A stretch of DNA of 64,000 bases from Stigmatella aurantiaca (GTDB lineage: Bacteria; Myxococcota; Myxococcia; Myxococcales; Myxococcaceae). How positions within the stretch are numbered: position 1 is the first letter of the stretch; the number at the start of each line of letters is the position of its first letter. A program made the position numbers and the translations under genes. A model generated the notes under the pieces. It saw nothing but the letters and a program-made list of their open reading frames with translations, was not told the origin of the DNA and did not search any database. This document shows, piece by piece, positions 1-64,000 of this stretch. The DNA is taken from the NCBI RefSeq assembly GCF_900109545.1, contig NZ_FOAP01000015.1, forward strand, positions 1 to 64,000, read 5' to 3'.

Positions 1-22
1 AGGGGCGGTAGACCTTGCTCAT

Positions 23-55
23 GGGTAGGCAACCCCATCACGTCCTCGCCTACCC
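23..55. repeat. Short inverted repeat (hairpin), unassigned
   Basis: GGGTAGGC (23-30) and GCCTACCC (48-55) are perfect 8-base inverted arms around a 17-base loop. No T-tract follows, so a standard intrinsic terminator is not clear. It may belong to a gene left of the window. The rest of 1-235 shows no supportable gene. Confidence 0.35.
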
Positions 56-235
56 GTCGAGTAGGTTCTCTCGGTTACCCCAACAGACTCCTAGCCCCGG
101 CGCGAGGGCCACATAAGGCCGCAGGGTGACAGAGGCATGAAGCACGTGGTGCTGCGCCTCCTGGAAAAAAAGAAGGGCCTTGCCCGCGCAAGGCCCCGAG
201 GACGCGCTGCAGGCGTCTACGGGGCGCATGCCGCA

Positions 236-316
236 CTGGCGCTGGAGCGTTTGTCACGAGCGGAGGACGGCCGCATCGCCTATCGCATGAAGCGCCCGCT
301 GCCGGACGGCACGACT
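236..316 (+). pseudogene. Internal fragment of an IS91-type transposase
   Basis: A short open stretch encodes about 27 residues that resemble the core of IS91-family transposases, including the run LERLSRAEDGRIAYRMKRP followed by LPDGTT. In intact members this segment lies just before the Tyr-containing catalytic C-terminus. Here it is cut on both sides: the flanking residues in the same frame do not look like the family, and the frame stops at 337. No ori-IS or ter-IS end can be recognised. The assignment rests on pattern memory of the family, so a protein search is needed to confirm it. It is a decayed mobile-element scrap, consistent with the IS4-family element nearby. Confidence 0.45.
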
Positions 317-437
317 TCAGGACCCAATACCCGGTAACTACTTCAGCTAATCAACTTAAGCCAGGATCTTGCAGTACGATGCCTACACTGGAAAGGTTGC
401 TCTACACGCTAGCCTTATTCCACTTCAAGTCCGCAAG

Positions 438-942
438 TCATAACCCCGCCGCACGAAACCACCCGCGCAGCATCTGCCCTATCCACGCACGCGTGGTGGC
501 CTTGAGACTGGCTGCGGGCGCAAAGTGCTTGATCAAATCTAACGCAGCGATTGTTCTGTCTGCATTAAATGCAACCATCGCAGGCCCCAACTCAGGCTTT
601 CCCTCAAGCAAATTGCGAATGAGTTCTTGACGCTGCGCTCTGCGGGCAGCCGCAATTGCCGCCCCCCGAACTGTGAGCGATATTGCTCCGTTCATCCCAG
701 AACTCAACAAGCTTAAGATGCAAAGCTTGGAGTTCCCTCTTACGCTCCTGCGAAGTTGTCGCCCTAGGAACGTTGACATTCTTAGCCAGAACTTCGAGCA
801 ACTCCAACACAGGCCCCGCATGGCAGGCGGGGAACCTGATACCACCTCGCTGGATACGTCGCTGGTGGGAAAACACGCTAATTTCAGCCGTGTTGGCTGA
901 ACCCAGCACGATTCGATCCTTATTGACCGTTACCTGAGCCAT
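438..942 (-). pseudogene. Unknown gene with a one-base frameshift
   Basis: Two overlapping minus-strand frames join into one plausible protein of about 168 residues. The first part starts with ATG at 942 (MAQVTVNKDRIVLG) and runs to about position 665. The second continues in the next frame from RGAAIAAARRAQRQELIRNL to a stop at 438. The switch falls at a run of six C (662-667), and the joined span is one base more than a multiple of three, as expected for a one-base insertion or a homopolymer sequencing error. The product was not recognised. The start codon and the GAGGGG before it lie inside the left terminal repeat of the neighbouring IS element, so the native 5' end may have been replaced. 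Confidence 0.5.
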
Positions 943-2191
943 CCCCTCATCTTGCGAGCAGGCAGGCAAGCGTTGAGTGGGCCGTCTGATGCAATAAGTG
1001 GGGTGCCTCGGGCACTACGTGGGCGGTGAGGTCATCGGCCATCAACGAGCAGCAGGTTCATACCTTCCTCCAGAGCTTGTTCGGGCAGGACATGCACGCC
1101 AAGCGAGTGCTGTCGCTGTCCTTGGCCACGTTGGGAGTCATCCACGCGGCCAGCCTCTCGGTGTACGCCATCGGCCAAGCCGTAGCGTTGGCGCGCGGCA
1201 CCCAAGGCAAGCACGGGGTGAAGCAGGTAGACCGGTTGCTGTCCAACGTGGGCATCCCCGTGTGGAAGCTGTTGGCGCTCTGGGTGCCGTACGTGCTGGG
1301 GCAACGCACCGAGGCGCTGGTGGCGCTGGACTGGACCGACTTCGAGCCCGACGACCAGACGACGCTGGTGGCCTCGCTGATAACAAAGCATGGAAGGCCT
1401 ACGCCCCTGGTGTGGATGACGGTGCAGAAGTCAGCCCTCAAAGGGCTGCGCAACGAAGTGGAGGATGCGGTGGTGCTCCGGTTGCGGGAACTCATCCCTG
1501 ACGAGGTGAAGGTGACGGTGCTGGCCGACCGTGGCTTCGCCGACCAGAAACTCTATGCGCTGCTGCAGCAGGTGGACTTTGAGTACGTCATTCGCTTCCG
1601 CCAGTGCATCACCGTCACGGATGCGCAGGGAGAGCGCCGCACGGCGGCAGACTGGGTGCCCAAGGCAGGCCGCCTGCGCAAACTGCCCAAGGCGCGGGTC
1701 ACCGCAGACCGGACGCAGGTAGGCCCGGTGGTGTGCGTGAAGAAGAAGGGCATGAAGGAGCCGTGGTGTCTGGCCACCAGCCTGGAGCAGGCCTCGGCCG
1801 CCGAAGTGGTGACACTCTACAGCCGCCGCTTCTCTATCGAAGAGGGGTTCCGAGACCTCAAGGACTTGAGGTTCGGCATGGGCTTGTCTTGGGTCCGTAT
1901 CGCCGAGCCGGAGCGCAGAGACAGACTGCTGCTGCTCAGTGCCTTGGCCTGTGCGCTGCTGACGCTGCTGGGCGCCGCAGGCGAAAGCCTGGGAATGGAG
2001 CGTTACCTCAAGGCCAACACCGTCAAGCGTCGCACCTATTCGCTCTTCCGCCAGGGCTGCATGTATTACCAGGCCATCCCCAACATGCCGGAGTACCGCC
2101 TGCGCCCTCTGGTAGAACGTTTCGCTCAGCTCGTCTGCGAGCAACCCGTCTTCCGCGAGTGCTTCGGACTTTTATGAGGGGATGCCTCAGG
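933..2191 (+). mobile_element. IS4-family insertion sequence
   Basis: The element is bounded by an 18-base inverted repeat with 17 matches: CCTGAGCCATCCCCTCAT at 933-950, and the complement of CCTGAGGCATCCCCTCAT at 2174-2191. It contains one transposase gene whose stop codon lies inside the right repeat. Total length, about 1.26 kb, fits the IS4 group. No matching target duplication is visible outside the repeats, so the insertion may be old or one flank rearranged. The left repeat also supplies the start region of the minus-strand gene at 438-942. Confidence 0.75.
1026..2177 (+). CDS. IS4-family DDE transposase
   Basis: This 383-residue protein is a DDE transposase with an RNase H-like fold. 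The first catalytic Asp is probably in LDWTDFEPDD and the second in VLADRGFAD. Near the C-terminus the run YSRRFSIEEGFRDLK matches the IS4 signature Y(2)R(3)E(6)K exactly and contains the catalytic Glu. The frame is intact, so the enzyme may still be active. The start is taken as GTG at 1026, because no upstream ATG is in frame. The TGA stop at 2175-2177 overlaps the right terminal repeat. It is the only gene carried by the element. Confidence 0.9.
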   Translation: MRSSAINEQQVHTFLQSLFGQDMHAKRVLSLSLATLGVIHAASLSVYAIGQAVALARGTQGKHGVKQVDRLLSNVGIPVWKLLALWVPYVLGQRTEALVALDWTDFEPDDQTTLVASLITKHGRPTPLVWMTVQKSALKGLRNEVEDAVVLRLRELIPDEVKVTVLADRGFADQKLYALLQQVDFEYVIRFRQCITVTDAQGERRTAADWVPKAGRLRKLPKARVTADRTQVGPVVCVKKKGMKEPWCLATSLEQASAAEVVTLYSRRFSIEEGFRDLKDLRFGMGLSWVRIAEPERRDRLLLLSALACALLTLLGAAGESLGMERYLKANTVKRRTYSLFRQGCMYYQAIPNMPEYRLRPLVERFAQLVCEQPVFRECFGLL

Positions 2192-2322
2192 CTCAAGCCA
2201 CCAGGGCCAAGAGTGCCAAGCCCCTGCCGCGCACCCCATGGGAGGGCCGCATGGGCCGGCGTGTACTCCAAGCGGCTGCGCGGCTTCTCCACCCGCTTGG
2301 CTCACGGCTCGGGCGGCCCCCA

Positions 2323-2886
2323 TTAGACTTCCTCGAACCTCGTGCCTGTGGCGCCCATGCGCTCCAAGGCGTCCTTGATCTCCCCGGAGACGAGCAGCGT
2401 GCCCGTCCACCCCTCGGGACGGAACACCTGGGCGCTTCCCACCTTCGCCTTGTCGATACGCAGTTCGTACATGATGGAATACCGCCGGATTCCGTGAAGC
2501 ACTCCCTCTTCGGGCGTCCAACGATCGAACCTGGAAGCCTTTTCGTCGATGCAGTCGATGACGCGCGTGGCAACGAGGATGAGGTACTGATCCGGTTGGC
2601 CCTCCACATCCACGGGGATCAGTTGCACATCATCCGGGGCCAGCTCTGCGAAGATGGACGCGACCCGGACATGGACCACCGGGAGGCCAACACCCGCTTC
2701 TGTGTAGTCCAGCGGCGTGCCCGCAGTCTCGATGGCGATTCTCAAGCGACCCTGGATGTGAACGGGTTCCCCGTACCTAAACTGCCGGTCGTCCACTTGC
2801 TGGCCGTGACTGTCCATCGGCGTGTCGAGGTGCCATCGGTGCGGGACGTACACATCATCGGCGAGCTTGAAAAAACGCTTGGGCAT
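2323..2886 (-). CDS. imm11-type immunity protein (DUF1629-like)
   Basis: This protein of 187 residues begins MPKRFFKLADDVYVPHRWHL and resembles the imm11 (DUF1629-like) immunity family that is abundant in myxobacteria. Such proteins sit beside polymorphic toxins and are thought to neutralise the matching C-terminal nuclease. Here the preceding gene, read in the same direction, is an AHH nuclease domain, exactly the expected pairing. ATG at 2886 is preferred over upstream starts because the family begins at MPKRFF and a GAGGGGG lies just before it. There is no signal peptide, so it should act in the cytoplasm. The gene is intact although its toxin is truncated. Confidence 0.75.
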   Translation of the reverse strand: MPKRFFKLADDVYVPHRWHLDTPMDSHGQQVDDRQFRYGEPVHIQGRLRIAIETAGTPLDYTEAGVGLPVVHVRVASIFAELAPDDVQLIPVDVEGQPDQYLILVATRVIDCIDEKASRFDRWTPEEGVLHGIRRYSIMYELRIDKAKVGSAQVFRPEGWTGTLLVSGEIKDALERMGATGTRFEEV

Positions 2887-2906
2887 GGGCACCCCCTCTA
2901 GCGCGG

Positions 2907-3371
2907 TTACTGCTGGGTGACGAGCCGGTTCAGTTCTGTTCCCGGGGTGGCGATTTGCTTGGCCAGTCTTCGGAGTTGGTCGGTCAGCGCCGCGCGGCAC
3001 TCCACGACGCTGCGACAGGTCGCCGTTGCATCGTCCAGCGCCTCATGGACGATCTCGTGATACCGCTTGGGGTGCGGCCCGTAGTGCCCCTGGAGAGGCA
3101 TCGTGTTCGCCGGGTCGTCCAGCGTCATCCCCGCTCTTGCGAAAATCTTCCGGAACCTGGGAGTCCACGGGCCGCCGCGCGTGGTGGACGTGTCGTTGCA
3201 GATGGTGGCGATGTGGTGCGTCTCGATGCAGGGGCTCGTGCCGCCACTGCCACTCGCCCCCATCGTCATCGCGGTGGCGGCCACCGTCACGGTCACCCCC
3301 TCCGCCGTCAGCGCGATCTCCTCCACCGCGCCCAACGCGGGCAGCGGGATTTTTGGCTGGCGGATGAAAGG
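2907..3371 (-). pseudogene. 5'-truncated AHH-domain nuclease toxin
   Basis: The C-terminal about 140 residues of an AHH-type (HNH-like) nuclease toxin are present. The hallmark THHIATICN is followed by PWTPRFRKIFARAGM and LQGHYGPHPKRYHEIVHEAL, which is typical of the family. Full-length myxobacterial homologues carry a long N-terminal part, often with a lipoprotein signal. Here the frame only reaches back to about 3404, with no good start codon (a TTG at 3335 is the best) and no signal peptide. The break falls near a hairpin at 3373-3408. The downstream imm11 gene starts about 20 bases after this stop, as in intact toxin-immunity pairs. The remaining domain would be active only if still expressed. 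Confidence 0.7.
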
Positions 3372-3372
3372 T

Positions 3373-3408
3373 GGTGACCCCTGCCATCAGGGGCAGACGC
3401 CTGTCACC
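3373..3408. repeat. Nested inverted repeat at the toxin truncation point
   Basis: Outer arms GGTGAC (3373-3378) and GTCACC (3403-3408) enclose inner arms CCCCTG (3378-3383) and CAGGGG (3388-3393). The toxin homology ends here. It could be a terminator, a REP-like repeat or a recombination scar; the sequence does not decide. Confidence 0.4.
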
Positions 3409-3592
3409 AGCCGCTCCCAGGGATGGCGTCCCTGCGTCGCCTCACCCGGGCAGCCTTGATTTCATAAAGCCTTGAAACCGGTGAGGATGGTCTGGGGCGC
3501 ACGGCACCGCGCCGTCCAGGCATGGAAGGTGCATCGGGGGTGAATGTCCTGACACACCGCCCTTCCACGCCGACTTTCCTCCGGAGTTTGCC

Positions 3593-4327
3593 ATGCGCGT
3601 CGCCCCCTCTCCTCAGCCCGTCGTGAACCGGTCCTCCGATACCCTTCCGATGACGAGGGAGGCCCTGCAGATCGAGCAGGTCAAGACCAAGACCCAGGAC
3701 CGGCTGAACAACCTCAGCCAGTCCCTGAAGAACGACGCTTGGGGCGGGCCCCCGTCGATGTTCCAGAACATGTCGGACAAGATCGTCAACGACGGTGCCC
3801 GCGAGATTCAGCAGATCCGCAATGGCGGCGGTGCCACCCTCGAAAACTTGAAGCCAACACGTTCCATGATTCCTCCGATGCCGACGGAGACCCTGCAGGT
3901 CGAGCAGGTCAAGACCAAGACCCAGGACCGGCTGAAGGACTTCGGTGAGTCCCTGAGGAACACCACCTGGGGCGGGCCCGCCTCGATGATTCAGAACATC
4001 GAGGACAAAATCATCAACGACGGTGCCCTCGAGATTCAGCAGCTCCGCGATGGCGGCCAGTCCTTCGAGAGTCTCCCGGAACTCCCGCAGGATCTCTCGC
4101 TGCCGGAAGCCACGCTTCCGATGACGCGGGAGGACCTGCAGGTCGAGCAGGTCAAGACCAAGACCCAGGACCGGCTGAAGGACTTCGGCGAGTCCCTGAG
4201 GAACAACGCCTGGGGCGGGCCCGTCTCGATGATCCAGAACATCGAGGACAAGATCATCAACGACGGTACCCGCGAGATTCAGCAGCTCCGCAACGGCGGC
4301 CCCAGCGGCCTCACGGGCCAGTTCTGA
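3593..4327 (+). CDS. Unknown protein of three 62-residue tandem repeats
   Basis: The 244-residue product is not recognised. It consists of three near-identical repeats at about residues 18-79, 94-155 and 175-236, joined by short Pro-rich linkers. Each repeat contains the same ordered blocks: LQVEQVKTKTQDRLKDFGES, then WGGP, SMIQNIEDKIINDG and EIQQLR-GG. Repeats 2 and 3 are the most alike and repeat 1 has diverged. The pattern predicts helices separated by a WGGP turn. No signal peptide, membrane segment or cysteine is seen, so it should be cytosolic. The ATG at 3593 follows a CGGAG. The 3' end overlaps the convergent response-regulator gene by 17 bases. Confidence 0.75.
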   Translation: MRVAPSPQPVVNRSSDTLPMTREALQIEQVKTKTQDRLNNLSQSLKNDAWGGPPSMFQNMSDKIVNDGAREIQQIRNGGGATLENLKPTRSMIPPMPTETLQVEQVKTKTQDRLKDFGESLRNTTWGGPASMIQNIEDKIINDGALEIQQLRDGGQSFESLPELPQDLSLPEATLPMTREDLQVEQVKTKTQDRLKDFGESLRNNAWGGPVSMIQNIEDKIINDGTREIQQLRNGGPSGLTGQF

Positions 4328-4820
4328 CAAGGCCCTCCCTCACGTCCCCGGGTTCGGTCAAGGAGCGTGCGATCTCCTGCAGCTCCTGGCTGTTGAAGGG
4401 CTTCCTCAACTCCACCAGGTGCTCCGTTCCGAACTCCCGGACGATGTCCTCCCAGGAGTAATCGGAGTACGCCGAGCAGAGCACCACCGGCTGCGAGGGC
4501 GCCACCTTGCGCAGGTGCCGCAACGTCTCCAGCCCATTCCAGCCAGGCGGCATGCGGTAGTCCAGGAAGACCATGGCATACGGCCGGCCGGTGGACACGG
4601 CCTCCTGGACCTTGGCGAACCCCTCCTGCCCCTGGAAGGCCGAGTCCAATTCGAACGTGGGCATGACCACTTTCTCCTCGGAGGCCTCCGGACCAAAGAG
4701 CGCCTCCTCCAGCAAGTCCAGCTCCTGTTTGCCCTCACTCGGCTCCGGACAGAGGATCCGGTAGAAATCCGTGTGGATGGCCTCGGAGTCGTCGATGACC
4801 AGAATCCGTTTCTTATCCAT
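4311..4820 (-). CDS. Response regulator (stand-alone receiver)
   Basis: This 169-residue receiver begins MDKKRILVIDDSEAIHTDFY, with the acidic pair of the phosphorylation site early on. The acceptor Asp is in VFLDYRMPPGWNG and the conserved Lys in ELRKPFNSQEL. It has no output domain, so it probably passes phosphate on or binds a partner. A loop of about 40 residues between the acidic pair and the acceptor strand is longer than usual, which is seen in some myxobacterial CheY-like proteins. The start at 4820 overlaps the end of the upstream kinase gene by 8 bases, indicating translational coupling and partnership with that kinase. Confidence 0.85.
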   Translation of the reverse strand: MDKKRILVIDDSEAIHTDFYRILCPEPSEGKQELDLLEEALFGPEASEEKVVMPTFELDSAFQGQEGFAKVQEAVSTGRPYAMVFLDYRMPPGWNGLETLRHLRKVAPSQPVVLCSAYSDYSWEDIVREFGTEHLVELRKPFNSQELQEIARSLTEPGDVREGLVRTGP

Positions 4821-7059
4821 GGGTGGGCTCGCTCTCGCGCTGGGGCGCTGCGGGGAGATCCAGGATGAACGCAGCCCCCTGCCCCACCCCCTCACTCTGA
4901 ACGGACAAGGAGCCCCCGAGCTCCTGGGCGGCCAGCGCGCTGGAGTGTAGACCAAAGCCGTGCCCCTCCTCGCGGGTGGTAAAGCCATACTGGAAGATGC
5001 GCGTCTGCATGTCTGGGGCAATGCCAATACCGTTGTCCTGGACCTCGATGCGAATGTGCCCGGCGGAGGAGCGTGCCAGCTTCAGCGTCATCCGGCGCTC
5101 GTCTTGAGGCACCGCTTCCAAGGCGTACTTGGCATTGCTGATCAGGTTGACCAGGATCATCAGCACCTTGTGCTTCTCGGTCAAGACGGGCGGCAACGGC
5201 TCGAGGCTCCGCTCCACCTTCACCGCGTGGCGGCCGAGCGCGGCCAGGTTGATGCGCAGGGCGTCCTCCACCAGCTCCTGGAGATTGACGGGCTCCAAGA
5301 GCTGGGGCGTCCGCGCGTAGCGCTGCTGCAGCTTGACGATGGCGCCGATGTGCTCGGTGTGCCGGCTGACATCCCCCATCAGGACTTGAAGCGCCTGCCC
5401 CTCGTCCTGCATGTGCTTTCCCAACCGGCTCAGGAAGGGAAGCACATTCTGCCCGCGCTTATCCTGCGTGAGGAAGGTGGCAAGGTCCGCCTGGTGCTGC
5501 TCACACAGGGACACCACCCGGCTCAGGCGGTCGAACTTCAGCCCGGTCAGCCGTTGCCTGGCCAGCATGGCCGCGGTGGTGACGCTGTTGAGCACGTTGC
5601 CGACATTGTGAAGGACGTTGGTGGCGACCTCCGCCCTGCCCACTTGGCGCGCGGTGTCCAGGAGCTTGCGGTGGAGTTGCTTGAGCTCCAGGGTGCGCTC
5701 CTCGACGCGCAGCTCCAGCCCCTCGTTGGCCTGCTTCAGGGCCTCCTCGCGCCGCTGCACCTCGGCGGCCATGAGCTGGAAGCCTTGGGCCAGCTGCCCC
5801 AGCTCGTCCTCGCGCGAGGTGTCCATCTGGAGCTTGAAGTCGCCGGACGCCACCGTGGTGGTGGCTTGCGTGAGGCTCAGCAGCGGACGGGTGATCTGCG
5901 CCCGCAGCACCCAGTACATGATGGCCAGCTCCAGGAGCAGGGACAGCACGCCGAACAGCAGGACATAGCGCGCCGCCTGGAATGCCGCCGAGGTCACCTG
6001 GTGCTCCGGCAGCACCGTGACGAAATTCCACCCGGGGCCCCGTATCACGGAAATGGCCGCGTACTCCCCCTGCTCGGGGATTTCCTGCACGTTTTCGCGC
6101 GGCGCGCGGTTCTTCACCCGGTCGAAGATGTTCTTCAGGTGGACTTGCTCCTCCTCGGAGCTGAACTTCGGGGTGGCGTCCCCGCGTGGTCCGGGCGGAC
6201 GCAGGATGTTGTAACCCTCCGTGGCACCCTCCATGTTCAGCGCGGGGTGGGCGATGACCTGGCCATCATCACGGAAGAGGATGTTGTACGCGCCTGGCAA
6301 CTGATTGTGGAGGGTGCGGTCCATCAGCTCCTCAAGCAGGATGTCGTGGCTGATCGTCGCGACGTGGCGCCCGTCCACGTCCACAGGCGTGGACGCCGAC
6401 ACCATCCAGAGCTTGGCGGTCGGCTCCACGAAGATGCCAGTCCACACCGGCTGCCTCCGCGCGTTGTGCTCGGGCGTGCTGAGGCTGAAGAGCTCGAAGG
6501 GGAGCACCGAGAAAGTGGCCTCGACCTCATGGCAAAAGGCCGGCTTCTCCGGCCAGAAGCTCACGAACGCTCCGCTCGGAAACGTGATGTAGGTATTCTT
6601 GAAACGAACGAGGAACGCAGGCCCATACTGGGAGAGCACGTCATACGAAGCCAGGATCGTCCTGCGGAGCGCTGCGTCGGGCTGTACCCCCTTGGGGATG
6701 AAGACACAGGGCATCTTCGTGCCATCGAACCGTTCGGGCCGGTCACGGATGGAGCCGTCTGGCAGTGGCTGGAACAGACTGTCGAAACGCGCGCCCGGAT
6801 CCTCCTGGCCCAGGCCCTGGAGCCGCTCCGTCAGCACCTGCCGGAGGAGGCGCTGGTTGTCCTCCGCGAGCACGAAGATGGCCTGCTCCCGCTGGCTGCG
6901 CTCCGAAACGTGCCCCTCCAGCCGGACCAAGGCCTCGGCGCGCAAGGAGTTGAACATGTGGAGGTAGCTGAAGAGGGTGCTCAGGGCGATGATGACCGCG
7001 ATGCGCACCCCCATCTTGATGAGCGTCGAGCGGGCCAGGGAGGAGTGAATTCTGGACAT
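4813..7059 (-). CDS. Membrane sensor histidine kinase (Cache-like, HAMP, HATPase)
   Basis: The 748-residue kinase has an N-terminal membrane helix (about 16-36), a large Cache-like extracytoplasmic domain, a second helix (about 363-384), HAMP, coiled coil and a kinase core. The phospho-acceptor is probably H484 in NVLHNVGNVLNSV. ATP-binding motifs are NLISNAKYAL, DNGIGI and GHGFGLHSS. The H-box LHNVGNVL is the same unusual type found in the two giant kinases at 9840 and 19253, so the three belong to one kinase subfamily. It is followed by an overlapping receiver gene, its likely partner. The start is an ATG at 7059. The ligand of the sensor domain cannot be predicted. Confidence 0.9.
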   Translation of the reverse strand: MSRIHSSLARSTLIKMGVRIAVIIALSTLFSYLHMFNSLRAEALVRLEGHVSERSQREQAIFVLAEDNQRLLRQVLTERLQGLGQEDPGARFDSLFQPLPDGSIRDRPERFDGTKMPCVFIPKGVQPDAALRRTILASYDVLSQYGPAFLVRFKNTYITFPSGAFVSFWPEKPAFCHEVEATFSVLPFELFSLSTPEHNARRQPVWTGIFVEPTAKLWMVSASTPVDVDGRHVATISHDILLEELMDRTLHNQLPGAYNILFRDDGQVIAHPALNMEGATEGYNILRPPGPRGDATPKFSSEEEQVHLKNIFDRVKNRAPRENVQEIPEQGEYAAISVIRGPGWNFVTVLPEHQVTSAAFQAARYVLLFGVLSLLLELAIMYWVLRAQITRPLLSLTQATTTVASGDFKLQMDTSREDELGQLAQGFQLMAAEVQRREEALKQANEGLELRVEERTLELKQLHRKLLDTARQVGRAEVATNVLHNVGNVLNSVTTAAMLARQRLTGLKFDRLSRVVSLCEQHQADLATFLTQDKRGQNVLPFLSRLGKHMQDEGQALQVLMGDVSRHTEHIGAIVKLQQRYARTPQLLEPVNLQELVEDALRINLAALGRHAVKVERSLEPLPPVLTEKHKVLMILVNLISNAKYALEAVPQDERRMTLKLARSSAGHIRIEVQDNGIGIAPDMQTRIFQYGFTTREEGHGFGLHSSALAAQELGGSLSVQSEGVGQGAAFILDLPAAPQRESEPTHG

Positions 7060-7170
7060 GGGAGCCTGCTATCTCCGGGAAAACACTCAGCTTTCCGGGA
7101 TTGTAGCATGTATTCTAGCCCCCGCCGCTGCCTCCCCACCGTTCCCCTTCAATCGATAGACGCGCTGGTA

Positions 7171-7722
7171 CTACTCCAAGAGGCCGGTGGGGAGGCCATC
7201 CAGACTGACTTGGTTCTTTTCCCGCCAATAGTCTTCAATGCCTTCCACACCCTTGGCTCTGGCCCAAGCGTCCATCTGGGGGCGTTCTTCCTGATACTCA
7301 AAGAGCGGCACCCCGTAGCCGCATGAGGTTTGAACCAGGTCGAAGTCCAAGTGAACCATCTGCCGTGCCCCGAGCGGAGCAATCCCTTCGAAGTGCTCTC
7401 TCAGCCGGTGGGCGAATTCGGAACTGTCACGGTGGATCACGCGTCCCCTGCCATAGAGGCGCATGATCAGGGGGGGCCCGGCCATGGCGCAGAACATGAT
7501 TGTCAAACGGCCATCCGCTTTGAGGTGCGCAGCGGTCTCGTTGCCGCTTCCGGTCCGGTCCAGATACATCACCGCGTTGTCACCCAGAACGCGGAACATG
7601 TCGGTGCTGCGCGGCGAGACGTTCACGTGCCCCGTTGGGGCTGCCGACGCAGTGAAGAACAGGTGCTGCTCCGCGATGAAACGATGGTGATGCGCTTCGA
7701 GCCGCGGGAACTGCTTTGCCAT
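7171..7722 (-). CDS. Pyridoxamine 5'-phosphate oxidase-like protein
   Basis: This 183-residue protein has the split-barrel PNPOx-like fold. It opens with an HHHRFIAEQHLFFTASA segment followed by GHVNVSPRS and VMYLDRTGSGNETAAHL, as in the uncharacterised flavin-binding group often annotated as pyridoxamine 5'-phosphate oxidase family. The C-terminal half has DFDLVQTSCGYGVPLFEY, also characteristic of that group. It probably binds FMN or F420-like cofactors and reduces a small substrate; a true role in vitamin B6 synthesis is unlikely because the C-terminal PNPOx domain is missing. It stands alone between the kinase operon and the PEGA kinase gene, with 237 bases upstream shared with the divergent gene at 7960. 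Confidence 0.8.
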   Translation of the reverse strand: MAKQFPRLEAHHHRFIAEQHLFFTASAAPTGHVNVSPRSTDMFRVLGDNAVMYLDRTGSGNETAAHLKADGRLTIMFCAMAGPPLIMRLYGRGRVIHRDSSEFAHRLREHFEGIAPLGARQMVHLDFDLVQTSCGYGVPLFEYQEERPQMDAWARAKGVEGIEDYWREKNQVSLDGLPTGLLE

Positions 7723-7959
7723 TCATACACCATGCCATTCTTGAACAAGGCGGAGCCAGCGTGTTCCAGCCGCACAGAAAACGCGTTTAAAGGAGGCCCA
7801 GATCATTGCAGCCTGTGTGGAATGAAGGAAGGCCCGCGGCCTCAATCCGTAAAGACAGTAGAGAAAGGAATACCGAGTCTATTGGGGAAGCAGGCGCCTG
7901 AAGCGGCGTACTTTTCTGCATAATTCGCTTGGCTCGGGCCTCCTTCATATTGTGAAAAG

Positions 7960-9729
7960 ATGGGAATGAAGATCGGCAGATACGAGATCATCCGCAAGCT
8001 GGCGATGGGGGGCATGGCCGAAGTCTTCCTGGCCAAGGCCGCCGGTCCTCTGGGCTTCGAGAAGACGTTGGTGCTCAAGCGCATCCTCCCGCACCTGGCG
8101 GACGAGCCCACCTTCGTGGAGATGTTTCTCGCCGAGGCCAAGCTGGTCGCGCACCTGACCCATCCCAACATTGTCCAGATCTTCGACTTCGGCGAGGCGG
8201 ACAACGCGTACTTCCTGGCCATGGAGTACATCGATGGCCCGAACCTGCGCACGCTCATCAAGCGCGCCATCGCGCTCGACCATCCCTTGTCCCCTGCCAT
8301 TTGCGCGAAGATCGTCGCGGCGGCGTGCGAAGGTCTGGCCTACGCCCACGACTTCCGGGATCCGGTCACCCAGAATCCCATGGGCCTCATTCACCGCGAC
8401 ATCAGCCCGGACAACATCATGCTGTCGCGGCAGGGCACGGTGAAGGTGGCGGACTTCGGCATCGCCAAGGCCGCGGGCTACGGTCCTCAGACGCAAGAGG
8501 GCGTCCTCAAGGGCAAGCTCGCCTACATGGCGCCGGAGCAGCTCAAGGCAGCCCCCCTGGACCGGCGAGCCGACGTCTACGCGCTGGGCATCGTTCTCTA
8601 CGAGCTGCTCACCCGCTGCAAGCCCTTCGAGGCAACGACGGACGCCTCCCTCATGCGGGCGATCCTTTTCGAGGAGTTCGTTCCCGCCCAGGAGCGGCGC
8701 CCGGATCTCCCGGAGCCCCTGCAGCGGATTCTGGCCCGCGCGGTGGCACGCGAGCGTGATCAGCGCTACCCGGACTGTTTTGCCCTGCAGACAGACCTGG
8801 AACGCTTCGTCCTCGCCACCGGCGAGCCGTTGAGCAGCTTCTCCGTCTCGCGCCTCATCACCCAGCTGGGCCTCGAGCCCCAGGAGAGCGCGCCGTCCCC
8901 CAAACGGGAGGAGCGCACCCTTCATACCAATGCCCTGCGCGCCATCCTGGAGCCTGGGCAGCAGGAAGCGGCCCCCACGGAGCCTGCCACGCCCACCCCC
9001 GGGGGCCTCCTTCGGCCGGAGCTCAAGACGGCCCGGATCTCCAAGCCCGAGCACAAGGCGCTCTCCGCGGGAACCAACGCCCCCCTCGCCCCCTCCGCGC
9101 GCACGTCCGGGATCACCAGTGCCGGAAAGCCGAAAACCCCTCCGCCGGTCCCGTCCGCGGAGGACCTGGATGACATCGCCCAGTTCGAAGCCTCGCTGCG
9201 CAGCTCGGTCCGCCGGAGGCAGTGGCTGTTGCCCACCCTTCTCATCTTGACGGCGGTGGGAGGCGGCGGTCATTACCTCTGGCGCCACGGCGCGCTCCCC
9301 TTTCTGGCTGCCTCCTCGGCCGAAGCCGCCGTTGTGGCAACTCCCGAGTCCTCCGCCGAAGAGACCGCTCCCTCTCCTGCCCCCTCGGAAGCGCTCTTCG
9401 CGTCTCCTCAGCCCCTCATGGCGCAAGACGGACAGCCCGCTTCCGCTGGCGCGGCACCGGCCAGCGCGCCCACTCCCGAGGAAGCGAAGCCCGGCCTTCG
9501 CAGTGCCCCCGCCAAGAGCGGACTGGTCGACTTCCGCTTGGCCTCCGCCACCCGCGTCCTCCTCAATGGACAGGATGTGGGAGTCACTCCCTTCATGCCG
9601 CTGGAAATTCCCGAAGGCCGGCACACCGTCCGCTTCATCAATGCGAAGCTGGACAAGGACGTCACCCGTACCATCTCGGTCAAAGCGGGCCGCACGTACG
9701 TCCTGAAATACAACCTCAACACGAATTGA
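7960..9729 (+). CDS. Ser/Thr protein kinase with C-terminal PEGA domain
   Basis: This is a 589-residue Hanks-type kinase. The catalytic domain (about 7-275) has the glycine loop LAMGGMAEVF, the lysine in LVLKRI, HRDISPDN with catalytic D147, DFGIA and an activation segment ending MAPEQ. A Pro/Ala-rich linker follows, then one membrane helix (about 421-442) and a PEGA domain (about 515-589, VLLNGQDVGVTPF), predicted to lie outside the membrane. Such proteins are typical of myxobacteria and phosphorylate cytosolic targets in response to envelope signals. No clear ribosome-binding site precedes the ATG at 7960; a second ATG at 7966 is equally possible. The gene is transcribed alone or with the giant kinase 110 bases downstream. 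Confidence 0.92.
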   Translation: MGMKIGRYEIIRKLAMGGMAEVFLAKAAGPLGFEKTLVLKRILPHLADEPTFVEMFLAEAKLVAHLTHPNIVQIFDFGEADNAYFLAMEYIDGPNLRTLIKRAIALDHPLSPAICAKIVAAACEGLAYAHDFRDPVTQNPMGLIHRDISPDNIMLSRQGTVKVADFGIAKAAGYGPQTQEGVLKGKLAYMAPEQLKAAPLDRRADVYALGIVLYELLTRCKPFEATTDASLMRAILFEEFVPAQERRPDLPEPLQRILARAVARERDQRYPDCFALQTDLERFVLATGEPLSSFSVSRLITQLGLEPQESAPSPKREERTLHTNALRAILEPGQQEAAPTEPATPTPGGLLRPELKTARISKPEHKALSAGTNAPLAPSARTSGITSAGKPKTPPPVPSAEDLDDIAQFEASLRSSVRRRQWLLPTLLILTAVGGGGHYLWRHGALPFLAASSAEAAVVATPESSAEETAPSPAPSEALFASPQPLMAQDGQPASAGAAPASAPTPEEAKPGLRSAPAKSGLVDFRLASATRVLLNGQDVGVTPFMPLEIPEGRHTVRFINAKLDKDVTRTISVKAGRTYVLKYNLNTN

Positions 9730-9839
9730 GGCAGCCCCCCATGGACGAGCCGCTGGAGGGACAGCGGTAAGCGGCCGAGGCGTTCGCCGAGGCGGGCTAG
9801 AAGAATTTAGGAGGGACAGCGTGTACGCTCGTATCGCGC

Positions 9840-12800
9840 ATGCTGAACATTCCAGGGTACAGGGTTCTGGGCACGATTCGTGGGACGGGCTCGAACGTGC
9901 TGTTCCAGGCGGTGCGTGAGGCCGATGGCCTGCCCGTCATCATCAAGACGCCGATGGCCCCCTCCCCGGGGCCACAGGAGCGTGAGCGGTACCGCCGGGA
10001 GTTCGGCATCCTTCAGCGGCTGCGGGACGTGCGCGGGGTGGCCAGGCCCTATGCCTGTGAGCGGCTTCACGAGCGGCCCGTGTTGCTGCTGGAACGGGTC
10101 CAGGGCGCGTCGCTCGCCGAGTCCACCGGCCAGCCGATGGAGCTCTCCCTGCTCCTGCGCCTGGCCATCTCCTTGGCCTCGACGCTGGCGGAGATCCACC
10201 ATCGCCATGTCATCCACAAGGACATCAAGCCCTCCAACATCATCCTCGAGCCGTCGGGAGAAGGGCGGCTGATCGACTTCGGGGTGGCCACGCTGCAGAA
10301 GGTGGAGCACCTCGATGCGGCCCCCCCTCCCATCATCGAGGGAACGCTGGCGTACATGTCGCCCGAGCAGACGGGACGGATGAACCGGGGGCTGGATTAC
10401 CGCACCGACTTCTACTCCCTGGGCATCACGCTCTACGAGCTGTTGACGGGGAAGCGGCCGTTTCACGGGCGGGACGCGCTGGAATGGTTCCACGCGCACA
10501 TGGCCCAGGTCCCGGTGCCACCGCTCGAGCTCAACCCGGAGGTGCCGCCGGCGCTGTCGGCCATCGTGCTGAAGCTGTTGGCCAAGGCCGCGGAGGACCG
10601 CTACCAGAGCGCCGAGGGGCTCAAGGCCGACCTGGAGCGGTGCAGGGAGGCGCTGGGAGAGAAACGGCCCGCCATGTTCACGCTGGGTGAGCGCGACACG
10701 CCCAACCGGTTCCAGGTGCTGCCGCGGCTCTATGGCCGCGAGGCCCAGGTGGCCTCTCTGCTCCAGGGATTCGAGCGCGTCGCCCAGACGGGGCGCTCCG
10801 AGCTGTTCCTGATCAGCGGCTACTCGGGCATCGGCAAGTCCTCGGTGGTGCAGGAGCTGCACAAGCCGGTGGTGCAGCGGCGCAGCTTCTTCCTGAGGGG
10901 CAAGTTCGACCAGTTCCAGCGGGACATTCCCTATGCCACGCTGGTCCTGGCCATCCGTGAGCTGGTGCAACAGCAGCTGTCCGGGAGCGAGGAAGCGCTG
11001 GCGCGGTGGCGCGAGCGGCTGAACGGGGCATTGGGGGACGAGGGCCAGGTGCTCGTGGACCTGGTGCCGCAGCTCGAAGTGCTGTCGGGCCCGCAGCCAG
11101 CCCTTCAGGAGCTGCCTCCCCATGAGGCGCAGCACCGCTTCCACCGGGTGTTTCGCCAGTTTCTGCAGGTGTTTGCCGGCCCTGGCCACCCGCTCGTGGT
11201 GTTCCTGGATGATTTGCAGTGGGCGGACCTGTCCAGCCTGCAGCTCATTCAGCAACAACTGTCTCAGCCCGGTACGCTTCCGGTGTTGTGGCTCGGTGCC
11301 TACCGCGACAATGAAGTGAGCCCCGAGCATCCGCTGGTCTCCGTGCTGGAAGAGGTGCGCAAGGCGGGTGCGCCCATCACGGACATCCGGCTGGAGCCCC
11401 TGAGTCTGGCGCATGCTGGGCAGCTCGTGGCCGATGCCCTGCCTGGAGCGTCCCCGGAGGCGGCGGCCTCCCTGGCGAAGCTCGTGCACGAGAAGACGGG
11501 CGGAAATCCCTTCTTCCTCCTCCAGCTGATGACGGCGATGGACCAGGACGGCCTGCTGGTGCGCACCCCGGAGGGTGGGTGGCGATGGGACGCCGAAGCG
11601 GTCCAGCTTCGGGGCTACTCGGACAATGTCGTCGACTTCATGGTGGGCAAGCTTCGCCAGTTTCCCTCCGGAACGCAGCACCTGCTGCGGTTGGCGGCGT
11701 GCGTGGGCAACGCCTTCTCGCTCCAGCTGCTGGGCACCCTCGCGGGGCTGGAGGAGACCCCGGAGGTGGAGGACAGCCTGGCGCCCGCGCTCCAGGAAGG
11801 CATGCTGGTGCGCACCGGCCCGGAGCAATACCGGTTCCTGCATGACCGCATCCAGCAGGCCTCCCACTCCCTCTTCTCCGAGCAGGAGCGCAAGGAAGTC
11901 CACCTGCGCATCGGCCGGTGGATGCTCAAGGGCCTGTCCCAGGAGGCCGTGAGCGAGACGCTCTTCGACGTGGTGAGCCAGCTCAATGCCGGGGCGTCGT
12001 TGATCCACGAGCCCGAGGAGCGGCACGCCCTGGCGCGCTTGAACGCCGAGGCAGGCTGGAAGGCCGAGGCCGCGGTGGCGTTCCGCCCCGCCATCGCCTA
12101 CTTCACGGAGGCCTTCTCCCTCATCCCCGGAGACCCCTGGGAGACGGATTATGAGCTGGCCTTCCGGGTGAAGCAGGACTGGGCGCGGTGCGAGATGCAG
12201 ACGGGCAACGTGCCCGGGCTGCGCCGCCTGGCGGAGGAGCTTCATGCGCGGGCGAGGACCCGCGCGGACCTCACGGCCGCCTCCTGCCTGAGGGCCGACG
12301 CCCACATGCTCGTGGGCGAGATGCCGGCCTCCATCGCGTGCATGCTGGAGTGCCTGGCGCGGCTGGGCATCTGCCTGCAGCCCCACCCCTCCTTCGAGGA
12401 GGCCGCCGCGGCCCATGCGGAGACGTGGGCCCTGCTGGAGACACGCCCCATCGAGGGCCTCATCGGCCTGCCGCTCATGACCGATCCCGAGGTGAAGGTG
12501 ACGATGGGCGCGCTGGCCTCGCTCTACGTGAAGGCGTATGTCACCGACAGACACCTGCTCATCATCGCCATGAGCCGCATGGTTGCCCTGTCGCTGCGCC
12601 ACGGCTTCACCGGGGACGCCGTGACAGGCTTCGGCTGGTTCGGGTTGCTCTCGGCGCTCGTCTTCAAGAAGTACCGGGAAGGCTATGCCTTGAGCCTGCT
12701 CTCCCGGGCGTTCGTCGACCGGTACAACCTGGCGGCACACCGGGCGAGCGCGCTGCTCACCCTGCAGTGCATCAGCTACTGGAGCCAGCCGCTTCCCGCG

Positions 12801-15158
12801 GTGCAGGAGATGATCCTCAGCGGATTTCAGCACGGGCTCCAGTCGGGGGACTTCTATACCGCCTCCTATTGCGTCGGCCCGATCATCTGGAACCGCCTCG
12901 CCATGGGACACAACCTGGAGGATGTCCACCAGGACGCGGTGATGCGGGCCGGCTTCTTGAGCAAGACCGGGCTCCCGGATCCCCAGCTCACGCTCCTGGC
13001 CTTCCATCGCCATGTGCAGCAGCTGCGCGGCCGCACGTCCTCGTTCAACACGATGAACGGGGAGGGCTTCGAGGAGCAGCAGTGCGAAGCCGGGTTGGAG
13101 CGTGGGTACCTGAGCAGCACCCAGTGTTGGTACTGGATCACCAAGCTCCAGGCCCGCTTCCTGTGTGGTGCCTACAGCGAGGCGCTCGAGGCCGCCGGGA
13201 GGGTCTCGGCGCTCCTGTGGTCCGTGACGGGGGCGATCTCCGTGAGGGAGTTCGAGCTCTACCGGGCCCTCAGCCTGGCGGCGCTCTTCGGGGAAGCCTC
13301 GCCAGAGGAGCAGCGGCGCTCCCTGGAAGCCATTGCGCGGCACCAGCAACAACTGGCGGAGTGGGCGGAGCAGTGTCCCGAGACGTTCCACGCCTGCGAG
13401 AGAATGGTGGCCGGGGAGCGGGCCCGCCTGGAGGGACGGCCGGACGAGGCGACGCGCGCGTACGAGGAGGCCATCCGCGCGGCGCGGGAGACCGGTGCTC
13501 CCCACCACCTGGGGATCGCCAGCGAGCTGGCGGCGAACTTCTGGCGCGCGCGGCAGGCGCCCATCGTCGCCCATGCCTTCGCGCGCGAGGCCCACGCGGC
13601 CTACCAGCAGTGGGGCGCCACGGGAAAGGCCCAGCACCTGGAGTCTCAGTGGCCGAACCTGGCGCCGGTGCAGGCCGCCGTGGACCATGACACCAGCAGC
13701 ACGGACTCGACCCGGATCGACGCGCTCACGGTGGTCAAGACCCAGCAGGCCATCTCCAGCGAGATCGAACTGGACCGGCTCGTCACCACGTTGATGCGGA
13801 CGGCCATCGAGAACGCCGGTGCCCAGCGGGGCGCCCTCCTGCTGCCCGCCGGGGACTCGCTCGGGGTGGCGGCCATCTCAGGGGATGTGCCGGGCAGCGT
13901 GTCCATCCCCTCGGACCCGGACACGGCCCACGCCCTGCCCTGGACGGTGCTGGCCTATGTCCGGCGGACGCGCGAGCACGTGCTCATTGGCGATGCCTCC
14001 AAGCCACACCCCTTCTCGTCCGATGCGTACCTGGCCCGCGGTGGGGCGCGCTCCGTGTTGTGCCTGCCCCTGGTACGGCACGAGCAGTTCTCCGGGGCGC
14101 TGTACCTGGAGAACAACCTGGCCGCCAATGCGTTCAACACCCAGCGGCTGGTCTTGCTGGGCCACATCGCCACGCAAGCCGCCATCTCCATCGAGAACGC
14201 ACGGCTGTACGCGGACGTGCAGCGCGCCAAGGGCGAACTGCGCAAGGCCAATGACGAGCTGGAGCAACGGGTGGAGGAGCGCACCCGCGAGCTGCGGGCG
14301 GCCCAATCCCGGTTGGTGGACACGGCGCGCGAGGTGGGCATGGCCGAGGTGGCCTCCAACGTCTTGCACAACGTGGGCAACGTGCTCACCAGCGCCGTCA
14401 TCAACCTGGAGATGATGCAACGGGCCGTGGGCGCCTCGCGGATTGGCAAGCTGAACCGGGCCACGGCGCTGCTCCTGAAGCACCGGGAGGATCTGGCAAG
14501 CTTCCTCGCCCGGGGGGCGCGCGGAGGAAATTTGCCGGACTACCTGGCCGCGCTGGCCGGCGAATTGCTCGGGGAGCAGAAGCACCTGATGGAGGACATG
14601 GAGATGATGGGCCGGTACATCGAGCACATCCGGGCCATCGTCCAGGTGCAGCAGACCTACGCCCGGACCTCGCTGATGCCGGAGGAGTGCGACCTGTCCC
14701 AGCTCATCCAAGACGCCCTGCGCATCCAGATGGTGGCGCTCCAGCGGCACGGCGTGTCCGTGAGGCGCGAGCTGGCGGCAGTCCCCAGGATGAAGGTGGA
14801 CAAGCACAAGGTGCTTCAGATTCTCATCAACCTCATCGCCAACGCGAAGTACGCGCTGGACGCGGTGCCGGAGGGGCAACGCAATCTGCGCGTGCGGCTG
14901 GGCATGGAGGGCAACTGGGTGCACATCCAGGTGGAGGATGATGGGATCGGGATCGCCCCGGGGGTGAAGGAGCGTCTGTTCTCGCACGGCTTCACCACGC
15001 GCAAGGACGGGCACGGCTTCGGGCTGCACTCCAGCGCACTGGCGGCCCAGATGCTGGGCGGCCAGCTGGTGCTGGAGAGTGAGGGGTTAGGCAAAGGCGC
15101 CGTGGCCACGTTGAAGCTGCCGCCCCGCCCTGAGTGGCGGGACAAGACCCGATCCTAA
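9840..15158 (+). CDS. Giant Ser/Thr kinase / AAA ATPase / GAF / histidine kinase fusion (copy 1)
   Basis: The 1772-residue protein fuses several signalling modules. An N-terminal Hanks-type kinase (about 1-270) has VIIK, HKDIKPSN with D128, DFGVA and MSPEQ. It is followed by a predictive ATPase module with Walker A GYSGIGKSS (near 327) and Walker B VVFLDDLQWAD (near 455). Next comes a long helical, TPR-like region, a GAF domain (about 1300-1450), and a histidine kinase with H1510 in NVLHNVGNVLTS, NLIANAKYAL, DDGIGI and GHGFGLHSS. This architecture is known from myxobacteria and cyanobacteria. The HRD motif reads HKD and the glycine loop is weak, but the catalytic residues remain. No membrane segment is present. 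A close paralogue lies at 19253. Confidence 0.92.
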   Translation: MLNIPGYRVLGTIRGTGSNVLFQAVREADGLPVIIKTPMAPSPGPQERERYRREFGILQRLRDVRGVARPYACERLHERPVLLLERVQGASLAESTGQPMELSLLLRLAISLASTLAEIHHRHVIHKDIKPSNIILEPSGEGRLIDFGVATLQKVEHLDAAPPPIIEGTLAYMSPEQTGRMNRGLDYRTDFYSLGITLYELLTGKRPFHGRDALEWFHAHMAQVPVPPLELNPEVPPALSAIVLKLLAKAAEDRYQSAEGLKADLERCREALGEKRPAMFTLGERDTPNRFQVLPRLYGREAQVASLLQGFERVAQTGRSELFLISGYSGIGKSSVVQELHKPVVQRRSFFLRGKFDQFQRDIPYATLVLAIRELVQQQLSGSEEALARWRERLNGALGDEGQVLVDLVPQLEVLSGPQPALQELPPHEAQHRFHRVFRQFLQVFAGPGHPLVVFLDDLQWADLSSLQLIQQQLSQPGTLPVLWLGAYRDNEVSPEHPLVSVLEEVRKAGAPITDIRLEPLSLAHAGQLVADALPGASPEAAASLAKLVHEKTGGNPFFLLQLMTAMDQDGLLVRTPEGGWRWDAEAVQLRGYSDNVVDFMVGKLRQFPSGTQHLLRLAACVGNAFSLQLLGTLAGLEETPEVEDSLAPALQEGMLVRTGPEQYRFLHDRIQQASHSLFSEQERKEVHLRIGRWMLKGLSQEAVSETLFDVVSQLNAGASLIHEPEERHALARLNAEAGWKAEAAVAFRPAIAYFTEAFSLIPGDPWETDYELAFRVKQDWARCEMQTGNVPGLRRLAEELHARARTRADLTAASCLRADAHMLVGEMPASIACMLECLARLGICLQPHPSFEEAAAAHAETWALLETRPIEGLIGLPLMTDPEVKVTMGALASLYVKAYVTDRHLLIIAMSRMVALSLRHGFTGDAVTGFGWFGLLSALVFKKYREGYALSLLSRAFVDRYNLAAHRASALLTLQCISYWSQPLPAVQEMILSGFQHGLQSGDFYTASYCVGPIIWNRLAMGHNLEDVHQDAVMRAGFLSKTGLPDPQLTLLAFHRHVQQLRGRTSSFNTMNGEGFEEQQCEAGLERGYLSSTQCWYWITKLQARFLCGAYSEALEAAGRVSALLWSVTGAISVREFELYRALSLAALFGEASPEEQRRSLEAIARHQQQLAEWAEQCPETFHACERMVAGERARLEGRPDEATRAYEEAIRAARETGAPHHLGIASELAANFWRARQAPIVAHAFAREAHAAYQQWGATGKAQHLESQWPNLAPVQAAVDHDTSSTDSTRIDALTVVKTQQAISSEIELDRLVTTLMRTAIENAGAQRGALLLPAGDSLGVAAISGDVPGSVSIPSDPDTAHALPWTVLAYVRRTREHVLIGDASKPHPFSSDAYLARGGARSVLCLPLVRHEQFSGALYLENNLAANAFNTQRLVLLGHIATQAAISIENARLYADVQRAKGELRKANDELEQRVEERTRELRAAQSRLVDTAREVGMAEVASNVLHNVGNVLTSAVINLEMMQRAVGASRIGKLNRATALLLKHREDLASFLARGARGGNLPDYLAALAGELLGEQKHLMEDMEMMGRYIEHIRAIVQVQQTYARTSLMPEECDLSQLIQDALRIQMVALQRHGVSVRRELAAVPRMKVDKHKVLQILINLIANAKYALDAVPEGQRNLRVRLGMEGNWVHIQVEDDGIGIAPGVKERLFSHGFTTRKDGHGFGLHSSALAAQMLGGQLVLESEGLGKGAVATLKLPPRPEWRDKTRS

Positions 15159-15163
15159 GAATC

Positions 15164-15190
15164 CAGGAGGAAGCCGGGCGCCGCCTCCTG
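15164..15190. terminator. Candidate bidirectional terminator hairpin
   Basis: CAGGAGG (15164-15170) and CCTCCTG (15184-15190) form 7-base arms between the convergent ends of the giant kinase and the lipoprotein gene. No long T-run follows, so the call rests on position and symmetry only. Confidence 0.35.
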
Positions 15191-15204
15191 ATGCCAGACG
15201 ATGC

Positions 15205-16590
15205 CTACAGCCTCGTGCTCTTCAGCAGCAGGCGCGCGTTCTCGTCGGGAAAGAAGCCGGGTGAGTAGATGTTCGCGTCCGTGACGAAGGCCTGGTCTCC
15301 GAGGATGGCCAGCTTCGGTCCGGTGGTGGAGCGGACAAACAGCGGCACCGCCAGCTGCGTCTCCGGCCAGCGCACCATGCCGTCCGTGCCGAAGGACGTG
15401 TCCAGGTCGCCATTGGCCTGGAGGCGGAAGAGCACGGGCTTCGCGTACACGTCCGCGAAGACGAGGATCTTCCCATCCGCCTGGATGCGCAGGCCGCTGA
15501 CGTCCACCACGTCGAGCACGCCCGCCGGCGCGGTGAGCTCCCGCACGCCCGCGGGGCCGAAGGTGACGTCCGGCTTGCCGTCCGCCGTGTACGCCACGAG
15601 CTTGAGCACGCCGTGCAGCTCGCCGCCGACCTTCACGTCCTGCCGTGAGCCCGCGAGCAGCAGGCCGCCGTTGGGCCGCGCCACCAGGGTGTGGGCCTGT
15701 CCGCCTTCGCTCTTCGCGATACCGGAGGTGCCGAACGTCATGTCCTGGCTGCCGCTGGAGGTGATGCGCACGGCCGCGAAGTGGTCCCCCCCGCCCAGCA
15801 CGACGCGGGAGCCCTGGAGCACCATGCCCTGCACGGACTCCGCGTCCGTGTACGCGCCGCCAATCCAGCTGCCCGCCGGGCTGCCCGCGGACTTGAACGC
15901 CGTGTCGAGCGAGCCGTCCGCGTTGTAGCGGATCAGCGCGAAGTCCTCGTCGAGCCCGTCGGACTTGGTCAGGAAGCCGCCGGCGTAGAAGCGGCCGTCG
16001 GCCAGGGGCAGGAGGCTGCGGACGGTGCCCACGAAGTCGACGGCGTTCTCCTCGCCGAAGTGCAGGCGCGAGCGGCCCGTCTTGTTGAAGCCCGTGTCCA
16101 GCTGGCCGTCGGGCCTGAGCTTCACCACCACGAAGTCTCGCGAATTCGAAGCGCTGCCGCCCCGGGCGAAGCCCGCGGCCAGGATGCTGCCGTCCGCGAG
16201 CACCGCCACCGTGTCCGCGCGGTCGTCCTGCTCACGCTGGCCGGAGATGGGGCCCTTGGTGGGCCCCTCGAAGTCGAGCACCACGGAGCCCTGCGTGCCG
16301 AACGACGTGTCCACCTCACCGGACGGGGTGTAGCGCCGCACGAGCAGATCCACGCCCGTGGTGGCCAGGTTCGCCTCGGTGGAGCCCACCACGACGAGGC
16401 CGCCCTGGGACACCGCGAGCGCCCGGCCCTCCTCGGCGGGGAGCTTCGTGCCGGCATCGGGTGCCGTCCCCCCGTCCGGGGGCGGATTGCCCTCCGAAGG
16501 GCCGTCGTCCCCTCCGCAGGCCCCGCCGCCCACGAGCAGGGCTCCTGCCGTCAGTACCGCCCACAACCTCTTGCGCACGCTGTGATTCAT
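15205..16590 (-). CDS. Lipoprotein with delta-60 repeats
   Basis: This 461-residue protein has a lipoprotein signal, with a positively charged start (MNHSVRKRLW) and a lipobox-like GGGAC at about residue 26. A Gly/Pro/Asp-rich linker follows. The body contains at least six delta-60 repeats with the D-T-S-F-G pattern: DTSFGTQGS, DTGFNKTGRS, DTAFKSAGSP, DMTFGTSGI, DVTFGPAGV and DTSFGTDGM. Such repeats probably build a beta-propeller exposed at the cell surface; their function is unknown. ATG at 16590 is chosen because it gives a proper signal peptide, while the upstream frame is Arg/Pro-rich. The lipobox lacks the usual Leu at -3, so lipidation is probable, not certain. Confidence 0.85.
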   Translation of the reverse strand: MNHSVRKRLWAVLTAGALLVGGGACGGDDGPSEGNPPPDGGTAPDAGTKLPAEEGRALAVSQGGLVVVGSTEANLATTGVDLLVRRYTPSGEVDTSFGTQGSVVLDFEGPTKGPISGQREQDDRADTVAVLADGSILAAGFARGGSASNSRDFVVVKLRPDGQLDTGFNKTGRSRLHFGEENAVDFVGTVRSLLPLADGRFYAGGFLTKSDGLDEDFALIRYNADGSLDTAFKSAGSPAGSWIGGAYTDAESVQGMVLQGSRVVLGGGDHFAAVRITSSGSQDMTFGTSGIAKSEGGQAHTLVARPNGGLLLAGSRQDVKVGGELHGVLKLVAYTADGKPDVTFGPAGVRELTAPAGVLDVVDVSGLRIQADGKILVFADVYAKPVLFRLQANGDLDTSFGTDGMVRWPETQLAVPLFVRSTTGPKLAILGDQAFVTDANIYSPGFFPDENARLLLKSTRL

Positions 16591-16813
16591 TCGAGCTGTC
16601 CCTTCCGGCCTGTCCGGTGCTGCCGCCGCACCGGGGTTACGCCGCCGGGGACATTTATTTCCGGCCGGGCAGGAGAGGGAGCCTCCGCCCCGGACCGGCT
16701 TCACGCAGAGTCCTTCCTCAGGGGGTGTCTCGGTGTGTCATGTTGATGTCAGGGCAGAGCGTCCCTCTCCGGCGTTCATCCCCCGGATACGCTCTTCCCC
16801 CAGGAGACGACGC

Positions 16814-17764
16814 ATGCTCCCCCCCATCACGCTCACCCAGCAGGGCGACTTCGCCGAATTCCTGGGCGATCTGCGCATCATCGCCTCGTCCATCGGACCC
16901 GATCGCTCCGCCTGCGTGCTGGCCGTGGAAGCGGCGGACGTGGAGGGAGTCTTCGCCCGGGAGGGAGAGCATGGCGGCTTCACCCCGTCCAGGACCCGGC
17001 GGCCCTACAAGGCCGTGGCCTTCCGGTACGACGGCCTGTCCTTCCACCGCACCGAGCTGCCAGAGGTGCCCTATGCCTTTCCCTTCATCCAGATCCTCGG
17101 GACGGGACACGTCCTCGTCGCCGGGAGCCGCTGCGGCTATTCGAAGGGACGCGCCGAACTGAACGCCTCGGTGTACACCCCCGAGGGCCAGCTGACGCAT
17201 CAACTGACCTTGGGAGATGGCATCCAGGACATCCAGGCCGCGCGCAACGGGGAGATCTGGGTTTCCTATTTCGATGAGGGGGTCTTCGGCAACCACGGAT
17301 GGACCGAGCCCCTCGGCGCCCCGGGCTTGGTCTGCTTCGGGCTGGAGGGCCAGGTGCTCTGGAACTTCACGGAGCCCAGCGGACTGGAGGCCATGGCGGA
17401 CTGCTATGCCTTGAACGTCGCCGATGACGCGACCTGGGCCTGCTACTACACGGGCTTCCCGGTGGTGCGCATCGCGCCGGACCGCACCACGCGCACCTGG
17501 AAGAACCCAGTCACGGGAGCCAGTGCCCTGACGGTCTCCCGAAGTCACGTGCTCCACTTTGGCGGGTACCAGGAAAAGCAGAGCCGCTGCACCGTCCAGC
17601 GTCTGGGAGACGGCTCCCTCACGGCGCCCCGCGAACTCACCTTGCTCCTGCCCACGGGAGAGCCCCTCACGGCCGGCACGGCCGTGGGCCGGGACTCGAT
17701 CCTGCACGCCTTCGTGGGCACCGGATGGTACCAGTTCGACCTGAACGAGCTGCCCGTGTGGTGA
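16814..17764 (+). CDS. Hypothetical protein, propeller-like
   Basis: The 316-residue protein starts at ATG 16814, eight bases after AGGAGA. No domain is recognised with confidence. Repeated short strands such as GTGHVLVAGSRCGYSKGR, NGEIWVSYFDEGVFGNHG and ATWACYYTGFPVVRI suggest a beta-propeller, as in NHL or WD-like proteins. No signal peptide is seen, so it is probably cytosolic. The gene lies 27 bases before a METTL25-like methyltransferase gene in the same direction, so the two are probably cotranscribed. The function cannot be inferred beyond that context. Confidence 0.7.
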   Translation: MLPPITLTQQGDFAEFLGDLRIIASSIGPDRSACVLAVEAADVEGVFAREGEHGGFTPSRTRRPYKAVAFRYDGLSFHRTELPEVPYAFPFIQILGTGHVLVAGSRCGYSKGRAELNASVYTPEGQLTHQLTLGDGIQDIQAARNGEIWVSYFDEGVFGNHGWTEPLGAPGLVCFGLEGQVLWNFTEPSGLEAMADCYALNVADDATWACYYTGFPVVRIAPDRTTRTWKNPVTGASALTVSRSHVLHFGGYQEKQSRCTVQRLGDGSLTAPRELTLLLPTGEPLTAGTAVGRDSILHAFVGTGWYQFDLNELPVW

Positions 17765-17790
17765 GCGGGGATAGAAAGCGTGGGCTGCGC

Positions 17791-19005
17791 ATGAATTGCC
17801 GGGATCGACTGGAGGCGCTCACGGGCCTGCTCAGGCCCTGGTCCGGGCTCTGGTCACGTTCCATCCTCCAGAATTGGCCGGAGTCCGGAGCCGCTTATCC
17901 CGAAGCCTGGCTGTCCTATGCGGAGTCCCTCGATGAAGCGGGCGAGCGGATGATGGATCATGGAGCGCTTCCCGGTGTCCCGCCTCCATCGCTGCATTCG
18001 CTGCTGCTCGCGCTTCATGAGCTGACCGGACTGCCGTGGCACCCAGGCGTTCAACCGCTGACGGCCGCGGACGTGCAGGGCCTCACGGCCAAGAAGACGC
18101 ATGAACTCGAGAGAGTCCTCGCCCTCCTCGGGCAGAGAGCGCAGACCATCCGCCAGGCGGTCGACATCGGGGGGGGCATGGGACATCTCGCCCGTCTCTG
18201 TGTGAGGACGTTCGACTGGACGTTCCACAGCATCGACCGGGATGCCGCCTTGCAGGAGAAAGGCCGGGACTGGCTGCGAAGGGCCCGGATGCTTCCCCGG
18301 GAAAAGCTGTGTTTCATCCACGCGACTGTCGAGGAAGGGCCGCAGCCAGGGATTGACCCGCTCTTTTCCGGCCAGAACAGCGCCTCGATCGGCCTCCACA
18401 CCTGTGGGCCGCTCGCACTCACACAGATTCGCAAGAGCCAGAAGGCAGGCTTCCTTCTGAACTTTGGCTGCTGCTACGACAAGCTGGATCCCACGCGGGA
18501 TTATCCCGCATCCCGCTTTGGGAAAACCCATCCACTTCCCCTCACACGGCATGCCCTGGCTCTGACAGCGCGTGGACGGCACCAGAAGACCGAGGCGGAG
18601 TTTGCGTTGATGAAGCAGGTCTACGCGCAGCGTTTCGCGCTGGATCTTCTGTTGAGGCGGAAGTTTCCTGAGCTCGGCTTCGTGCGGGCAGGGGATGCTC
18701 CCAAGGCGCTCTATGCCCAGAGCTTCGCGGCCTATGCCCACGACCGGCTGGAGCGCCTGCGCATCGACACCAGCATGACAGACTCCGAGCTGAATGCCTT
18801 CGAGCTGTCCGTTCGCACCGAGACGAGGCGCATCTTTCTCTGTCATCTGCTGAGGGATCGCTTCGCGAGGGCCCTGGAGGTCGTGATTCTGCTCGATCGC
18901 GCGATTCTCATGGAGGAGATGGGCTTTCAGGCCGAGCTCCTGCAGGTCTTCGAGCCGCGCCTCTCCCCCCGCAACATCGCGCTCATCGCATCAAGAGCAG
19001 CCTGA
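17791..19005 (+). CDS. METTL25/RRNAD1-like methyltransferase
   Basis: This 404-residue protein has an AdoMet-binding core: motif I is QAVDIGGGMGHLARLC, an acidic residue follows in SIDRD, and IGLHTCGPLAL with LLNFGCCYDKL are the two hallmark segments of the METTL25/RRNAD1 (methyltransferase domain PF13679) group. That group is best known from eukaryotes, where the targets are only partly defined, so the substrate here is unknown. The N-terminal region of about 120 residues is helical and fits the family. ATG at 17791 is preferred over the upstream start inside the previous gene. The gene follows the propeller-like gene by 26 bases and precedes the second giant kinase. Confidence 0.8.
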   Translation: MNCRDRLEALTGLLRPWSGLWSRSILQNWPESGAAYPEAWLSYAESLDEAGERMMDHGALPGVPPPSLHSLLLALHELTGLPWHPGVQPLTAADVQGLTAKKTHELERVLALLGQRAQTIRQAVDIGGGMGHLARLCVRTFDWTFHSIDRDAALQEKGRDWLRRARMLPREKLCFIHATVEEGPQPGIDPLFSGQNSASIGLHTCGPLALTQIRKSQKAGFLLNFGCCYDKLDPTRDYPASRFGKTHPLPLTRHALALTARGRHQKTEAEFALMKQVYAQRFALDLLLRRKFPELGFVRAGDAPKALYAQSFAAYAHDRLERLRIDTSMTDSELNAFELSVRTETRRIFLCHLLRDRFARALEVVILLDRAILMEEMGFQAELLQVFEPRLSPRNIALIASRAA

Positions 19006-19252
19006 GCCTGCTCCAGCGGGCGAGCGCCGCCGCATCCACGGCGGCCGGCAACTCCCCACCCGTGAACTGGGAGGCGTGCCCGGCCACGGGTCGAGTCCTC
19101 CTCCTGGCGGCACTCCAGAGGGTTGCACCCTTGGCCGGCGCTCTGAAACACCCGGAGTGCCTGGATGATGGTTCCACCGGAACACGTATGCTCCGGCGGA
19201 TTGGCGTGACGAAGTCGTAGAGACCGGTTCACGCCAACGGGGTGGGTCATCC

Positions 19253-22200
19253 GTGTTGGACATACCGGGATACAGGGTGCTGGGCACCATTCGAGCCACG
19301 GGCTCGAACGTGCTGTTCCACGCGGTACGCGAGGCCGATGACCTGCCCGTCATCATCAAGACGCCCATGGTGCCCTCGCCCGGCCCCAGCGAGAACGAGC
19401 GGTACCGGCGGGAGTTTGGAATCCTGCAGCGGCTGCGGGACGTGCGTGGGGTGGTCAGGCCCTATACCCACGAGCGGCTCCGGGAGCGGCCCCTGCTGCT
19501 GCTGGAGCGGGTGCAAGGCGAGCCCCTGTCCGAGTCCACGGGCCAGCCAATGGAGCTGTCCCGGTTCTTGAGCCTGGCCCTCTCGCTGGCGTCCACCCTG
19601 GCGGAGATTCACCACCGCAACGTCATCCACAAGGACATCAAGCCCTCCAACATCATCGTGGAGCCCTCGGGGGAAGCCCGGCTCATCGACTTCGGGGTGG
19701 CCACGCTCCAGCAAGTCGAGCACCTGGACGCGGCCCCGGCACACCTGATTGAGGGGACGCTGGCGTACATGTCGCCCGAGCAGACGGGGCGGATGAACCG
19801 GGCGGTGGACTACCGCACGGACTTCTACTCGCTGGGGGTGACCTTCTACGAGCTGCTCACGGGACGCCGCCCCTTCCAGGGCAAGGATGCGCTCGAATGG
19901 TTCCACGCCCACATGGCGCAGAAGCCAATGCCCCCGCACGAGCTGAACCCGCAGGTGCCCCCGGCGGTGTCCGCCATCGTCCTCAAGCTCCTGGCCAAGG
20001 TGGCCGAGGAGCGCTACCAGAGCGCCGAGGGCCTCCACGCGGACCTGGAGCGCTGCCACCAGTCCCTGAGCCAGCACGGGCAGGAGGTGTTCGCGCTGGG
20101 GACGCAGGACACGCCCACCCGGTTCCAGCTGCCGCAGCGGCTCTACGGGCGTGAGGCGCAGGTGGCCACCCTGCTCGAGGGCTTCGAGCGGGTGAGCCAC
20201 ATGGGCCAGCCGGAGCTGTTCCTCGTCAGCGGCTACTCGGGCATTGGCAAGTCCTCCGTGGTGCATGAGCTGCACAAGCCCGTGGTGCAGCGCCGCGGCT
20301 TCTTCCTGAGCGGCAAATTCGACCAGTTCCAGCGGGACCTTCCGTACACCACCCTGGCCCAGACGCTCCGCGGGCTGGTGCAGCAATTGCTCGCGGGGAG
20401 CGATGAGGAGATTGCAGGGTGGCGCGAGCGGGTGAACCAGGCCTGGGAGGGCCACGGCCAGCTGCTCGTGGACCTGGTGCCGCAGCTGGAGGTGCTGGCG
20501 GGCCCGCAGCCTGCGCTCCAGCGGGTGTCCCCCAGCGAGGCCCAGCGCCGCTTCTACCGGGTGGTCCGTCAGTTCTTCGCGGTCTTCGCCACCCCGGAGC
20601 ACCCCATGGTGGTGTTCCTGGATGACCTGCAGTGGGCGGACCTCGCCAGCCTCCAGCTCCTCTTGCAACTGCTGTCGAGCGCCCCGCCGGAAGCGCTGCC
20701 CATCCTGTGGATTGGCGCTTACCGGGACAACGAGGTGAGCCCCACGCACCCGCTCATGCCCATGCTGGAGGAGGTGCACAAGACGGGGGCCCGGGTGACG
20801 GACCTCCAGCTGGCGCCGCTGCGCGTGGCGCAGGTGGAGCACCTGGTGGGCGACGCGCTGCCAGGAGCGGGAAGCGAGGTGCGCGCCTCCCTCTCCGCGC
20901 TGCTGCACGAGAAGACGGGGGGCAACCCCTTCTTCCTCCTTCAGTTGCTGGTCGCGCTCCACCAGGACGGTCTGCTGGTGCGCGCGCCCGAGGGCGGGTG
21001 GCGGTGGGATGCCGAGGGCGGGCGGGCCCGCGGCTACTCGGAGAACATCGTCGGCTTCATGGTGGGCAAGCTGCGCCAGTTCCCCGACGGCACGCAGCAC
21101 CTGCTGCGCCTGGCGGCGTGCGTGGGCAGCCGCTTCTCCCTCGATCTGCTGGGCACGCTCGCAGACATGGAGGAGCGGGGGCAGGTGGAACAGGGACTCG
21201 AGCCCGCGCTCCAGGAGGGCATGCTGGTGCGCGCGGGGCCGGAGCAGTACCGCTTCCTGCACGACCGCATCCAGCAGGCGGCCCACGTCCTCCTCTCCGA
21301 GGAGGAGCGCAAGGCCGTGCACCTGCGCATCGGCCAGTTGCTGCTCAAGCGCCTCTCCCAGGAGGAAGTGAGCGAGTCGCTCTTCGACGTGGTGAGCCAG
21401 CTCAACGCTGGGGTGGACCTCATCGAGGACGCCGAGGAGCGCTACCACCTCGCGCGGCTGAACGCCGAGGCGGGTGCCAAGGCCAAGGCCGCGGTGGCCC
21501 CCCTGCCCGCCATCACCTACCTCTCCACGGCCTTCACGCTCATTCCCGGAGACCCCTGGCGGACGGACCCCGCGCTGGCCTTCAAGCTGAAGCTCTCCCA
21601 GGCGCGCTGTGAGCTCATGAGCGGCCACATGGCCGAGGCGCGCCGTCTGGCCGAGGCGCTCCTCCCCCGGGCGAGCACCCACCCGGACATCGTGGCCGTC
21701 TACGGCCTGAAGCATGATCTCCACTTCGCCCTGGGGGAGCGCCAGGAGGGCATTGCCTGCGTGCTGAAATGCCTGGCGTTGCTGGGCATCGCGCTCTCGC
21801 GGAACCCCACCTGGGAAGAGGCGGTGGCCGCCCATGAGGAGGTGTGGGCCTTGCTGGGGGATCGTCCCATCCCGAGCCTCATCGGGCTGCCCCGCATGAC
21901 CGGCTCGGACATGAAGCTCGTCATCGACGCGCTCTTCATGCTCTTCGACTCGGCATACTCGACGTCCCCGCACCTGCTCATCATCCTCCTGAGCCGGATC
22001 GTCTCCCTCACCCTCCGCCACGGCTTCGTGGATGCCGCCGCCCCGGCCTATAGCTGGTTTGGGGTCATCACCGGCTCGTTCTTCAAGCGGTACCGCGAGG
22101 GTCTTGCCTTCACGAAGCTCGCCGCCGAGTTCGCCGAGCGGAACCACCTGTCCGCCCTCCGGGCGAAGATTCTCCTCAGCTCGCAATTCAGCAGCTACTG

Positions 22201-24526
22201 GACCCAACCCCTCCCCCAAGCGCAGGAGCTCGTCCTCAGCGGGCTCCACCACGCGCTTCAAACCGGGGACATCACGGCCGCTGCCTACTGCAGCCTGGAC
22301 ATCGTCACCAACCGGCTGGCCATGGGACACAACCTGGAGGAGGTCCACCAGGAGTCGCTCGTGCGCGGCGAGTTCTTACGCAAGACGGGAATCCTGGACC
22401 CCCAGGAGTCGCTCCTCCTGACGCAGCGCTACGTGCAGCAGATGCGCGGACACTCCCTGTCCTTCGGAACGCTGAACGGGGAGGGCTTCGAGGAGCAAGC
22501 CTTCGAAGCCCAGCTTCCGCCCATACCCCGCCGAAGCACGCGCTTCTTCTGGATCACCAAGCTCCAGTCGCGCTTCATGTGCGGCGACTACGCGGAGGCC
22601 CGCAGGGCCGCGGACAAGGCCGAGGAGCTCCTGCGGGCCAACAATGGCATCCTCTTCTTCCGCGAGTTCCACCTCTACCGCGCCCTGGCCCTGGCCGCAT
22701 GCTTCGGGGACGCCCCGCCGGAAGAGCAGCCCCAGCTCCTGGAGGCCATCGGGCGGCACCAGCAACAGCTCGCGGAGTGGGCCCAGCATTGCCCCGCGAA
22801 CTTCCACGCGCTCGAGCAACTGGTGTCCGCGGAGCGGGCCCGCCTCGCGGGACGGCCGGACGAGGCGGCGCGCGCTTATGAAGAAGCCATCCGCTCCGCG
22901 AGGGAGAATGGCGCCACCCCGTACGTGGCGCTGGCCAGCGAGCTGGCGGCGAACTTCTGGCGCACGCGGCAGGCGCCCATCGTCGCCCATGCCTTCGCGC
23001 GCGAGGCCCAGGGGGCGTACCGGCAGTGGGGAGCCCTGGGCAAGGTCCAGCACCTGGAGTCCCTCTGGCCCCACCTCGCCTCCCTGGCCATCCCCCAGGA
23101 CACCCTGACCACCAGCAGTACGGACTCGACCCGCATCGACGCCCTCACGGTCATCAAGGCCCAGCAGGCGGTCTCCAGCGAAATCGTCCTGGAGCGCCTG
23201 GTGAAGACGCTGGTGCACGCGGCGATGGAGAACGCCGGCGCCCAGCGGGGCGTCCTGCTGCTGCCCAACGGCGACACGCTCCAGGTGGCGGCCACCTCGG
23301 ACACCTCGCCGGAGGGGAAAACCCCTGAGCTTCCCTGGACCCTGCTCTCCTATGTCCGGCGTACCCGGGAGCACGTGCTCATCGGCGATGCCTCCAAGCC
23401 CCATCCGTTCTCATCCGATGCGCACCTGGCGCGCAGCGAGGCGCGCTCGGTGTTGTGCCTTCCGCTGCTGAGGCAGGAGCAGTTCTGCGGGGCGCTCTAT
23501 CTGGAGAACAACCTGGCCACCCATGCCTTCAGCCCCTCCCGCCTGGCGCTGCTGGGACACATCGCCTCCCAGGCGGCCATCTCCATCGAGAACGCGCGGC
23601 TCTACGCGGATGTCCAGCACGCCAAGGCGGAGCTGCGCCGGGCCAATGACGAGCTGGAGCAGCGGGTGGAGGAGCGCACGCGCGAGCTGAAGCAGACCCA
23701 GGCCCGGCTGGTGGACACCGCGCGCGAGGTGGGCATGTCCGAGGTGGCCTCCAACGTCCTGCACAACGTGGGCAATGTGCTCACCAGCGCCGTCATCAAC
23801 CTGGAGACGATGCGTCAGGCCTTGGGCGCCTCGCGCGTGGGCCGGTTGAAGCGGGCCTCGGCCCTGCTGCTGGAGAACCGGGCGGACCTGGCCAGCTTCC
23901 TGGCGGAGGGCGCGCGCGGCGGCCACCTGCCGGACTACCTCTCAGGCCTGGCGGACGAGCTGGTGCGCGAGCAGACGCGCCTCATGGAGAGCATGGATGC
24001 CATGGGCCGGCACATCGAGCACATCCGCGCCATCGTCCATGTGCAGCAGACGTACGCCAAGACGTCGCTGATGACGGAGGAGTGCGACCTGGCCCAGCTC
24101 ATCCAGGATGCCCTGAGCATCCAGCTGCCGGCGCTGCAACGTCACGGCGTCTCGGTCGTCCGCGAGGTGGCGCCCCTCCCCAAGGTGAAGGTGGACAAGC
24201 ACAAGGTGCTGCAGATCCTCGTCAACCTGCTCAGCAACGCCAAGCACGCCCTGGACGCAAAGCCCGAGGGGCAACGCCACCTGTGGGTCAGGCTGAGGGC
24301 GGAGGGACCGGTGGCGTGCATCCAGGTGGTGGACGACGGGGTGGGAATCGCGCCGGAGGAGAATGGGAAGTTGTTCGAGCACGGGTTCACCACGCGCAAG
24401 GACGGCCATGGCTTTGGCCTGCACTCCAGCGCGCTGGCGGCGCGGCTCCTCAATGGCCGTCTCACGCTTCAGAGCGATGGGCCGGACAAGGGCGCCGTGG
24501 CCACGTTGGAGCTTCCGCTGACCTGA
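19253..24526 (+). CDS. Giant Ser/Thr kinase / AAA ATPase / GAF / histidine kinase fusion (copy 2)
   Basis: This 1757-residue protein is a paralogue of the one at 9840, with the same order of modules and long identical runs by eye. The kinase domain has VIIK, HKDIKPSN with D128, DFGVA and MSPEQ. Walker A GYSGIGKSS is near 327, and FLDDLQWAD follows. The helical region, GAF domain and histidine kinase come next, with H1504 in NVLHNVGNVLTS, then NLLSNAKHAL, DDGVGI and GHGFGLHSS. All catalytic motifs are kept in both copies. Divergence is greatest in the helical middle region, which may set ligand or partner specificity. The start is GTG at 19253, matching the ATG of copy 1 exactly in alignment. 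The 3' end overlaps the convergent TetR gene by 58 bases. Confidence 0.92.
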   Translation: MLDIPGYRVLGTIRATGSNVLFHAVREADDLPVIIKTPMVPSPGPSENERYRREFGILQRLRDVRGVVRPYTHERLRERPLLLLERVQGEPLSESTGQPMELSRFLSLALSLASTLAEIHHRNVIHKDIKPSNIIVEPSGEARLIDFGVATLQQVEHLDAAPAHLIEGTLAYMSPEQTGRMNRAVDYRTDFYSLGVTFYELLTGRRPFQGKDALEWFHAHMAQKPMPPHELNPQVPPAVSAIVLKLLAKVAEERYQSAEGLHADLERCHQSLSQHGQEVFALGTQDTPTRFQLPQRLYGREAQVATLLEGFERVSHMGQPELFLVSGYSGIGKSSVVHELHKPVVQRRGFFLSGKFDQFQRDLPYTTLAQTLRGLVQQLLAGSDEEIAGWRERVNQAWEGHGQLLVDLVPQLEVLAGPQPALQRVSPSEAQRRFYRVVRQFFAVFATPEHPMVVFLDDLQWADLASLQLLLQLLSSAPPEALPILWIGAYRDNEVSPTHPLMPMLEEVHKTGARVTDLQLAPLRVAQVEHLVGDALPGAGSEVRASLSALLHEKTGGNPFFLLQLLVALHQDGLLVRAPEGGWRWDAEGGRARGYSENIVGFMVGKLRQFPDGTQHLLRLAACVGSRFSLDLLGTLADMEERGQVEQGLEPALQEGMLVRAGPEQYRFLHDRIQQAAHVLLSEEERKAVHLRIGQLLLKRLSQEEVSESLFDVVSQLNAGVDLIEDAEERYHLARLNAEAGAKAKAAVAPLPAITYLSTAFTLIPGDPWRTDPALAFKLKLSQARCELMSGHMAEARRLAEALLPRASTHPDIVAVYGLKHDLHFALGERQEGIACVLKCLALLGIALSRNPTWEEAVAAHEEVWALLGDRPIPSLIGLPRMTGSDMKLVIDALFMLFDSAYSTSPHLLIILLSRIVSLTLRHGFVDAAAPAYSWFGVITGSFFKRYREGLAFTKLAAEFAERNHLSALRAKILLSSQFSSYWTQPLPQAQELVLSGLHHALQTGDITAAAYCSLDIVTNRLAMGHNLEEVHQESLVRGEFLRKTGILDPQESLLLTQRYVQQMRGHSLSFGTLNGEGFEEQAFEAQLPPIPRRSTRFFWITKLQSRFMCGDYAEARRAADKAEELLRANNGILFFREFHLYRALALAACFGDAPPEEQPQLLEAIGRHQQQLAEWAQHCPANFHALEQLVSAERARLAGRPDEAARAYEEAIRSARENGATPYVALASELAANFWRTRQAPIVAHAFAREAQGAYRQWGALGKVQHLESLWPHLASLAIPQDTLTTSSTDSTRIDALTVIKAQQAVSSEIVLERLVKTLVHAAMENAGAQRGVLLLPNGDTLQVAATSDTSPEGKTPELPWTLLSYVRRTREHVLIGDASKPHPFSSDAHLARSEARSVLCLPLLRQEQFCGALYLENNLATHAFSPSRLALLGHIASQAAISIENARLYADVQHAKAELRRANDELEQRVEERTRELKQTQARLVDTAREVGMSEVASNVLHNVGNVLTSAVINLETMRQALGASRVGRLKRASALLLENRADLASFLAEGARGGHLPDYLSGLADELVREQTRLMESMDAMGRHIEHIRAIVHVQQTYAKTSLMTEECDLAQLIQDALSIQLPALQRHGVSVVREVAPLPKVKVDKHKVLQILVNLLSNAKHALDAKPEGQRHLWVRLRAEGPVACIQVVDDGVGIAPEENGKLFEHGFTTRKDGHGFGLHSSALAARLLNGRLTLQSDGPDKGAVATLELPLT

Positions 24527-25140
24527 AGGGGGGCCAGGGCCAGCGCCACGATGCCCAGCAGCTCCTGCTCGCTGGCACCATCCCGGGCCTGCACGGACAT
24601 GCCCTGGATGATGGCGCCATAGAACCGCGCGAGCGCCGCCGCATCCGCGGTGGGGGGCAGCTCTCCTTCCGCGATGGCCCGCTCGAAGCGCGCCTGGAAC
24701 AGGCCCAGCGACTTCGTCCGGAGCTGGGCGACGTGCTCAGCCACGGACCGGTTCTCCTCCGAGCAGGCGAGCACCGACGTGGAGACCATGCACCCGGCGG
24801 GGTGGGCACGGGCCGTGAAATGCCGGGCCGCGCCCTGGAGCACCTGGGCCAGGGCCTCATGGATCCGGGGCCCATCCAGGACCAGGTTGGCCCAGGCGCC
24901 ATACTCCGCCTGGTAGTGCGCCACGGCCTCCTGGAACAGCGCCTCCTTCGAGTGGAAGGCCGTGTAGAGGCTGGGCGCGGTGATGCCCATCGCCCCGGTG
25001 AGGCTGGCAATCGACGCGCCCTCGTAGCCGTGCCGCCAGAACACCTCCAAGGCCCGCGCCAGCGCCTCGTCCCGATCGAACTCCCGGGGACGGCCCCGGG
25101 GACGGCCTCCTGAGGAAGAAGTTTTTTTCATAGCGATCAC
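24469..25140 (-). CDS. TetR-family transcriptional regulator
   Basis: The 223-residue regulator has a basic Gly/Arg-rich start and an N-terminal helix-turn-helix with ALEVFWRHGYEGASIASLT and GITAPSLYTAFHSKEALF, typical of TetR/AcrR proteins. The C-terminal ligand domain contains PAGCMVSTSVLAC and ARFYGAIIQGMSVQARDGAS, as in the TetR group that often controls oxidoreductase or hydrolase genes. It is divergent from the serine hydrolase gene, with 63 bases between starts and a palindromic site in the gap, so it probably represses that gene and itself. The last 13 codons or so are antisense to the giant kinase 3' end, so the tail is probably an extension past the ancestral stop. Confidence 0.88.
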   Translation of the reverse strand: MIAMKKTSSSGGRPRGRPREFDRDEALARALEVFWRHGYEGASIASLTGAMGITAPSLYTAFHSKEALFQEAVAHYQAEYGAWANLVLDGPRIHEALAQVLQGAARHFTARAHPAGCMVSTSVLACSEENRSVAEHVAQLRTKSLGLFQARFERAIAEGELPPTADAAALARFYGAIIQGMSVQARDGASEQELLGIVALALAPLQVSGSSNVATAPLSGPSL

Positions 25141-25166
25141 TCTGTAATTCGCCCTGCCGGGCTCTA

Positions 25167-25190
25167 TTTACGTACCGGTCATTATGTAAA
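25167..25190. promoter_or_regulatory. Candidate TetR operator
   Basis: TTTAC (25167-25171) and GTAAA (25186-25190) form an inverted repeat in the 63-base gap between tetR and the serine hydrolase gene. The site runs into the AAAGGAG ribosome-binding site of the hydrolase, so binding could block that gene directly. It is the only clear dyad in the gap. Confidence 0.5.
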
Positions 25191-25203
25191 GGAGTCTACC
25201 CCG

Positions 25204-26415
25204 ATGCACACACCCCTTCGTCCCCTGCTCACCCTCTTGCTCTCCCTGGCCCTTGCGGGCAGCGCCGCCGCGGACACCCCGCCCCCCTTGGCCACGCGGC
25301 TCGACCGCGTCATCGACCAGGCCATCGCGGACCAGCGCATCGTCGGCACGGTGGTGCTGGTGGCCCAGGACGGGAAGCTCGTCTACCACCGCGCCGCCGG
25401 GTACGCGGACCGGGAGGCGCAGCGGCCCATGCGCGAGGATGCCCTCTTCCGGCTGGCGTCCATGAGCAAGACCCTGGTGTCGGCCACGGCGCTGGCGCTC
25501 GTGGACCAGGGCAAGCTGACGCTCGATGAGCCCATCACCCGGTGGCTGCCCACCTTCCGCCCCAAGCTGGCGGATGGCCGCGAGGCGCCCATCACGGTCC
25601 GCCAGCTCCTCACCCACACCGCGGGCCTCTCCTATGGCTTCGGGGACGCCGCGACGGACCCCTACCTCCAGGCCCGCGTCTCGAACGGGATGGATCAACC
25701 CGGCCTGAGCATGGACGAGAACCTCCAGCGGATCGCCTCCGTGCCGCTGCTGTTCGAGCCCGGAACCCGGTGGAACTACTCCGTCGCCACGGACGTGCTG
25801 GGCGCGGTGCTCATCCGCGCGGGCGGAGCGCCCCTGCCCACCCTCGTCGAGCGGCTCCTCACGCGGCCCCTGGGCATGGCCGGCACCGGCTTCACCGTGA
25901 AGGCCCCGGACCGGCTGGCCGTGCCCTATACGGACGCGAGCCCCGCGCCCGCGCGCGTCGACGGCCCGCGCCAGGTGCACGCCGGGGAGATGCACTTCGC
26001 CGTGGACCCCACCCGGGTGTTCGATGCCCGCTCCTTCCCCTCGGGGGGCGCCGGGATGATCGGCTCCGCGAAGGACTACGTGGCGTTCCTGGAGGCGCTG
26101 CGCACCGGGAAGCTCCCGGGCCTGAAGAAGACCACCCTGGCCCAGCTGACCTCCAACCAGCTGGGCGCGTTGGCGATGCCCACCCCGGGCCTGGGCTTCA
26201 CCTTCGGGGCCTCGGTGCTCCTGGACCCGGAGCTCGCGCACACCCCCCAGTCCCGGGGCACCTATGCGTGGGGCGGCGCCTACGGGCACAGCTGGTTCGT
26301 GGACCCGGAGCGGCGCCTCACCGTCGTGGCCCTCACGAACACCTTCCCCGAGGGCATGTCGGGCGCGTTCCCCACCGCCCTGAGGGATGCGCTCTACGCG
26401 GCCCCTGCCCCGTAA
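25204..26415 (+). CDS. Secreted serine hydrolase (beta-lactamase/class C family)
   Basis: This 403-residue protein has a Sec signal peptide (about 1-23, cleavage near SAAADT). The serine beta-lactamase-like domain shows the nucleophile motif SMSK, the Tyr motif in WNYSVATDVLG and a third-box equivalent in GGAYGHSWFVDP. The YSV variant and the absence of KTG favour an esterase or peptidase of the EstB/family VIII type over a penicillin-hydrolysing enzyme. It should act in the periplasm or outside the cell. AAAGGAG lies 10 bases before the ATG. A TetR regulator is divergent and a palindrome lies between them, suggesting ligand-inducible expression. Confidence 0.88.
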   Translation: MHTPLRPLLTLLLSLALAGSAAADTPPPLATRLDRVIDQAIADQRIVGTVVLVAQDGKLVYHRAAGYADREAQRPMREDALFRLASMSKTLVSATALALVDQGKLTLDEPITRWLPTFRPKLADGREAPITVRQLLTHTAGLSYGFGDAATDPYLQARVSNGMDQPGLSMDENLQRIASVPLLFEPGTRWNYSVATDVLGAVLIRAGGAPLPTLVERLLTRPLGMAGTGFTVKAPDRLAVPYTDASPAPARVDGPRQVHAGEMHFAVDPTRVFDARSFPSGGAGMIGSAKDYVAFLEALRTGKLPGLKKTTLAQLTSNQLGALAMPTPGLGFTFGASVLLDPELAHTPQSRGTYAWGGAYGHSWFVDPERRLTVVALTNTFPEGMSGAFPTALRDALYAAPAP

Positions 26416-26589
26416 CGCATCGCAGCGTGTCGGGTGTTTCACGTCCTCGGCTTTTGACGGGACTTTACTGGCTCTCCCAATAATCGACAGCCTACACTCC
26501 CCGCCGCCCACTTTCCCGGAGCGGGATTCTGCTCCTCCGGGGCTGTGACACCACACAGCGTGGCCCACCTGAAACACAAGGCAGAGGGA

Positions 26590-28623
26590 ATGCTCGCTCA
26601 ATCAATCAGGCGCGGTGGAGGACTGCTCACGCTGGCATGCTCGTTGTTCCTGGGCATGCCGGGGGAGGCCCAAGCTCAAACCTATGTCCACCTGTTCGAG
26701 TGGCGCTGGCCCGACGTCGCCAGGGAATGCGAGACATTCCTGGGGCCCAAAGGCTACACGGCGGTCCAGGTCTCCCCGCCCAACGAGCACATCTCGGGTT
26801 CGGAGTGGTGGGGGCGCTACCAGCCGGTGAGCTACAAGCTGGACAGCCGCGGCGGCTCGCGCGCCCAGTTCATCGACATGGTGCAGCGCTGCAACGCGGC
26901 CGGGGTCGCCATCTACGCGGACCTGGTCATCAACCACACCGCCGCGGGCACCGGGGGCACCGGCTCGGGAGGCTCCACCTGGAGCAACCGGCGCCACCCC
27001 ATGTTCAGTCCCCAGGACTACCACTCGCCCATCTGCAGCATCACCAACTACCGGGATGCCTCCAACGTGCAGAACTGCGACCTGGTCGGGCTGCCGGACC
27101 TGAACACCGGGTCGAGCGCCGTGCAGCAGACGATCGCCAACTACGTCAACGACTTGACGGCCATTGGCGTGAAGGGCTTCCGCATCGACGCGGCCAAGCA
27201 CATGAGCGCCGGGGACATCTCGGGCATCCGGGGCCGGTTCACCGGCTCGCCCTACGTCTTCCTGGAAGTGATTGACCTGGGCGGCGAGGCGGTGACGGCC
27301 AGCCAGTACTTCGGCCTCGGCACGGTGACGGAGTTCAAGTACAGCGCCAACATCGGCACCCAGTTCAAGACGGGCCAGCTCAAGAACCTGAACGCCTTTG
27401 GCGAGAGCTGGGGCTTCATGGGCGGCGACAAGGCGGTGGTCTTCACCGACAACCACGACAACCAGCGGGGCCACGGCGCGGGCGGCGCCAACGTGCTGAC
27501 GTACAAGGACGGCAGCCTCTACACGCTGGCCAACGTCTTCATGCTGGGCTGGCCATATGGGTACCCGCAGGTGATGTCCAGCTATGCCTTCAGCAACGGA
27601 GACATGGGCCCGCCGGGCAGCAACGTCCACAACGGCTCCAGCGTGGACTGCTTCGGCGGCACCTGGCAGTGCGAGCACCGCCGGCAGGCCATCGCCAACA
27701 TGGTGACCTTCCGCAAGGCCACTCAAGGCGCGCCGGTGTCCCGGTGGTGGGACAACGGCAACAACCAGGTGGCCTTCGCGCGCACGGGCAAGGGCTTCGT
27801 CGTCATCAACCGCGAGGGCGGCACGCTCAGCCGCACCTTCGCCACCGGCCTGCCCGCGGGCACCTACTGCAACATCATCACCGGTGACTTCGTGAACAAC
27901 GCCTGCACCGGGAGCACCGTCACGGTGGACGCCAGCGGCAACGCGGCCTTCAATGTGCCGGGCATGACGGCGGCCGCCATCCACATCAACGCCAAGGGCA
28001 CGGGCGGAGGCGGGGGCTACACGAAGACCTATCCCCAGGTGTACTTCCGGGGCACCGCGAACAACTGGGGGGCCGCGGCCATGACGCTGGTGGCGAACAA
28101 CACCTGGCGGACGACGGCCACCTTCGGCGCCACCACCACCGAGCGCTTCAAGTTCGACATCTACGGGGACTGGACGCTGAACTTCGGCGACACCCAGCGG
28201 GACGGCATCGCCGAGAGCGGTGGCGGGGACATCCCCGTCTCCCAGGCGGGAACCTACACCGTCACCTTCAACGACAGCACGCTGGCGTACACGGCGCAGC
28301 GGGACTCTGGCGGCGGCACGGGCACCGTGGCCGTCACCTTCACCTGTAACAACGGCACGACCGTGGCGGGCCAGAGCGTCTACGTGGCGGGCAGCCTCAG
28401 CGCGCTGGGCACCTGGGCACCAGCGAGCGCCATCAAGCTCACGCCCACGAGCTATCCCACGTGGACGGGCACCGTCACCCTGCCGGCCAGCACGGCGGTG
28501 CAGTGGAAGTGCCTCAAGCGCAACGAGGCCGATGCAACGCAGGGGCTCCAGTGGCAGGGGGGCGCCAACAACGCGCTGACCACCCCCGCCTCGGGAACGG
28601 CCTCCGCCTCGGCCAGCTTCTAG
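26590..28623 (+). CDS. Secreted alpha-amylase (GH13) with two carbohydrate-binding modules
   Basis: This protein of 677 residues hydrolyses alpha-1,4-glucans outside the cell. A signal peptide ends near GEAQA-QT. The GH13 barrel has region I DLVINH, region II GFRIDAAKH (nucleophile Asp), region III FLEVID (acid/base Glu) and region IV FTDNHDNQRG. A small C-terminal beta domain follows. Next come an SusE/CBM-like module (VYFRGTANNWGAAAM) and a CBM20 starch-binding module (SVYVAGSLSALGTWAP, VQWKCLKR). ATG at 26590 is chosen for the signal peptide and the GAGGGA before it; a GTG at 26545 is in frame. The gene stands alone, with a hairpin just after the stop. Confidence 0.93.
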   Translation: MLAQSIRRGGGLLTLACSLFLGMPGEAQAQTYVHLFEWRWPDVARECETFLGPKGYTAVQVSPPNEHISGSEWWGRYQPVSYKLDSRGGSRAQFIDMVQRCNAAGVAIYADLVINHTAAGTGGTGSGGSTWSNRRHPMFSPQDYHSPICSITNYRDASNVQNCDLVGLPDLNTGSSAVQQTIANYVNDLTAIGVKGFRIDAAKHMSAGDISGIRGRFTGSPYVFLEVIDLGGEAVTASQYFGLGTVTEFKYSANIGTQFKTGQLKNLNAFGESWGFMGGDKAVVFTDNHDNQRGHGAGGANVLTYKDGSLYTLANVFMLGWPYGYPQVMSSYAFSNGDMGPPGSNVHNGSSVDCFGGTWQCEHRRQAIANMVTFRKATQGAPVSRWWDNGNNQVAFARTGKGFVVINREGGTLSRTFATGLPAGTYCNIITGDFVNNACTGSTVTVDASGNAAFNVPGMTAAAIHINAKGTGGGGGYTKTYPQVYFRGTANNWGAAAMTLVANNTWRTTATFGATTTERFKFDIYGDWTLNFGDTQRDGIAESGGGDIPVSQAGTYTVTFNDSTLAYTAQRDSGGGTGTVAVTFTCNNGTTVAGQSVYVAGSLSALGTWAPASAIKLTPTSYPTWTGTVTLPASTAVQWKCLKRNEADATQGLQWQGGANNALTTPASGTASASASF

Positions 28624-28629
28624 GCTCCT

Positions 28630-28681
28630 GATTCTCGAGTGCACCGCATCGAAGGCCCCAGGCTCCCGGAACCCGAGAATC
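28630..28681 (+). terminator. Candidate terminator of the amylase gene
   Basis: GATTCTCG (28630-28637) and CGAGAATC (28674-28681) are perfect 8-base inverted arms beginning 7 bases after the amylase stop. The loop is long and GC-rich, and no T-tract follows, so a factor-dependent or weak terminator is more likely than a strong intrinsic one. Confidence 0.4.
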
Positions 28682-28790
28682 CTCAACCTTCAGAAAGCTG
28701 ACTCCTTTCCTGGCAGGACCAGGAGAGGAGAATGCGCCAAGAGGCCCCCGTCCCATAGCACTACCCAGTCCATCGGGACACCTCTCCTAA

Positions 28791-28869
28791 GAGCTCCTAA
28801 CAAAAATCAGGTTTGAGAGGCCTCTCCCCTCGGAGCGGTGGCTCCAGCCTTTATTTTTGTTAGGAGCTC
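28791..28869. mobile_element. 79-bp palindromic MITE with TAA target duplication
   Basis: The arms GAGCTCCTAACAAAAAT (28791-28807) and its perfect complement (28853-28869) enclose 45 bases. The element is flanked by the trinucleotide TAA on both sides (28788-28790 and 28870-28872), as expected from a TNA-type target duplication of IS5-like elements. It has no coding capacity, so it would be moved by a transposase in trans. The element could form a strong hairpin. The rest of the gap to 29262 holds small GC-rich dyads (ACCCGA/TCGGGT at 28913-28930; CCCCGG/CCGGGG at 28954-28972) without a recognised RNA, plus the XRE promoter region. Confidence 0.7.
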
Positions 28870-29134
28870 TAAGTTCGAGTTTCGCACTTTTTAGGAGGCT
28901 CCAGCCGCGGCGACCCGAAGGGTATCGGGTAGCAGGACCAGGAGGTTTTGACGCCCCGGTGCGCCGCCGGGGTCGCCGAAAGAGCAGGCTTCAAACATCG
29001 CGCGGTCAACGTGCTTCACAGATGTTTCCTCCTCTGCTGCAACATCCTGCCGGTCAGCACCCGGCGGCAGGTGGAACAGGCTGGGGCATTTGCCCGCACA
29101 ACCCCTCAAGCAAGGTGCTTCGGTAGGCGAGAGC

Positions 29135-29165
29135 TAGACAAAGCAGGATGGACCCACTATATAAT
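29135..29165 (+). promoter_or_regulatory. Candidate sigma-70-type promoter of the XRE-ImmA gene
   Basis: A perfect TATAAT lies at 29160-29165, striking in this GC-rich DNA. TAGACA at 29135-29140 is a possible -35 with a spacer of 19 bases, longer than usual. The start codon is about 100 bases downstream. The -35 part is weak. Confidence 0.5.
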
Positions 29166-29214
29166 GGGCCTCCACGCGCACCACACCACTACATACAGTG
29201 GGATTAACAAAATT

Positions 29215-29232
29215 CGTAATTTCGAAATTGCG
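29215..29232. promoter_or_regulatory. Candidate operator palindrome upstream of XRE-ImmA
   Basis: AATTTCGAAATT (29218-29229) is a perfect 12-base palindrome, extended by CG/CG pairs with one mismatch. It lies between the TATAAT and the GTG start of a gene whose product has a helix-turn-helix, so it is a natural candidate for autorepression. The surrounding AT-rich patch differs from the rest of the window. Confidence 0.55.
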
Positions 29233-29262
29233 CTTCGAGCAGGTCCGTGAGATTGAAGCGGG

Positions 29263-30396
29263 GTGACGCCTGATGTCTCAAAATTCAAAACTCCCGGACA
29301 GTTCATCCGACACCTGCTTGAGGAGCGTGGCTGGACCCAGAAGGTTCTCGCAGTCGTGCTGAACATGACTGAGCCTTCACTCAACATGATTATTGCCGGT
29401 AAGCGGGACCTAAGCGCCGAGCTGGCTATCATGCTGGGTGAGGTGTTCGGCGTTGCCGCCGAGAAGTTCATGGAGTTGCAGAAGTCCTATGAACTGTACC
29501 AAGCTCGCGGGGTAGTGCAGGCGGATCCTCACCTAGCGCGTCGCGCCAGCCTGTTTGGTGCACTCCCCGTTGGCGAAATGATCAAACGCCGGTGGATTGA
29601 CGCGGACGACGTGAAACAAGTGGCTCGGGTAGAGTCCGAGATCGCTCGATTCTTTGGAGTGCAAACTCCAAGCGAAATCCCCGTGCTGCCGCATGCGGCG
29701 AAGAAAACCGATGTAGATGGACCTGTAGCACCAGCTCAGATGGCATGGCTCTTCCGAGTGAAGCACTTGGCCCGAGAAATGGTGGTGGACCGGTACTCCT
29801 CCGAGTCCTGCAGGGAAGCCATCAAGGCCCTTTCTGGGTTATTGTCCGCTCCAGAGGAGGCACGGCATGTCCCTCGTATTTTATCGGAAGCCGGCATCCG
29901 CTTCGTTCTCGTGGAGTCGTTACCGAAGGCCAAGATCGACGGCGCATGCCTGTGGTTAGGTGAGACGGCACCAGTGATCGGGATGTCGCTCAGGTTTGAT
30001 CGAATTGACAACTTCTGGTTCGTTCTTCGCCACGAATTGGAGCATGTGCTCCGGCAGCATGGACGTATCGAGCCTATCATCGACACGGACATTGAGGCAG
30101 CTGGCCAAGATGTACCCGAAGAGGAGCGGCAGGCGAACGAAGCCGCATCGGCGTTCTGTGTCCCCAAGAAAGAACTCGATTCCTTTATCGCGCGCAAGCA
30201 GCCTGTGTTTGCAGAGAGAGATATCCTCGGTTTCGCTGCCAGATTGCGCCTTCACCCAGGGCTGGTTGCAGGCCAACTCCGCTACCGCCTCAAGCGCTGG
30301 GACCTGTTCGCGAAGCATCTGGTGAAAATTCGGTATGCCGTTTCGCCAGGAGCAGTAGTCGACGGCTGGGGAGATGTCGCACCTGTTGGGCACTGA
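29263..30396 (+). CDS. XRE-type regulator fused to an ImmA/IrrE metallopeptidase
   Basis: The 377-residue protein has an N-terminal Xre/HigA-type helix-turn-helix (about 10-70: QFIRHLLEERGWTQKVLAVV, EPSLNMIIAGKRDLSAELA). The C-terminal half is an ImmA/IrrE-like zinc protease with H257-E-L-E-H261 in VLRHELEHVLRQHG, and a likely third ligand in the following acidic segment. Proteins of this kind cleave repressors or antitoxins after a stress signal; ImmA and IrrE are the named examples. The start is GTG at 29263, with GAAGCGGGG before it. The next gene begins 10 bases after this stop, so the two form an operon. Base use is less GC-biased than in the neighbouring genes, which suggests transfer. 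Confidence 0.85.
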   Translation: MTPDVSKFKTPGQFIRHLLEERGWTQKVLAVVLNMTEPSLNMIIAGKRDLSAELAIMLGEVFGVAAEKFMELQKSYELYQARGVVQADPHLARRASLFGALPVGEMIKRRWIDADDVKQVARVESEIARFFGVQTPSEIPVLPHAAKKTDVDGPVAPAQMAWLFRVKHLAREMVVDRYSSESCREAIKALSGLLSAPEEARHVPRILSEAGIRFVLVESLPKAKIDGACLWLGETAPVIGMSLRFDRIDNFWFVLRHELEHVLRQHGRIEPIIDTDIEAAGQDVPEEERQANEAASAFCVPKKELDSFIARKQPVFAERDILGFAARLRLHPGLVAGQLRYRLKRWDLFAKHLVKIRYAVSPGAVVDGWGDVAPVGH

Positions 30397-30406
30397 GGAG
30401 AAACAT

Positions 30407-30910
30407 ATGACTACGAAGGCTGAAATGAGGCAGCGAATCCTGAGGGAGTTCAAGGCGAAACATGGACCGGGGACGGTTACCGCCCAAGCGGTTGCCGAGT
30501 GGGCCGTGAAAAACGGGCTGGAGGAGAAGCCTGTTCCCGTCGACCCGATGACGAAATTGGCCGAGGAATACGCGAAGGCCTTTCGAGAGGAGCACCGGCG
30601 CGACCCGAAGACGGGCCGGACATACCGTGCCAACCATGCAGTTACGGTCTCGAAGGATGGTAAGCAGTACACACTCTGGGGCGACATCGACGAACAGCCT
30701 AGAGCCTTCATGGAGAAGGCCTTCAAGCAGCGGCGCGAACAGGTCGTTGGAGATCTTTTCCAGCTTACCCTCGACTGCGACCACTACAACGCGCACCATC
30801 CCGAGGAGGAACCGATCCAGATCCCCTTGGATTTCTCTGATGACGTTGCCGAGCGGAAGTATGTGCCTCCCGAAGAGGTATCGCCAGGAACGCCGACACA
30901 CGACGCATGA
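30407..30910 (+). CDS. Unknown partner protein of the XRE-ImmA gene
   Basis: The 167-residue product is not assigned to a named family. Visible features are a helical, charged N-terminus (MTTKAEMRQRILREFKAKHG), and a central part with TLWGDIDEQPRAFMEKAFKQ and RREQVVGDLFQLTLDCDHYN, and an acidic C-terminus (IPLDFSDDVAERKY). Similar proteins appear to follow XRE-ImmA genes in other proteobacteria, which suggests a fixed pair, but I recall that only in general terms. GAGGAG lies six bases before the ATG at 30407, a strong site. No signal or membrane segment is present. It may be the substrate, the effector or a stabiliser of the protease. A toxin role cannot be shown from sequence. Confidence 0.75.
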   Translation: MTTKAEMRQRILREFKAKHGPGTVTAQAVAEWAVKNGLEEKPVPVDPMTKLAEEYAKAFREEHRRDPKTGRTYRANHAVTVSKDGKQYTLWGDIDEQPRAFMEKAFKQRREQVVGDLFQLTLDCDHYNAHHPEEEPIQIPLDFSDDVAERKYVPPEEVSPGTPTHDA

Positions 30911-31042
30911 TCCGTCTCGGCACGAGCAGCATTGACGAACTACAAGGTCACCATCGACGAGACCTGGAGCTCGCTCAGAGTGAGAACTGCAGCGCCCGAG
31001 GCGGTTGGAAGAGCCACACCAGCCAGTTCCTAAAGTTGCAGC

Positions 31043-31162
31043 GTGAGCGCGAACCCGCCGGGGTATGCTAATACGAGTTTGGGAGCCAAGAGCGCCGCGC
31101 ACCGGGTGGCGCTGCTCAACACGGCCCCCGCCCTCGATATCGTCATCCTGGACTTGGGCTGA
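31043..31162 (+). pseudogene. 3' remnant of an unrecognised gene
   Basis: An open stretch of 39 codons reads VSANPPGYANTSLGAKSAAH and ends VALLNTAPALDIVILDLG. It looks like the C-terminal end of a real protein, not a shadow: its stop lies one base before the ATG of the DUF5953 gene, as in a tightly packed operon. A stop at 31031-31033 cuts the frame upstream. It may be a truncated gene or a very short one starting at GTG 31043. The segment 30911-31042 holds nothing recognisable. Confidence 0.4.
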
Positions 31163-31163
31163 C

Positions 31164-31924
31164 ATGCCGGACGCGCAAGGCTCCCTCCTCCTCATCGTCT
31201 ACGCGCCCGCGCTCGCCAGCGGCGATGGCCGTCCCCTCGCCGTCGTCCGTGGGCTGGAGCATGCGCTCTCCGGCCTTCGTTTGGATTGGAGGCTTGCAGA
31301 AGGAGGACACCCTGTCCTGTTGCCACGGCGCGATGCATGGCTCACCGAGGCGGCTGCACGCGGCACGTTTCCGCTCCTCTGCAACGGCGACGAAAGTTCC
31401 CCCATCACGGTCTTCGGGTTGGAGAAGCCCGCGGGCCTCTGTCCGGGCGGACTGCCTCAGTTCGAAGTCCATGTGGAATTGCCGCTGGATGCAACAGTCA
31501 TCTCCGCCACAGTGCCTATGTTAGAAAAGACCGCCGAAGGAGCGCGCGCATGGTGGGGCCATGCGACACCCCAGCGTGCGGCGGGGAAATCGCGGAGCAG
31601 ACGAGCCTCCCGCTCCATGGGCGGCATCTACCGCCCCGGGGGCTCCCCGTGCTCAAGAAATCAGAGGACATCCGCTTGCCGGAAATCCCTCAGCGCCTCG
31701 GGTGGATGAATTACTGGTCCGCAGCCACCGCACGGTGCATGGGCTTCCCAGATCCAGCGCGCGACACGGACTTGCTCGCGCGCTCCCGGCGCACCGAAGC
31801 AGGCGGATGGATTGCCCAGCTGACGGATGCGCCATTGGATCTCGACAGCCCGGCCCACCTGGATGTGCTCTTACGCGCGTACGAACGTTTCCCAGAGATT
31901 GGCGGGCGCGCTCCCCCGCGCTGA
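31164..31924 (+). pseudogene. DUF5953-family protein, frameshifted
   Basis: Two frames combine into one protein of about 253 residues that resembles the myxobacterial DUF5953 family. The first part starts at ATG 31164 (MPDAQGSLLLIVYAPALASG) and runs to WWGHATP. The second continues from ACGGEIAEQTSLPLHG through the family-typical LGWMNYWSAATARCMGFPDP and WIAQLTDAPLDLD to a stop at 31924. The change of frame is near 31566-31572 (ACACCCCA), and the total span is one base short of a multiple of three, as for a one-base deletion or sequencing error. The function of DUF5953 is unknown; in myxobacteria it often lies near toxin-immunity genes. Confidence 0.65.
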
Positions 31925-31947
31925 GCCCTTGGACTCAGCGACGTGCT

Positions 31948-32775
31948 TCAATCCGCGTCCGCCGCCACCGCAAGTTCCTTTTGCGCATCGAGGGCGCTCA
32001 ACCGGGACGCGAGCGCGGCACGAATCGAGGCATACGCGGTGCGCCCAAGCACGAGGCGTTTGGGCGCCGGCGAGTGGCTCACCGATTCGAGCATGGCCTG
32101 CACGCACTTGAGGGCGTCTCCCTTGATGGGAAACGCGCCCTCCTTCAGGGCTCGCCGGATGTCGCCGGAGGGCGTCCGGTCATAAATGGCCAGCGCGGGG
32201 GGCTGGACGATACCTTCCGCGAACCCCGTCCGCGTCGGGCCCGGCTCGACGAGGGTGAACTCAATCCCGAACGGCGCGACCTCTTGCGAGACCGCCTCGA
32301 CGAAGCCCTCAATCCCCCACTTCGTCGCGTGGTAGAGCGAGAAGTTCGGATAGGCGATCTGACCGCCCTCCGAGGAGACTTGGAGAATGCGGCCGCCGCC
32401 CTGGCCACGCAGATGGGGAAGCACGGCCCGGATGAGCTGAATCGACCCGACGAGGTTCGTCTCGAGCTGGGAGCGAATCTGCTCGTCACTCAGCTCCTCG
32501 GCGGCACCGAACAGCCCGTAGCCCGCGTTGCTCACCACCACATCGATTCGCCCCAGATCCGAGAAGGCCTTGCCGACGACACGCCGGACCTCGGACGTGT
32601 CTGTCACATCGAGGCGCTCGACCCAGAGGCGGTCCCCATGCTCCGCCTTCAAGGCATCGAGGACGCCCGGTTTGCGGAGCGTCGCCGCCACCCGGTCTCC
32701 CCTGGCAAGCACCTGCTCGGCGAGGATCCGGCCGAGCCCCGACGACGTACCCGTGATGAACCATGTCTTTGTCAT
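31948..32775 (-). CDS. Short-chain dehydrogenase/reductase
   Basis: This 275-residue classical SDR has the cofactor loop TGTSSGLGR, the NAG motif in VVSNAGYG and the catalytic S-Y-K set in QVSSEGG and YHATKWG. The sequence around LVEPGPTRTGFAEG is typical of the group that resembles 17-beta-hydroxysteroid dehydrogenases and includes many LysR-controlled reductases. The substrate is unknown; NADP is likely from the loop but not certain. ATG at 32775 (MTKTWFITG) is the family start. It is divergent from a LysR regulator whose start is 58 bases away, so that regulator probably controls it. Confidence 0.9.
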   Translation of the reverse strand: MTKTWFITGTSSGLGRILAEQVLARGDRVAATLRKPGVLDALKAEHGDRLWVERLDVTDTSEVRRVVGKAFSDLGRIDVVVSNAGYGLFGAAEELSDEQIRSQLETNLVGSIQLIRAVLPHLRGQGGGRILQVSSEGGQIAYPNFSLYHATKWGIEGFVEAVSQEVAPFGIEFTLVEPGPTRTGFAEGIVQPPALAIYDRTPSGDIRRALKEGAFPIKGDALKCVQAMLESVSHSPAPKRLVLGRTAYASIRAALASRLSALDAQKELAVAADAD

Positions 32776-32833
32776 GCCCTCACAGTAAGGGCCGATGATT
32801 GCTCTGACTATCCGCACAAATTAGGATGAGTTC

Positions 32834-33754
32834 GTGAAGAATCGCCATGAATTGCCCCGGGCCGATTTGACCGAGCTGACCGCGTTCGCCGCCATCGCCG
32901 CGCACCGGAGCTTCCGGAAGGCGGCCGAGGAGTTGCGGGTCTCGCCCTCGACGCTCAGCCACACCCTCCGGTCGCTGGAGGAGCGCGTGGGCGTCCGGCT
33001 GCTGCATCGAACGACGCGAAGTGTGGCCACGACGCAGGCCGGAGAGGCCTTGCTCGGCCGCCTCCGGCCCCTGCTCCGGGAGTTCGACAACGCGCTCTCC
33101 GAGGTCGACGCCTTCCGGGACGGTCCGCAGGGCATGTTGCGCATCAACACGAGCCTCATCGGCGCGCGCCTCTTGCTTCGCAAGGCGGTGCCCGCCTTCC
33201 TCGCGCGATGCCCCGAGATGCAGGTCGACCTCGTCACGGAGGGCCGGTTGGTGGACATCATCGCAGAGGGCTTCGACGCGGGCGTCCGGCTCGGCGAGGC
33301 CGTCCCCCGGGACATGATCGCGGTGGGCTTCGGGGGGCAGGCGAGGTTCGTCGCCGTCGCCTCCCCCGCCTACCTCAAGCGCCGGCCGGCACCGCGCACG
33401 CCGCACGAACTCCACCAGCACGCCTGCATCCGGTACCGCCTGCGGAGCGGGAAGATCTACCGGTGGGAGTTCGAGAAGCGCACTCAGGCCCTCGCCGTGG
33501 ACGTGCCCGGACCGCTCACGCTAGACGACGATGACCTCATGGTGCAGGCAGCCCTGGACGGGCTCGGCATAGCGTTCGTCCCGGAACAAGCGGCGGAACG
33601 CGCGCTCAAGGCGGGGACGCTGGTGGCCGTCCTGAGCGACTGGTGTCCCCCCTTTCCCGGCCTCTTCCTGTACTACCCGGGGCACCGGCAGGTGCCTGCC
33701 GGGCTCCGAGCCTTCATCGATGTCCTCAAGGAGACCGAGGCACGCCCTTCCTGA
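32834..33754 (+). CDS. LysR-family regulator, divergent from the SDR gene
   Basis: The 306-residue protein has an N-terminal winged helix-turn-helix (about 10-68: FAAIAAHRSFRKAAEELRVS, LSHTLRSLEERVGVRLLHRT) and a periplasmic-binding-like effector domain with LRINTSLIGARLLL and GFDAGVRLGEAVPRDM. The latter phrase marks the large AaeR/DsdC-like group that regulates adjacent oxidoreductases. The start is GTG at 32834. The 58-base gap to the SDR gene should contain its operator, but no single dyad stands out. The gene ends 10 bases before the convergent pirin gene. Confidence 0.9.
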   Translation: MKNRHELPRADLTELTAFAAIAAHRSFRKAAEELRVSPSTLSHTLRSLEERVGVRLLHRTTRSVATTQAGEALLGRLRPLLREFDNALSEVDAFRDGPQGMLRINTSLIGARLLLRKAVPAFLARCPEMQVDLVTEGRLVDIIAEGFDAGVRLGEAVPRDMIAVGFGGQARFVAVASPAYLKRRPAPRTPHELHQHACIRYRLRSGKIYRWEFEKRTQALAVDVPGPLTLDDDDLMVQAALDGLGIAFVPEQAAERALKAGTLVAVLSDWCPPFPGLFLYYPGHRQVPAGLRAFIDVLKETEARPS

Positions 33755-33764
33755 GCAGCCCCGC

Positions 33765-34460
33765 TCAGGCCAGGTCGAACAGCAGCGCCTCCAGGGGCTC
33801 CGTGGCCGAGAGCACCAGCCGGGACTCGTTGGACACCGCCACCCCGTCGCCCGCGCTCACCGCCACGCCGTTGAGCGTCCCCGCCCCCCGGGCCATCTGC
33901 AGCCACGCATGCCGGCCGGGGGCCAGCGTGTATTCGGTCTGCTCGCCCTTGCCCAGCAGCGTGCTGTACAGCCGCATGTCCTGGTTCACCTTCAGCGAGC
34001 CCTCCGCCCCTTCCGGCGACACCACCAGCCGGAAGCGCCCCTGGCGCTCCTGCTCCGGGAAGGCCTTCTGCTCGTAGCTTGGCGTCAGCCCCTGGCGCTC
34101 CGGGAGGATCCAGATCTGCAACAGGTGCAGCTCCTCCCCCGTGGGGTTCTGCTCGCTGTGGAGCACGCCCGTGCCCGCCGTCATCCGCTGCAGCTCGCCC
34201 GCGCGCAGCACGCCCACCGAGCCCATGCTGTCGCGGTGCTCCACGGCGCCCGAGAGCACGTAGGTGATGATCTCCATGTCCCGGTGCGGGTGCGTGCCAA
34301 AGCCCCGGCGCGGCGCCACGCGGTCCTCGTTGATGACGCGCAGCGCGCGGAAGTTCATGTGCGCCGGGTCGTAGTACCCCGCGAACGAGAAGGTGTGGTG
34401 GGCATCCAGCCAGCCATGGTTCGCATGGCCACGCGCATTCGACGGACGAACGGTCAACAT
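33765..34460 (-). CDS. Pirin-family protein (YhhW-like)
   Basis: This 231-residue bicupin has the iron-binding residues of pirins: H and H in THPHRDMEIITYV and H-S-E in TGVLHSEQNP. The length and the start (MLTVRPSNARGHANHGWLDA) match the YhhW-like group with quercetinase activity. It is cytosolic and probably binds Fe or another divalent metal. AGGAG lies just before the ATG at 34460. Its promoter region contains a palindromic motif at 34551-34566 that is repeated exactly in front of the LysR gene at 34583, suggesting control by that regulator. Confidence 0.9.
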   Translation of the reverse strand: MLTVRPSNARGHANHGWLDAHHTFSFAGYYDPAHMNFRALRVINEDRVAPRRGFGTHPHRDMEIITYVLSGAVEHRDSMGSVGVLRAGELQRMTAGTGVLHSEQNPTGEELHLLQIWILPERQGLTPSYEQKAFPEQERQGRFRLVVSPEGAEGSLKVNQDMRLYSTLLGKGEQTEYTLAPGRHAWLQMARGAGTLNGVAVSAGDGVAVSNESRLVLSATEPLEALLFDLA

Positions 34461-34550
34461 GGTGGGTCTCCTGTTCCCAAGAACTGCATCCGGGAATCAT
34501 CATGCCGGCGAGTCCCCCGCCGGACCAGCCGCCGGCGGCGGGAAGGACCC

Positions 34551-34566
34551 TTCCACCCATGGAACA
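34551..34566. promoter_or_regulatory. Palindromic motif, copy 1 (upstream of pirin)
   Basis: TTCCACCCATGGAACA contains TTCCA and TGGAA arms around CCCA. The same 16 bases occur at 35493-35508. This copy is about 90 bases before the pirin start and just past the end of the LysR gene. It is a candidate LysR binding site. Confidence 0.6.
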
Positions 34567-34582
34567 ATGGGCCGGGATTGGC

Positions 34583-35467
34583 TCACACCTTGTGCGGCCA
34601 CCGCTCCTTGAGGAAGTCCACGAAGGCCATCACCTTCGGCGAGTGGTGCCGGGTGACCGGGTAGACCGCATTCACCGGCGCCCCGGGGGAACTCCACTCT
34701 GGAAGGAGGCGTTGCAGCCGCCCGGCGTCGATGTCCTTGGCATAGTGGGTGTTGGGCAACAGGGCGATGCCAAAGCCCGCCAGCGCCACCGCGCGCAACA
34801 TGTCGGGCTCGTTCACGGTGAGCCGGGCCCGGATGGCCACCTCCGCCGTCCGGCTGCCGGAATGCAGCGTCCAGACGTTGCCCGACGCACCCGCGCCAAA
34901 GAGCAGACAGTCATGCGCGGCGAGTTCCTTGGGGGACTTGGGCGCGCCGCGCTCCTGGATGTAGCGGGGCGAGGCCATGGCCACGCGCTCGATGCTCCCG
35001 AGCCGCCGGGCGATGAGCGATGAGGAGTCCGCCAGCTTGCCCGCGCGCACGGCCAGGTCGAACCCCTCCTCCACCAGATCCACGGTGCGGTCCGTGCACA
35101 CCATCTCGATCTGCACCTCAGGGTAGCCCGCCAGGAATTCAGCGATCATGGTCCCCATGAAGTTGAAGGCCAGCGGGGCCGTGACGCGCAGGAGCCCATG
35201 CGGCGCGGACTGCATGCGGGTAACGGCCAGCTCCGCCTGCTCGGCCTCGGCGACGATCCGGGCGCAGTGCTCGTAGTAGGCCTGCCCCACGTCCGTGAGG
35301 CGCAGCTTGCGCGTGGTGCGCTGCAGGAGCTGGGCGCCCACGCGCTCCTCCAGCTCGGACACCTTGCGGCTCACCGTGGACTTGGGCATGCGCAGCCCCC
35401 GCGCCGCGGACGTGAAGCTGCCGGCCTGGACGACCTTCGCGAAGACGAGGAGTTCGTTGAGATCCAT
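34583..35467 (-). CDS. LysR-family regulator between pirin and YceI genes
   Basis: The 294-residue regulator has a winged helix-turn-helix (about 4-62: LLVFAKVVQAGSFTSAARGL, STVSRKVSELEERVGAQLLQ) and an effector domain with VTAPLAFNFMGTMIAEFL and GFDLAVRAGKLADSSLIAR-like sequence, as in the DsdC/AaeR-related group. ATG at 35467 fits the family start; the longer upstream frame does not. It lies between a pirin gene downstream in the same direction and a divergent YceI gene. Identical 16-base palindromes in the two flanking gaps suggest that it controls both neighbours and itself. Confidence 0.9.
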   Translation of the reverse strand: MDLNELLVFAKVVQAGSFTSAARGLRMPKSTVSRKVSELEERVGAQLLQRTTRKLRLTDVGQAYYEHCARIVAEAEQAELAVTRMQSAPHGLLRVTAPLAFNFMGTMIAEFLAGYPEVQIEMVCTDRTVDLVEEGFDLAVRAGKLADSSSLIARRLGSIERVAMASPRYIQERGAPKSPKELAAHDCLLFGAGASGNVWTLHSGSRTAEVAIRARLTVNEPDMLRAVALAGFGIALLPNTHYAKDIDAGRLQRLLPEWSSPGAPVNAVYPVTRHHSPKVMAFVDFLKERWPHKV

Positions 35468-35490
35468 GGAGGGTGCCAACGCCGGGGGTT

Positions 35491-35508
35491 TGTTCCACCC
35501 ATGGAACA
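35491..35508. promoter_or_regulatory. Palindromic motif, copy 2 (between LysR and YceI)
   Basis: TGTTCCACCCATGGAACA has perfect 7-base arms around CCCA and includes the same 16 bases as 34551-34566. It lies 24 bases before the LysR ATG and 87 before the YceI ATG, a position suited to autoregulation and divergent control. Confidence 0.65.
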
Positions 35509-35594
35509 GAACATCCAGCCCAGCCCATCTAATCAAGCCCGGGGGTCCCCGCTACCTTCCGTCTCATCCAACCCGCTTCTCCGAGGACAAAACC

Positions 35595-36146
35595 ATGGCC
35601 ACCACCACCTGGAACATCGACCCCACCCACTCCGGCGTCCACTTCACCGTGCGCCACATGGTCATCTCCAAGGTGCGCGGAAACTTCCGCAAGTTCACCG
35701 GCACGGTCTCCCTGGACGAGCAGGCGCTGAGCGCCTCGTCGGTGACGGCCACCATCGAGACGGTGAGCATCGACACGGGCGTCGAGCAGCGCGACAACCA
35801 CCTGCGCTCGCCGGACTTCTTCGACGCGGCGAAGTTCCCCACGATTACCTTCCAGAGCACGAAGGTGGAGAAGGGCGCGGGCGAGGGCTTCCGGGTGACC
35901 GGCAAGCTGACCATCCGCGACGTCACCCGCGAAGTGGTGCTGGAGGCCGAGCAGCTCGGCATCGGCAAGGACCCCTGGGGCAACACCAAGGCCGCCTTCG
36001 AGGCGAAGACCAGCATCGACCGCAAGGAGTTCGGTCTGACCTGGAACCAGGCGCTGGAGGCGGGCGGCGTGCTCGTCGGCGAGAAGATCGAGATCGGCCT
36101 GGAGATCCAGGCGGTCAAGGCGCAGGCCGCCGACAAGGCCGCCTGA
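35595..36146 (+). CDS. YceI-family protein
   Basis: This 183-residue protein is a lipocalin-like YceI barrel that binds long polyisoprenoid or amphipathic ligands in related proteins. Family features are WNIDPTHSGVHFTVRHMVIS, the IETVSIDTG strand, RDNHLRSPDFFDAAKFPTIT and a C-terminal EIGLEIQ strand. No signal peptide is present, so unlike E. coli YceI it is predicted to be cytosolic. The ATG at 35595 is preceded by CGAGGA. It is divergent from a LysR gene with a 16-base palindrome between, and YceI genes are often found next to pirin genes, as here. Confidence 0.92.
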   Translation: MATTTWNIDPTHSGVHFTVRHMVISKVRGNFRKFTGTVSLDEQALSASSVTATIETVSIDTGVEQRDNHLRSPDFFDAAKFPTITFQSTKVEKGAGEGFRVTGKLTIRDVTREVVLEAEQLGIGKDPWGNTKAAFEAKTSIDRKEFGLTWNQALEAGGVLVGEKIEIGLEIQAVKAQAADKAA

Positions 36147-36170
36147 GCCCCTTCCCCTGTCACCGCGCGG

Positions 36171-37520
36171 CTAGGACGGGCCGGTCTTGCCGCCGGCCCC
36201 GAAGGGCGCGCGGTAGCCGGACCGGGCCACCACGAAGTCCCGGGAGCGGTACACCCGCTCCCGCAGGGCGGACAGGTCCACCCCGGTCAGCTGGCCGTCC
36301 CGCTTGAGCACCTTCCCCGCCACCAGCACGGTGTCCACGTTGCTGGTGTCCATGCCCAGCACGGCGGCGCCCACGGCGCTGTTCACCGGCATCACGTTGA
36401 TGAGGTCCGTGCGCAGCAAAATGATGTCGGCCTGCTTGCCCGGCGTGAGCGTTCCCACCTTGTGCCCCAGCCCGTTGGCCCGCGCGCCTTCGACCGTCGC
36501 GAACTCCAGCACCTCCCGCGCGGTGAGCAGCCGCGGCGCCACGCCTCCCGCATGGCCCCGGGCGTGCGCCAGCCCGCGCTGCAACGCGAACACCGCGCGC
36601 ATCTGGGTGAAGAAGTCCCCGGGCACCGAGGTCTCCACATCCACGCTCAGGCTGGGCCGGAGGCCCGCGTCCAGCGAGGCCTGAAGGGGCGGCATGCCAT
36701 GCCCCATCTGCAGCTCCACCGGCGCGGAGAGCGACACCGTGCCCCCGGTGTCCGCGATGGCCTTCCACTCCTCCGGGGAGAACATGCCGCAGTGGATATA
36801 GGTGACATCCGGCCCCAGCACCCCGGTGCGGGCGGCCTCCGCGAACCGGCCGGGGGGAATGCCCGGGAAGCCCGCGTGCACGCTGATCCGCGCGCCCGCC
36901 TCCCGGGCAAAGCGCCACGTCCGGGCGGTGTCCTCCAGCGCCCCCTGCTCCGGGCTCATCCCGGCCCACGCCAGCGTCAGCAGTTGCTCCTTCGATGCGA
37001 AGGATTGCGCGCTGATGCGGCGCAGGTCCTCGGGGTAGCGGGGATTGAGCCCCTCCCGGGACGGCGCGCCATAGGCAAACACGGCCCGCATCCCGGAGTC
37101 CCGCAGCGCCTGAAGCGAGGCGTCGGTGTGCTCCGGAGAGTTCTGGATGTGCGCCCAGTCCAGAAGGGTCGTCACCCCCGCGTTGAGGGCGCCCAGCGCG
37201 CTCACGAGCGTGCCCACGTAGACATCCTCGGGGCGGTAGACGGGGCCCAGGACGCCCATGATGTCCCGGAAGTAATCCTCCAGCGTCCCATCCGGCAGGA
37301 TGTTGCGCAGGATGCCCTCCCACAGGTGCCGGTGGGTGTCCACGAAGCCCGGCAGGACGAGCCGGTTCGAGGCGTCGATGACCTCCGCACCCGGCACCTT
37401 CAGCGTGGGCTGGATGGCCGCGATGCGCTCCCCCTCAATCAAGACATCCGCCCGCTCGAAATCCCCCACGGATGAATCGAGGGACAGGACACACCCTCCC
37501 TTCAGCACGATCGACCCCAT
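36171..37520 (-). CDS. Amidohydrolase (AtzB/TrzN/cytosine deaminase-like)
   Basis: The 449-residue enzyme belongs to the metal-dependent amidohydrolase superfamily. The metal motif is LPGFVDTHRHLWEG near residue 60; further ligands are probably H in SVHAGFPG and HCGMFSPEEW, and the terminal Asp in SVDVETSVPG. The C-terminal composite sheet is typical (GTLTPGKQADIILLRTD). The closest named groups are AtzB/TrzN triazine hydrolases and related deaminases, but the substrate cannot be named. ATG at 37520 (MGSIVLKGGCVLS) is the natural start; the longer upstream frame is a shadow of the next gene. The gene is cytosolic and convergent with YceI. Confidence 0.88.
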   Translation of the reverse strand: MGSIVLKGGCVLSLDSSVGDFERADVLIEGERIAAIQPTLKVPGAEVIDASNRLVLPGFVDTHRHLWEGILRNILPDGTLEDYFRDIMGVLGPVYRPEDVYVGTLVSALGALNAGVTTLLDWAHIQNSPEHTDASLQALRDSGMRAVFAYGAPSREGLNPRYPEDLRRISAQSFASKEQLLTLAWAGMSPEQGALEDTARTWRFAREAGARISVHAGFPGIPPGRFAEAARTGVLGPDVTYIHCGMFSPEEWKAIADTGGTVSLSAPVELQMGHGMPPLQASLDAGLRPSLSVDVETSVPGDFFTQMRAVFALQRGLAHARGHAGGVAPRLLTAREVLEFATVEGARANGLGHKVGTLTPGKQADIILLRTDLINVMPVNSAVGAAVLGMDTSNVDTVLVAGKVLKRDGQLTGVDLSALRERVYRSRDFVVARSGYRAPFGAGGKTGPS

Positions 37521-37634
37521 GCGCACCCCTTCCAGCAGACGGAAATTCCCCCCTCGCCCTACCGGAACAGCCCACCGGCTGGCGACAGCGCCGCACCCCT
37601 TCCGTGACGTGGGCCACACTCCCGGAGGTATGCT

Positions 37635-38609
37635 GTGCCCATGAACGCGACGCGCCGGCGGTTTCTCCGTGACTCGGTCCTGACAGGAATGTCCCTGGCG
37701 ATGGGATGCCGTTCGGGCACGGAGCCCGGCGCCCAGGCGCCCCTCTTCGTCCCCACCTCGGACCGGACCGTGGTGCGCACGCTCGCGGGGGTGCCCGCCA
37801 CGGACGGCGCGGGGGTGAAGCTCACGCGCGTCATCCACCAGCCCGCGCTGCGCCACCTGGATCCGTTCCTGATGCTCGACCGGTTCCACTCCGACGACGC
37901 CAACGCGTACATCGCCGGCTTTCCGGACCACCCCCACCGCGGCTTCGAGACGGTGACGGTGATGATGGATGGGCGCATGCGCCACCGCGACAGCCGGGGC
38001 AACTCGGGGCTCATCCAGGGCCGGGGCGCCCAGTGGATGACCGCCGGCCGAGGCATCATCCACTCGGAGATGCCCGAGCAGGAGGCGGGGCTGATGTCGG
38101 GCTTCCAGCTGTGGATCAACCTGCCGGCGAAGGAGAAGATGTGCCCGCCGTACTACCAGGACTTGCAGCCGGACCGGCTCGCCGAGGCGAAGCTCTCGCC
38201 CGCGGGCAGCCAGCTGCGCGTCATCGCCGGCAGCCCCCAGGGCCTCGCGGGCCCCGTCCGGGACCGGCCCACCCAGCCCACCCTGCTCACGCTCGCGCTG
38301 GAGGATGATCAGCCCTTCGAGCTGGAGCTGCCCGAGGCCCACGTGGCCTTCGCCTTCGTCCATGGCGGCCAGGTACACGTGGGCCCTGGCGACAAGGCCT
38401 CGGCGGTGCGCGAGGGGCAGCTGGCCCTGCTCGGGCCGGGCAAGCGCCTGCGCCTCCAGGCCCGGGACCGGCGCAGCGCGGTGCTGGTGGCGGCGGCCAG
38501 GCCTCTCCACGAGCCCATCGTCCAGCACGGCCCCTTCGTCATGAACACGGAGGCGGAAATCCGCCAGGCCATCGCCGACTACCAGCGGGGCGTGCTCGAC
38601 AGGATTTGA
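37635..38609 (+). CDS. Tat-exported pirin-family protein
   Basis: The 324-residue protein is a second pirin. It has a twin-arginine signal (TRRRFLRDSVLTGMSLAMGC), and the Cys at the end could be a lipid attachment site. The pirin metal site is in FPDHPHRGFETVTVMM and GRGIIHSEMP, followed by LQLWINL-like family sequence. Export of a pirin is unusual, since most are cytosolic or nuclear; a Tat signal suits a folded metalloprotein. GGAGG at 37624-37628 lies six bases before GTG 37635; ATG 37641 is the alternative. It is divergent from the amidohydrolase gene. Confidence 0.85.
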   Translation: MPMNATRRRFLRDSVLTGMSLAMGCRSGTEPGAQAPLFVPTSDRTVVRTLAGVPATDGAGVKLTRVIHQPALRHLDPFLMLDRFHSDDANAYIAGFPDHPHRGFETVTVMMDGRMRHRDSRGNSGLIQGRGAQWMTAGRGIIHSEMPEQEAGLMSGFQLWINLPAKEKMCPPYYQDLQPDRLAEAKLSPAGSQLRVIAGSPQGLAGPVRDRPTQPTLLTLALEDDQPFELELPEAHVAFAFVHGGQVHVGPGDKASAVREGQLALLGPGKRLRLQARDRRSAVLVAAARPLHEPIVQHGPFVMNTEAEIRQAIADYQRGVLDRI

Positions 38610-38807
38610 GGGCGCCGCGCGACGCCGCGGGAGGGGTTGCCAAACCGTGTCAGAAGACCGTCCCAGGACGCCTCCAGGAGTCCTGGGATGTCAGATGCCT
38701 CGCGTACTGTGATTCCCACGTCGCCGCTTGAAAACAGCGGCTTCTCCCTCGATGGGCGCGTGCCGCGTCCATGGGGGTCCACGCCCTTTTCATAGGTGTC
38801 TGCAGCC

Positions 38808-39164
38808 ATGGAACAGCGACTGGCGACCATCATCGGAGCGGCCGTGCGCGCGGCCCGGCAGCGGTTGGACCTGACCCAGGCGGATGTGGCGGAGCGGGTA
38901 GGCATCGCCACGGAGGTGTACGGAAGGCTCGAGCGCGGCCACATGCTGCCCAGCGTGAAGACGCTGCGGCGCCTGTGCCTCGTCCTCAGCTGCTCCTCGG
39001 ACGTGCTGCTCGGCGTCACCTCCCCGGACAAGCCCGTGGAGGTGGTCGAGGATCCGCACGAGTACGGGGAGCGGCCCGAGGTCCGCCGGGTGCTGCGCAC
39101 CCTGCGGCGGCTGGAGCCCGCGCAGCTCAAGCTCATCAGCCAGGTGGCGGGGGCCATCCGCTAA
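38808..39164 (+). CDS. Small XRE-family regulator
   Basis: This 118-residue protein is an Xre-type helix-turn-helix regulator: AARQRLDLTQADVAERVGIA and YGRLERGHMLPSVKTLRRLC define the domain (about 10-68). The C-terminal part is short, helical and charged (EVRRVLRTLRRLEPAQLKL), probably for dimerisation. Related small regulators are frequent in myxobacteria. Start choice is uncertain: ATG 38808 is used, and GTG 38796 is in frame. The gene is not clearly in an operon: the desaturase gene starts 81 bases later. Confidence 0.85.
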   Translation: MEQRLATIIGAAVRAARQRLDLTQADVAERVGIATEVYGRLERGHMLPSVKTLRRLCLVLSCSSDVLLGVTSPDKPVEVVEDPHEYGERPEVRRVLRTLRRLEPAQLKLISQVAGAIR

Positions 39165-39244
39165 ACGCCCGGGGGATCGCTTTTTCGCAACTTCTTGGCG
39201 CCTGAAAAGAAGCCGGGAGGCACCGCGAGACGTACATCAGCGGT

Positions 39245-40144
39245 GTGACTCCTCCTTCCTCGGCGTCTCCCTCGTTGGACTGGCCCAGCCTTGCTGTTCA
39301 CGCGCTCTGGTGGGGCTGGTTCCCCGCCTTTCTCGTCACCTGGGAGGCGCTGCCGTGGGGAGGGAGGCTGGGCCTGCTCGTGCTGGGGTGGGCGGTGATG
39401 TTCTGGAACTACGCCGTGCTGCACAACCACATGCACGTGCCCATCGCGAAGCCCGCCCTCCTCCGGGCCGTGGTCTCCCGAACGCTCGGGCTCGCGTGTG
39501 GGTTCCCCTTCCGGGGCTACTCGCTGCACCACTTCAACCACCACAAGTTCAACGACGGGCCCGGGGACTGGGGCCAGCGCCGCCCCGGCGAGAGCGTGCC
39601 GCGCTACCTCGTGCGCTCCGCGCTGACGCCCTGGGTGTGGCCCTTCGGCGTGCTGCGCCAGGTGTGGCGGGCCGCGAAGACGCGCCGCCGCCGGCTGGAG
39701 CTGCTGCTGGACTTCGCGGTGGTGGATGGCACCCTGCTCGCGCTGCTCTGCTGGAGGCCCGCCCAGGGGCTGGCCCTGCTGGGCCTGTGGCTCGCAGGCC
39801 AGGTCTCCATCCACTGGCTCAACCTCGCGGCCCACTTCGACACGGACGCGCGCCACCGGGATGCGCTCGCCACCACCTCTTTTTCCACGTTTTACAACTT
39901 TTTCTTCTTCAACGCGGGGCACCACCAGGCGCACCACCTGTGGCCGCAGGCGCCGTGGCGGGAACTGTCGTCCGCCACGCAGAAGCTGGCGGCGGCGGGG
40001 CGCATTCGTCCAGCACTGCAAACCTCCCAGGCTCCCATCAATCCCCGGTGGGTGACGCGCGTGGTCCGGCGCTATGGTGCGGCACCGTGCGCTCGGCAGA
40101 CGGAGTCGACGATTACCTCGGGGACCCCATCGGCCGGTACCTGA
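39245..40144 (+). CDS. Membrane fatty-acid desaturase
   Basis: The 299-residue membrane enzyme has three His boxes that bind a di-iron centre: HNHMH, HHFNHHKFND and GHHQAHH. Hydrophobic segments lie before the first box and between the second and third. It resembles the broad fatty-acid desaturase/hydroxylase superfamily; the exact substrate and position of attack are unknown. Modifying membrane lipids or a secondary metabolite are both possible. The start is GTG at 39245. The AraC-type gene begins inside its 3' end, so expression is probably coupled. Confidence 0.88.
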   Translation: MTPPSSASPSLDWPSLAVHALWWGWFPAFLVTWEALPWGGRLGLLVLGWAVMFWNYAVLHNHMHVPIAKPALLRAVVSRTLGLACGFPFRGYSLHHFNHHKFNDGPGDWGQRRPGESVPRYLVRSALTPWVWPFGVLRQVWRAAKTRRRRLELLLDFAVVDGTLLALLCWRPAQGLALLGLWLAGQVSIHWLNLAAHFDTDARHRDALATTSFSTFYNFFFFNAGHHQAHHLWPQAPWRELSSATQKLAAAGRIRPALQTSQAPINPRWVTRVVRRYGAAPCARQTESTITSGTPSAGT

Positions 40145-40947
40145 TGGGCGATGGGTTTCTCCACTGGTACGCCGAGGCGGACCTGTGCGGGTTCGTCCTC
40201 TGGGGCCGCCCGGCGGAGTCCCAGGTCCGGCGGCTCATCGAGGTGCTGGACGTGGAGCGGACACCCCGGGCCCCGCATGGCTCGCTGGTGGATGCGCGGT
40301 GGCTGGAGGCGCCGGACCCGGCGGCCTTCACCCTGTTCGTGAAGTACATGCAGCAGCGCGAGCGCGAGTTCGCCTCCTCCGTGGTGCGCCAGGCGCTGGT
40401 GCGGCCCGAGGGGCTGGTGGGCGCCACCGTGGGCGGCTTCTACAGCCTGCTGAGCCCCTCCTACCCCAGCAAGGTGTTCACCCGCACGGAGGAGGCCATG
40501 GCGTGGCTGGGCCTGCCGGAGGCGCGCTCGGCGCCACTGCTCGCGGAGATTCAGCTGCTCATCGACGCGGCCACGGGCCAGTCCCCGGTGTTGCAGGAGC
40601 TGCACCGGGTGCTGCGGCCCCGGCTGGTGAACGCCAACCTGGCGGACACCGCGCGCGAGATGGGCATGTCCGAGCGCACGCTCCAGCGCCGGTTGAAGGA
40701 GGCGGGCACCTCCTTCCAGGCGGAGCTCAACGCGGTGCAGGTGCGCACCGCGCAGGCGCTGCTCCTGGAGACGGACATGAAGCTCACCGCGGTGGCGGTG
40801 GATGTCGGCTGCGCCTCGCTGCAGCACTTCAGCAGCCTGTTCCGCAAGCTCGTGGGCGAGTCCCCCAGCACCTGGAGGGACCAGCACCGCCACGCCCCCG
40901 CCCCGGCGGAGGCGAAGCAGGAGCGCGAGGAGACGGGCCGCTCCTAG
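40087..40947 (+). CDS. AraC-family regulator
   Basis: The 286-residue regulator has a C-terminal AraC double helix-turn-helix (about 195-280: NLADTAREMGMSERTLQRRL, LTAVAVDVGCASLQHFSSLF). The N-terminal domain (DYLGDPIGRYLMGDGFLHWY, LCGFVLWGRP) matches a myxobacterial group of AraC proteins and has no recognised ligand site. Start GTG 40087 is chosen because the family begins just before DYLGDPIGRYL; it overlaps the desaturase gene by 58 bases. ATG 40144 overlaps the desaturase stop as TGATG and is an alternative. The stop overlaps the convergent GST stop by four bases. Confidence 0.88.
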   Translation: MRSADGVDDYLGDPIGRYLMGDGFLHWYAEADLCGFVLWGRPAESQVRRLIEVLDVERTPRAPHGSLVDARWLEAPDPAAFTLFVKYMQQREREFASSVVRQALVRPEGLVGATVGGFYSLLSPSYPSKVFTRTEEAMAWLGLPEARSAPLLAEIQLLIDAATGQSPVLQELHRVLRPRLVNANLADTAREMGMSERTLQRRLKEAGTSFQAELNAVQVRTAQALLLETDMKLTAVAVDVGCASLQHFSSLFRKLVGESPSTWRDQHRHAPAPAEAKQEREETGRS

Positions 40948-41546
40948 GCGAAGGCCTTCTTCGCCGCGGGGCGCGCGGTGACGCGCCCGAGGTAGGCCTG
41001 CAGGGCCGGGAACTCCTTGCCCTGGCCCAGCATGGTGCCGAAGAACAGCACCGCGCCCACGACGATGTCCGCGGCGGAGAAGCGGTCCCCGACGATGTAC
41101 TCGCGGTTCTTCATCCGCTCCTCCAAGACGGCACACACGACCTTGTAGCGGGCCACCGCCTTGGCCATGGCCTCGGGGCTGCGCTGGTCCTCGGGGAGGA
41201 ACCGGGTCTGCATGAGGATGGTGACGAGGCTCGGCTCCAGCTCCGTCATGGCGAAGGAGATCCACTGGTAATATTCGCCGCGCTCCTTCGAGCCCAGCGC
41301 CGGGGCAAAGCCCTTGTCCGCGTACTTGTCGGCCAGGTACTGCACGATGGCCGCGGACTCGAAGAAGATGTGCCCACCGTCATCCAGCGCGGGCACATAC
41401 CCCAGCGGGTGGACCTTCATGTACGACTCCTGCTTCTGCTCTCCCTTCATCACGTCGATGAGCGCCAGCTCGTAGGGCACGCCCAGCTCCTCGAGCATCC
41501 AGCGGGGACGGGTGGCACGGGTCTGCGGGCAGAAATAGAGCTTCAT
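40944..41546 (-). CDS. Glutathione S-transferase
   Basis: This 200-residue cytosolic GST starts MKLYFCPQTRATRPRWMLEE, which places the candidate catalytic residue in the Y/C/S region of the thioredoxin-like domain. The cis-Pro is in GYVPALDDGG, and FESAAIVQYLADKY binds the gamma-glutamyl group. The helical domain has DRFSAADIVVGAVLFF. It belongs to the bacterial theta/beta-like group; the substrate is unknown. It is followed in the same direction by no gene; the PLD-like gene ends 16 bases upstream, so the two may be cotranscribed. Confidence 0.92.
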   Translation of the reverse strand: MKLYFCPQTRATRPRWMLEELGVPYELALIDVMKGEQKQESYMKVHPLGYVPALDDGGHIFFESAAIVQYLADKYADKGFAPALGSKERGEYYQWISFAMTELEPSLVTILMQTRFLPEDQRSPEAMAKAVARYKVVCAVLEERMKNREYIVGDRFSAADIVVGAVLFFGTMLGQGKEFPALQAYLGRVTARPAAKKAFA

Positions 41547-41562
41547 CGTGGAACTCCCCTTG

Positions 41563-42171
41563 TCAGCGCCGGAGGCGCCGGGACTGGCCCAGGCGGATGG
41601 CGCCGGGCTCCCGCGTTTTTGCCGGCTTCCCGACAGAGGACAAGATCGGGTCCGGACAGACCGCCTTCAGCCGGCAGCCCCGGCACTCGGCCCCATCCCA
41701 CACCGCCGCATACAGCGCCGTGACGCGGTCGATGACGTCGAAGTCCTCGGTGACGAAGCCCAGCTCGAAGTTGCGGACATCCTCCCCCTTGGCGCCCAGC
41801 CCCGCGCCGGTGAGGTTCGCGCTGCCCACGTAGGCCCACGCCCCATCCACCACCACCGCCTTGAAGTGCACGCGCGGGCACACCTTCAGCTCCAGCCCCC
41901 CGCGCACCAGCCGGGAGCGCGCGTCGAACGCCTCGCGGAAGGGCCGGCTGGGCAGCTCCGCGTGCAGCAGCCGCAGCGCCACCCCGCGCGCCGCCAGCCG
42001 GTCGAACAGCTCCAGCACCGGGGCGAACTGGCCCCCCTGCTCCACGAACATCGCCTTCACGTTCGCGGTGGCCACCCACACGGACTCCCGGGCGTGCGCC
42101 AGCTTGCCCAGCACCACTTCCCGGTAGAGCGCCCGGCCCTGGAGGAGTTCTGCCTGGAGAGGCCGCATCAT
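41563..42171 (-). CDS. Phospholipase D-like protein with a single HKD motif
   Basis: The 202-residue protein has one HKD motif, HFKAVVVDGAWAYVGSANLTG, matching H-x-K-x4-D. Classical PLD enzymes have two such motifs; short single-HKD proteins, like Nuc endonucleases, work as dimers. A Cys cluster (CRGCRLKAVC) near the C-terminus could bind zinc and may serve nucleic-acid contacts. No signal peptide is seen, so nuclease or phosphotransfer activity would be intracellular. ATG at 42171. It probably precedes the GST gene in one transcript. Confidence 0.8.
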   Translation of the reverse strand: MMRPLQAELLQGRALYREVVLGKLAHARESVWVATANVKAMFVEQGGQFAPVLELFDRLAARGVALRLLHAELPSRPFREAFDARSRLVRGGLELKVCPRVHFKAVVVDGAWAYVGSANLTGAGLGAKGEDVRNFELGFVTEDFDVIDRVTALYAAVWDGAECRGCRLKAVCPDPILSSVGKPAKTREPGAIRLGQSRRLRR

Positions 42172-42264
42172 TGTCCTACATTATCACACAACCACCCTAG
42201 ACTTCCAAGCGATTGACGGGGCCCCCTCCAGGCTCTACGGACCCTGCTGCCAAGGAGCATGCCC

Positions 42265-43725
42265 ATGATGGAAAACGCGAACAAGGTGGCGCCGGTACCC
42301 GAGGACTTCGTGGACCCGAAGCGCGTGCGCGCGGTGTTCGAGGCCCAGCGGGCCCACCGCTGGACGATGTCGCGCACCACGGCCGCGGAGCGCATCGCGC
42401 GGCTGCGCAAGCTCAAGACGGCCATCCTGGAGCGGCGCGAGGCGCTGGCGGCCGCCATCCACGCGGACTTCCGCAAGCCGGGCATGGAGGTGGACCTGTC
42501 GGAAGTGCAGGCGGTGATGGGGGAGCTGAACCACACGGTGAAGCACCTCAAGGCGTGGATGAAGCCCCAGCGCGTGGGCACCCCGCCGCTGCTGGCGGGC
42601 ACCGTGAGCCACATCCGCCCCGAGGCCAAGGGCGTGGTGCTCATCATCTCCCCGTGGAACTACCCGTTCGCGCTGGCCATCAACCCGCTCATCGCCGCGG
42701 TGGCCGCGGGCAACTGCGTGGTGCTCAAGCCCAGCGAGAAGACGCCCCACACCGCCGCCTTCCTGGAGACGCTCGTCCGGGACGTGTTCGAGGAGCGCGA
42801 GGTGGCGCTGCTGCGCGGCGGCGCGGCCCTGGGCGATGCGCTGCTGGAGCAGCCCTTCGACCACTTCTTCTTCACGGGCAACCCGCGCATCGGCCAGCGG
42901 GTGATGATGGCCGCGGCGCGGCACCTGGCCGGGGTGACACTGGAGCTGGGCGGCAAGTCCCCGGTCATCGTGGATGCCAGTGCGGACGTGAAGGCCGCGG
43001 CCGAGCGCATCATGTGGGGCAAGTGCCTCAACGCGGGGCAGACGTGCATCGCCCCGGACTACATCTTCGTCCACGCCTCGCGGGAGCGGGAGTTCCTGGA
43101 GCACGCCAAGCAGACCCTGGCGGCCTTCTACGGCGCCGAGGAGAAGGCGCGCCAGGACAGCCCGGACTTCGCCCGGCTGGTGGACGACGGGGCATTCCAG
43201 CGCATCCGGGACGTGATTGCCCGCTCGGTGGCCTCGGGGGCGAAGCTCGAGGTGGGCGGCCAGGAGGATGCCGCGGCGCGGTATGTGGCCCCCACGCTGC
43301 TGTCGGGCGTGCGGCCGGACATGGCCGTCATGGAGGCGGAAATCTTCGGCCCCGTGCTGCCCATCCTGACGTTCCGCGAGCTGGACGAGGTGTACGGCCA
43401 CATCAACGCGGGCGGAAAGCCCCTGGCCCTCTACATCTTCAGCCAGGATGGCCGGCGCGTGGACGAGATTCTCCAGCGCACCACCTCGGGCGGGGCGGTG
43501 GTGAACAACGTGCTCCTGCAGTTCGTCAACCCGAACCTGCCCTTTGGCGGCGTGGGCATGAGTGGCCTGGGCAACTACCACGGCCACCACGGCTTCCGGA
43601 CGTTCAGCCACGAGCGCGCGGTGATGACGCAGGCGCTGCCCTCGGCCGCCTCGGTCTTCTACCCCCCCTACACGGGAAAGGGCGTGAAGGGGCTTGCGGC
43701 GCGGCTGGCGCGTTGGCTTGAGTAA
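42265..43725 (+). CDS. Aldehyde dehydrogenase, copy 1
   Basis: The 486-residue NAD(P)-dependent aldehyde dehydrogenase is of the fatty/coniferyl-aldehyde type (class 3-like, about 490 residues and no N-terminal extension). Motifs are ISPWNYPFALAINPLIAAVA, FFTGNPRIG for the cofactor, the general base Glu in LELGGKSP and the catalytic Cys C261 in AGQTCIAPD. AAGGAG is seven bases before ATG 42265; ATG 42259 is too close to it. The second copy begins 72 bases after this stop, and the B3/4 gene follows. The C-terminal FFYPPYTGKG-like end is typical of membrane-associated class 3 enzymes. Confidence 0.92.
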   Translation: MMENANKVAPVPEDFVDPKRVRAVFEAQRAHRWTMSRTTAAERIARLRKLKTAILERREALAAAIHADFRKPGMEVDLSEVQAVMGELNHTVKHLKAWMKPQRVGTPPLLAGTVSHIRPEAKGVVLIISPWNYPFALAINPLIAAVAAGNCVVLKPSEKTPHTAAFLETLVRDVFEEREVALLRGGAALGDALLEQPFDHFFFTGNPRIGQRVMMAAARHLAGVTLELGGKSPVIVDASADVKAAAERIMWGKCLNAGQTCIAPDYIFVHASREREFLEHAKQTLAAFYGAEEKARQDSPDFARLVDDGAFQRIRDVIARSVASGAKLEVGGQEDAAARYVAPTLLSGVRPDMAVMEAEIFGPVLPILTFRELDEVYGHINAGGKPLALYIFSQDGRRVDEILQRTTSGGAVVNNVLLQFVNPNLPFGGVGMSGLGNYHGHHGFRTFSHERAVMTQALPSAASVFYPPYTGKGVKGLAARLARWLE

Positions 43726-43797
43726 CGCGCCGCCTCGGGAAGAGGCGCGGGCCCCCCGGCGTTGGGGGGTTCGCAAGCAGGAGCAGGAGAGCAAGCC

Positions 43798-45240
43798 ATG
43801 CGCCTCGTGGTACCGGAAGCAGCCGAGGACACCCACCAGCCCCTGCGGGACTCCTTCGCGCGGCTCCAGGCGCGCCGCTGGGACATGGCCCAGACGAACG
43901 CGGCGGAGCGGCTCTCCCGGCTCGCGCGGCTGAAGACGAACCTGCTGGCCCGGCGCGAGGCGCTCGCCGAGGCCCTGTTCGCGGACTTCCGCAAGCCGCG
44001 CGCGGAGGTGGAGAGCACCGAGGTGCTGCCGGTGCTGCTGGAGCTGGCGCACACCGCCCGGCACCTGAAGACGTGGATGAAGCCGCGCCGGGTGGGCGCC
44101 CCGCTGCTGCTGGCCGGCACGCGCAGCGAGGTGCACGCCGAGGCCAAGGGCGTGGTGCTCATCCTCTCGCCGTGGAACTACCCGTTCTGCCTGGCCATCA
44201 ACCCGCTCATCGCCGCGGTGGCCGCGGGCAACTGCGTGATGCTCAAGCCCAGCGAGCGCACGCCGCACACGGCCGCGTTCCTGGAGGCGCTGGTGCGTGA
44301 CACCTTCGAGCCTTCCGAGGTGACGGTGGTGCAGGGCGGCCCGGAGGTGGGCGATGCGCTGCTGCAGCTTCCCTTCGACCACTTCTTCTTCACGGGCGGC
44401 GGCCGCGTGGGCCAGAAGGTGATGGCCGCGGCGGCGCGGCACCTGGCCAGCGTGACGCTGGAGCTGGGCGGCAAGTCCCCGGTCATCGTGGATGCCACCG
44501 CGGACGTGAAGGCCGCGGCCGAGCGCATCATCTGGGGCAAGTTCGTCAACGCGGGGCAGACGTGCATCGCCCCGGACCATGTGTACGTGCACGCCTCGCG
44601 CGAGGAGGAGCTGCTCGCGGGCATGAAGGATGCGCTGGAGCGCTTCTACGGCAGGACGGAGGAGGCCCGCCGCGCCAGCCCCGACCTGTGCCGCATGGTG
44701 GATGCCGCGGCCTTCACCCGGGTGCGGGGCCTGCTGGACCGGACGGTGCAGGCCGGCGCACGGCTCGTGGCCGGCGGGGGCGTGGACGCGGCGAGCCGCT
44801 ACATCGCCCCCACGGTGCTCGCGGACGTGACGGCGCGCTCGCCGGTGATGGAGGAGGAAATCTTCGGGCCGCTCTTGCCGGTGCTGCGCTACGAGCAGAC
44901 GGACGCGCTCGTGGAGAGCCTGCGCGCGGACGGCAAGCCCCTGGCCCTCTACCTCTTCAGCCAGGACGAGGCCGCGGTGGACTTCCTGCTCAAGCGCACG
45001 AGCGCGGGGGGGACGGTGGTGAACAACGTCCTCTTGCAAGTCACCAACCCGCACCTGCCCTTCGGGGGCGTGGGCCCCAGTGGCCTGGGCGCCTACCACG
45101 GCGAGGAGGGCTTCCGGGAGCTGAGCCACGCGCGCGCCGTGCTCTGGCAGGGGCGCGCCTCGCTCGCGCACTTCTTCTTTCCCCCGTACACCGGCAAGGC
45201 CCAGCAGCTCGCGCGCCTCGCCAGCCGCATGTTCGAGTAA
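43798..45240 (+). CDS. Aldehyde dehydrogenase, copy 2
   Basis: The 480-residue protein is a close paralogue of the previous gene with the same motifs: SPWNYPFCLAINPLIAAVAA, FFTGGGRVG, LELGGKSP and the catalytic Cys in AGQTCIAPD. Long stretches around the active site are identical between the two, while the N-termini and C-terminal halves differ. The ATG at 43798 follows AGGAGAGCAAGCC. The pair probably arose by tandem duplication and may oxidise different aldehydes or form mixed oligomers. The B3/4 gene starts three bases after its stop, so the three genes form one operon. Confidence 0.92.
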   Translation: MRLVVPEAAEDTHQPLRDSFARLQARRWDMAQTNAAERLSRLARLKTNLLARREALAEALFADFRKPRAEVESTEVLPVLLELAHTARHLKTWMKPRRVGAPLLLAGTRSEVHAEAKGVVLILSPWNYPFCLAINPLIAAVAAGNCVMLKPSERTPHTAAFLEALVRDTFEPSEVTVVQGGPEVGDALLQLPFDHFFFTGGGRVGQKVMAAAARHLASVTLELGGKSPVIVDATADVKAAAERIIWGKFVNAGQTCIAPDHVYVHASREEELLAGMKDALERFYGRTEEARRASPDLCRMVDAAAFTRVRGLLDRTVQAGARLVAGGGVDAASRYIAPTVLADVTARSPVMEEEIFGPLLPVLRYEQTDALVESLRADGKPLALYLFSQDEAAVDFLLKRTSAGGTVVNNVLLQVTNPHLPFGGVGPSGLGAYHGEEGFRELSHARAVLWQGRASLAHFFFPPYTGKAQQLARLASRMFE

Positions 45241-45243
45241 CCC

Positions 45244-45876
45244 GTGCTGACCTTCGAGCCCCACCCCCTGTTGGATCCGCTGGCCTTCACCACCACCCTG
45301 CCCGCGCCGCTCTCCGCGCTGCCCTCGCCGGACTGGCTGACGGCCCTGCTGAAGGCCCAGGCGCAGGCCCCCCTGGCCAGCGACGACGCGGTGCGGGGCG
45401 CCGTGCGCGACGTGCTCCGCCACGGGGGCTACAAGCCCACCGGCCGCGGTAAGCCCGCCTCGGAGTACCTCGTGCGCGCCGCGGGGGACGGGACGCTGGG
45501 CACCATCAACGCCGCGGTGGACGCCTGCAACGCCGTCTCCCTGCACAGTGGCCTGCCCATCAGCGTGGTGGACCTGGACCGGGCCCGGGCCCCCTTCCGC
45601 GTGGGCATCGCCCCCGAGGGCGCGCAGTACGTCTTCAACGCCTCGGGGCAGACCATCGAGCTGTCCGGGCTCCTGTGCCTCTTCGACGCGGAGGGCCCCT
45701 GCTCCAACGCGGTGAAGGATGCCCAGCGCACGAAGACGTCCCCGGACACCCGCCGCACCCTCACCGTGCTGTGGGGGGCGAAGGCGCTGGGCGACCGCAC
45801 GGAGCGCGCGTTCACCTGGTACCGCGAGCTGCTCGAGCGCCTGGGCGCCACGGTGGAGCGGCTGCCCGGCGCTTAG
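45244..45876 (+). CDS. B3/4 domain protein (free-standing PheT-like domain)
   Basis: The 210-residue protein is a stand-alone B3/B4 domain, known from the beta subunit of phenylalanyl-tRNA synthetase, where it edits mischarged tRNA. Family marks are the R-KPASEYL segment and NAAVDACNAVSLHSGLPISV. Free-standing versions may edit aminoacyl-tRNAs or bind other substrates; the role here is not known. The start is GTG at 45244, three bases after the aldehyde dehydrogenase stop, so it is translated from the same message. Its stop overlaps the convergent gluconokinase stop by four bases. Confidence 0.85.
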   Translation: MLTFEPHPLLDPLAFTTTLPAPLSALPSPDWLTALLKAQAQAPLASDDAVRGAVRDVLRHGGYKPTGRGKPASEYLVRAAGDGTLGTINAAVDACNAVSLHSGLPISVVDLDRARAPFRVGIAPEGAQYVFNASGQTIELSGLLCLFDAEGPCSNAVKDAQRTKTSPDTRRTLTVLWGAKALGDRTERAFTWYRELLERLGATVERLPGA

Positions 45877-46358
45877 ATGCGCAGCCCCGCACGAAGGGTG
45901 TCGATGACAGCCCGTTGGCCCTGGGAAACGTCCACCCCCAGCGCGTCCTGGGGCTCCTCCAGCACGTTGAACTGGCTGTCCAGGAGGCTCGGCGGCATGA
46001 AGTGGCCCCGGCGGGCCGCCAGCCGCTGGGCAATCAGCGAAGGAGAGCCCCGGAGGTACACCCACCGCACCTGCGCCGGATCCACCGAGAGCACCTGCCG
46101 GTAACGCGCGCGCAGCGCCGAGCAGGCCAGCACCACGTTCTCGCCCCGCGCCACCGCCTCGGCGAGCACGCCGCGCAGCGTCTCCAGCCACGGCTCGCGG
46201 TCCTCGTCGGTGAGCGGCACCCCCGCGTGCATCTTCGCGACGTTCGCGGGAGGATGAAAATCATCCCCTTCCAGGAAGCGCCATCCGAGGGTATGGGCCA
46301 ACAGGCGGCCAATGGTCGTCTTGCCTGCCCCTGATACGCCCATGAGAATGACCACCAT
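45873..46358 (-). CDS. gntK: Gluconokinase
   Basis: This 161-residue enzyme phosphorylates gluconate to 6-phosphogluconate, feeding the pentose-phosphate or Entner-Doudoroff route. It has the P-loop MGVSGAGKTT at the N-terminus, the DDFHPPANVAKM segment and LTDEDREPWL, all typical of GntK. ALRARYRQVL and LLDSQFNVLEEP complete the family pattern. ATG at 46358 gives exactly the usual length; the longer upstream frame is a shadow. No gluconate transporter or regulator is nearby. It is cytosolic and stands alone on this strand. Confidence 0.93.
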   Translation of the reverse strand: MVVILMGVSGAGKTTIGRLLAHTLGWRFLEGDDFHPPANVAKMHAGVPLTDEDREPWLETLRGVLAEAVARGENVVLACSALRARYRQVLSVDPAQVRWVYLRGSPSLIAQRLAARRGHFMPPSLLDSQFNVLEEPQDALGVDVSQGQRAVIDTLRAGLRI

Positions 46359-46490
46359 TCGCCACGCTCCTCGCTTCCCGGTCCCCGCCTGCCATGGTGC
46401 CCCAGGAAGCGTTCCCTTTCCAACGGCCGCCCGGAGTGATTCCAGCAGGGGCTCCAGCCACGTGAGCGCACGCGGTAGCGTGCGGGCACC

Positions 46491-47324
46491 ATGAGCGGGA
46501 GGCTCCTGAAAGCGCGAGGGAACGGCGGGCGGGCGCATCGGCTGTGGAGTGTCGTGTTGCTGGGCCTGCTGCTGGGGGCCTGCCGCGATGCCAGCAAGGC
46601 CTCGGGCACGGCGCTGTTCGTCACCATCGACTTCCCCACCACGCTGTTCATCGACCAGCTCGTCGTCTCGGGCAGCGTGGGCGAGAGCGGCATTGGCCCC
46701 TATGTGCTCCCCGGGCAGCCCGAGCGGCTACTGACCAACGGCGAGACGTTCCGCATCCTGCTGCCGCCGGTGGAGAACGAGACGCCAGCAGAGGTGAACG
46801 TCGAGGGCCTGCATGAGGGGGCGCGGGTGGCGCTGGGCACCGGCTCGGTGCAGATCCGGAAGGGCTACGAGGTGGAGCTCACCGTGCGGATGGAGTCCGC
46901 CCCGCCCGTGGACCCCACCTTCTGTGTCGACTGCCCGTCGGGCTGCTGCATGAACGGCTACTGCACCAGGTCCACCTTCCAGACGTGTGGCACGGGCGGC
47001 ATCAGCTGCACCTCGTGCAACCCGGCCACCGCGAACGCCTGCTCGGAGGATGGCTTCTGCGCCTGCGGCTCGGCCCCCGCGTGTGACCCCATCGCCTCGG
47101 ACCGGTGCGACAAGGGCAAGTGCCGGTGCGGTGGCAAGGACGCGTGCCCCTCCGGCCTGCAGTGCGTGGGCGGCCAGTGCCAGTGCACCCCGGAGTCGTG
47201 CAGCGGGTGCTGCGATGGGAACACCTGCGTGCCGGGCAACCAGCGCGAGAAGTGCGGCTCGGGCGGCCAGGGGTGCAGGAGCTGCGGCTTCTTTCAGTGC
47301 AAGGCCGGCGGGACCTGCGGCTGA
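46491..47324 (+). CDS. Cys-rich lipoprotein
   Basis: The 277-residue protein has a lipoprotein signal with lipobox LLGAC at about residue 31. The first half of the mature part is a beta-rich domain without a known match. The second half (about 145-277) has more than 25 cysteines in short loops, with CPSGCCMNGYC, CGGKDACPSGLQC and CSGCCDGNTCVPG as examples, resembling the Cys-rich repeats of myxobacterial surface proteins. Disulfide knots are likely, so the domain should be in the periplasm or on the surface. ATG at 46491. Function unknown; adhesion or matrix roles are only guesses. Confidence 0.85.
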   Translation: MSGRLLKARGNGGRAHRLWSVVLLGLLLGACRDASKASGTALFVTIDFPTTLFIDQLVVSGSVGESGIGPYVLPGQPERLLTNGETFRILLPPVENETPAEVNVEGLHEGARVALGTGSVQIRKGYEVELTVRMESAPPVDPTFCVDCPSGCCMNGYCTRSTFQTCGTGGISCTSCNPATANACSEDGFCACGSAPACDPIASDRCDKGKCRCGGKDACPSGLQCVGGQCQCTPESCSGCCDGNTCVPGNQREKCGSGGQGCRSCGFFQCKAGGTCG

Positions 47325-47331
47325 CCGCCGC

Positions 47332-49845
47332 CTACCGGCAGTGTGAGAGCACTTCGATCATCAGCCGCTGGACATCCGCCTTGTCGAAGGGCTTGTCCAG
47401 CACGCGGTGAGCGCCGTTGGCGAGGAACTCGCGCGCGCGGGGGGTGAAGCCCCCGCCCGTCATGAAGATGAACCGGTGGGCCAGCGCGGGCAGCCGGGCG
47501 GACACCTCGGCGTGGAAGTCCATGCCCGTCAGCTCCGGCATCAGCAAGTCGCAGAAGATGACGTCGTACTGCTCCCCGAGCAGCAGCAAATCCAGCCCCT
47601 GGGCCCCGCCGTGGGCGATGTCCACCACGTGGTCCTCCAGCAGCCGGCCCAGCGCGGCGGCCACCTGGGGCTCGTCGTCCACGATGAGCACGCGCATGCG
47701 CGTGGGCACGGCCGCCACCGCGGGCTCGGGGCGGGTGCCCTGCTCGTGCCGGGACGGGGGCAGGGACACGCGGAACACCGTGCCCCGGCCCACCGTGGAC
47801 TCCACGGTGATGTCGCCGCCGTGCGCGCGCACCAGGGTGAGGCAGATGGACAGCCCCAGCCCGGTGCCCACCCCTTGGGGCTTGGTGGTGAAGAAGGGAT
47901 CGAAGATGCGGCCGAGGTTCTCGGGGGCGATGCCCCCGCCCGTGTCCCGCACCTCCACCACCGCCCAGCCCCGCGCGTCCTCCACCGTCACCAGGCGGAT
48001 TTCATTCTCGTCCACGCCGCCCTCGGGGATGGCGTGCGCGGCGTTGATGACGAGGTTGAGGAAGACCTGGAAGAGCTTGCCGTCGTTGCCGGTGATGGCG
48101 GGCAGCGGTCCGTACTCCTTCACCAGCCGGGCCCGGTGCTTCACCTCGCTGGTGGCCATCTGCGCCACCGAGTCCAGCACCCGGTGCAGGTCCACCTGCT
48201 CCTGGCGCTCCTCCTCCACGCGGGAGAACGTCTTGAGCTGGCGGACAATCTGCCGCACCCGCTCCGCGCCCTGGCGGGCCTCCTCGAGCGCCTGGCGCCA
48301 GTCCGGCACGCGCGCCAGGTCGAACTCCTCCGGCTGCAGCGTGGCGTGGACGAACTCCAGGTTGGCGATGACGTAGGAGAGCGGGTTGTTCAGCTCGTGC
48401 GCGATGCCGGCCGACAGCGTCCCCATGGAGGCCATGCGGTCGCTGAGCATCAGCCGCGCCTGCATCTGCTTGCGCTCGGTGAAGTCCCTGGCGATGGTGA
48501 CCAGGGCGGGCCAGCCCTCGAAGGTCATCTCCAGGGTGACGATGTCCGCCACCACCTCCTGCCCATCCGCGCGCATCAGCGTCACGTCCGAGGCGCGCAC
48601 GGACGTCAGCCCGCTGCGGGCCTCGGCCACGTGCCGCATCAGCGAGTCCTGGTCCTTGAGGGGCAACAGCCGCTGCAGGGGCAGCCCCACGAGCCCCGCC
48701 TGGCCCTCGTACCCCAGGTAGCGCACCGCGGCCGGGTTCGCGTAGAGCACGTGCAGGTTGGCGTGCACCATCACCGGATCCGGGAACCCCTCGATGAGCA
48801 GGTGGAACCCCGCCTCGGTCCGCCGCAGCGTGGCCTCCGCGCGGGCCCGGAGCGCATCCGTGGAGCGCTGCTCCAGCGCCAGCGACAGGGCGCCCGCCGC
48901 GCCCGCCAGCAGGCTCACCGCCACCGCCTCCCAGCGGTGCGCCTCCACGCAGTTGTCGAAGCCGATGAAGCCGAACACCTCCCCGTTCACCCGCACGGGC
49001 AGCAGCAGCGCCGACAGGATGCCCTGGCGGGCCAGGCCCGCCCGGAAGCGCGGGGGCGTCTCCGAGGCCAGGAACTGCAGCGGCTGGCCCGCGGACAGCA
49101 GGGCCGCCTGCTCCGGGAAGAGCTCTTCCTCCAGGGCAATTTCTCCGGGCATCTGGCTGCGGGCGGCGATGCCCGCCATGCACCACTCGGCGCGCTGAGT
49201 CACCCGCAGGCGCCCCATCACGTCCCGGTGCGCCTCGAAGACATAGGCCCGGCTGGCGCCCGAGGCCCGCCCCAGCGGGGCGAGGATGTCCTGGTAGAGG
49301 TAGCCCTCGGGCTCATGCATCAGCAGCCGGCGCTGCACCTCCACCACGGCGGCCAGGCAGCGCTCCCGGGTGGTGACGGCATCCTGCGCCCGGCGGCGCT
49401 CGGAGATGTCCGTGAGGATGCCCACCACCTCCCCGGCCAGGGACGGCGAGGCCTGGGCGAACAGCTCCACCCAGCAGGTGCCCGTGCGGGTGAGGATGCG
49501 CACCTCGTGCCGGAAGCCCTCCTGCTCCCGCGCCGCCAGCGCGCACAGCCAGCCGCGCACCGGCTCGCGGTCCACCGGGTGCAGCGCATCCACGAGCGAG
49601 GTGCCCAGCGTCGAGGCCACCTTGAGATCCGTCAGCTCCTCCCACGAGGCGCCCAGGACGGTGAAGTGGCCACGCGCGTCCAGCTGGAAAATGACCGCAC
49701 GCAGGTGTTGGGCCAGCATGCGATAGCGCAGCGCATCCGCTTCCATGTCCGTGCTCACCAAGCTCAGTGGCTTCGGGCCCGGAGCCGTCCCCTGCGGACC
49801 CGCCCGGGGCCCCTGCCCCGGTCCTGGCACCCACTCCTCTGCCAC
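47332..49845 (-). CDS. Hybrid histidine kinase (PAS, GAF, PAS, kinase, receiver)
   Basis: The 837-residue soluble kinase contains a PAS domain (about 40-150), a GAF domain (about 160-330), a second PAS (about 345-460), and a HisKA with H483 in GIAHELNNPLSY. The ATPase domain has NLVINAAHAI, DTGGGIAPEN and GTGLGLSICLTLVRAHGG. A C-terminal receiver has VLIVDDEP, acceptor Asp in FCDLLMPELTG and Lys in LDKPFDKAD. No membrane segment is present. The start is GTG at 49845 with GGAGGAGG upstream. A perfect palindrome at 49857-49878 lies immediately upstream of that site. No partner receiver gene is adjacent, so the phosphate acceptor beyond the built-in receiver is unknown. Confidence 0.92.
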   Translation of the reverse strand: MAEEWVPGPGQGPRAGPQGTAPGPKPLSLVSTDMEADALRYRMLAQHLRAVIFQLDARGHFTVLGASWEELTDLKVASTLGTSLVDALHPVDREPVRGWLCALAAREQEGFRHEVRILTRTGTCWVELFAQASPSLAGEVVGILTDISERRRAQDAVTTRERCLAAVVEVQRRLLMHEPEGYLYQDILAPLGRASGASRAYVFEAHRDVMGRLRVTQRAEWCMAGIAARSQMPGEIALEEELFPEQAALLSAGQPLQFLASETPPRFRAGLARQGILSALLLPVRVNGEVFGFIGFDNCVEAHRWEAVAVSLLAGAAGALSLALEQRSTDALRARAEATLRRTEAGFHLLIEGFPDPVMVHANLHVLYANPAAVRYLGYEGQAGLVGLPLQRLLPLKDQDSLMRHVAEARSGLTSVRASDVTLMRADGQEVVADIVTLEMTFEGWPALVTIARDFTERKQMQARLMLSDRMASMGTLSAGIAHELNNPLSYVIANLEFVHATLQPEEFDLARVPDWRQALEEARQGAERVRQIVRQLKTFSRVEEERQEQVDLHRVLDSVAQMATSEVKHRARLVKEYGPLPAITGNDGKLFQVFLNLVINAAHAIPEGGVDENEIRLVTVEDARGWAVVEVRDTGGGIAPENLGRIFDPFFTTKPQGVGTGLGLSICLTLVRAHGGDITVESTVGRGTVFRVSLPPSRHEQGTRPEPAVAAVPTRMRVLIVDDEPQVAAALGRLLEDHVVDIAHGGAQGLDLLLLGEQYDVIFCDLLMPELTGMDFHAEVSARLPALAHRFIFMTGGGFTPRAREFLANGAHRVLDKPFDKADVQRLMIEVLSHCR

Positions 49846-49856
49846 TTCGCCTCCTC

Positions 49857-49878
49857 CCGTCCTGGGTTCCCAGGACGG
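49857..49878. promoter_or_regulatory. Perfect 22-base palindrome upstream of the hybrid kinase
   Basis: CCGTCCTGGG and CCCAGGACGG are perfect 10-base arms around TT, directly next to the GGAGGAGG of the hybrid kinase gene. It may be an operator or a leader hairpin that limits translation. The rest of the gap to 50242 holds the dyad at 50100-50116 and no gene. Confidence 0.6.
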
Positions 49879-50099
49879 TATGGCCAGGAGCCTTCCGGGC
49901 CGCTGAGGTTCCTATTGCCCTGTCATCCGTTGGCGGCCTGGCTCAGGGTCAGATAAGAGCCCAAGGTGTGTAAAAGTCAACCGCTGCTGAAAGTTCAACT
50001 TGCCCGGGAGCCTGGCAGCCGTCCGGACGTCTGCTTGCTTGCCCTGCGTGCCGGTTGTCAGGCGCCCGCACCCCTTCCTGACTACTGAATCGGTTGGAG

Positions 50100-50116
50100 A
50101 AAGGGAGACTCCCTTT
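50100..50116. promoter_or_regulatory. Inverted repeat upstream of the GAF kinase gene
   Basis: AAAGGGA (50100-50106) and TCCCTTT (50110-50116) are perfect arms with a three-base centre, about 127 bases before the GAF kinase start. It could be an operator; no known factor matches it. Confidence 0.35.
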
Positions 50117-50242
50117 GAGAGGACTGTCGCCGTGCGGACATCCCCACACACCGCCTTCCAAACCGCAGGGCCTGGGGACTGTTCTCCGCGCTTCGCCTTC
50201 TTACCTTGCTGCTCCCTCACCGTTTGCCTGGAGTCCCCTCAC

Positions 50243-51508
50243 ATGAAGAGCGCCCCCCTGCCCAGGAACGAGGAAGCTCGCCTGGAGAATCTGGTCTCTC
50301 ATGGCATCCTCGATACTCCGCCAGAGCAGGGGTTCGATGATCTGGTGCGGCTGGCGTCCCTGTTCTGCGCGGCCCCGGTGGCGCTGGTGTCGCTCATCGA
50401 CCAGGGCCGCCAGTGGTTCAAGGCGCGCGTGGGGACCGAGGCCACCGAGACGCCCCGGGACATCGCCTTCTGCTCCCACGCCATCCTGCAGGAGGGGCTC
50501 CTGGTGGTGCCGGATGCCCGCCAGGACGAGCGCTTCCAGGACAACCCGCTCGTCATTGGAGATCCCCACATCCGCTTCTACGCGGGCACGCCCCTCAAGA
50601 GCCAGGGCGGGCACAGCCTGGGCACCCTGTGCGTCATCGACAGCGTGCCGCGCGAGCTGAAGCCGGAGCAGGCCGAGGCGCTGAGGCTGCTGGGCCGGCA
50701 GGTGGAGTCCCAGCTCCAGCTTCGCCTGCACGCGCTGGAGCTGGCGCGCCGCGAGGCCGAGAGCCGCTCCCAGCGCGACGCGCTCGCGCGGATGCAGCGC
50801 CACAAGGACGAGCTGCTGCAGCTCGTCGCGAGGGACTTGCAGGCGCCGCTGAGCACCATCCAGACGCACGCGTCGCTCATGCAGGTGCGGCCCCAGATTC
50901 CCGACGACGCGCGGGGGGCGGCGCGGGACATCCGGGAGACGGCCGAGGGCGTGCAGCGGCTGGTGGGCAACCTGCTGGAGGCCAGCCGCGAGGACTCGCC
51001 CCTGGTGCCCCGGCTGGCCGAGTTCGACTTCACCGCGCTCATGGCCGAGGTGGCGCGGGACTTCTCCATGCGCACGCACGGCACGCACCGCCAGTTCACC
51101 CACGGCATCCGGGTGACGGAGCGGCTCGTCACCGCGGACCGGGACCTGCTTCGGCGCGCGGTGGAGAACCTGCTGGACAACTCGTTCCGCTTCACGGCGC
51201 TGGGCAGCGGCAAGGTGGCGCTGGAGGCCACACAGCCCGCGCCGGGACTGCTGGAGGTGCGCATCCGCGACGAGGGCCCCGGCATTCCCTCCAACACCCG
51301 GCCCTACGTCTTCGAGACGCAGCTGCCCGAGGGCGTGCCCAGCGCCGCGCGCGCCCGGGCCAGCAACAGCCTGGGGCTGGCCTTCAGCCGGCGCGTCATC
51401 GAGGCGCACGGCGGGTGGATCTGGGTGGAGGACAACCAGCCCAAGGGCACCCTGTTCTGCCTGCGCATCCCGGTGCGCCCGGCCAACACCCAGGCCCTGG
51501 CCTCCTAG
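50243..51508 (+). CDS. GAF-domain histidine kinase-like protein lacking the phospho-acceptor His
   Basis: The 421-residue protein has an N-terminal GAF domain (about 10-155, FDDLVRLASLFCAAPVALVS) of the type found in many soluble sensors, then a HisKA-like region and an ATPase domain. The expected S-H-E-L-R-x-P-L box reads ARDLQAPLS, with Arg (residue 197) in place of the acceptor His. The ATPase motifs are ENLLDNSFRF, DEGPGI and GLAFSRRVIEAHGG. It may therefore bind ATP without autophosphorylating, acting as a pseudokinase or allosteric partner. ATG at 50243 with GGAG upstream. The stop overlaps the convergent HDAC-like gene by four bases. Confidence 0.85.
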   Translation: MKSAPLPRNEEARLENLVSHGILDTPPEQGFDDLVRLASLFCAAPVALVSLIDQGRQWFKARVGTEATETPRDIAFCSHAILQEGLLVVPDARQDERFQDNPLVIGDPHIRFYAGTPLKSQGGHSLGTLCVIDSVPRELKPEQAEALRLLGRQVESQLQLRLHALELARREAESRSQRDALARMQRHKDELLQLVARDLQAPLSTIQTHASLMQVRPQIPDDARGAARDIRETAEGVQRLVGNLLEASREDSPLVPRLAEFDFTALMAEVARDFSMRTHGTHRQFTHGIRVTERLVTADRDLLRRAVENLLDNSFRFTALGSGKVALEATQPAPGLLEVRIRDEGPGIPSNTRPYVFETQLPEGVPSAARARASNSLGLAFSRRVIEAHGGWIWVEDNQPKGTLFCLRIPVRPANTQALAS

Positions 51509-52974
51509 CCTCCGCGGGCCGGGAGCCCCTCGGCCCCGGCCGGAAGGGCCACGCCCCGCAGGCCGAGCTGCTGGGCCATGAAGCGCAGCATCTCCTGCAC
51601 CTCCCGCCGCGCATCGCCCGCGGGGGCGCTGACGGGGCCCCGCGCGGGCGGCCCGCGCAGCGTGTCGACGAACAGGACGTCCGCGTCCTCCACGCGCGCG
51701 CGCCGCAGGACACAGTCCACCAGCACCTGCTCCTGCCCGTGCGCCCGCCCCAGGAGCTGGAGGCGCTCGCCGGCCGCGGTGACATCCACGGACACCCGCG
51801 GCGGGCCATAGCCCTGGCGCTCCAGGGCGGGCCCCACGCCGGAGCGGAACAGGACGTACTCCAGGGACTGCTCGGTGTAGTGGCCCAGCAGCCGGGGACG
51901 GTCCAGGTGCGCGAAGCCCAGCGCCCCCTCCAGGTCCTCCAGGGTGATGGCCTCCCAGGGCTGCTGCGGCGCGCGGGCCCCCAGCGGCGAGCGGTGCCGC
52001 GCGAGCATGCCGCGCGGATCAAACCGCTCATCGATGGGCTCGTGGCCCCAGCCGTTCAGGACCAGCACCGTGCCGGCGAACACCTTCCAGGCCTCCGCGT
52101 GGTAGCCGCCCCCGGGCAGCCACACCGAGGGCACGCCGTGCAGCGCGCGCGCCACGGCCAGGTCCCTCCTGCGGGCCCCCTTCAGCGAGAGGCCCAGGCG
52201 GCCGAAGCGGTCTCCGCGCAGCACATCGCCCCCGGCGATGACGAAGGCGAGCTGCGCGGGGGGCATGCGCGAGAGCAGGGCCTCCAGCGCCGCGAGGTAC
52301 TCGGCATCGCCACAGCCGTGGGCCAGCAGCACCTCCTGCGCGCCGGGCACCTGGCCCCAGTCGCTGCCGGACAGGGAGCCCACCCAGACGCGCGGGTCGC
52401 CCGTGAGACACGCGGCGGTGCCATCCGAGGGGTGCGCATCGAGGTCAATCACCGCCACGGTGCCCGCGAAGCCCTCCTCGCGCAGGGCGGCGAGCGCCAC
52501 GGCGATGTCGTTGAGCACGCAGAAGCCGCCGCCATGGTCCGGCGCGGCGTGGTGGAAGCCCCCGGCCATGTTGACGGCGGGGCGCCCGGTGGAGAGCGCT
52601 AGCCGGGCCGCCTCCAGCGTGCCGCCGCAGATGCGCCGCACCGCGTCCAGCACGGTGTCCACCGGCACGTCCGCGGGCTCCACGGTGAAGATGCGCGCGA
52701 GCGTCTCGGGCGCGCCCAGCGACTCCAGGTAGGAGGCCCCATGCACCCGGGCCAGCTGCGCATAGGAGACGGGCCGGGGGCGGTGGAGCTCGGCGGCGCG
52801 GATGATGCCGGCCTCCAGCAGGTACCCGGTGGTGAAGTCCACCTGGCACGGCTCCAGCCCATGGGTGGCGCCGAGACGGGAGAGCGGCAGCCGGTAGGGC
52901 TCGTCATAGAAGACCGGCACCCGCGCCCGGTCCGGACGCAGCCGCCTCTTCCACTGCCGCAGCCAGGCTCTCAT
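51505..52974 (-). CDS. Histone deacetylase-like enzyme with C-terminal extension
   Basis: This 489-residue protein has a deacetylase core (about 20-310) of the HDAC/acetoin-utilisation family: GGFHHA with the catalytic His pair, GFCVLNDIAVAL, the metal ligands in IDLDAHPSDG (near 174-184) and AGGDVLRGDRFG. The family normally reads D-x-H-x-G-N-G, so PSD in place of QGN is a small change near the metal. About 180 residues follow the core (LGFAHLDRPRLLGHYTEQSL, VSVDVTAAGERLQLLGRAHG), without a clear match. No signal peptide is present. Start ATG 52974. Substrates could be acetylated proteins or small amines. Confidence 0.85.
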   Translation of the reverse strand: MRAWLRQWKRRLRPDRARVPVFYDEPYRLPLSRLGATHGLEPCQVDFTTGYLLEAGIIRAAELHRPRPVSYAQLARVHGASYLESLGAPETLARIFTVEPADVPVDTVLDAVRRICGGTLEAARLALSTGRPAVNMAGGFHHAAPDHGGGFCVLNDIAVALAALREEGFAGTVAVIDLDAHPSDGTAACLTGDPRVWVGSLSGSDWGQVPGAQEVLLAHGCGDAEYLAALEALLSRMPPAQLAFVIAGGDVLRGDRFGRLGLSLKGARRRDLAVARALHGVPSVWLPGGGYHAEAWKVFAGTVLVLNGWGHEPIDERFDPRGMLARHRSPLGARAPQQPWEAITLEDLEGALGFAHLDRPRLLGHYTEQSLEYVLFRSGVGPALERQGYGPPRVSVDVTAAGERLQLLGRAHGQEQVLVDCVLRRARVEDADVLFVDTLRGPPARGPVSAPAGDARREVQEMLRFMAQQLGLRGVALPAGAEGLPARGG

Positions 52975-53151
52975 CAGCAGTGAAACCCTACGCCTGGAAC
53001 ACGGAGGGCGGGAGCACTTTCCGCGCCCCTCCGCCCAAGGCCCTCACGCCGCGCCGCGTTAAGGCGCTTGGCCTTCTGCCGTTCGAACTTGTTCGCCTGC
53101 TTACCGGGCGCGGAGCGGGTGGACTTGGGCCGCTTCGCCAGGGTGCGCCGC

Positions 53152-53556
53152 TCAGCGCTTGCTCTTGGAGGCGCCGCGCTTGGCGGTGCTCCGCTTGGCG
53201 GGGGCGGCCTTCTTGGCGGTGGTGCGCTTGGCGGCGCCGCGCTTGGCGGCCGTGGCGCGCTGGAGCGTCTTGCGCTTGCGCGTCGCCGCCCCCTTCTTCG
53301 CCGCGGCCGAGCGCTGGGCCTGGGTGCGGCCCGCCTGGCTCCGGGTGCCGCCCCGGCTCGAGGACTGGTGCGTCTCGGGCTTCCCGTAGCCGGAGCCCCC
53401 GGGCTTCTCGCCCCCATGCGACTCGGCGTTCACGGTGGCCCACGCCCGGCGCTTGGCCTCCTTCGTGTTGGTGCCGTGCTCCACGTAGCTGTCGGCGATG
53501 TGCTCCGCGCGCCGCTTTTGCTTGCCGGTGTATTTGCTCTTATCCCCACGAGGCAT
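53152..53556 (-). CDS. Basic protein with histone-H1-like tail
   Basis: The 134-residue protein begins MPRGDKSKYTGKQKRRAEHI and matches small proteins often annotated as plasmid stabilisation proteins in soil bacteria; the annotation is not supported by function. The C-terminal half is a run of Ala, Lys and Arg (AAKRGAAKRTTAKKAAPAKR), like histone H1 or eukaryote-style DNA-compacting tails. It is therefore a candidate nucleoid-binding protein. ATG at 53556 is followed by a conserved WATVNAESHGG motif. About 180 bases before the HDAC gene contain a possible further basic reading frame without a start codon. It is divergent from the quinone oxidoreductase gene. Confidence 0.8.
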   Translation of the reverse strand: MPRGDKSKYTGKQKRRAEHIADSYVEHGTNTKEAKRRAWATVNAESHGGEKPGGSGYGKPETHQSSSRGGTRSQAGRTQAQRSAAAKKGAATRKRKTLQRATAAKRGAAKRTTAKKAAPAKRSTAKRGASKSKR

Positions 53557-53673
53557 TGTGTCCTCCTTGCCACTGCACCCAAACACCTCACAAGGTTTGC
53601 ATTCAGGTACGGGATGAACAGGGGGGGGAGCCCCTTGTCCCCAGGTTCCATGAAGCAAGAGAAAGGAAACACC

Positions 53674-54648
53674 ATGCGCGCGCTGCAACTTCAGACGCTG
53701 GACGGGCCCGCGGGGCTCCACCTGCTCGACGTGCCGGAGCCCGAGGCGGACGGGGATGTGCTCATCGACGTGGTGGCCGCGGGGGTGAGCTTTCCGGACC
53801 TGCTGCTCACCCGGGGCCAGTACCAGGTGAAGCCGCCGCTGCCCTTCATCCCGGGGGTGGAGGTGGCCGGGGTGGTGCGCCGGGCCCCGGCGGGCGCGGC
53901 CGTGCGGGAGGGCGACCGGGTGATGGCCTTCACCATGTTCGGGGGCTTCGCGGAGGTGGCCAAGGCGCCGCCGGAGATGACCTTCCGCATCCCGGACGCG
54001 TGGAGCTTCGAGGCCGCCGCGGGCGGGGTGATGAACTACCACACCGCCCACTTCGCGCTGCACCGGCGCGGCCGGCTGAAGGCGGGCGAGGCCGTGCTCG
54101 TCCACGGGGCCGCGGGGGGCGTGGGCACCGCGACGATTCAGGTGGCGCGGGGGGCCGGGGCGCGCGTGCTCGCCGTGGCCAGCAGCCCCCAGAAGGCGGA
54201 GGTGGCCCGGAAGGCGGGCGCGCACGAGGTGCTGCTGTCCACGGAGGACTGGGTGAAGCAGGCCCGCGAGAGGACGGACGGCCGCGGCGTGGACGTGGTG
54301 ATGGACCCGGTGGGCGGCGACATCTTCGACAAGAGCCTCAAGTGCCTCGCCCCCGAGGGCCGGGTGCTGGTGGTGGGCTTCGCCGGGGGGCGCATTCCCG
54401 AGGTGGCGGTGAACCGGCTGCTGCTGCGGAACATCGACGTGGTGGGGGTGGCCTGGGGCGCCTTCCTGATGACGGACCCGGCCCTCACGCCCGCCATCGC
54501 CCAGGAGCTGGCGGCACTGGCGGACCAGGGGCTGCTCGCGCCCGTCATCGGCCCCGCCTACCCGCTGGAGCAGGGCGCGCAGGCGCTGCGCGATTTGGAG
54601 GAGCGGCGCGCCACCGGCAAGGTGCTCCTGCGCGTGCGCCCCGGCTGA
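53674..54648 (+). CDS. NADPH:quinone oxidoreductase (zinc-free MDR family)
   Basis: The 324-residue enzyme is of the quinone oxidoreductase/enoyl-reductase branch of medium-chain dehydrogenases. The N-terminal GroES-like part has VSFPDLLLTRGQY and PFIPGVEVAGVV; the cofactor site is VHGAAGGVGTATIQVARGAG; DVVMDPVGGD and VLVVGFAGGRIP are typical. No zinc ligands are seen, as usual in this branch. The N-terminal CRALQ-type start and AAAGGA before ATG 53674 support the start. Likely to reduce quinones or alpha,beta-unsaturated carbonyls with NADPH, in the cytosol. Confidence 0.92.
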   Translation: MRALQLQTLDGPAGLHLLDVPEPEADGDVLIDVVAAGVSFPDLLLTRGQYQVKPPLPFIPGVEVAGVVRRAPAGAAVREGDRVMAFTMFGGFAEVAKAPPEMTFRIPDAWSFEAAAGGVMNYHTAHFALHRRGRLKAGEAVLVHGAAGGVGTATIQVARGAGARVLAVASSPQKAEVARKAGAHEVLLSTEDWVKQARERTDGRGVDVVMDPVGGDIFDKSLKCLAPEGRVLVVGFAGGRIPEVAVNRLLLRNIDVVGVAWGAFLMTDPALTPAIAQELAALADQGLLAPVIGPAYPLEQGAQALRDLEERRATGKVLLRVRPG

Positions 54649-54660
54649 GGCAGGCCCCCC

Positions 54661-55437
54661 TCAGGGGGAGGCGGGCGAGGGAGGCTCGGGAGGAGGCTCG
54701 CCGGGCCCGCTGGCGCCCTTGCGAACCTCGTCCCGCAGGGCGGGGCTCTGGCGCTTCGCCCCGCTCACCAGCAGCGCGGCCAGCAGCGCCCAGGCCAGCC
54801 CCACCATCCACCCGCCGATGATGTCGGTGAGGTAGTGCACCCCCAGGTACACCCGCGTCAGCCCGACCACGAAGCTCAGCAGCACCGCCATGCCCAGCAC
54901 GTACGCCTTGAGCCGGCGGCGCTCGGTGAGCTGCGACACCAGGGCGCCCAGCGTGAGGTACACGATGGCCGACAGCATCGCGTGGCCGCTGGGGAAGCTC
55001 GGCGCGAAGGCCTCGGCCAGGTGGGGCACCACCGAGGGCCGCGGCCGGGCGAAGAAGTGCTTGAGCAGGGAATTCACCAGCGCGCCGCCCGCGGTGGAGC
55101 AGGCCACCAGCAGCAGCGAGCGGTAGCGGCGGATGAGCGCGAGGAAGCCACACACCGCCAGCGTGATGAGCGTGAGCACCGTGCCGCTGCCCAGCGACGT
55201 GATGTCCCGCGCGGAGGCCAGCAGCCACCTCGGGCCGATGGGCACCTGGGGGTTGTCCGCCCGCCGCAGCGCGAGGACCACGGTCTCGTCGAAGCCTTGC
55301 GTCTCGCGCTCCACCACCTCGTCGGCCAGCATCACGAAGCCCAGGCAACAGGCCACCACCGCGGCCAGCACCCCTAGCAGGCGCAGCCGCTCCGGCCCCG
55401 TCAGCGGGGCGATCCACTTTCCCAGTCGATGCCGCAT
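54661..55437 (-). CDS. PAP2-family membrane phosphatase
   Basis: The 258-residue protein is a PAP2 phosphatase with several membrane helices. The three catalytic motifs are KHFFARPRP, PSFPSGHAM and RVYLGVHYLTDIIGG. Such enzymes remove phosphate from lipid phosphates, undecaprenyl pyrophosphate or phosphatidylglycerol phosphate; the sequence alone does not tell which. A short Pro-rich cytosolic tail follows the last helix. ATG at 55437. The gene is convergent with the quinone oxidoreductase and not in an operon. Confidence 0.9.
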   Translation of the reverse strand: MRHRLGKWIAPLTGPERLRLLGVLAAVVACCLGFVMLADEVVERETQGFDETVVLALRRADNPQVPIGPRWLLASARDITSLGSGTVLTLITLAVCGFLALIRRYRSLLLVACSTAGGALVNSLLKHFFARPRPSVVPHLAEAFAPSFPSGHAMLSAIVYLTLGALVSQLTERRRLKAYVLGMAVLLSFVVGLTRVYLGVHYLTDIIGGWMVGLAWALLAALLVSGAKRQSPALRDEVRKGASGPGEPPPEPPSPASP

Positions 55438-55550
55438 GGAGCCCCCACCCTATGCATTTCCCTGGCGGGACGGCGGACAGACCCACGCCGCCGCCAGGAA
55501 GTGCACAAAGCCGCCGCGGAAAGCCCCCCCGCATCCGCCTGGCGGCACCG

Positions 55551-55787
55551 CTAGATGCGGATCCGGTCCCGCCCGGCGCTGCCGAGCACGGCGCCCGTCA
55601 CGCAGAAAAAGTGGATGATGATGCCGGGAAACACCAGCGCCAGGTACCCCATGCCGGTGACGACAAACCAGAGCAGCGCGCCCCAGAATTGTCCTTTGTA
55701 GAGCTGCCCCAGCCCCGGACAGAAAAACGACAACACCCCGGCGAAGACAGGATTGAAACGGCGCTCTTGGACCAATTCATAGTTCAT
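55551..55787 (-). CDS. Small TM2-domain-like membrane protein
   Basis: The 78-residue product starts MNYELVQERRFNPVFAGVLS, with two hydrophobic segments, FVAGV-like 14-30 and a strong one at ALLWFVVTGMGYLALVFPGI. CPGLGQLYKGQ before the second helix is the TM2-type signature, with Cys-Pro-Gly-Leu-Gly. GGAGGCTCCA precedes the ATG at 55787. TM2 proteins are small membrane proteins of unknown function. Upstream sequence of about 130 bases contains the divergent TTG-start dehydrogenase gene. Confidence 0.75.
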   Translation of the reverse strand: MNYELVQERRFNPVFAGVLSFFCPGLGQLYKGQFWGALLWFVVTGMGYLALVFPGIIIHFFCVTGAVLGSAGRDRIRI

Positions 55788-55969
55788 TGGAGCCTCCAGA
55801 CCACACACGGCGCAGCGCCTACGGGCCCCAGCGTAGTCTGCTTGGCCACCGTTAGGGAATTCGGCCCCCCTCGCGGCAATGACTTCCATTCCGCTACAGG
55901 ACTGTAGAGAGCAGGCAAAGGTTGTCCTGGCGCAACAGGCTGCTATCACTGCCTACAGGAGGAAGACCC

Positions 55970-57376
55970 TTGGCCATCACCACCACCGAGCCCACCACCG
56001 GCACCACCCTGCGGACCTTCACTGCCCTCACCCCCGGGGAACTCGAGTCCCGGCTGCGCCTGGCCGAGGAGACCTTCCGCACCTACCGCCACACCCCCTT
56101 CGCTGACCGCAAGCGCTGGCTGGCCCGGGCCGCGGAGCTGCTGGAGGCGGAGGCCGCCACCTTCGGGCGCATCATGACCCAGGAGATGGGCAAGCCCTTC
56201 GAGGCCGCCAAGGCCGAGGCCCAGAAGTGTGCCCAGGCGTGCCGCTACTACGTGGAGCACGGCGAGGCGTACCTGCGCGACGAGCCCATCGACACGGGCA
56301 AGGACCGCAGCTACGTGCGCTACGAGCCGCTGGGGCCCGTGCTGGCCATCATGCCGTGGAACTTCCCCTTCTGGCAGGTCGTCCGCTTCGCGGCCCCGGC
56401 GCTCATCGCCGGCAACGTGGGCCTGCTCAAGCACGCGCACAACGTGCCGCAGTGCGCGCTGGCGCTGGAGGACCTCTTCCTGCGCGCGGGCTTCCCGAAG
56501 GGCGCGTTCCAGAACCTGTTCATCGAGACGCGGGACATCGAAGGCGTCATCTCGGACCGCCGGGTGAAGGCGGTCACCCTGACGGGCAGCGAAGGGGCCG
56601 GCCGGGCGGTCGGTGCCCAGGCAGGCAAGGCGCTGAAGAAGGTGGTGCTGGAGCTGGGCGGGAGTGACCCCTTCATCGTCATGCCCAGCGCGAAGCTGGA
56701 GGAGGCGGTGGAGACGGCGGTGAAGGCGCGGCTCATCAACAACGGCCAGTCCTGCATCGCCGCCAAGCGCTTCATCGTCCACGACGCCATCTACCCGGAG
56801 TTCGAGCGGCGCTTCGTGGAGCGCATGGCCCGGGTGAAGGTGGGCGACCCGATGGATCCCCAGACGGAGGTGGGCCCGCTGGCCACGGAAGGCATCCGCC
56901 AGGGCCTGCATGCCCAGGTGGAGAAGAGCCTCGCGGCGGGCGCGAAGGCGCCGGTGGGCGGCAAGCTCCCCACGGGCGCGGGGTATTACTACCCGCCCAC
57001 GGTGCTCACGGACGTGCCCGATGAAGCGCCCGCCGCGCGCGAGGAGCTGTTCGGCCCCGTGGCGGTGCTCTTCCGGGCGAAGGACGTGGAGCACGCCCTC
57101 GCGCTGGCCAACGACACCCCGTATGGCCTGGGCGCGAGCGTCTGGACGAAGGAGGAGGCGGAGGCCCAGCGGTTCATCGAGGGCATCGAGACGGGCATGG
57201 TGTTCGTCAACGCGATGGTGGCCTCGGATCCCCGGCTGCCCTTTGGCGGGGTGAAGCACTCGGGCCACGGGCGCGAGATGGCGCTGCACGGCCTGCGCGA
57301 GTTCCTCAACGCCAAGACGGTCCGCGTCAGCGCGGGCTCCGTCCCGCCCCCCACCCAGGCCTCCGCCAACGAATAG
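55970..57376 (+). CDS. Succinate-semialdehyde-type aldehyde dehydrogenase
   Basis: The 468-residue enzyme is an NAD(P)-dependent aldehyde dehydrogenase of the GabD/YneI type. Motifs are IMPWNFPFWQVVRFAAPALI, LTGSEGAGRAVG for the cofactor, ELGGSDPF with the base Glu, and NNGQSCIAAKR with the catalytic Cys. AGGAGGA lies seven bases before TTG 55970, and no ATG or GTG fits, so TTG is the start. The IATNPATGE-like beginning (ITTTEPTTGTTLRTFTA) suits YneI. The likely reaction is succinate semialdehyde to succinate, but the substrate range is not fixed by sequence. It is divergent from the TM2 gene. Confidence 0.9.
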   Translation: MAITTTEPTTGTTLRTFTALTPGELESRLRLAEETFRTYRHTPFADRKRWLARAAELLEAEAATFGRIMTQEMGKPFEAAKAEAQKCAQACRYYVEHGEAYLRDEPIDTGKDRSYVRYEPLGPVLAIMPWNFPFWQVVRFAAPALIAGNVGLLKHAHNVPQCALALEDLFLRAGFPKGAFQNLFIETRDIEGVISDRRVKAVTLTGSEGAGRAVGAQAGKALKKVVLELGGSDPFIVMPSAKLEEAVETAVKARLINNGQSCIAAKRFIVHDAIYPEFERRFVERMARVKVGDPMDPQTEVGPLATEGIRQGLHAQVEKSLAAGAKAPVGGKLPTGAGYYYPPTVLTDVPDEAPAAREELFGPVAVLFRAKDVEHALALANDTPYGLGASVWTKEEAEAQRFIEGIETGMVFVNAMVASDPRLPFGGVKHSGHGREMALHGLREFLNAKTVRVSAGSVPPPTQASANE

Positions 57377-57535
57377 GCCCCTCCGGGCTCGCCTGTCCTC
57401 CCGGCAGGGGAGCCCGTGAGGACCCCAACTGATGGCGGTGATGGCCCCGGCGCGGGGCCCCGGCGGTGGGCAGGAGGCATCCGGGCGCGAAGTGCGCTAG
57501 GGAGAAGCCATCCGCCCTTCCGAGCCGGTCCTCCG

Positions 57536-58498
57536 ATGAACGTCCCCGCTTCGTCCCACCGCTTCCAGGTCTTCAGCTACGCCGTCCTCGCCTACACGCT
57601 GGCCGTGGTGCTGTGGGGCGCCTTCGTGCGCGCCACGGGCTCGGGGGCGGGCTGCGGGGACCACTGGCCCCAGTGCAACGGGGTGGTGGTGCCGCGCGCG
57701 CCCACCATGGCCACGCTCATCGAGTACACGCACCGGGTGACGAGCGGGCTGGCGCTGGTGCTGGCCGTGGTGATGTGCGTCTGGGGCCTGCGCGCCCACG
57801 CCAAGGGGCACCCGGTGCGCCTGGCCTCGGTGCTGTCGCTCGTCTTCATGCTGACGGAGGCGGCCGTCGGCGCGGGCATCGTCCTTCTGAAGTACGTGGC
57901 GGACAACCCGTCCATCGCGCGCGCGTACTGGATGGCCATTCACCTCATCAACACGTTCCTGCTCGTGGGCGCCCAGGCGCTCACCGCGTGGTGGGCCGGT
58001 GGGCGCTCGCGGTGGGTGCTGCGCGGCCAGGGGCTCGCCGGCGCGCTGGTGGGCGTGGCCGTCACCGGGCTGCTGCTGCTGGGGGTGACGGGGGCCATCG
58101 CCGCGCTGGGGGACACGCTCTTTCCGGCCACGAGCTTCACGGAGGGCTTGCGGCAGGACATGTCCGAGACGGCCCACATCCTGCTGAGGCTGCGCGTGCT
58201 GCACCCGCTGCTGGCGGTGGGGCTGGGCGCGCTGCTGGTGGCGGTGGGCAACGTGCTCGCCCGGCTGCGGCCCTCGGCGGAGGTGCGGCGCTCGGCCACG
58301 CAGCTCACCGTGCTGTACGCGGTGCAGCTGGGCGCGGGGCTCACCAACCTGGTGCTGCTCGCCCCGGTGTGGATGCAGCTCGTGCACCTGCTGCTGGCGG
58401 ACCTGGTGTGGATTGCCCTGCTGCGGCTGTGCGTGGCGGCGCTCGCGGAGGACGCGCCCCGCGCCGTCCTGCGCCCGGATGCCCTGACAGCCCAGTGA
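57536..58498 (+). CDS. ctaA: Heme A synthase (CtaA/Cox15)
   Basis: The 320-residue membrane protein converts heme O to heme A for cytochrome oxidase. It has eight predicted helices and the four conserved His: in IEYTHRVTSGLAL, WMAIHLINTFLL, LLRLRVLHPLLAVG and MQLVHLLLADLVW. The periplasmic Cys pair expected in group with disulfide is present as CGDHWPQC. The ATG at 57536 follows GGAGAAG further upstream. No cox or ctaB gene lies beside it. The MATE gene begins 63 bases after its stop. Confidence 0.92.
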   Translation: MNVPASSHRFQVFSYAVLAYTLAVVLWGAFVRATGSGAGCGDHWPQCNGVVVPRAPTMATLIEYTHRVTSGLALVLAVVMCVWGLRAHAKGHPVRLASVLSLVFMLTEAAVGAGIVLLKYVADNPSIARAYWMAIHLINTFLLVGAQALTAWWAGGRSRWVLRGQGLAGALVGVAVTGLLLLGVTGAIAALGDTLFPATSFTEGLRQDMSETAHILLRLRVLHPLLAVGLGALLVAVGNVLARLRPSAEVRRSATQLTVLYAVQLGAGLTNLVLLAPVWMQLVHLLLADLVWIALLRLCVAALAEDAPRAVLRPDALTAQ

Positions 58499-58561
58499 CT
58501 TCCGGACAACCGGGCCCGAAAACCGGTGCGCGCGCACGGGCCCGGGTACAGGCTGCCGCGC

Positions 58562-59986
58562 ATGCAACCTGGCTTCGGACGTGACCTGACCACCGGCAGC
58601 ATCCCCCGGCTCATGGTGACCTTCTCGCTGCCGATGCTCCTGGGCAGCTTCCTCCAGACGGCCTACAGCTTCGTCAACGCCATCTGGGTGGGGCAGTACC
58701 TGGGCACCGCCGCGCTCGCCACGGTGACGGTGAGCTTCCCCATCGTCTTCGTGCTGTTCGCCATCGGCATGGGGCTCACGCTGGCGACGAACATCCTCGT
58801 GTCCCAGAGCTTCGGGGCCCGGCGGATGGACGAGCTGAAGCGGACCGTGGACAGCTCCACGGTGCTCATCGGCTCGCTGGGCATCCTGTTCACCGTGCTG
58901 GGCGAGCTGTTCGCCCCCACCATGCTGCGCGCCATGGACACGCCCCCGGACATCCTCGACGCGTCCGTCGCCTACCTGCGCATCTTCCTGCTCTCGATGC
59001 CCCTGGGCTTCGGCCTGTTCCTCACGCGCAGCCTGCTCCAGGGCGTGGGCGACTCGAAGACCCCGCTCTACTTCCAGTCCGGCTCGCTGCTCCTCACCGC
59101 GGCGCTGGACCCGGTGCTGATGCTCGGCTGGCTGGGCTTTCCCAAGCTGGGGCTCAACGGCACCGCGTGGGCCACCGTCATCTCCCAGCTCCTGTCGCTC
59201 ACGGCGCTCATCACCTACCTGCACGCGAAGAAGGTCCCCGTCGCCCCCTCCTGGCCGCGCTTCAGCCACCTGGGGCCCATCACCCGGAAGACGCTGCGCA
59301 TCGGCCTGCCCTCCGCCGTCCAGCAGTCGCTCGTCTCCATCGGCATGGTGTTTGTCACCGGCATCGTCAACGGCTTCGGAGAGACGGCCACGGCCGCCTT
59401 CGGGGCCGCCTCCCGCATTGATCAGATCGCCTTCCTGCCCGCGATGACCTTCGGCATGGCCATCTCCACCCTCGCCGGGCAGAACCTCGGCGCGGGGCGC
59501 CAGGACCGGATCCGGGAGATCTTCCTCTGGGGCTGCGTGTTCAGCGGGGGCATCACCCTGGTCATCACCGCGGTGGCCGTGTCGGTGCCCCGCGCGCTCC
59601 TGAGCATCTTCGTCACGGATGCCGCCGTCCTCGAACCGGGCGTCGCCTACCTGCACACCGTGGGCGCCTGCTACCTCTTCTTCGCCCTCGTCTTCGTCAG
59701 CAACGGCATCATCAATGGCGCGGGCCACACGCTGGCCACCACGCTCCTGGCGCTGATCAGCCTGTGGGTCATCCGCGTGCCGGTCGCCTACTGGCTGTCG
59801 CGGCGCATGGGCAGCGTGCAGGGCGTCTGGTATGCCATTGCGCTGAGCTTCGCCGTGTCGCTCGCCGCCAGCATGGCCTACTACTTCTCCGGCCGGTGGA
59901 AGCGCCCGCTCGGCCAGAAGCCGCCTCCGGGCACGCCCCCCTCCACCCCGGACGAGACGCTCACCCACGGCACCACCGGGGCTTGA
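58562..59986 (+). CDS. MATE-family efflux transporter
   Basis: The 474-residue protein has twelve predicted membrane helices in two similar halves. The first half has GSIPRLMVTFSLPMLLGSFL and AIWVGQYLGTAALATVTVSF, and the second half has SAVQQSLVSIGMVFVTGIVN and IDQIAFLPAMTFGMAISTLA, as in DinF/MATE proteins. It exports cationic drugs or secondary metabolites in exchange for Na or H ions. ATG at 58562 is the family start; the longer upstream frame is a shadow. A Pro-rich cytosolic tail ends the protein. Confidence 0.92.
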   Translation: MQPGFGRDLTTGSIPRLMVTFSLPMLLGSFLQTAYSFVNAIWVGQYLGTAALATVTVSFPIVFVLFAIGMGLTLATNILVSQSFGARRMDELKRTVDSSTVLIGSLGILFTVLGELFAPTMLRAMDTPPDILDASVAYLRIFLLSMPLGFGLFLTRSLLQGVGDSKTPLYFQSGSLLLTAALDPVLMLGWLGFPKLGLNGTAWATVISQLLSLTALITYLHAKKVPVAPSWPRFSHLGPITRKTLRIGLPSAVQQSLVSIGMVFVTGIVNGFGETATAAFGAASRIDQIAFLPAMTFGMAISTLAGQNLGAGRQDRIREIFLWGCVFSGGITLVITAVAVSVPRALLSIFVTDAAVLEPGVAYLHTVGACYLFFALVFVSNGIINGAGHTLATTLLALISLWVIRVPVAYWLSRRMGSVQGVWYAIALSFAVSLAASMAYYFSGRWKRPLGQKPPPGTPPSTPDETLTHGTTGA

Positions 59987-60331
59987 GCCCCCCGGGCCAA
60001 AGAGGGGATTCCGGGGATACGTTTAAAAGAGGCTCGTTGCGCTGCCCCCTCAGGCAGTATTCCTAAAACTTTCCGTCTGGTTTCCTTGTGGGTAGCAAAG
60101 CGTTGCAACAGAAGGGGCGCGGCGGCGTGCTGTTGGTTGCAGGTCTCTAACAACCGGTATTAGTCTCAGGAATGAGACGCAATCCCATAACCGGGGGAGA
60201 CGTCTCGCGAAGCGAGGGTGGACGGTGAAACCGGACGCCTGGCGCTTCCAGGTGGGTGGGTAGCGGGCAGCGGGCCTGCCTCTCTGCACTCTCGGGGGAT
60301 GGTGCAGAGGGGGGCCCGCTGTGGGTGTTGC
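59987..60331. other. 345-base gene-free gap with clustered small hairpins
   Basis: Between the convergent MATE and MscS genes there is no supportable gene. Small dyads occur in a row: GGTTG/CAACC (60135-60155), GTCTCA/TGAGAC around GGAA (60163-60178), GAGACGTCTC (60197-60206) and CTCGC/GCGAG (60204-60216). They suggest a structured RNA or a two-way terminator region. No riboswitch consensus was recognised. Confidence 0.4.
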
Positions 60332-61600
60332 CTAGCCGCCGGAGCCCACGGGCCGGGCTGGGGCCGTCATCCGCCCGGGCGCCACCGCGTTCAGGCCCGG
60401 CGGGAGCACCGGCTCGGCGGCCGGCGCCAGGTGGCTCGCCTCGGCGCGCAGCAGCGGCAGGCCGTGCGGCTGCCCCTGGAGGAACAGCATCAGCTTCTCG
60501 CGCACCAGGCACCGCAGGTCGAACGCCTTGCCCGCGTCCGAGGCGCTCACCAGCGCGCGCAGCTTCATGGTGCGCTCGGTGCACTCGGTCACCTGCAGGC
60601 CGTGCACCTTGCCATCCCAGAGCCCCTGGGACTCCTGCTGCAGGACGCGGTGAAGCTCCGCGCGCACCGCGGCCACGTTCGTGCGGAAGTCCACGTACAG
60701 CTCCGCGGTGCCCAGGATGTCCGGCGACACCTTGCTCCAGTTCTGGAAGGGCTTCTCCAGGAAGTGCGTCATGGGCACCACCAGCCGCCGCAAGTCCCAC
60801 ACCTTCACCACCACATAGGTGAGGGTGATTTCCTCCACCCACCCCCACTCGCCCTCCACGATGACGGTGTCGCCGATGCGGATGGGCTGGGTGATGGACA
60901 GCTGGATGCCGGCCAGCAGCGTGGAGATGGACTTCTGCGCCGCCAGGCCAATCACCAGGCCTGCGAGGCCCGCGGAGGCCAGCAATGACACGCCCACGTT
61001 GCGCACCGCCTCGAACTGGAGCAGCAGCACGGAGAGGGCCACCAGCACCACGGCCACCTCGATGATGTGGCGCATCACCACCAGTTGCGTGCGCAGCCCC
61101 CGGATGCGCCCCACCTCCGCGCCGGTCGCCGAGCTGCGGTTCACCTTCTGCTCCACGAAGCGGGCGGCCAGCCGCAGGAAGCTCATCAGGAACCACGCCA
61201 GGGCGATGATGACGATGGAGCGCGACACCACATCCACCACGTGCTGCACGGGCGCGGGCAGGCCCAGCAGGCGCGAGCCCGTGGCCACCAGCACCGCGAA
61301 GATGGGATAGCGCAGCGGGCCTCGCCCCGCCGTCACCAACTGGTCATCCCACCCCGACTGCGTCAGCCCGGCGGCGCGCACGCCCAGCCGCAGCAACAGC
61401 CCCTCCATCAGCCGCCCCACGAGCACGCTGCCCGCCAGCACCAGCCCCAGCCCCAGCGCCTGCCAGAGCTCCACCTCCCACAGCGGCCGGTGCAGGAAGA
61501 ACGCGGGCAGGTGCCCCCGCAGGGCGGAGCCGCCCTCCTCCTGCGCCAGCACGGACGTGGACGGCAGCAACATCAAGGGCAGGGCAAGGCGGCGCAGCAT
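60332..61600 (-). CDS. MscS-family mechanosensitive channel
   Basis: The 422-residue protein has a signal-like first helix (MLRRLALPLMLLPSTSVLAQ), then several membrane helices and the MscS pore segment SAGLAGLVIGLAAQKSISTL, followed by a beta domain (IRIGDTVIVEGEWGWVEEIT) and a cytosolic alpha/beta domain. It should open under membrane tension and release small solutes. AGGAGTT lies eight bases before ATG 61600, so this start is preferred over the longer frame. The long C-terminal Pro/Ala tail is not conserved. It is convergent with the MATE gene. Confidence 0.9.
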   Translation of the reverse strand: MLRRLALPLMLLPSTSVLAQEEGGSALRGHLPAFFLHRPLWEVELWQALGLGLVLAGSVLVGRLMEGLLLRLGVRAAGLTQSGWDDQLVTAGRGPLRYPIFAVLVATGSRLLGLPAPVQHVVDVVSRSIVIIALAWFLMSFLRLAARFVEQKVNRSSATGAEVGRIRGLRTQLVVMRHIIEVAVVLVALSVLLLQFEAVRNVGVSLLASAGLAGLVIGLAAQKSISTLLAGIQLSITQPIRIGDTVIVEGEWGWVEEITLTYVVVKVWDLRRLVVPMTHFLEKPFQNWSKVSPDILGTAELYVDFRTNVAAVRAELHRVLQQESQGLWDGKVHGLQVTECTERTMKLRALVSASDAGKAFDLRCLVREKLMLFLQGQPHGLPLLRAEASHLAPAAEPVLPPGLNAVAPGRMTAPARPVGSGG

Positions 61601-61814
61601 GGCGGGAACTCCTGAACTCGGGGCCGATGGCCCAGATGTTTTGACCTCAAATATACCAAACGGTGGCGGTGGCCTGTCCATGGAGACGAGGCCAGGCCCT
61701 CGGGCAGGCGCGCGACAGCCCAGGTGTCTTAAATCCGGGAGTTGCTGGACGCATCCCGGGCGTGTCCGCGTTCAATGGTATCTGCTTGCCGCGAGCACCC
61801 GCGTGTCCCTCCCC

Positions 61815-64000
61815 ATGCCCCCATTGCCCACGCCGCGTCCGGCCCCGGGCGACTCCCGCCCTGGCGCGGCATTCGTGGACGGCGCCTCGCCCGCGTCCCG
61901 CCGGCGCATGGGGCTGACGCCGGTCACGGTGCTGAGCATCTGCCTGGTGGTCACGGCCCTCTCCACAGGAGGCTTCCTGCTGACCACGCGGGGATGGGAT
62001 GACACCCGGTTCGAGAACTTCGCGCGGCTGAGCCAGGAGCGCATCCTGGCCCACCTGGGGGCGGACACGGCCCTGCTGCTGGGCACGGCTGGCTTCTTCA
62101 CCGCCAGCGACCACGTCACGCCCGAGGAGTTCCGGCTCTACGTCGAGCGCCTGGGGTTGCAGCGCTACGGCCTGGGCATTCGCGAGATGGGCTACAGCCG
62201 GCGCCTGCCCGCGCGGCCGGACCAGAACGAGGCCCACGCCATCACCTCCCTGGAGCCTGTCTCGCCGCGCCAGCCGGAGGCGCTGGGCTTCGACATGTTC
62301 TCCAGGCCCATCCACCGGGAGGCGATGGAGCGGGCCTGGCGCACCGGGATGCCCGCGCTCTCCGGCAAGCTCACCCTGGGCGTGGAGTCGGGGGCCACCG
62401 GCCAGGAAGGCTTCGTGCTGTTCATTCCGGTGTACCAGGGGCACGCCGTTCCTCCGAGCGAGCCGGAGCGCTGGCGGACGCTGGCTGGCTTCGTCTACGG
62501 CCCCATGGCGGCCGAGGCGCTGTTCTCGGAGATATTCCCCGCCGCGTTTCAGAGGCGCGTCACCTTCCGCCTGTATGACGGGCGGACGCCGGCGCCCGAG
62601 GCCCTGCTGTATGACTCGGGCGCCCCGCTGAAGACGGCGTCGGCCCCGCCCCGGCTCACCACCACGGCGCACATCGAGGTGGCGGGCCGCCCGTGGACGC
62701 TGGTGTTCTCCTCGCAGCCGGAGTTCGAGCGGACGCTGATGGCCTCGTGGGCGCCGGCGGTGGGAGGGATTGGAACGCTGATGAGCCTGCTGGTGTTCGC
62801 CTTCGCGCGCTCCCAGCAGCGTGCCCGCAAGCGCGCGGAGGCCAACGAGGCGGAGCGCGCCTGGCTGCTCGCGCGGGAGCGGGGGGCGCGGGCCGAGACG
62901 GAAGCCCAGCGCATGCACCTGCAGCAGATCTTCATGCAGGCCCCGGCGGTCATCGCCATCCTGGCGGGTCCCCAACAGGTCTTCGAGTTCGCCAACACCG
63001 AGTGCCAAAAGGTGCTGGGCCACCGGGAGCTGCTGGGCAGGCCGCTGCACGAGGCGGTGCCCGACCTGAGGCAGCACGGCCAGGCGCTGCTGGACGAGGC
63101 GTACCGGACGGGACGGGCCCTCTCGGGCCGGGAGGTGTGCCTGCCCCTGCGCTACACGGTGGGCGGGCCCCTGGAGGAGCGGTACTGGGACTTCTTCTTC
63201 CAGCCCCGCCGCACGCCGGAGGGCAGGGTGGATGGGATGATGGTGTTCGCCTTCGAGGTGACGGCCCAGCTCCAGGCGCGCCAGGAGGTGGAGCTGAGCC
63301 GGGAGGAGGCGCGGCGCAGCGCCGCCCAGCTCCAGGCCATCACCGACACGCTGCCGGCGCTGGTGGCCTACCTCGATGTGACGGAGCGCTACCGCTTCGC
63401 CAACCAGGCGTATGAGACGTGGTTCGGGGTGAAGCCCGAGCTGGTCCTGGGCAAGACGGCGGAGGAGTTCGTCGGGCCGGCGAGCTATGCGGCCGTGAAG
63501 GACCGGCTCCACCGGGCGCTCGCGGGAGAGACCGTCCAGTACGAGGTCGAGCTGCCGCTGCGGGATGGGCGGAAGATCTACATGCAGTCCAACTACCTGC
63601 CGGACCGGGACGCGCAGGGCCACGTGCGGGGCATCGTGGTGCTGGCGCATGACCTCACCGAGCGGAGGAAGGAAGAGGAGATTGTCCGCAACGCGGTGCG
63701 CCTGCGCGACGAGTTCCTGTCGGTGGCGAGCCACGAGCTGAAGACGCCGCTCACCCCGCTGAGCCTGAAGCTCCAGGCGCTCGCGCGGGCGGTGGAGGGG
63801 CAGCCGGAGACGCCGTTCACCCAGAAGGTCCGCGCGCACGTGGAGGCGGGGCGCAAGCAGCTCAACCGCCTGTCGGTGCTCATCGGGGACTTGCTGGACG
63901 TGTCGCGGATCGGCTCGGGCCAGCTGCGGCTGCGCTGGGAGCCGGTGGACTTCGTGGCGTTGATCCGGGACGTGGTGGCGCGGATGGAGCCCGAGGCCCA
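61815..64000 (+). CDS. CHASE-PAS-PAS sensor histidine kinase (partial, runs off the window)
   Basis: The reading frame is open from ATG 61815 to the window end (728 residues so far). A first membrane helix (about 37-56) is followed by a CHASE domain (about 75-260, SQERILAHLGADTALLLGTA, YGLGIREMGYSRRLP), a second helix (about 309-331), two PAS domains (about 375-490 and 505-620) and HisKA with H640 in SVASHELKTPLTPLSL. The ATPase domain lies beyond the end. CHASE domains bind small extracellular ligands such as cytokinin-like or peptide signals in other groups. GTG 61803 is in frame and could be the start. No partner is visible. Confidence 0.9.
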   Translation, partial: MPPLPTPRPAPGDSRPGAAFVDGASPASRRRMGLTPVTVLSICLVVTALSTGGFLLTTRGWDDTRFENFARLSQERILAHLGADTALLLGTAGFFTASDHVTPEEFRLYVERLGLQRYGLGIREMGYSRRLPARPDQNEAHAITSLEPVSPRQPEALGFDMFSRPIHREAMERAWRTGMPALSGKLTLGVESGATGQEGFVLFIPVYQGHAVPPSEPERWRTLAGFVYGPMAAEALFSEIFPAAFQRRVTFRLYDGRTPAPEALLYDSGAPLKTASAPPRLTTTAHIEVAGRPWTLVFSSQPEFERTLMASWAPAVGGIGTLMSLLVFAFARSQQRARKRAEANEAERAWLLARERGARAETEAQRMHLQQIFMQAPAVIAILAGPQQVFEFANTECQKVLGHRELLGRPLHEAVPDLRQHGQALLDEAYRTGRALSGREVCLPLRYTVGGPLEERYWDFFFQPRRTPEGRVDGMMVFAFEVTAQLQARQEVELSREEARRSAAQLQAITDTLPALVAYLDVTERYRFANQAYETWFGVKPELVLGKTAEEFVGPASYAAVKDRLHRALAGETVQYEVELPLRDGRKIYMQSNYLPDRDAQGHVRGIVVLAHDLTERRKEEEIVRNAVRLRDEFLSVASHELKTPLTPLSLKLQALARAVEGQPETPFTQKVRAHVEAGRKQLNRLSVLIGDLLDVSRIGSGQLRLRWEPVDFVALIRDVVARMEPEA

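What the first reader, a model, noticed from the sequence alone, without database searches (positions are those of the whole stretch)
3593..4327. Protein of three near-identical 62-residue repeats with no known family
The repeats are nearly identical at the protein level and highly similar at the DNA level, implying recent duplication or gene conversion. The block order is constant (VEQVKTKTQDRLKDF, WGGP, IQNIEDKI, EIQQLR) and the gene lies next to a toxin-immunity scar and a two-component operon. This looks like an undescribed repeat fold.
Basis: partly seen in the sequence, partly recalled or inferred. Interest (0 to 1): 0.65.

Follow-up and report, generated by a model that had tools for sequence, protein, structure and literature searches.

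The report
Repeat protein in hidden secretome regulon
An orphan three-repeat protein of a predatory myxobacterium turns out to sit behind a special promoter shared by dozens of mostly export-type proteins, which suggests it is one of the proteins this predator deploys outside the cell.

Summary
The gene and its three repeats are real, but "near-identical" overstates it: protein identity is 66-84%, DNA 85-92%. The family is an orphan: one orthologue (two repeats) in a same-genus genome and a 39-bp relic in another. A unit is predicted as an ordinary two-helix hairpin, not a new fold. The neighbours (AHH nuclease, Imm11, two-component genes) are not conserved in the relative.

What is conserved is the promoter. 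Upstream lies a tandem palindrome (CTGGTGAC-N4-GTCACCAG type) followed by a sigma54 -24/-12 site, the anatomy of an enhancer-binding-protein promoter. The pair recurs genome-wide: 49 of 56 operators have a strong sigma54 site against 3.1% of random positions, and operator-promoter distances are helically phased (11.2 bp). At E 1e-4 the operator is in 61 of 142 genomes of the class, all in six genera of one family. Its genes mostly encode proteins without Sec-like starts, many Pro/Ser-rich at the start, on varied bodies: lytic transglycosylases, thermolysin-type protease, C39 peptidase, pectate-lyase-like, many unknown. A few are Sec or lipoprotein hydrolases and lectins.

Best reading: a sigma54-controlled, probably predation-related secretome with this protein as a non-enzymatic member. 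Export by the needleless T3SS/Kil machinery is a testable guess, not shown.

The parts
3593..4327 (+). three-repeat protein gene, 244 aa, no Sec-like start
   Evidence: orthologue in G001; dN/dS 0.14-0.17 between orthologous units
3650..3829 (+). repeat unit 1 (60 codons)
3878..4057 (+). repeat unit 2 (60 codons); the unit missing in the orthologue alignment
4121..4300 (+). repeat unit 3 (60 codons)
3372..3389 (+). distal palindromic operator unit (TGGTGAC-N4-GTCACCA type), 12 of 14 consensus letters
   Evidence: the only operator pair scoring 21 or more in the 64-kb window
3392..3409 (+). proximal operator unit, 11 of 14 consensus letters, 20 bp from the distal one
   Evidence: conserved in G001
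3518..3533 (+). sigma54 -24/-12 site AGGCATGGAAGGTGCA; its -12 GC lies about 60 bp before the ATG
   Evidence: conserved in G001 as AGGCATGGGGGATGCA

Best explanation
The gene belongs to a sigma54 regulon controlled by one, so far unidentified, enhancer-binding protein (EBP). The EBP binds two adjacent palindromes, CTGGTGAC-N4-GTCACCAG, mostly 90-157 bp upstream of a sigma54 -24/-12 promoter, on the same DNA face, and opens it by looping. (Shown by sequence: site, spacing, phase, conservation. Inferred: binding and activation.) The regulon makes mainly proteins without Sec-like starts, many with Pro/Ser-rich N-terminal segments on varied bodies, a number of them hydrolases that only make sense outside the cytoplasm, plus a few Sec or lipoprotein hydrolases and lectins. 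(Shown: sequences and domains. Inferred: export by a non-Sec route during predation.) The repeat protein is a non-enzymatic member. A Pro/Ser-containing start precedes two or three helical hairpins with a WGGP turn, joined by Pro-containing linkers; repeat number changes by unit duplication. The likeliest role is a multivalent binding or helper protein delivered outside the cell. (Inferred.)
For: Operator and sigma54 site are conserved with the only orthologue although the genes beside it differ. A model from six sites finds the operator in 7 of 7 genus genomes. A sigma54 site scoring 13 or more follows 49 of 56 operators against 374 of 12000 random positions. Distances are periodic at 11.2 bp over 35 gene groups, not reached in 5000 controls. 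In other genera 17 of 26 distinct sites pass (duplicates removed). Starting from protein homology instead, 4 of 5 named Myxococcus loci have both elements. At E 1e-4 the operator is in 61 of 142 genomes, 6 of 47 genera, all one family. Products among 30 chosen: M4 protease, SLT, PG-binding plus C39, pectate-lyase-like, thaumatin-like, Asp f 4-like, alpha-lytic protease prodomain, ricin lectins; 18 without family. Signal- or TM-like starts 2 of 34 against 35 of 121; D[ASGTV]F motif 16 of 34 against 10 of 121. 100 simulated windows gave no operator-promoter pair.
Against: No EBP was identified; a motif scan of the fetched loci and the window gave no convincing EBP signature. Expression, sigma54 dependence and secretion are untested. 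The window protein lacks the D-x-F motif, and its N-terminal Pro/Ser/Thr content (0.28) is near the background mean (0.24). Of 24 own-genome operator sites examined, 5 had no sigma54 site of 13 or more; in other genera 9 of 26 had none, four of them strong operator matches. One promoter pair (L082/L104) has no convincing gene. No operator was found around the two SctV loci, and SctV presence does not track operator presence. One regulon gene (MshEN domain) looks intracellular.
Confidence: 0.66

Rival explanations
1. The regulon is developmental: a sigma54 EBP turns on spore-coat, matrix or peptidoglycan-remodelling proteins during fruiting, and the repeat protein is a coat or matrix component.
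For: EBPs act in myxobacterial starvation and development (start of the abstract of PMC9765219; passages of PMC7910581). Lytic transglycosylases could act in sporulation. The operator is confined to six genera of one family.
Against: Protease, pectate-lyase-like, thaumatin-like and ricin-lectin members fit feeding better; an M4 protease with propeptide normally acts outside the cell (general knowledge).
Confidence: 0.2
2. The repeat gene is a decaying orphan that has merely kept an old promoter; its product has no present role.
For: Found in 2 of 147 genomes of the class plus a short match in a third (DNA relic); the first search matched strongly in 2 of 59.
Against: dN/dS 0.14-0.17 between orthologous units and 0.08 between the two units of the orthologue; intact frames and promoter in both species.
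Confidence: 0.08
3. The gene is functionally linked to its neighbours, as a part of the AHH/Imm11 toxin-immunity locus or of the two-component operon.
For: Physical adjacency in the window.
Against: In the relative G001 the gene and promoter persist without these neighbours. The sigma54 site is only on the repeat-gene side: best score 13 there against 9-10 on the other.
Confidence: 0.03

Closest known systems
NmpR (NtrC-like EBP) regulon of Myxococcus xanthus (PMC11841059; 12 passages seen, abstract in part)
   Same: Two dyad operator sites upstream of a sigma54 promoter; spacing matters; several promoters in one regulon.
   Different: Operator GCGCA-N5-TGCGC, sites preferably 14-15 bp apart, oxygen-utilisation genes. 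Here the operator is GGTGAC-N4-GTCACC, units start about 20 bp apart, and the genes are export-type.
Nla28 EBP regulon of M. xanthus (PMC7910581; 12 passages seen)
   Same: Tandem repeat operator with sigma54 -24/-12 promoters.
   Different: Half site CT(C/G)CG(C/G)AG; targets named there are development and natural-product genes.
HrpRS-sigma54 control of type III secretion in plant-associated Pseudomonas (recalled, from no call)
   Same: A sigma54 EBP controls export-type proteins; harpin-like helpers with pectate-lyase or transglycosylase bodies exist there.
   Different: There sigma54 acts through the HrpL sigma factor; here the operator-promoter pair precedes each gene directly. Homology was not tested.
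Needleless T3SS* plus Kil (Tad) predation machinery of M. xanthus (PMC12075869; 12 of 29 passages seen)
   Same: The passages say prey lysis depends on the T3SS* and refer to potential effectors without naming any; regulon genes include wall-lytic enzymes without Sec-like starts.
   Different: No link between regulon and T3SS* is shown: no operator around the SctV loci and no co-occurrence signal.

Membership tests
sigma54/EBP-dependent promoter class | -24/-12 element with GG-N10-GC at the right spacing | tested here: met
   AGGCATGGAAGGTGCA at 3518-3533, conserved in the orthologue
sigma54/EBP-dependent promoter class | dyad operator upstream, helically phased with the promoter | tested here: met
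   tandem palindromes 3372-3409; the phase holds over 35 gene groups and the window's proximal distance, 126 bp, is one of the peaks
sigma54/EBP-dependent promoter class | requirement for RpoN and an EBP that binds the operator | not testable with these tools
   needs mutants and binding assays
T3SS substrates | no Sec signal at the N-terminus | tested here: met
   highest 12-residue hydropathy in the N-terminus of the window protein -0.17 (a simple hydropathy rule, no signal-peptide predictor)
T3SS substrates | shared N-terminal segment with T3SS-encoded candidates | tested here: inconclusive
   one T3SS-cluster protein start reaches a score that only 0.9% of 218 background starts reach, but on low-complexity sequence and hand-picked members
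T3SS substrates | linkage or co-occurrence with the T3SS | tested here: inconclusive
   SctV family in 19 of 19 genomes, with or without the operator; no operator around the two SctV loci
T3SS substrates | T3SS-dependent export | not testable with these tools
   needs secretion assays
WXG100/ESAT-6 hairpins | match to the family's sequence profile | tested here: not met
   not listed by Pfam at E up to 10; W-G-G in the turn and CFP-10/ESAT-6 at rank 39 of a fold list without significant matches are only a resemblance
Flu_C_NS2 (PF03555) | match over the whole domain | tested here: not met
   28.4 bits (cut-off 25), but the best stretch covers only profile positions 27-51 of 57, within helix 1 of unit 2
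known repeat family with a solved structure | sequence match to a solved chain | tested here: not met
   no PDB chain at E up to 10

The most novel reading that the evidence does not exclude
The regulon is the missing effector set of the myxobacterial needleless T3SS*/Kil predation machine: an EBP fires when prey is met, and dozens of modular proteins without Sec signals (N-terminal export segment plus exchangeable lytic or binding body), this repeat protein among them, are delivered to prey.
Probability: 0.27. Interest if true: 0.9.

Novelty: new member of a known kind. Interest (0 to 1): 0.7.

Why it matters
In the passages seen of a 2025 paper (PMC12075869) prey lysis depends on a needleless T3SS and its effectors are spoken of as potential, without names. 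A promoter signature that lists dozens of wall-lytic, proteolytic and unknown proteins without Sec-like starts gives a concrete candidate list and one regulator to look for. It also gives orphan genes such as this repeat protein a context that homology cannot give. The signature can be scanned in any genome of this family.

Tried and rejected
Function by homology: Pfam, PHROGs, NCBIfam and PDB sequence searches gave only chance-level or short-helix hits. Large collections gave none: genome contigs 57 pattern stretches with 0 confirmed (near relatives may be left out), viral contigs 128 with 0, phages and plasmids none. Of the weak protein hits, four loci were read (L009, L011, L017, L022); only L017 (the G006 fragment) looked real, the rest of the list was not inspected. 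A full-length structure was poor (pLDDT 44.1, two sequences), so only the single-unit model was searched; WXG100 and histidine-kinase hairpins in the lists are generic matches. I first suspected that the upstream element was a dispersed hairpin or mobile repeat; its RNA fold is unremarkable (z -1.25) and one exact single-site pattern found nothing in the own genome, whereas tandem site plus sigma54 explained it. T3SS co-occurrence as support failed.

The six sites of that model come from four gene families, because two are orthologue pairs.

Literature: (open-licence PubMed Central only) listed no paper whose title or abstract start describes this operator or regulon; one search found no paper at all. 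Subscription papers were not searchable.

Script limits: two sites were counted twice (19 of 28 as printed, 17 of 26 after removal). Start codons were called by a simple rule, which missed the Sec signal of the alpha-lytic-type protease group. The 30 proteins for Pfam were chosen by me; one (L055) has a sigma54 score of only 12. The N-terminal comparison used 20 hand-picked starts, and its background included a few regulon genes. One search drew its genomes evenly from a larger group and used stricter filters.

Full report
OBSERVATION. The ORF 3593-4327 (+) is intact and encodes 244 aa. Three 185-nt copies lie in register at 3646, 3874 and 4117, at 85% and 92% identity to the middle copy, spaced 228 and 243 nt. 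The 62-aa units share 41, 46 and 52 residues (1-2, 1-3, 2-3), so they are clearly repeats but not near-identical at the protein level. One genome in the same genus (G001) has an orthologue of 199 aa with two units, 60/62 identical to each other. Window unit 1 is closest to them at 59/62 and 58/62. In the alignment the window's extra unit is one clean block.

SELECTION. Window unit 1 against the orthologue's units gives dN/dS 0.14 and 0.17, and the orthologue's two units 0.08, so the protein is under constraint. Between units of the window gene dS is low (0.11-0.14) but changes are mostly replacements (unit 1 against 2: 5 silent, 22 replacement; against 3: 4 and 18), against 7 and 4 between unit 1 and the first orthologous unit (Fisher p 0.017 each). 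The extra copies therefore look recent and have diverged quickly in protein sequence. These counts are small and were not corrected for choice of pairs.

ORPHAN STATUS. Of 59 relatives searched with the whole protein, 17 have a match at E up to 1 but only 2 (own genome included) match strongly. Of 147 genomes of the class searched with a unit profile, 3 match at E 0.01 or better, the third only over 16 residues. That third case, in G006, is a 39-bp stretch at 92% DNA identity in an apparently intergenic place, probably a relic. Larger collections gave nothing. No family was recognised. The one Pfam hit over its cut-off, Influenza C NS2 at 28.4 bits, has its best stretch over 26 residues of a helix and is taken as chance. 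One unit, that of the orthologue with the window's three units in its alignment, is predicted as a two-helix hairpin (residues 3-28 and 35-59, mean pLDDT 88.7), a common arrangement: no Foldseek match better than E 0.66 and only generic hairpins by VIA-align. The three-unit model is unreliable (pLDDT 44).

NEIGHBOURS. The AHH nuclease, Imm11, response regulator, histidine kinase, PNPOx-type protein and a DDE transposase are real. Comparing the first 30 kb of the window with 19 kb around the orthologue by blastn, only the PNPOx-type gene and the repeat gene with its upstream region match. AHH/Imm11 and the two-component genes are absent from that stretch. DNA similarity starts at about window 3370, well before the ATG. 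That pointed to the promoter.

PROMOTER. At 3372-3409 lie two units of a palindrome, 20 bp apart, matching 12 and 11 of 14 letters of TGGTGAC-N4-GTCACCA. This is the only such pair scoring 21 or more in the 64-kb window. In 100 simulated windows of the same dinucleotide make-up such operators averaged 0.04 per window and none had a sigma54 site in range. A sigma54 -24/-12 site, AGGCATGGAAGGTGCA, follows at 3518-3533, about 60 bp before the ATG, and is conserved in G001.

REGULON. The first other copies of the operator were found by DNA similarity and a pattern, chosen without regard to sigma54; one further hit, inside a gene and with one unit only, was left out (L046). All six sites used, from four gene families, have a sigma54 site scoring 13 or 14 at a similar distance. 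In 60 fetched regions, 49 of 56 operator pairs had a sigma54 site scoring 13 or more at 85-152 bp on a side (both sides in 1), against 374 of 12000 random positions in the same DNA (Fisher p 6e-65). The seven misses are listed. Across 72 pairs in 35 protein groups the distance from the proximal unit to the -24 box clusters near 70, 81, 92, 104, 114, 126 and 137 bp, with one at 52. The best period is 11.2 bp (R 0.68 over groups), not reached in 5000 uniform controls scanned over the same periods. Phasing was not used in choosing the pairs. In the own genome all 24 distinct sites printed were examined, and 19 have a sigma54 site of 13 or more.

OUT-OF-SAMPLE TESTS. A second model from 33 sites was run on 12 genomes outside the genus: 8 of 12 had a match at E 0.02, with many strong matches in four (G013, G017, G028, G087), fewer in G020, and one or two weak ones in three. 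Of the 30 loci returned, the script counted 28 sites, 19 with a sigma54 site; after removing two sites counted twice, 17 of 26, against 303 of 5600 random positions. The nine misses are five weaker matches (E 2e-5 to 0.01) and four strong ones (L150, L156 with score 12, L162, L174). Starting instead from protein homology of one regulon family, 5 named Myxococcus loci were found. Four (M. sp. CA023, M. eversor, M. vastator, M. qinghaiensis) have both operator and sigma54 site before the gene. The fifth (M. xanthus AM003) matches without the first part of the protein and shows neither. In 142 genomes drawn from the class the operator occurs at E 1e-4 in 61, all in 6 of 47 genera of one family, 7 of 7 in the window's genus. 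Genera are unnamed in that tool; one same-genus genome has the length I recall for Stigmatella aurantiaca DW4/3-1, so the genus is probably Stigmatella (recalled, from no call).

WHAT THE REGULON MAKES. Thirty chosen products were scanned against Pfam: thermolysin-type M4 protease with propeptide, three SLT transglycosylases, peptidoglycan-binding plus C39 peptidase, pectate-lyase-like helix, thaumatin-like, Asp f 4-like, alpha-lytic protease prodomain with ricin lectin, ricin lectin plus thaumatin (lipoprotein-like start), a MshEN-domain protein, a weak esterase match under the cut-off, and 18 without any family. By script, signal- or membrane-like starts occur in 2 of 34 groups against 35 of 121 other proteins in the same regions (the script's start rule missed the Sec signal of the alpha-lytic-type group, so at least 3). 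Pro/Ser/Thr-rich starts occur in 17 of 34 against 21 of 121, and the motif D[ASGTV]F at residues 25-120 in 16 of 34 against 10 of 121. Different bodies share similar starts such as MSISSLSR, MSISPLSR, MSLAPVSR and MAISPLSS. The window protein has no signal-like start, begins MRVAPSPQPVVNRSSDT, and of 20 hand-picked starts is closest to MRVTTPSPAVLARPTETQ, but it lacks the D-x-F motif.

EXPORT ROUTE. The own genome has two SctV genes. One lies in a T3SS cluster with FliM/FliN-type, FliP, FliR-type and FlhB-type proteins, a DUF1521 protein, TPR proteins and, near SctV, a protein starting VTRIQQPSPAVIKSSS with a later KDGFQ. This resembles the regulon's starts, but low-complexity starts can match by chance. 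Against a link: no operator in about 78 kb around the two SctV loci and SctV in 19 of 19 genomes whether or not they have the operator. So T3SS export is a hypothesis. M. xanthus needs its needleless T3SS* for prey lysis, and the passages I saw speak of potential effectors without naming any (PMC12075869, passages; PMC10849154, passages).

KNOWN REGULONS. NmpR binds GCGCA-N5-TGCGC (PMC11841059, passages) and Nla28 CT(C/G)CG(C/G)AG (PMC7910581, passages); neither is this operator. Paper searches listed none describing it by title or abstract start, within open-licence PubMed Central only.

CONCLUSION. The repeat protein is a genuine, lineage-restricted protein of ordinary predicted hairpins, and its meaning comes from its promoter. 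It belongs to a sigma54/EBP regulon of mostly signal-less, export-type proteins in one myxobacterial family, probably used in predation. Regulon membership is strongly supported by sequence; export, timing and the role of this protein are inferred.

Noticed in passing
G006:C11:281017-281055 (L024, L033): 39-bp stretch, 92% identical to the start of a repeat unit, in an apparently intergenic place; probably a relic of the family.
   Followed up: partly
window 1026-3335: DDE transposase, Imm11 and an AHH nuclease ORF of 142 aa that looks N-terminally cut: a toxin-immunity remnant absent beside the orthologue in G001.
   Followed up: partly
L082 and L104 (own genome C23, G001 C4): Well-scoring operator plus sigma54 site in two species without a convincing gene downstream; possibly a small RNA.
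   Followed up: no
L092, L106, L122, L132: A MshEN-domain protein gene is a conserved regulon member; in L122 and L132 it is divergent from a secreted, by eye phospholipase-like, gene.
   Followed up: partly
L144:9551-10687: DUF1521 protein inside the T3SS cluster; I recall DUF1521 from rhizobial type III effectors.
   Followed up: no
L057, L058, L065: Other regulon proteins with, by eye, internal helical repeats and starts like that of the window protein (MRVTTPSP, MKVTTPA, MRIANPA).
   Followed up: no
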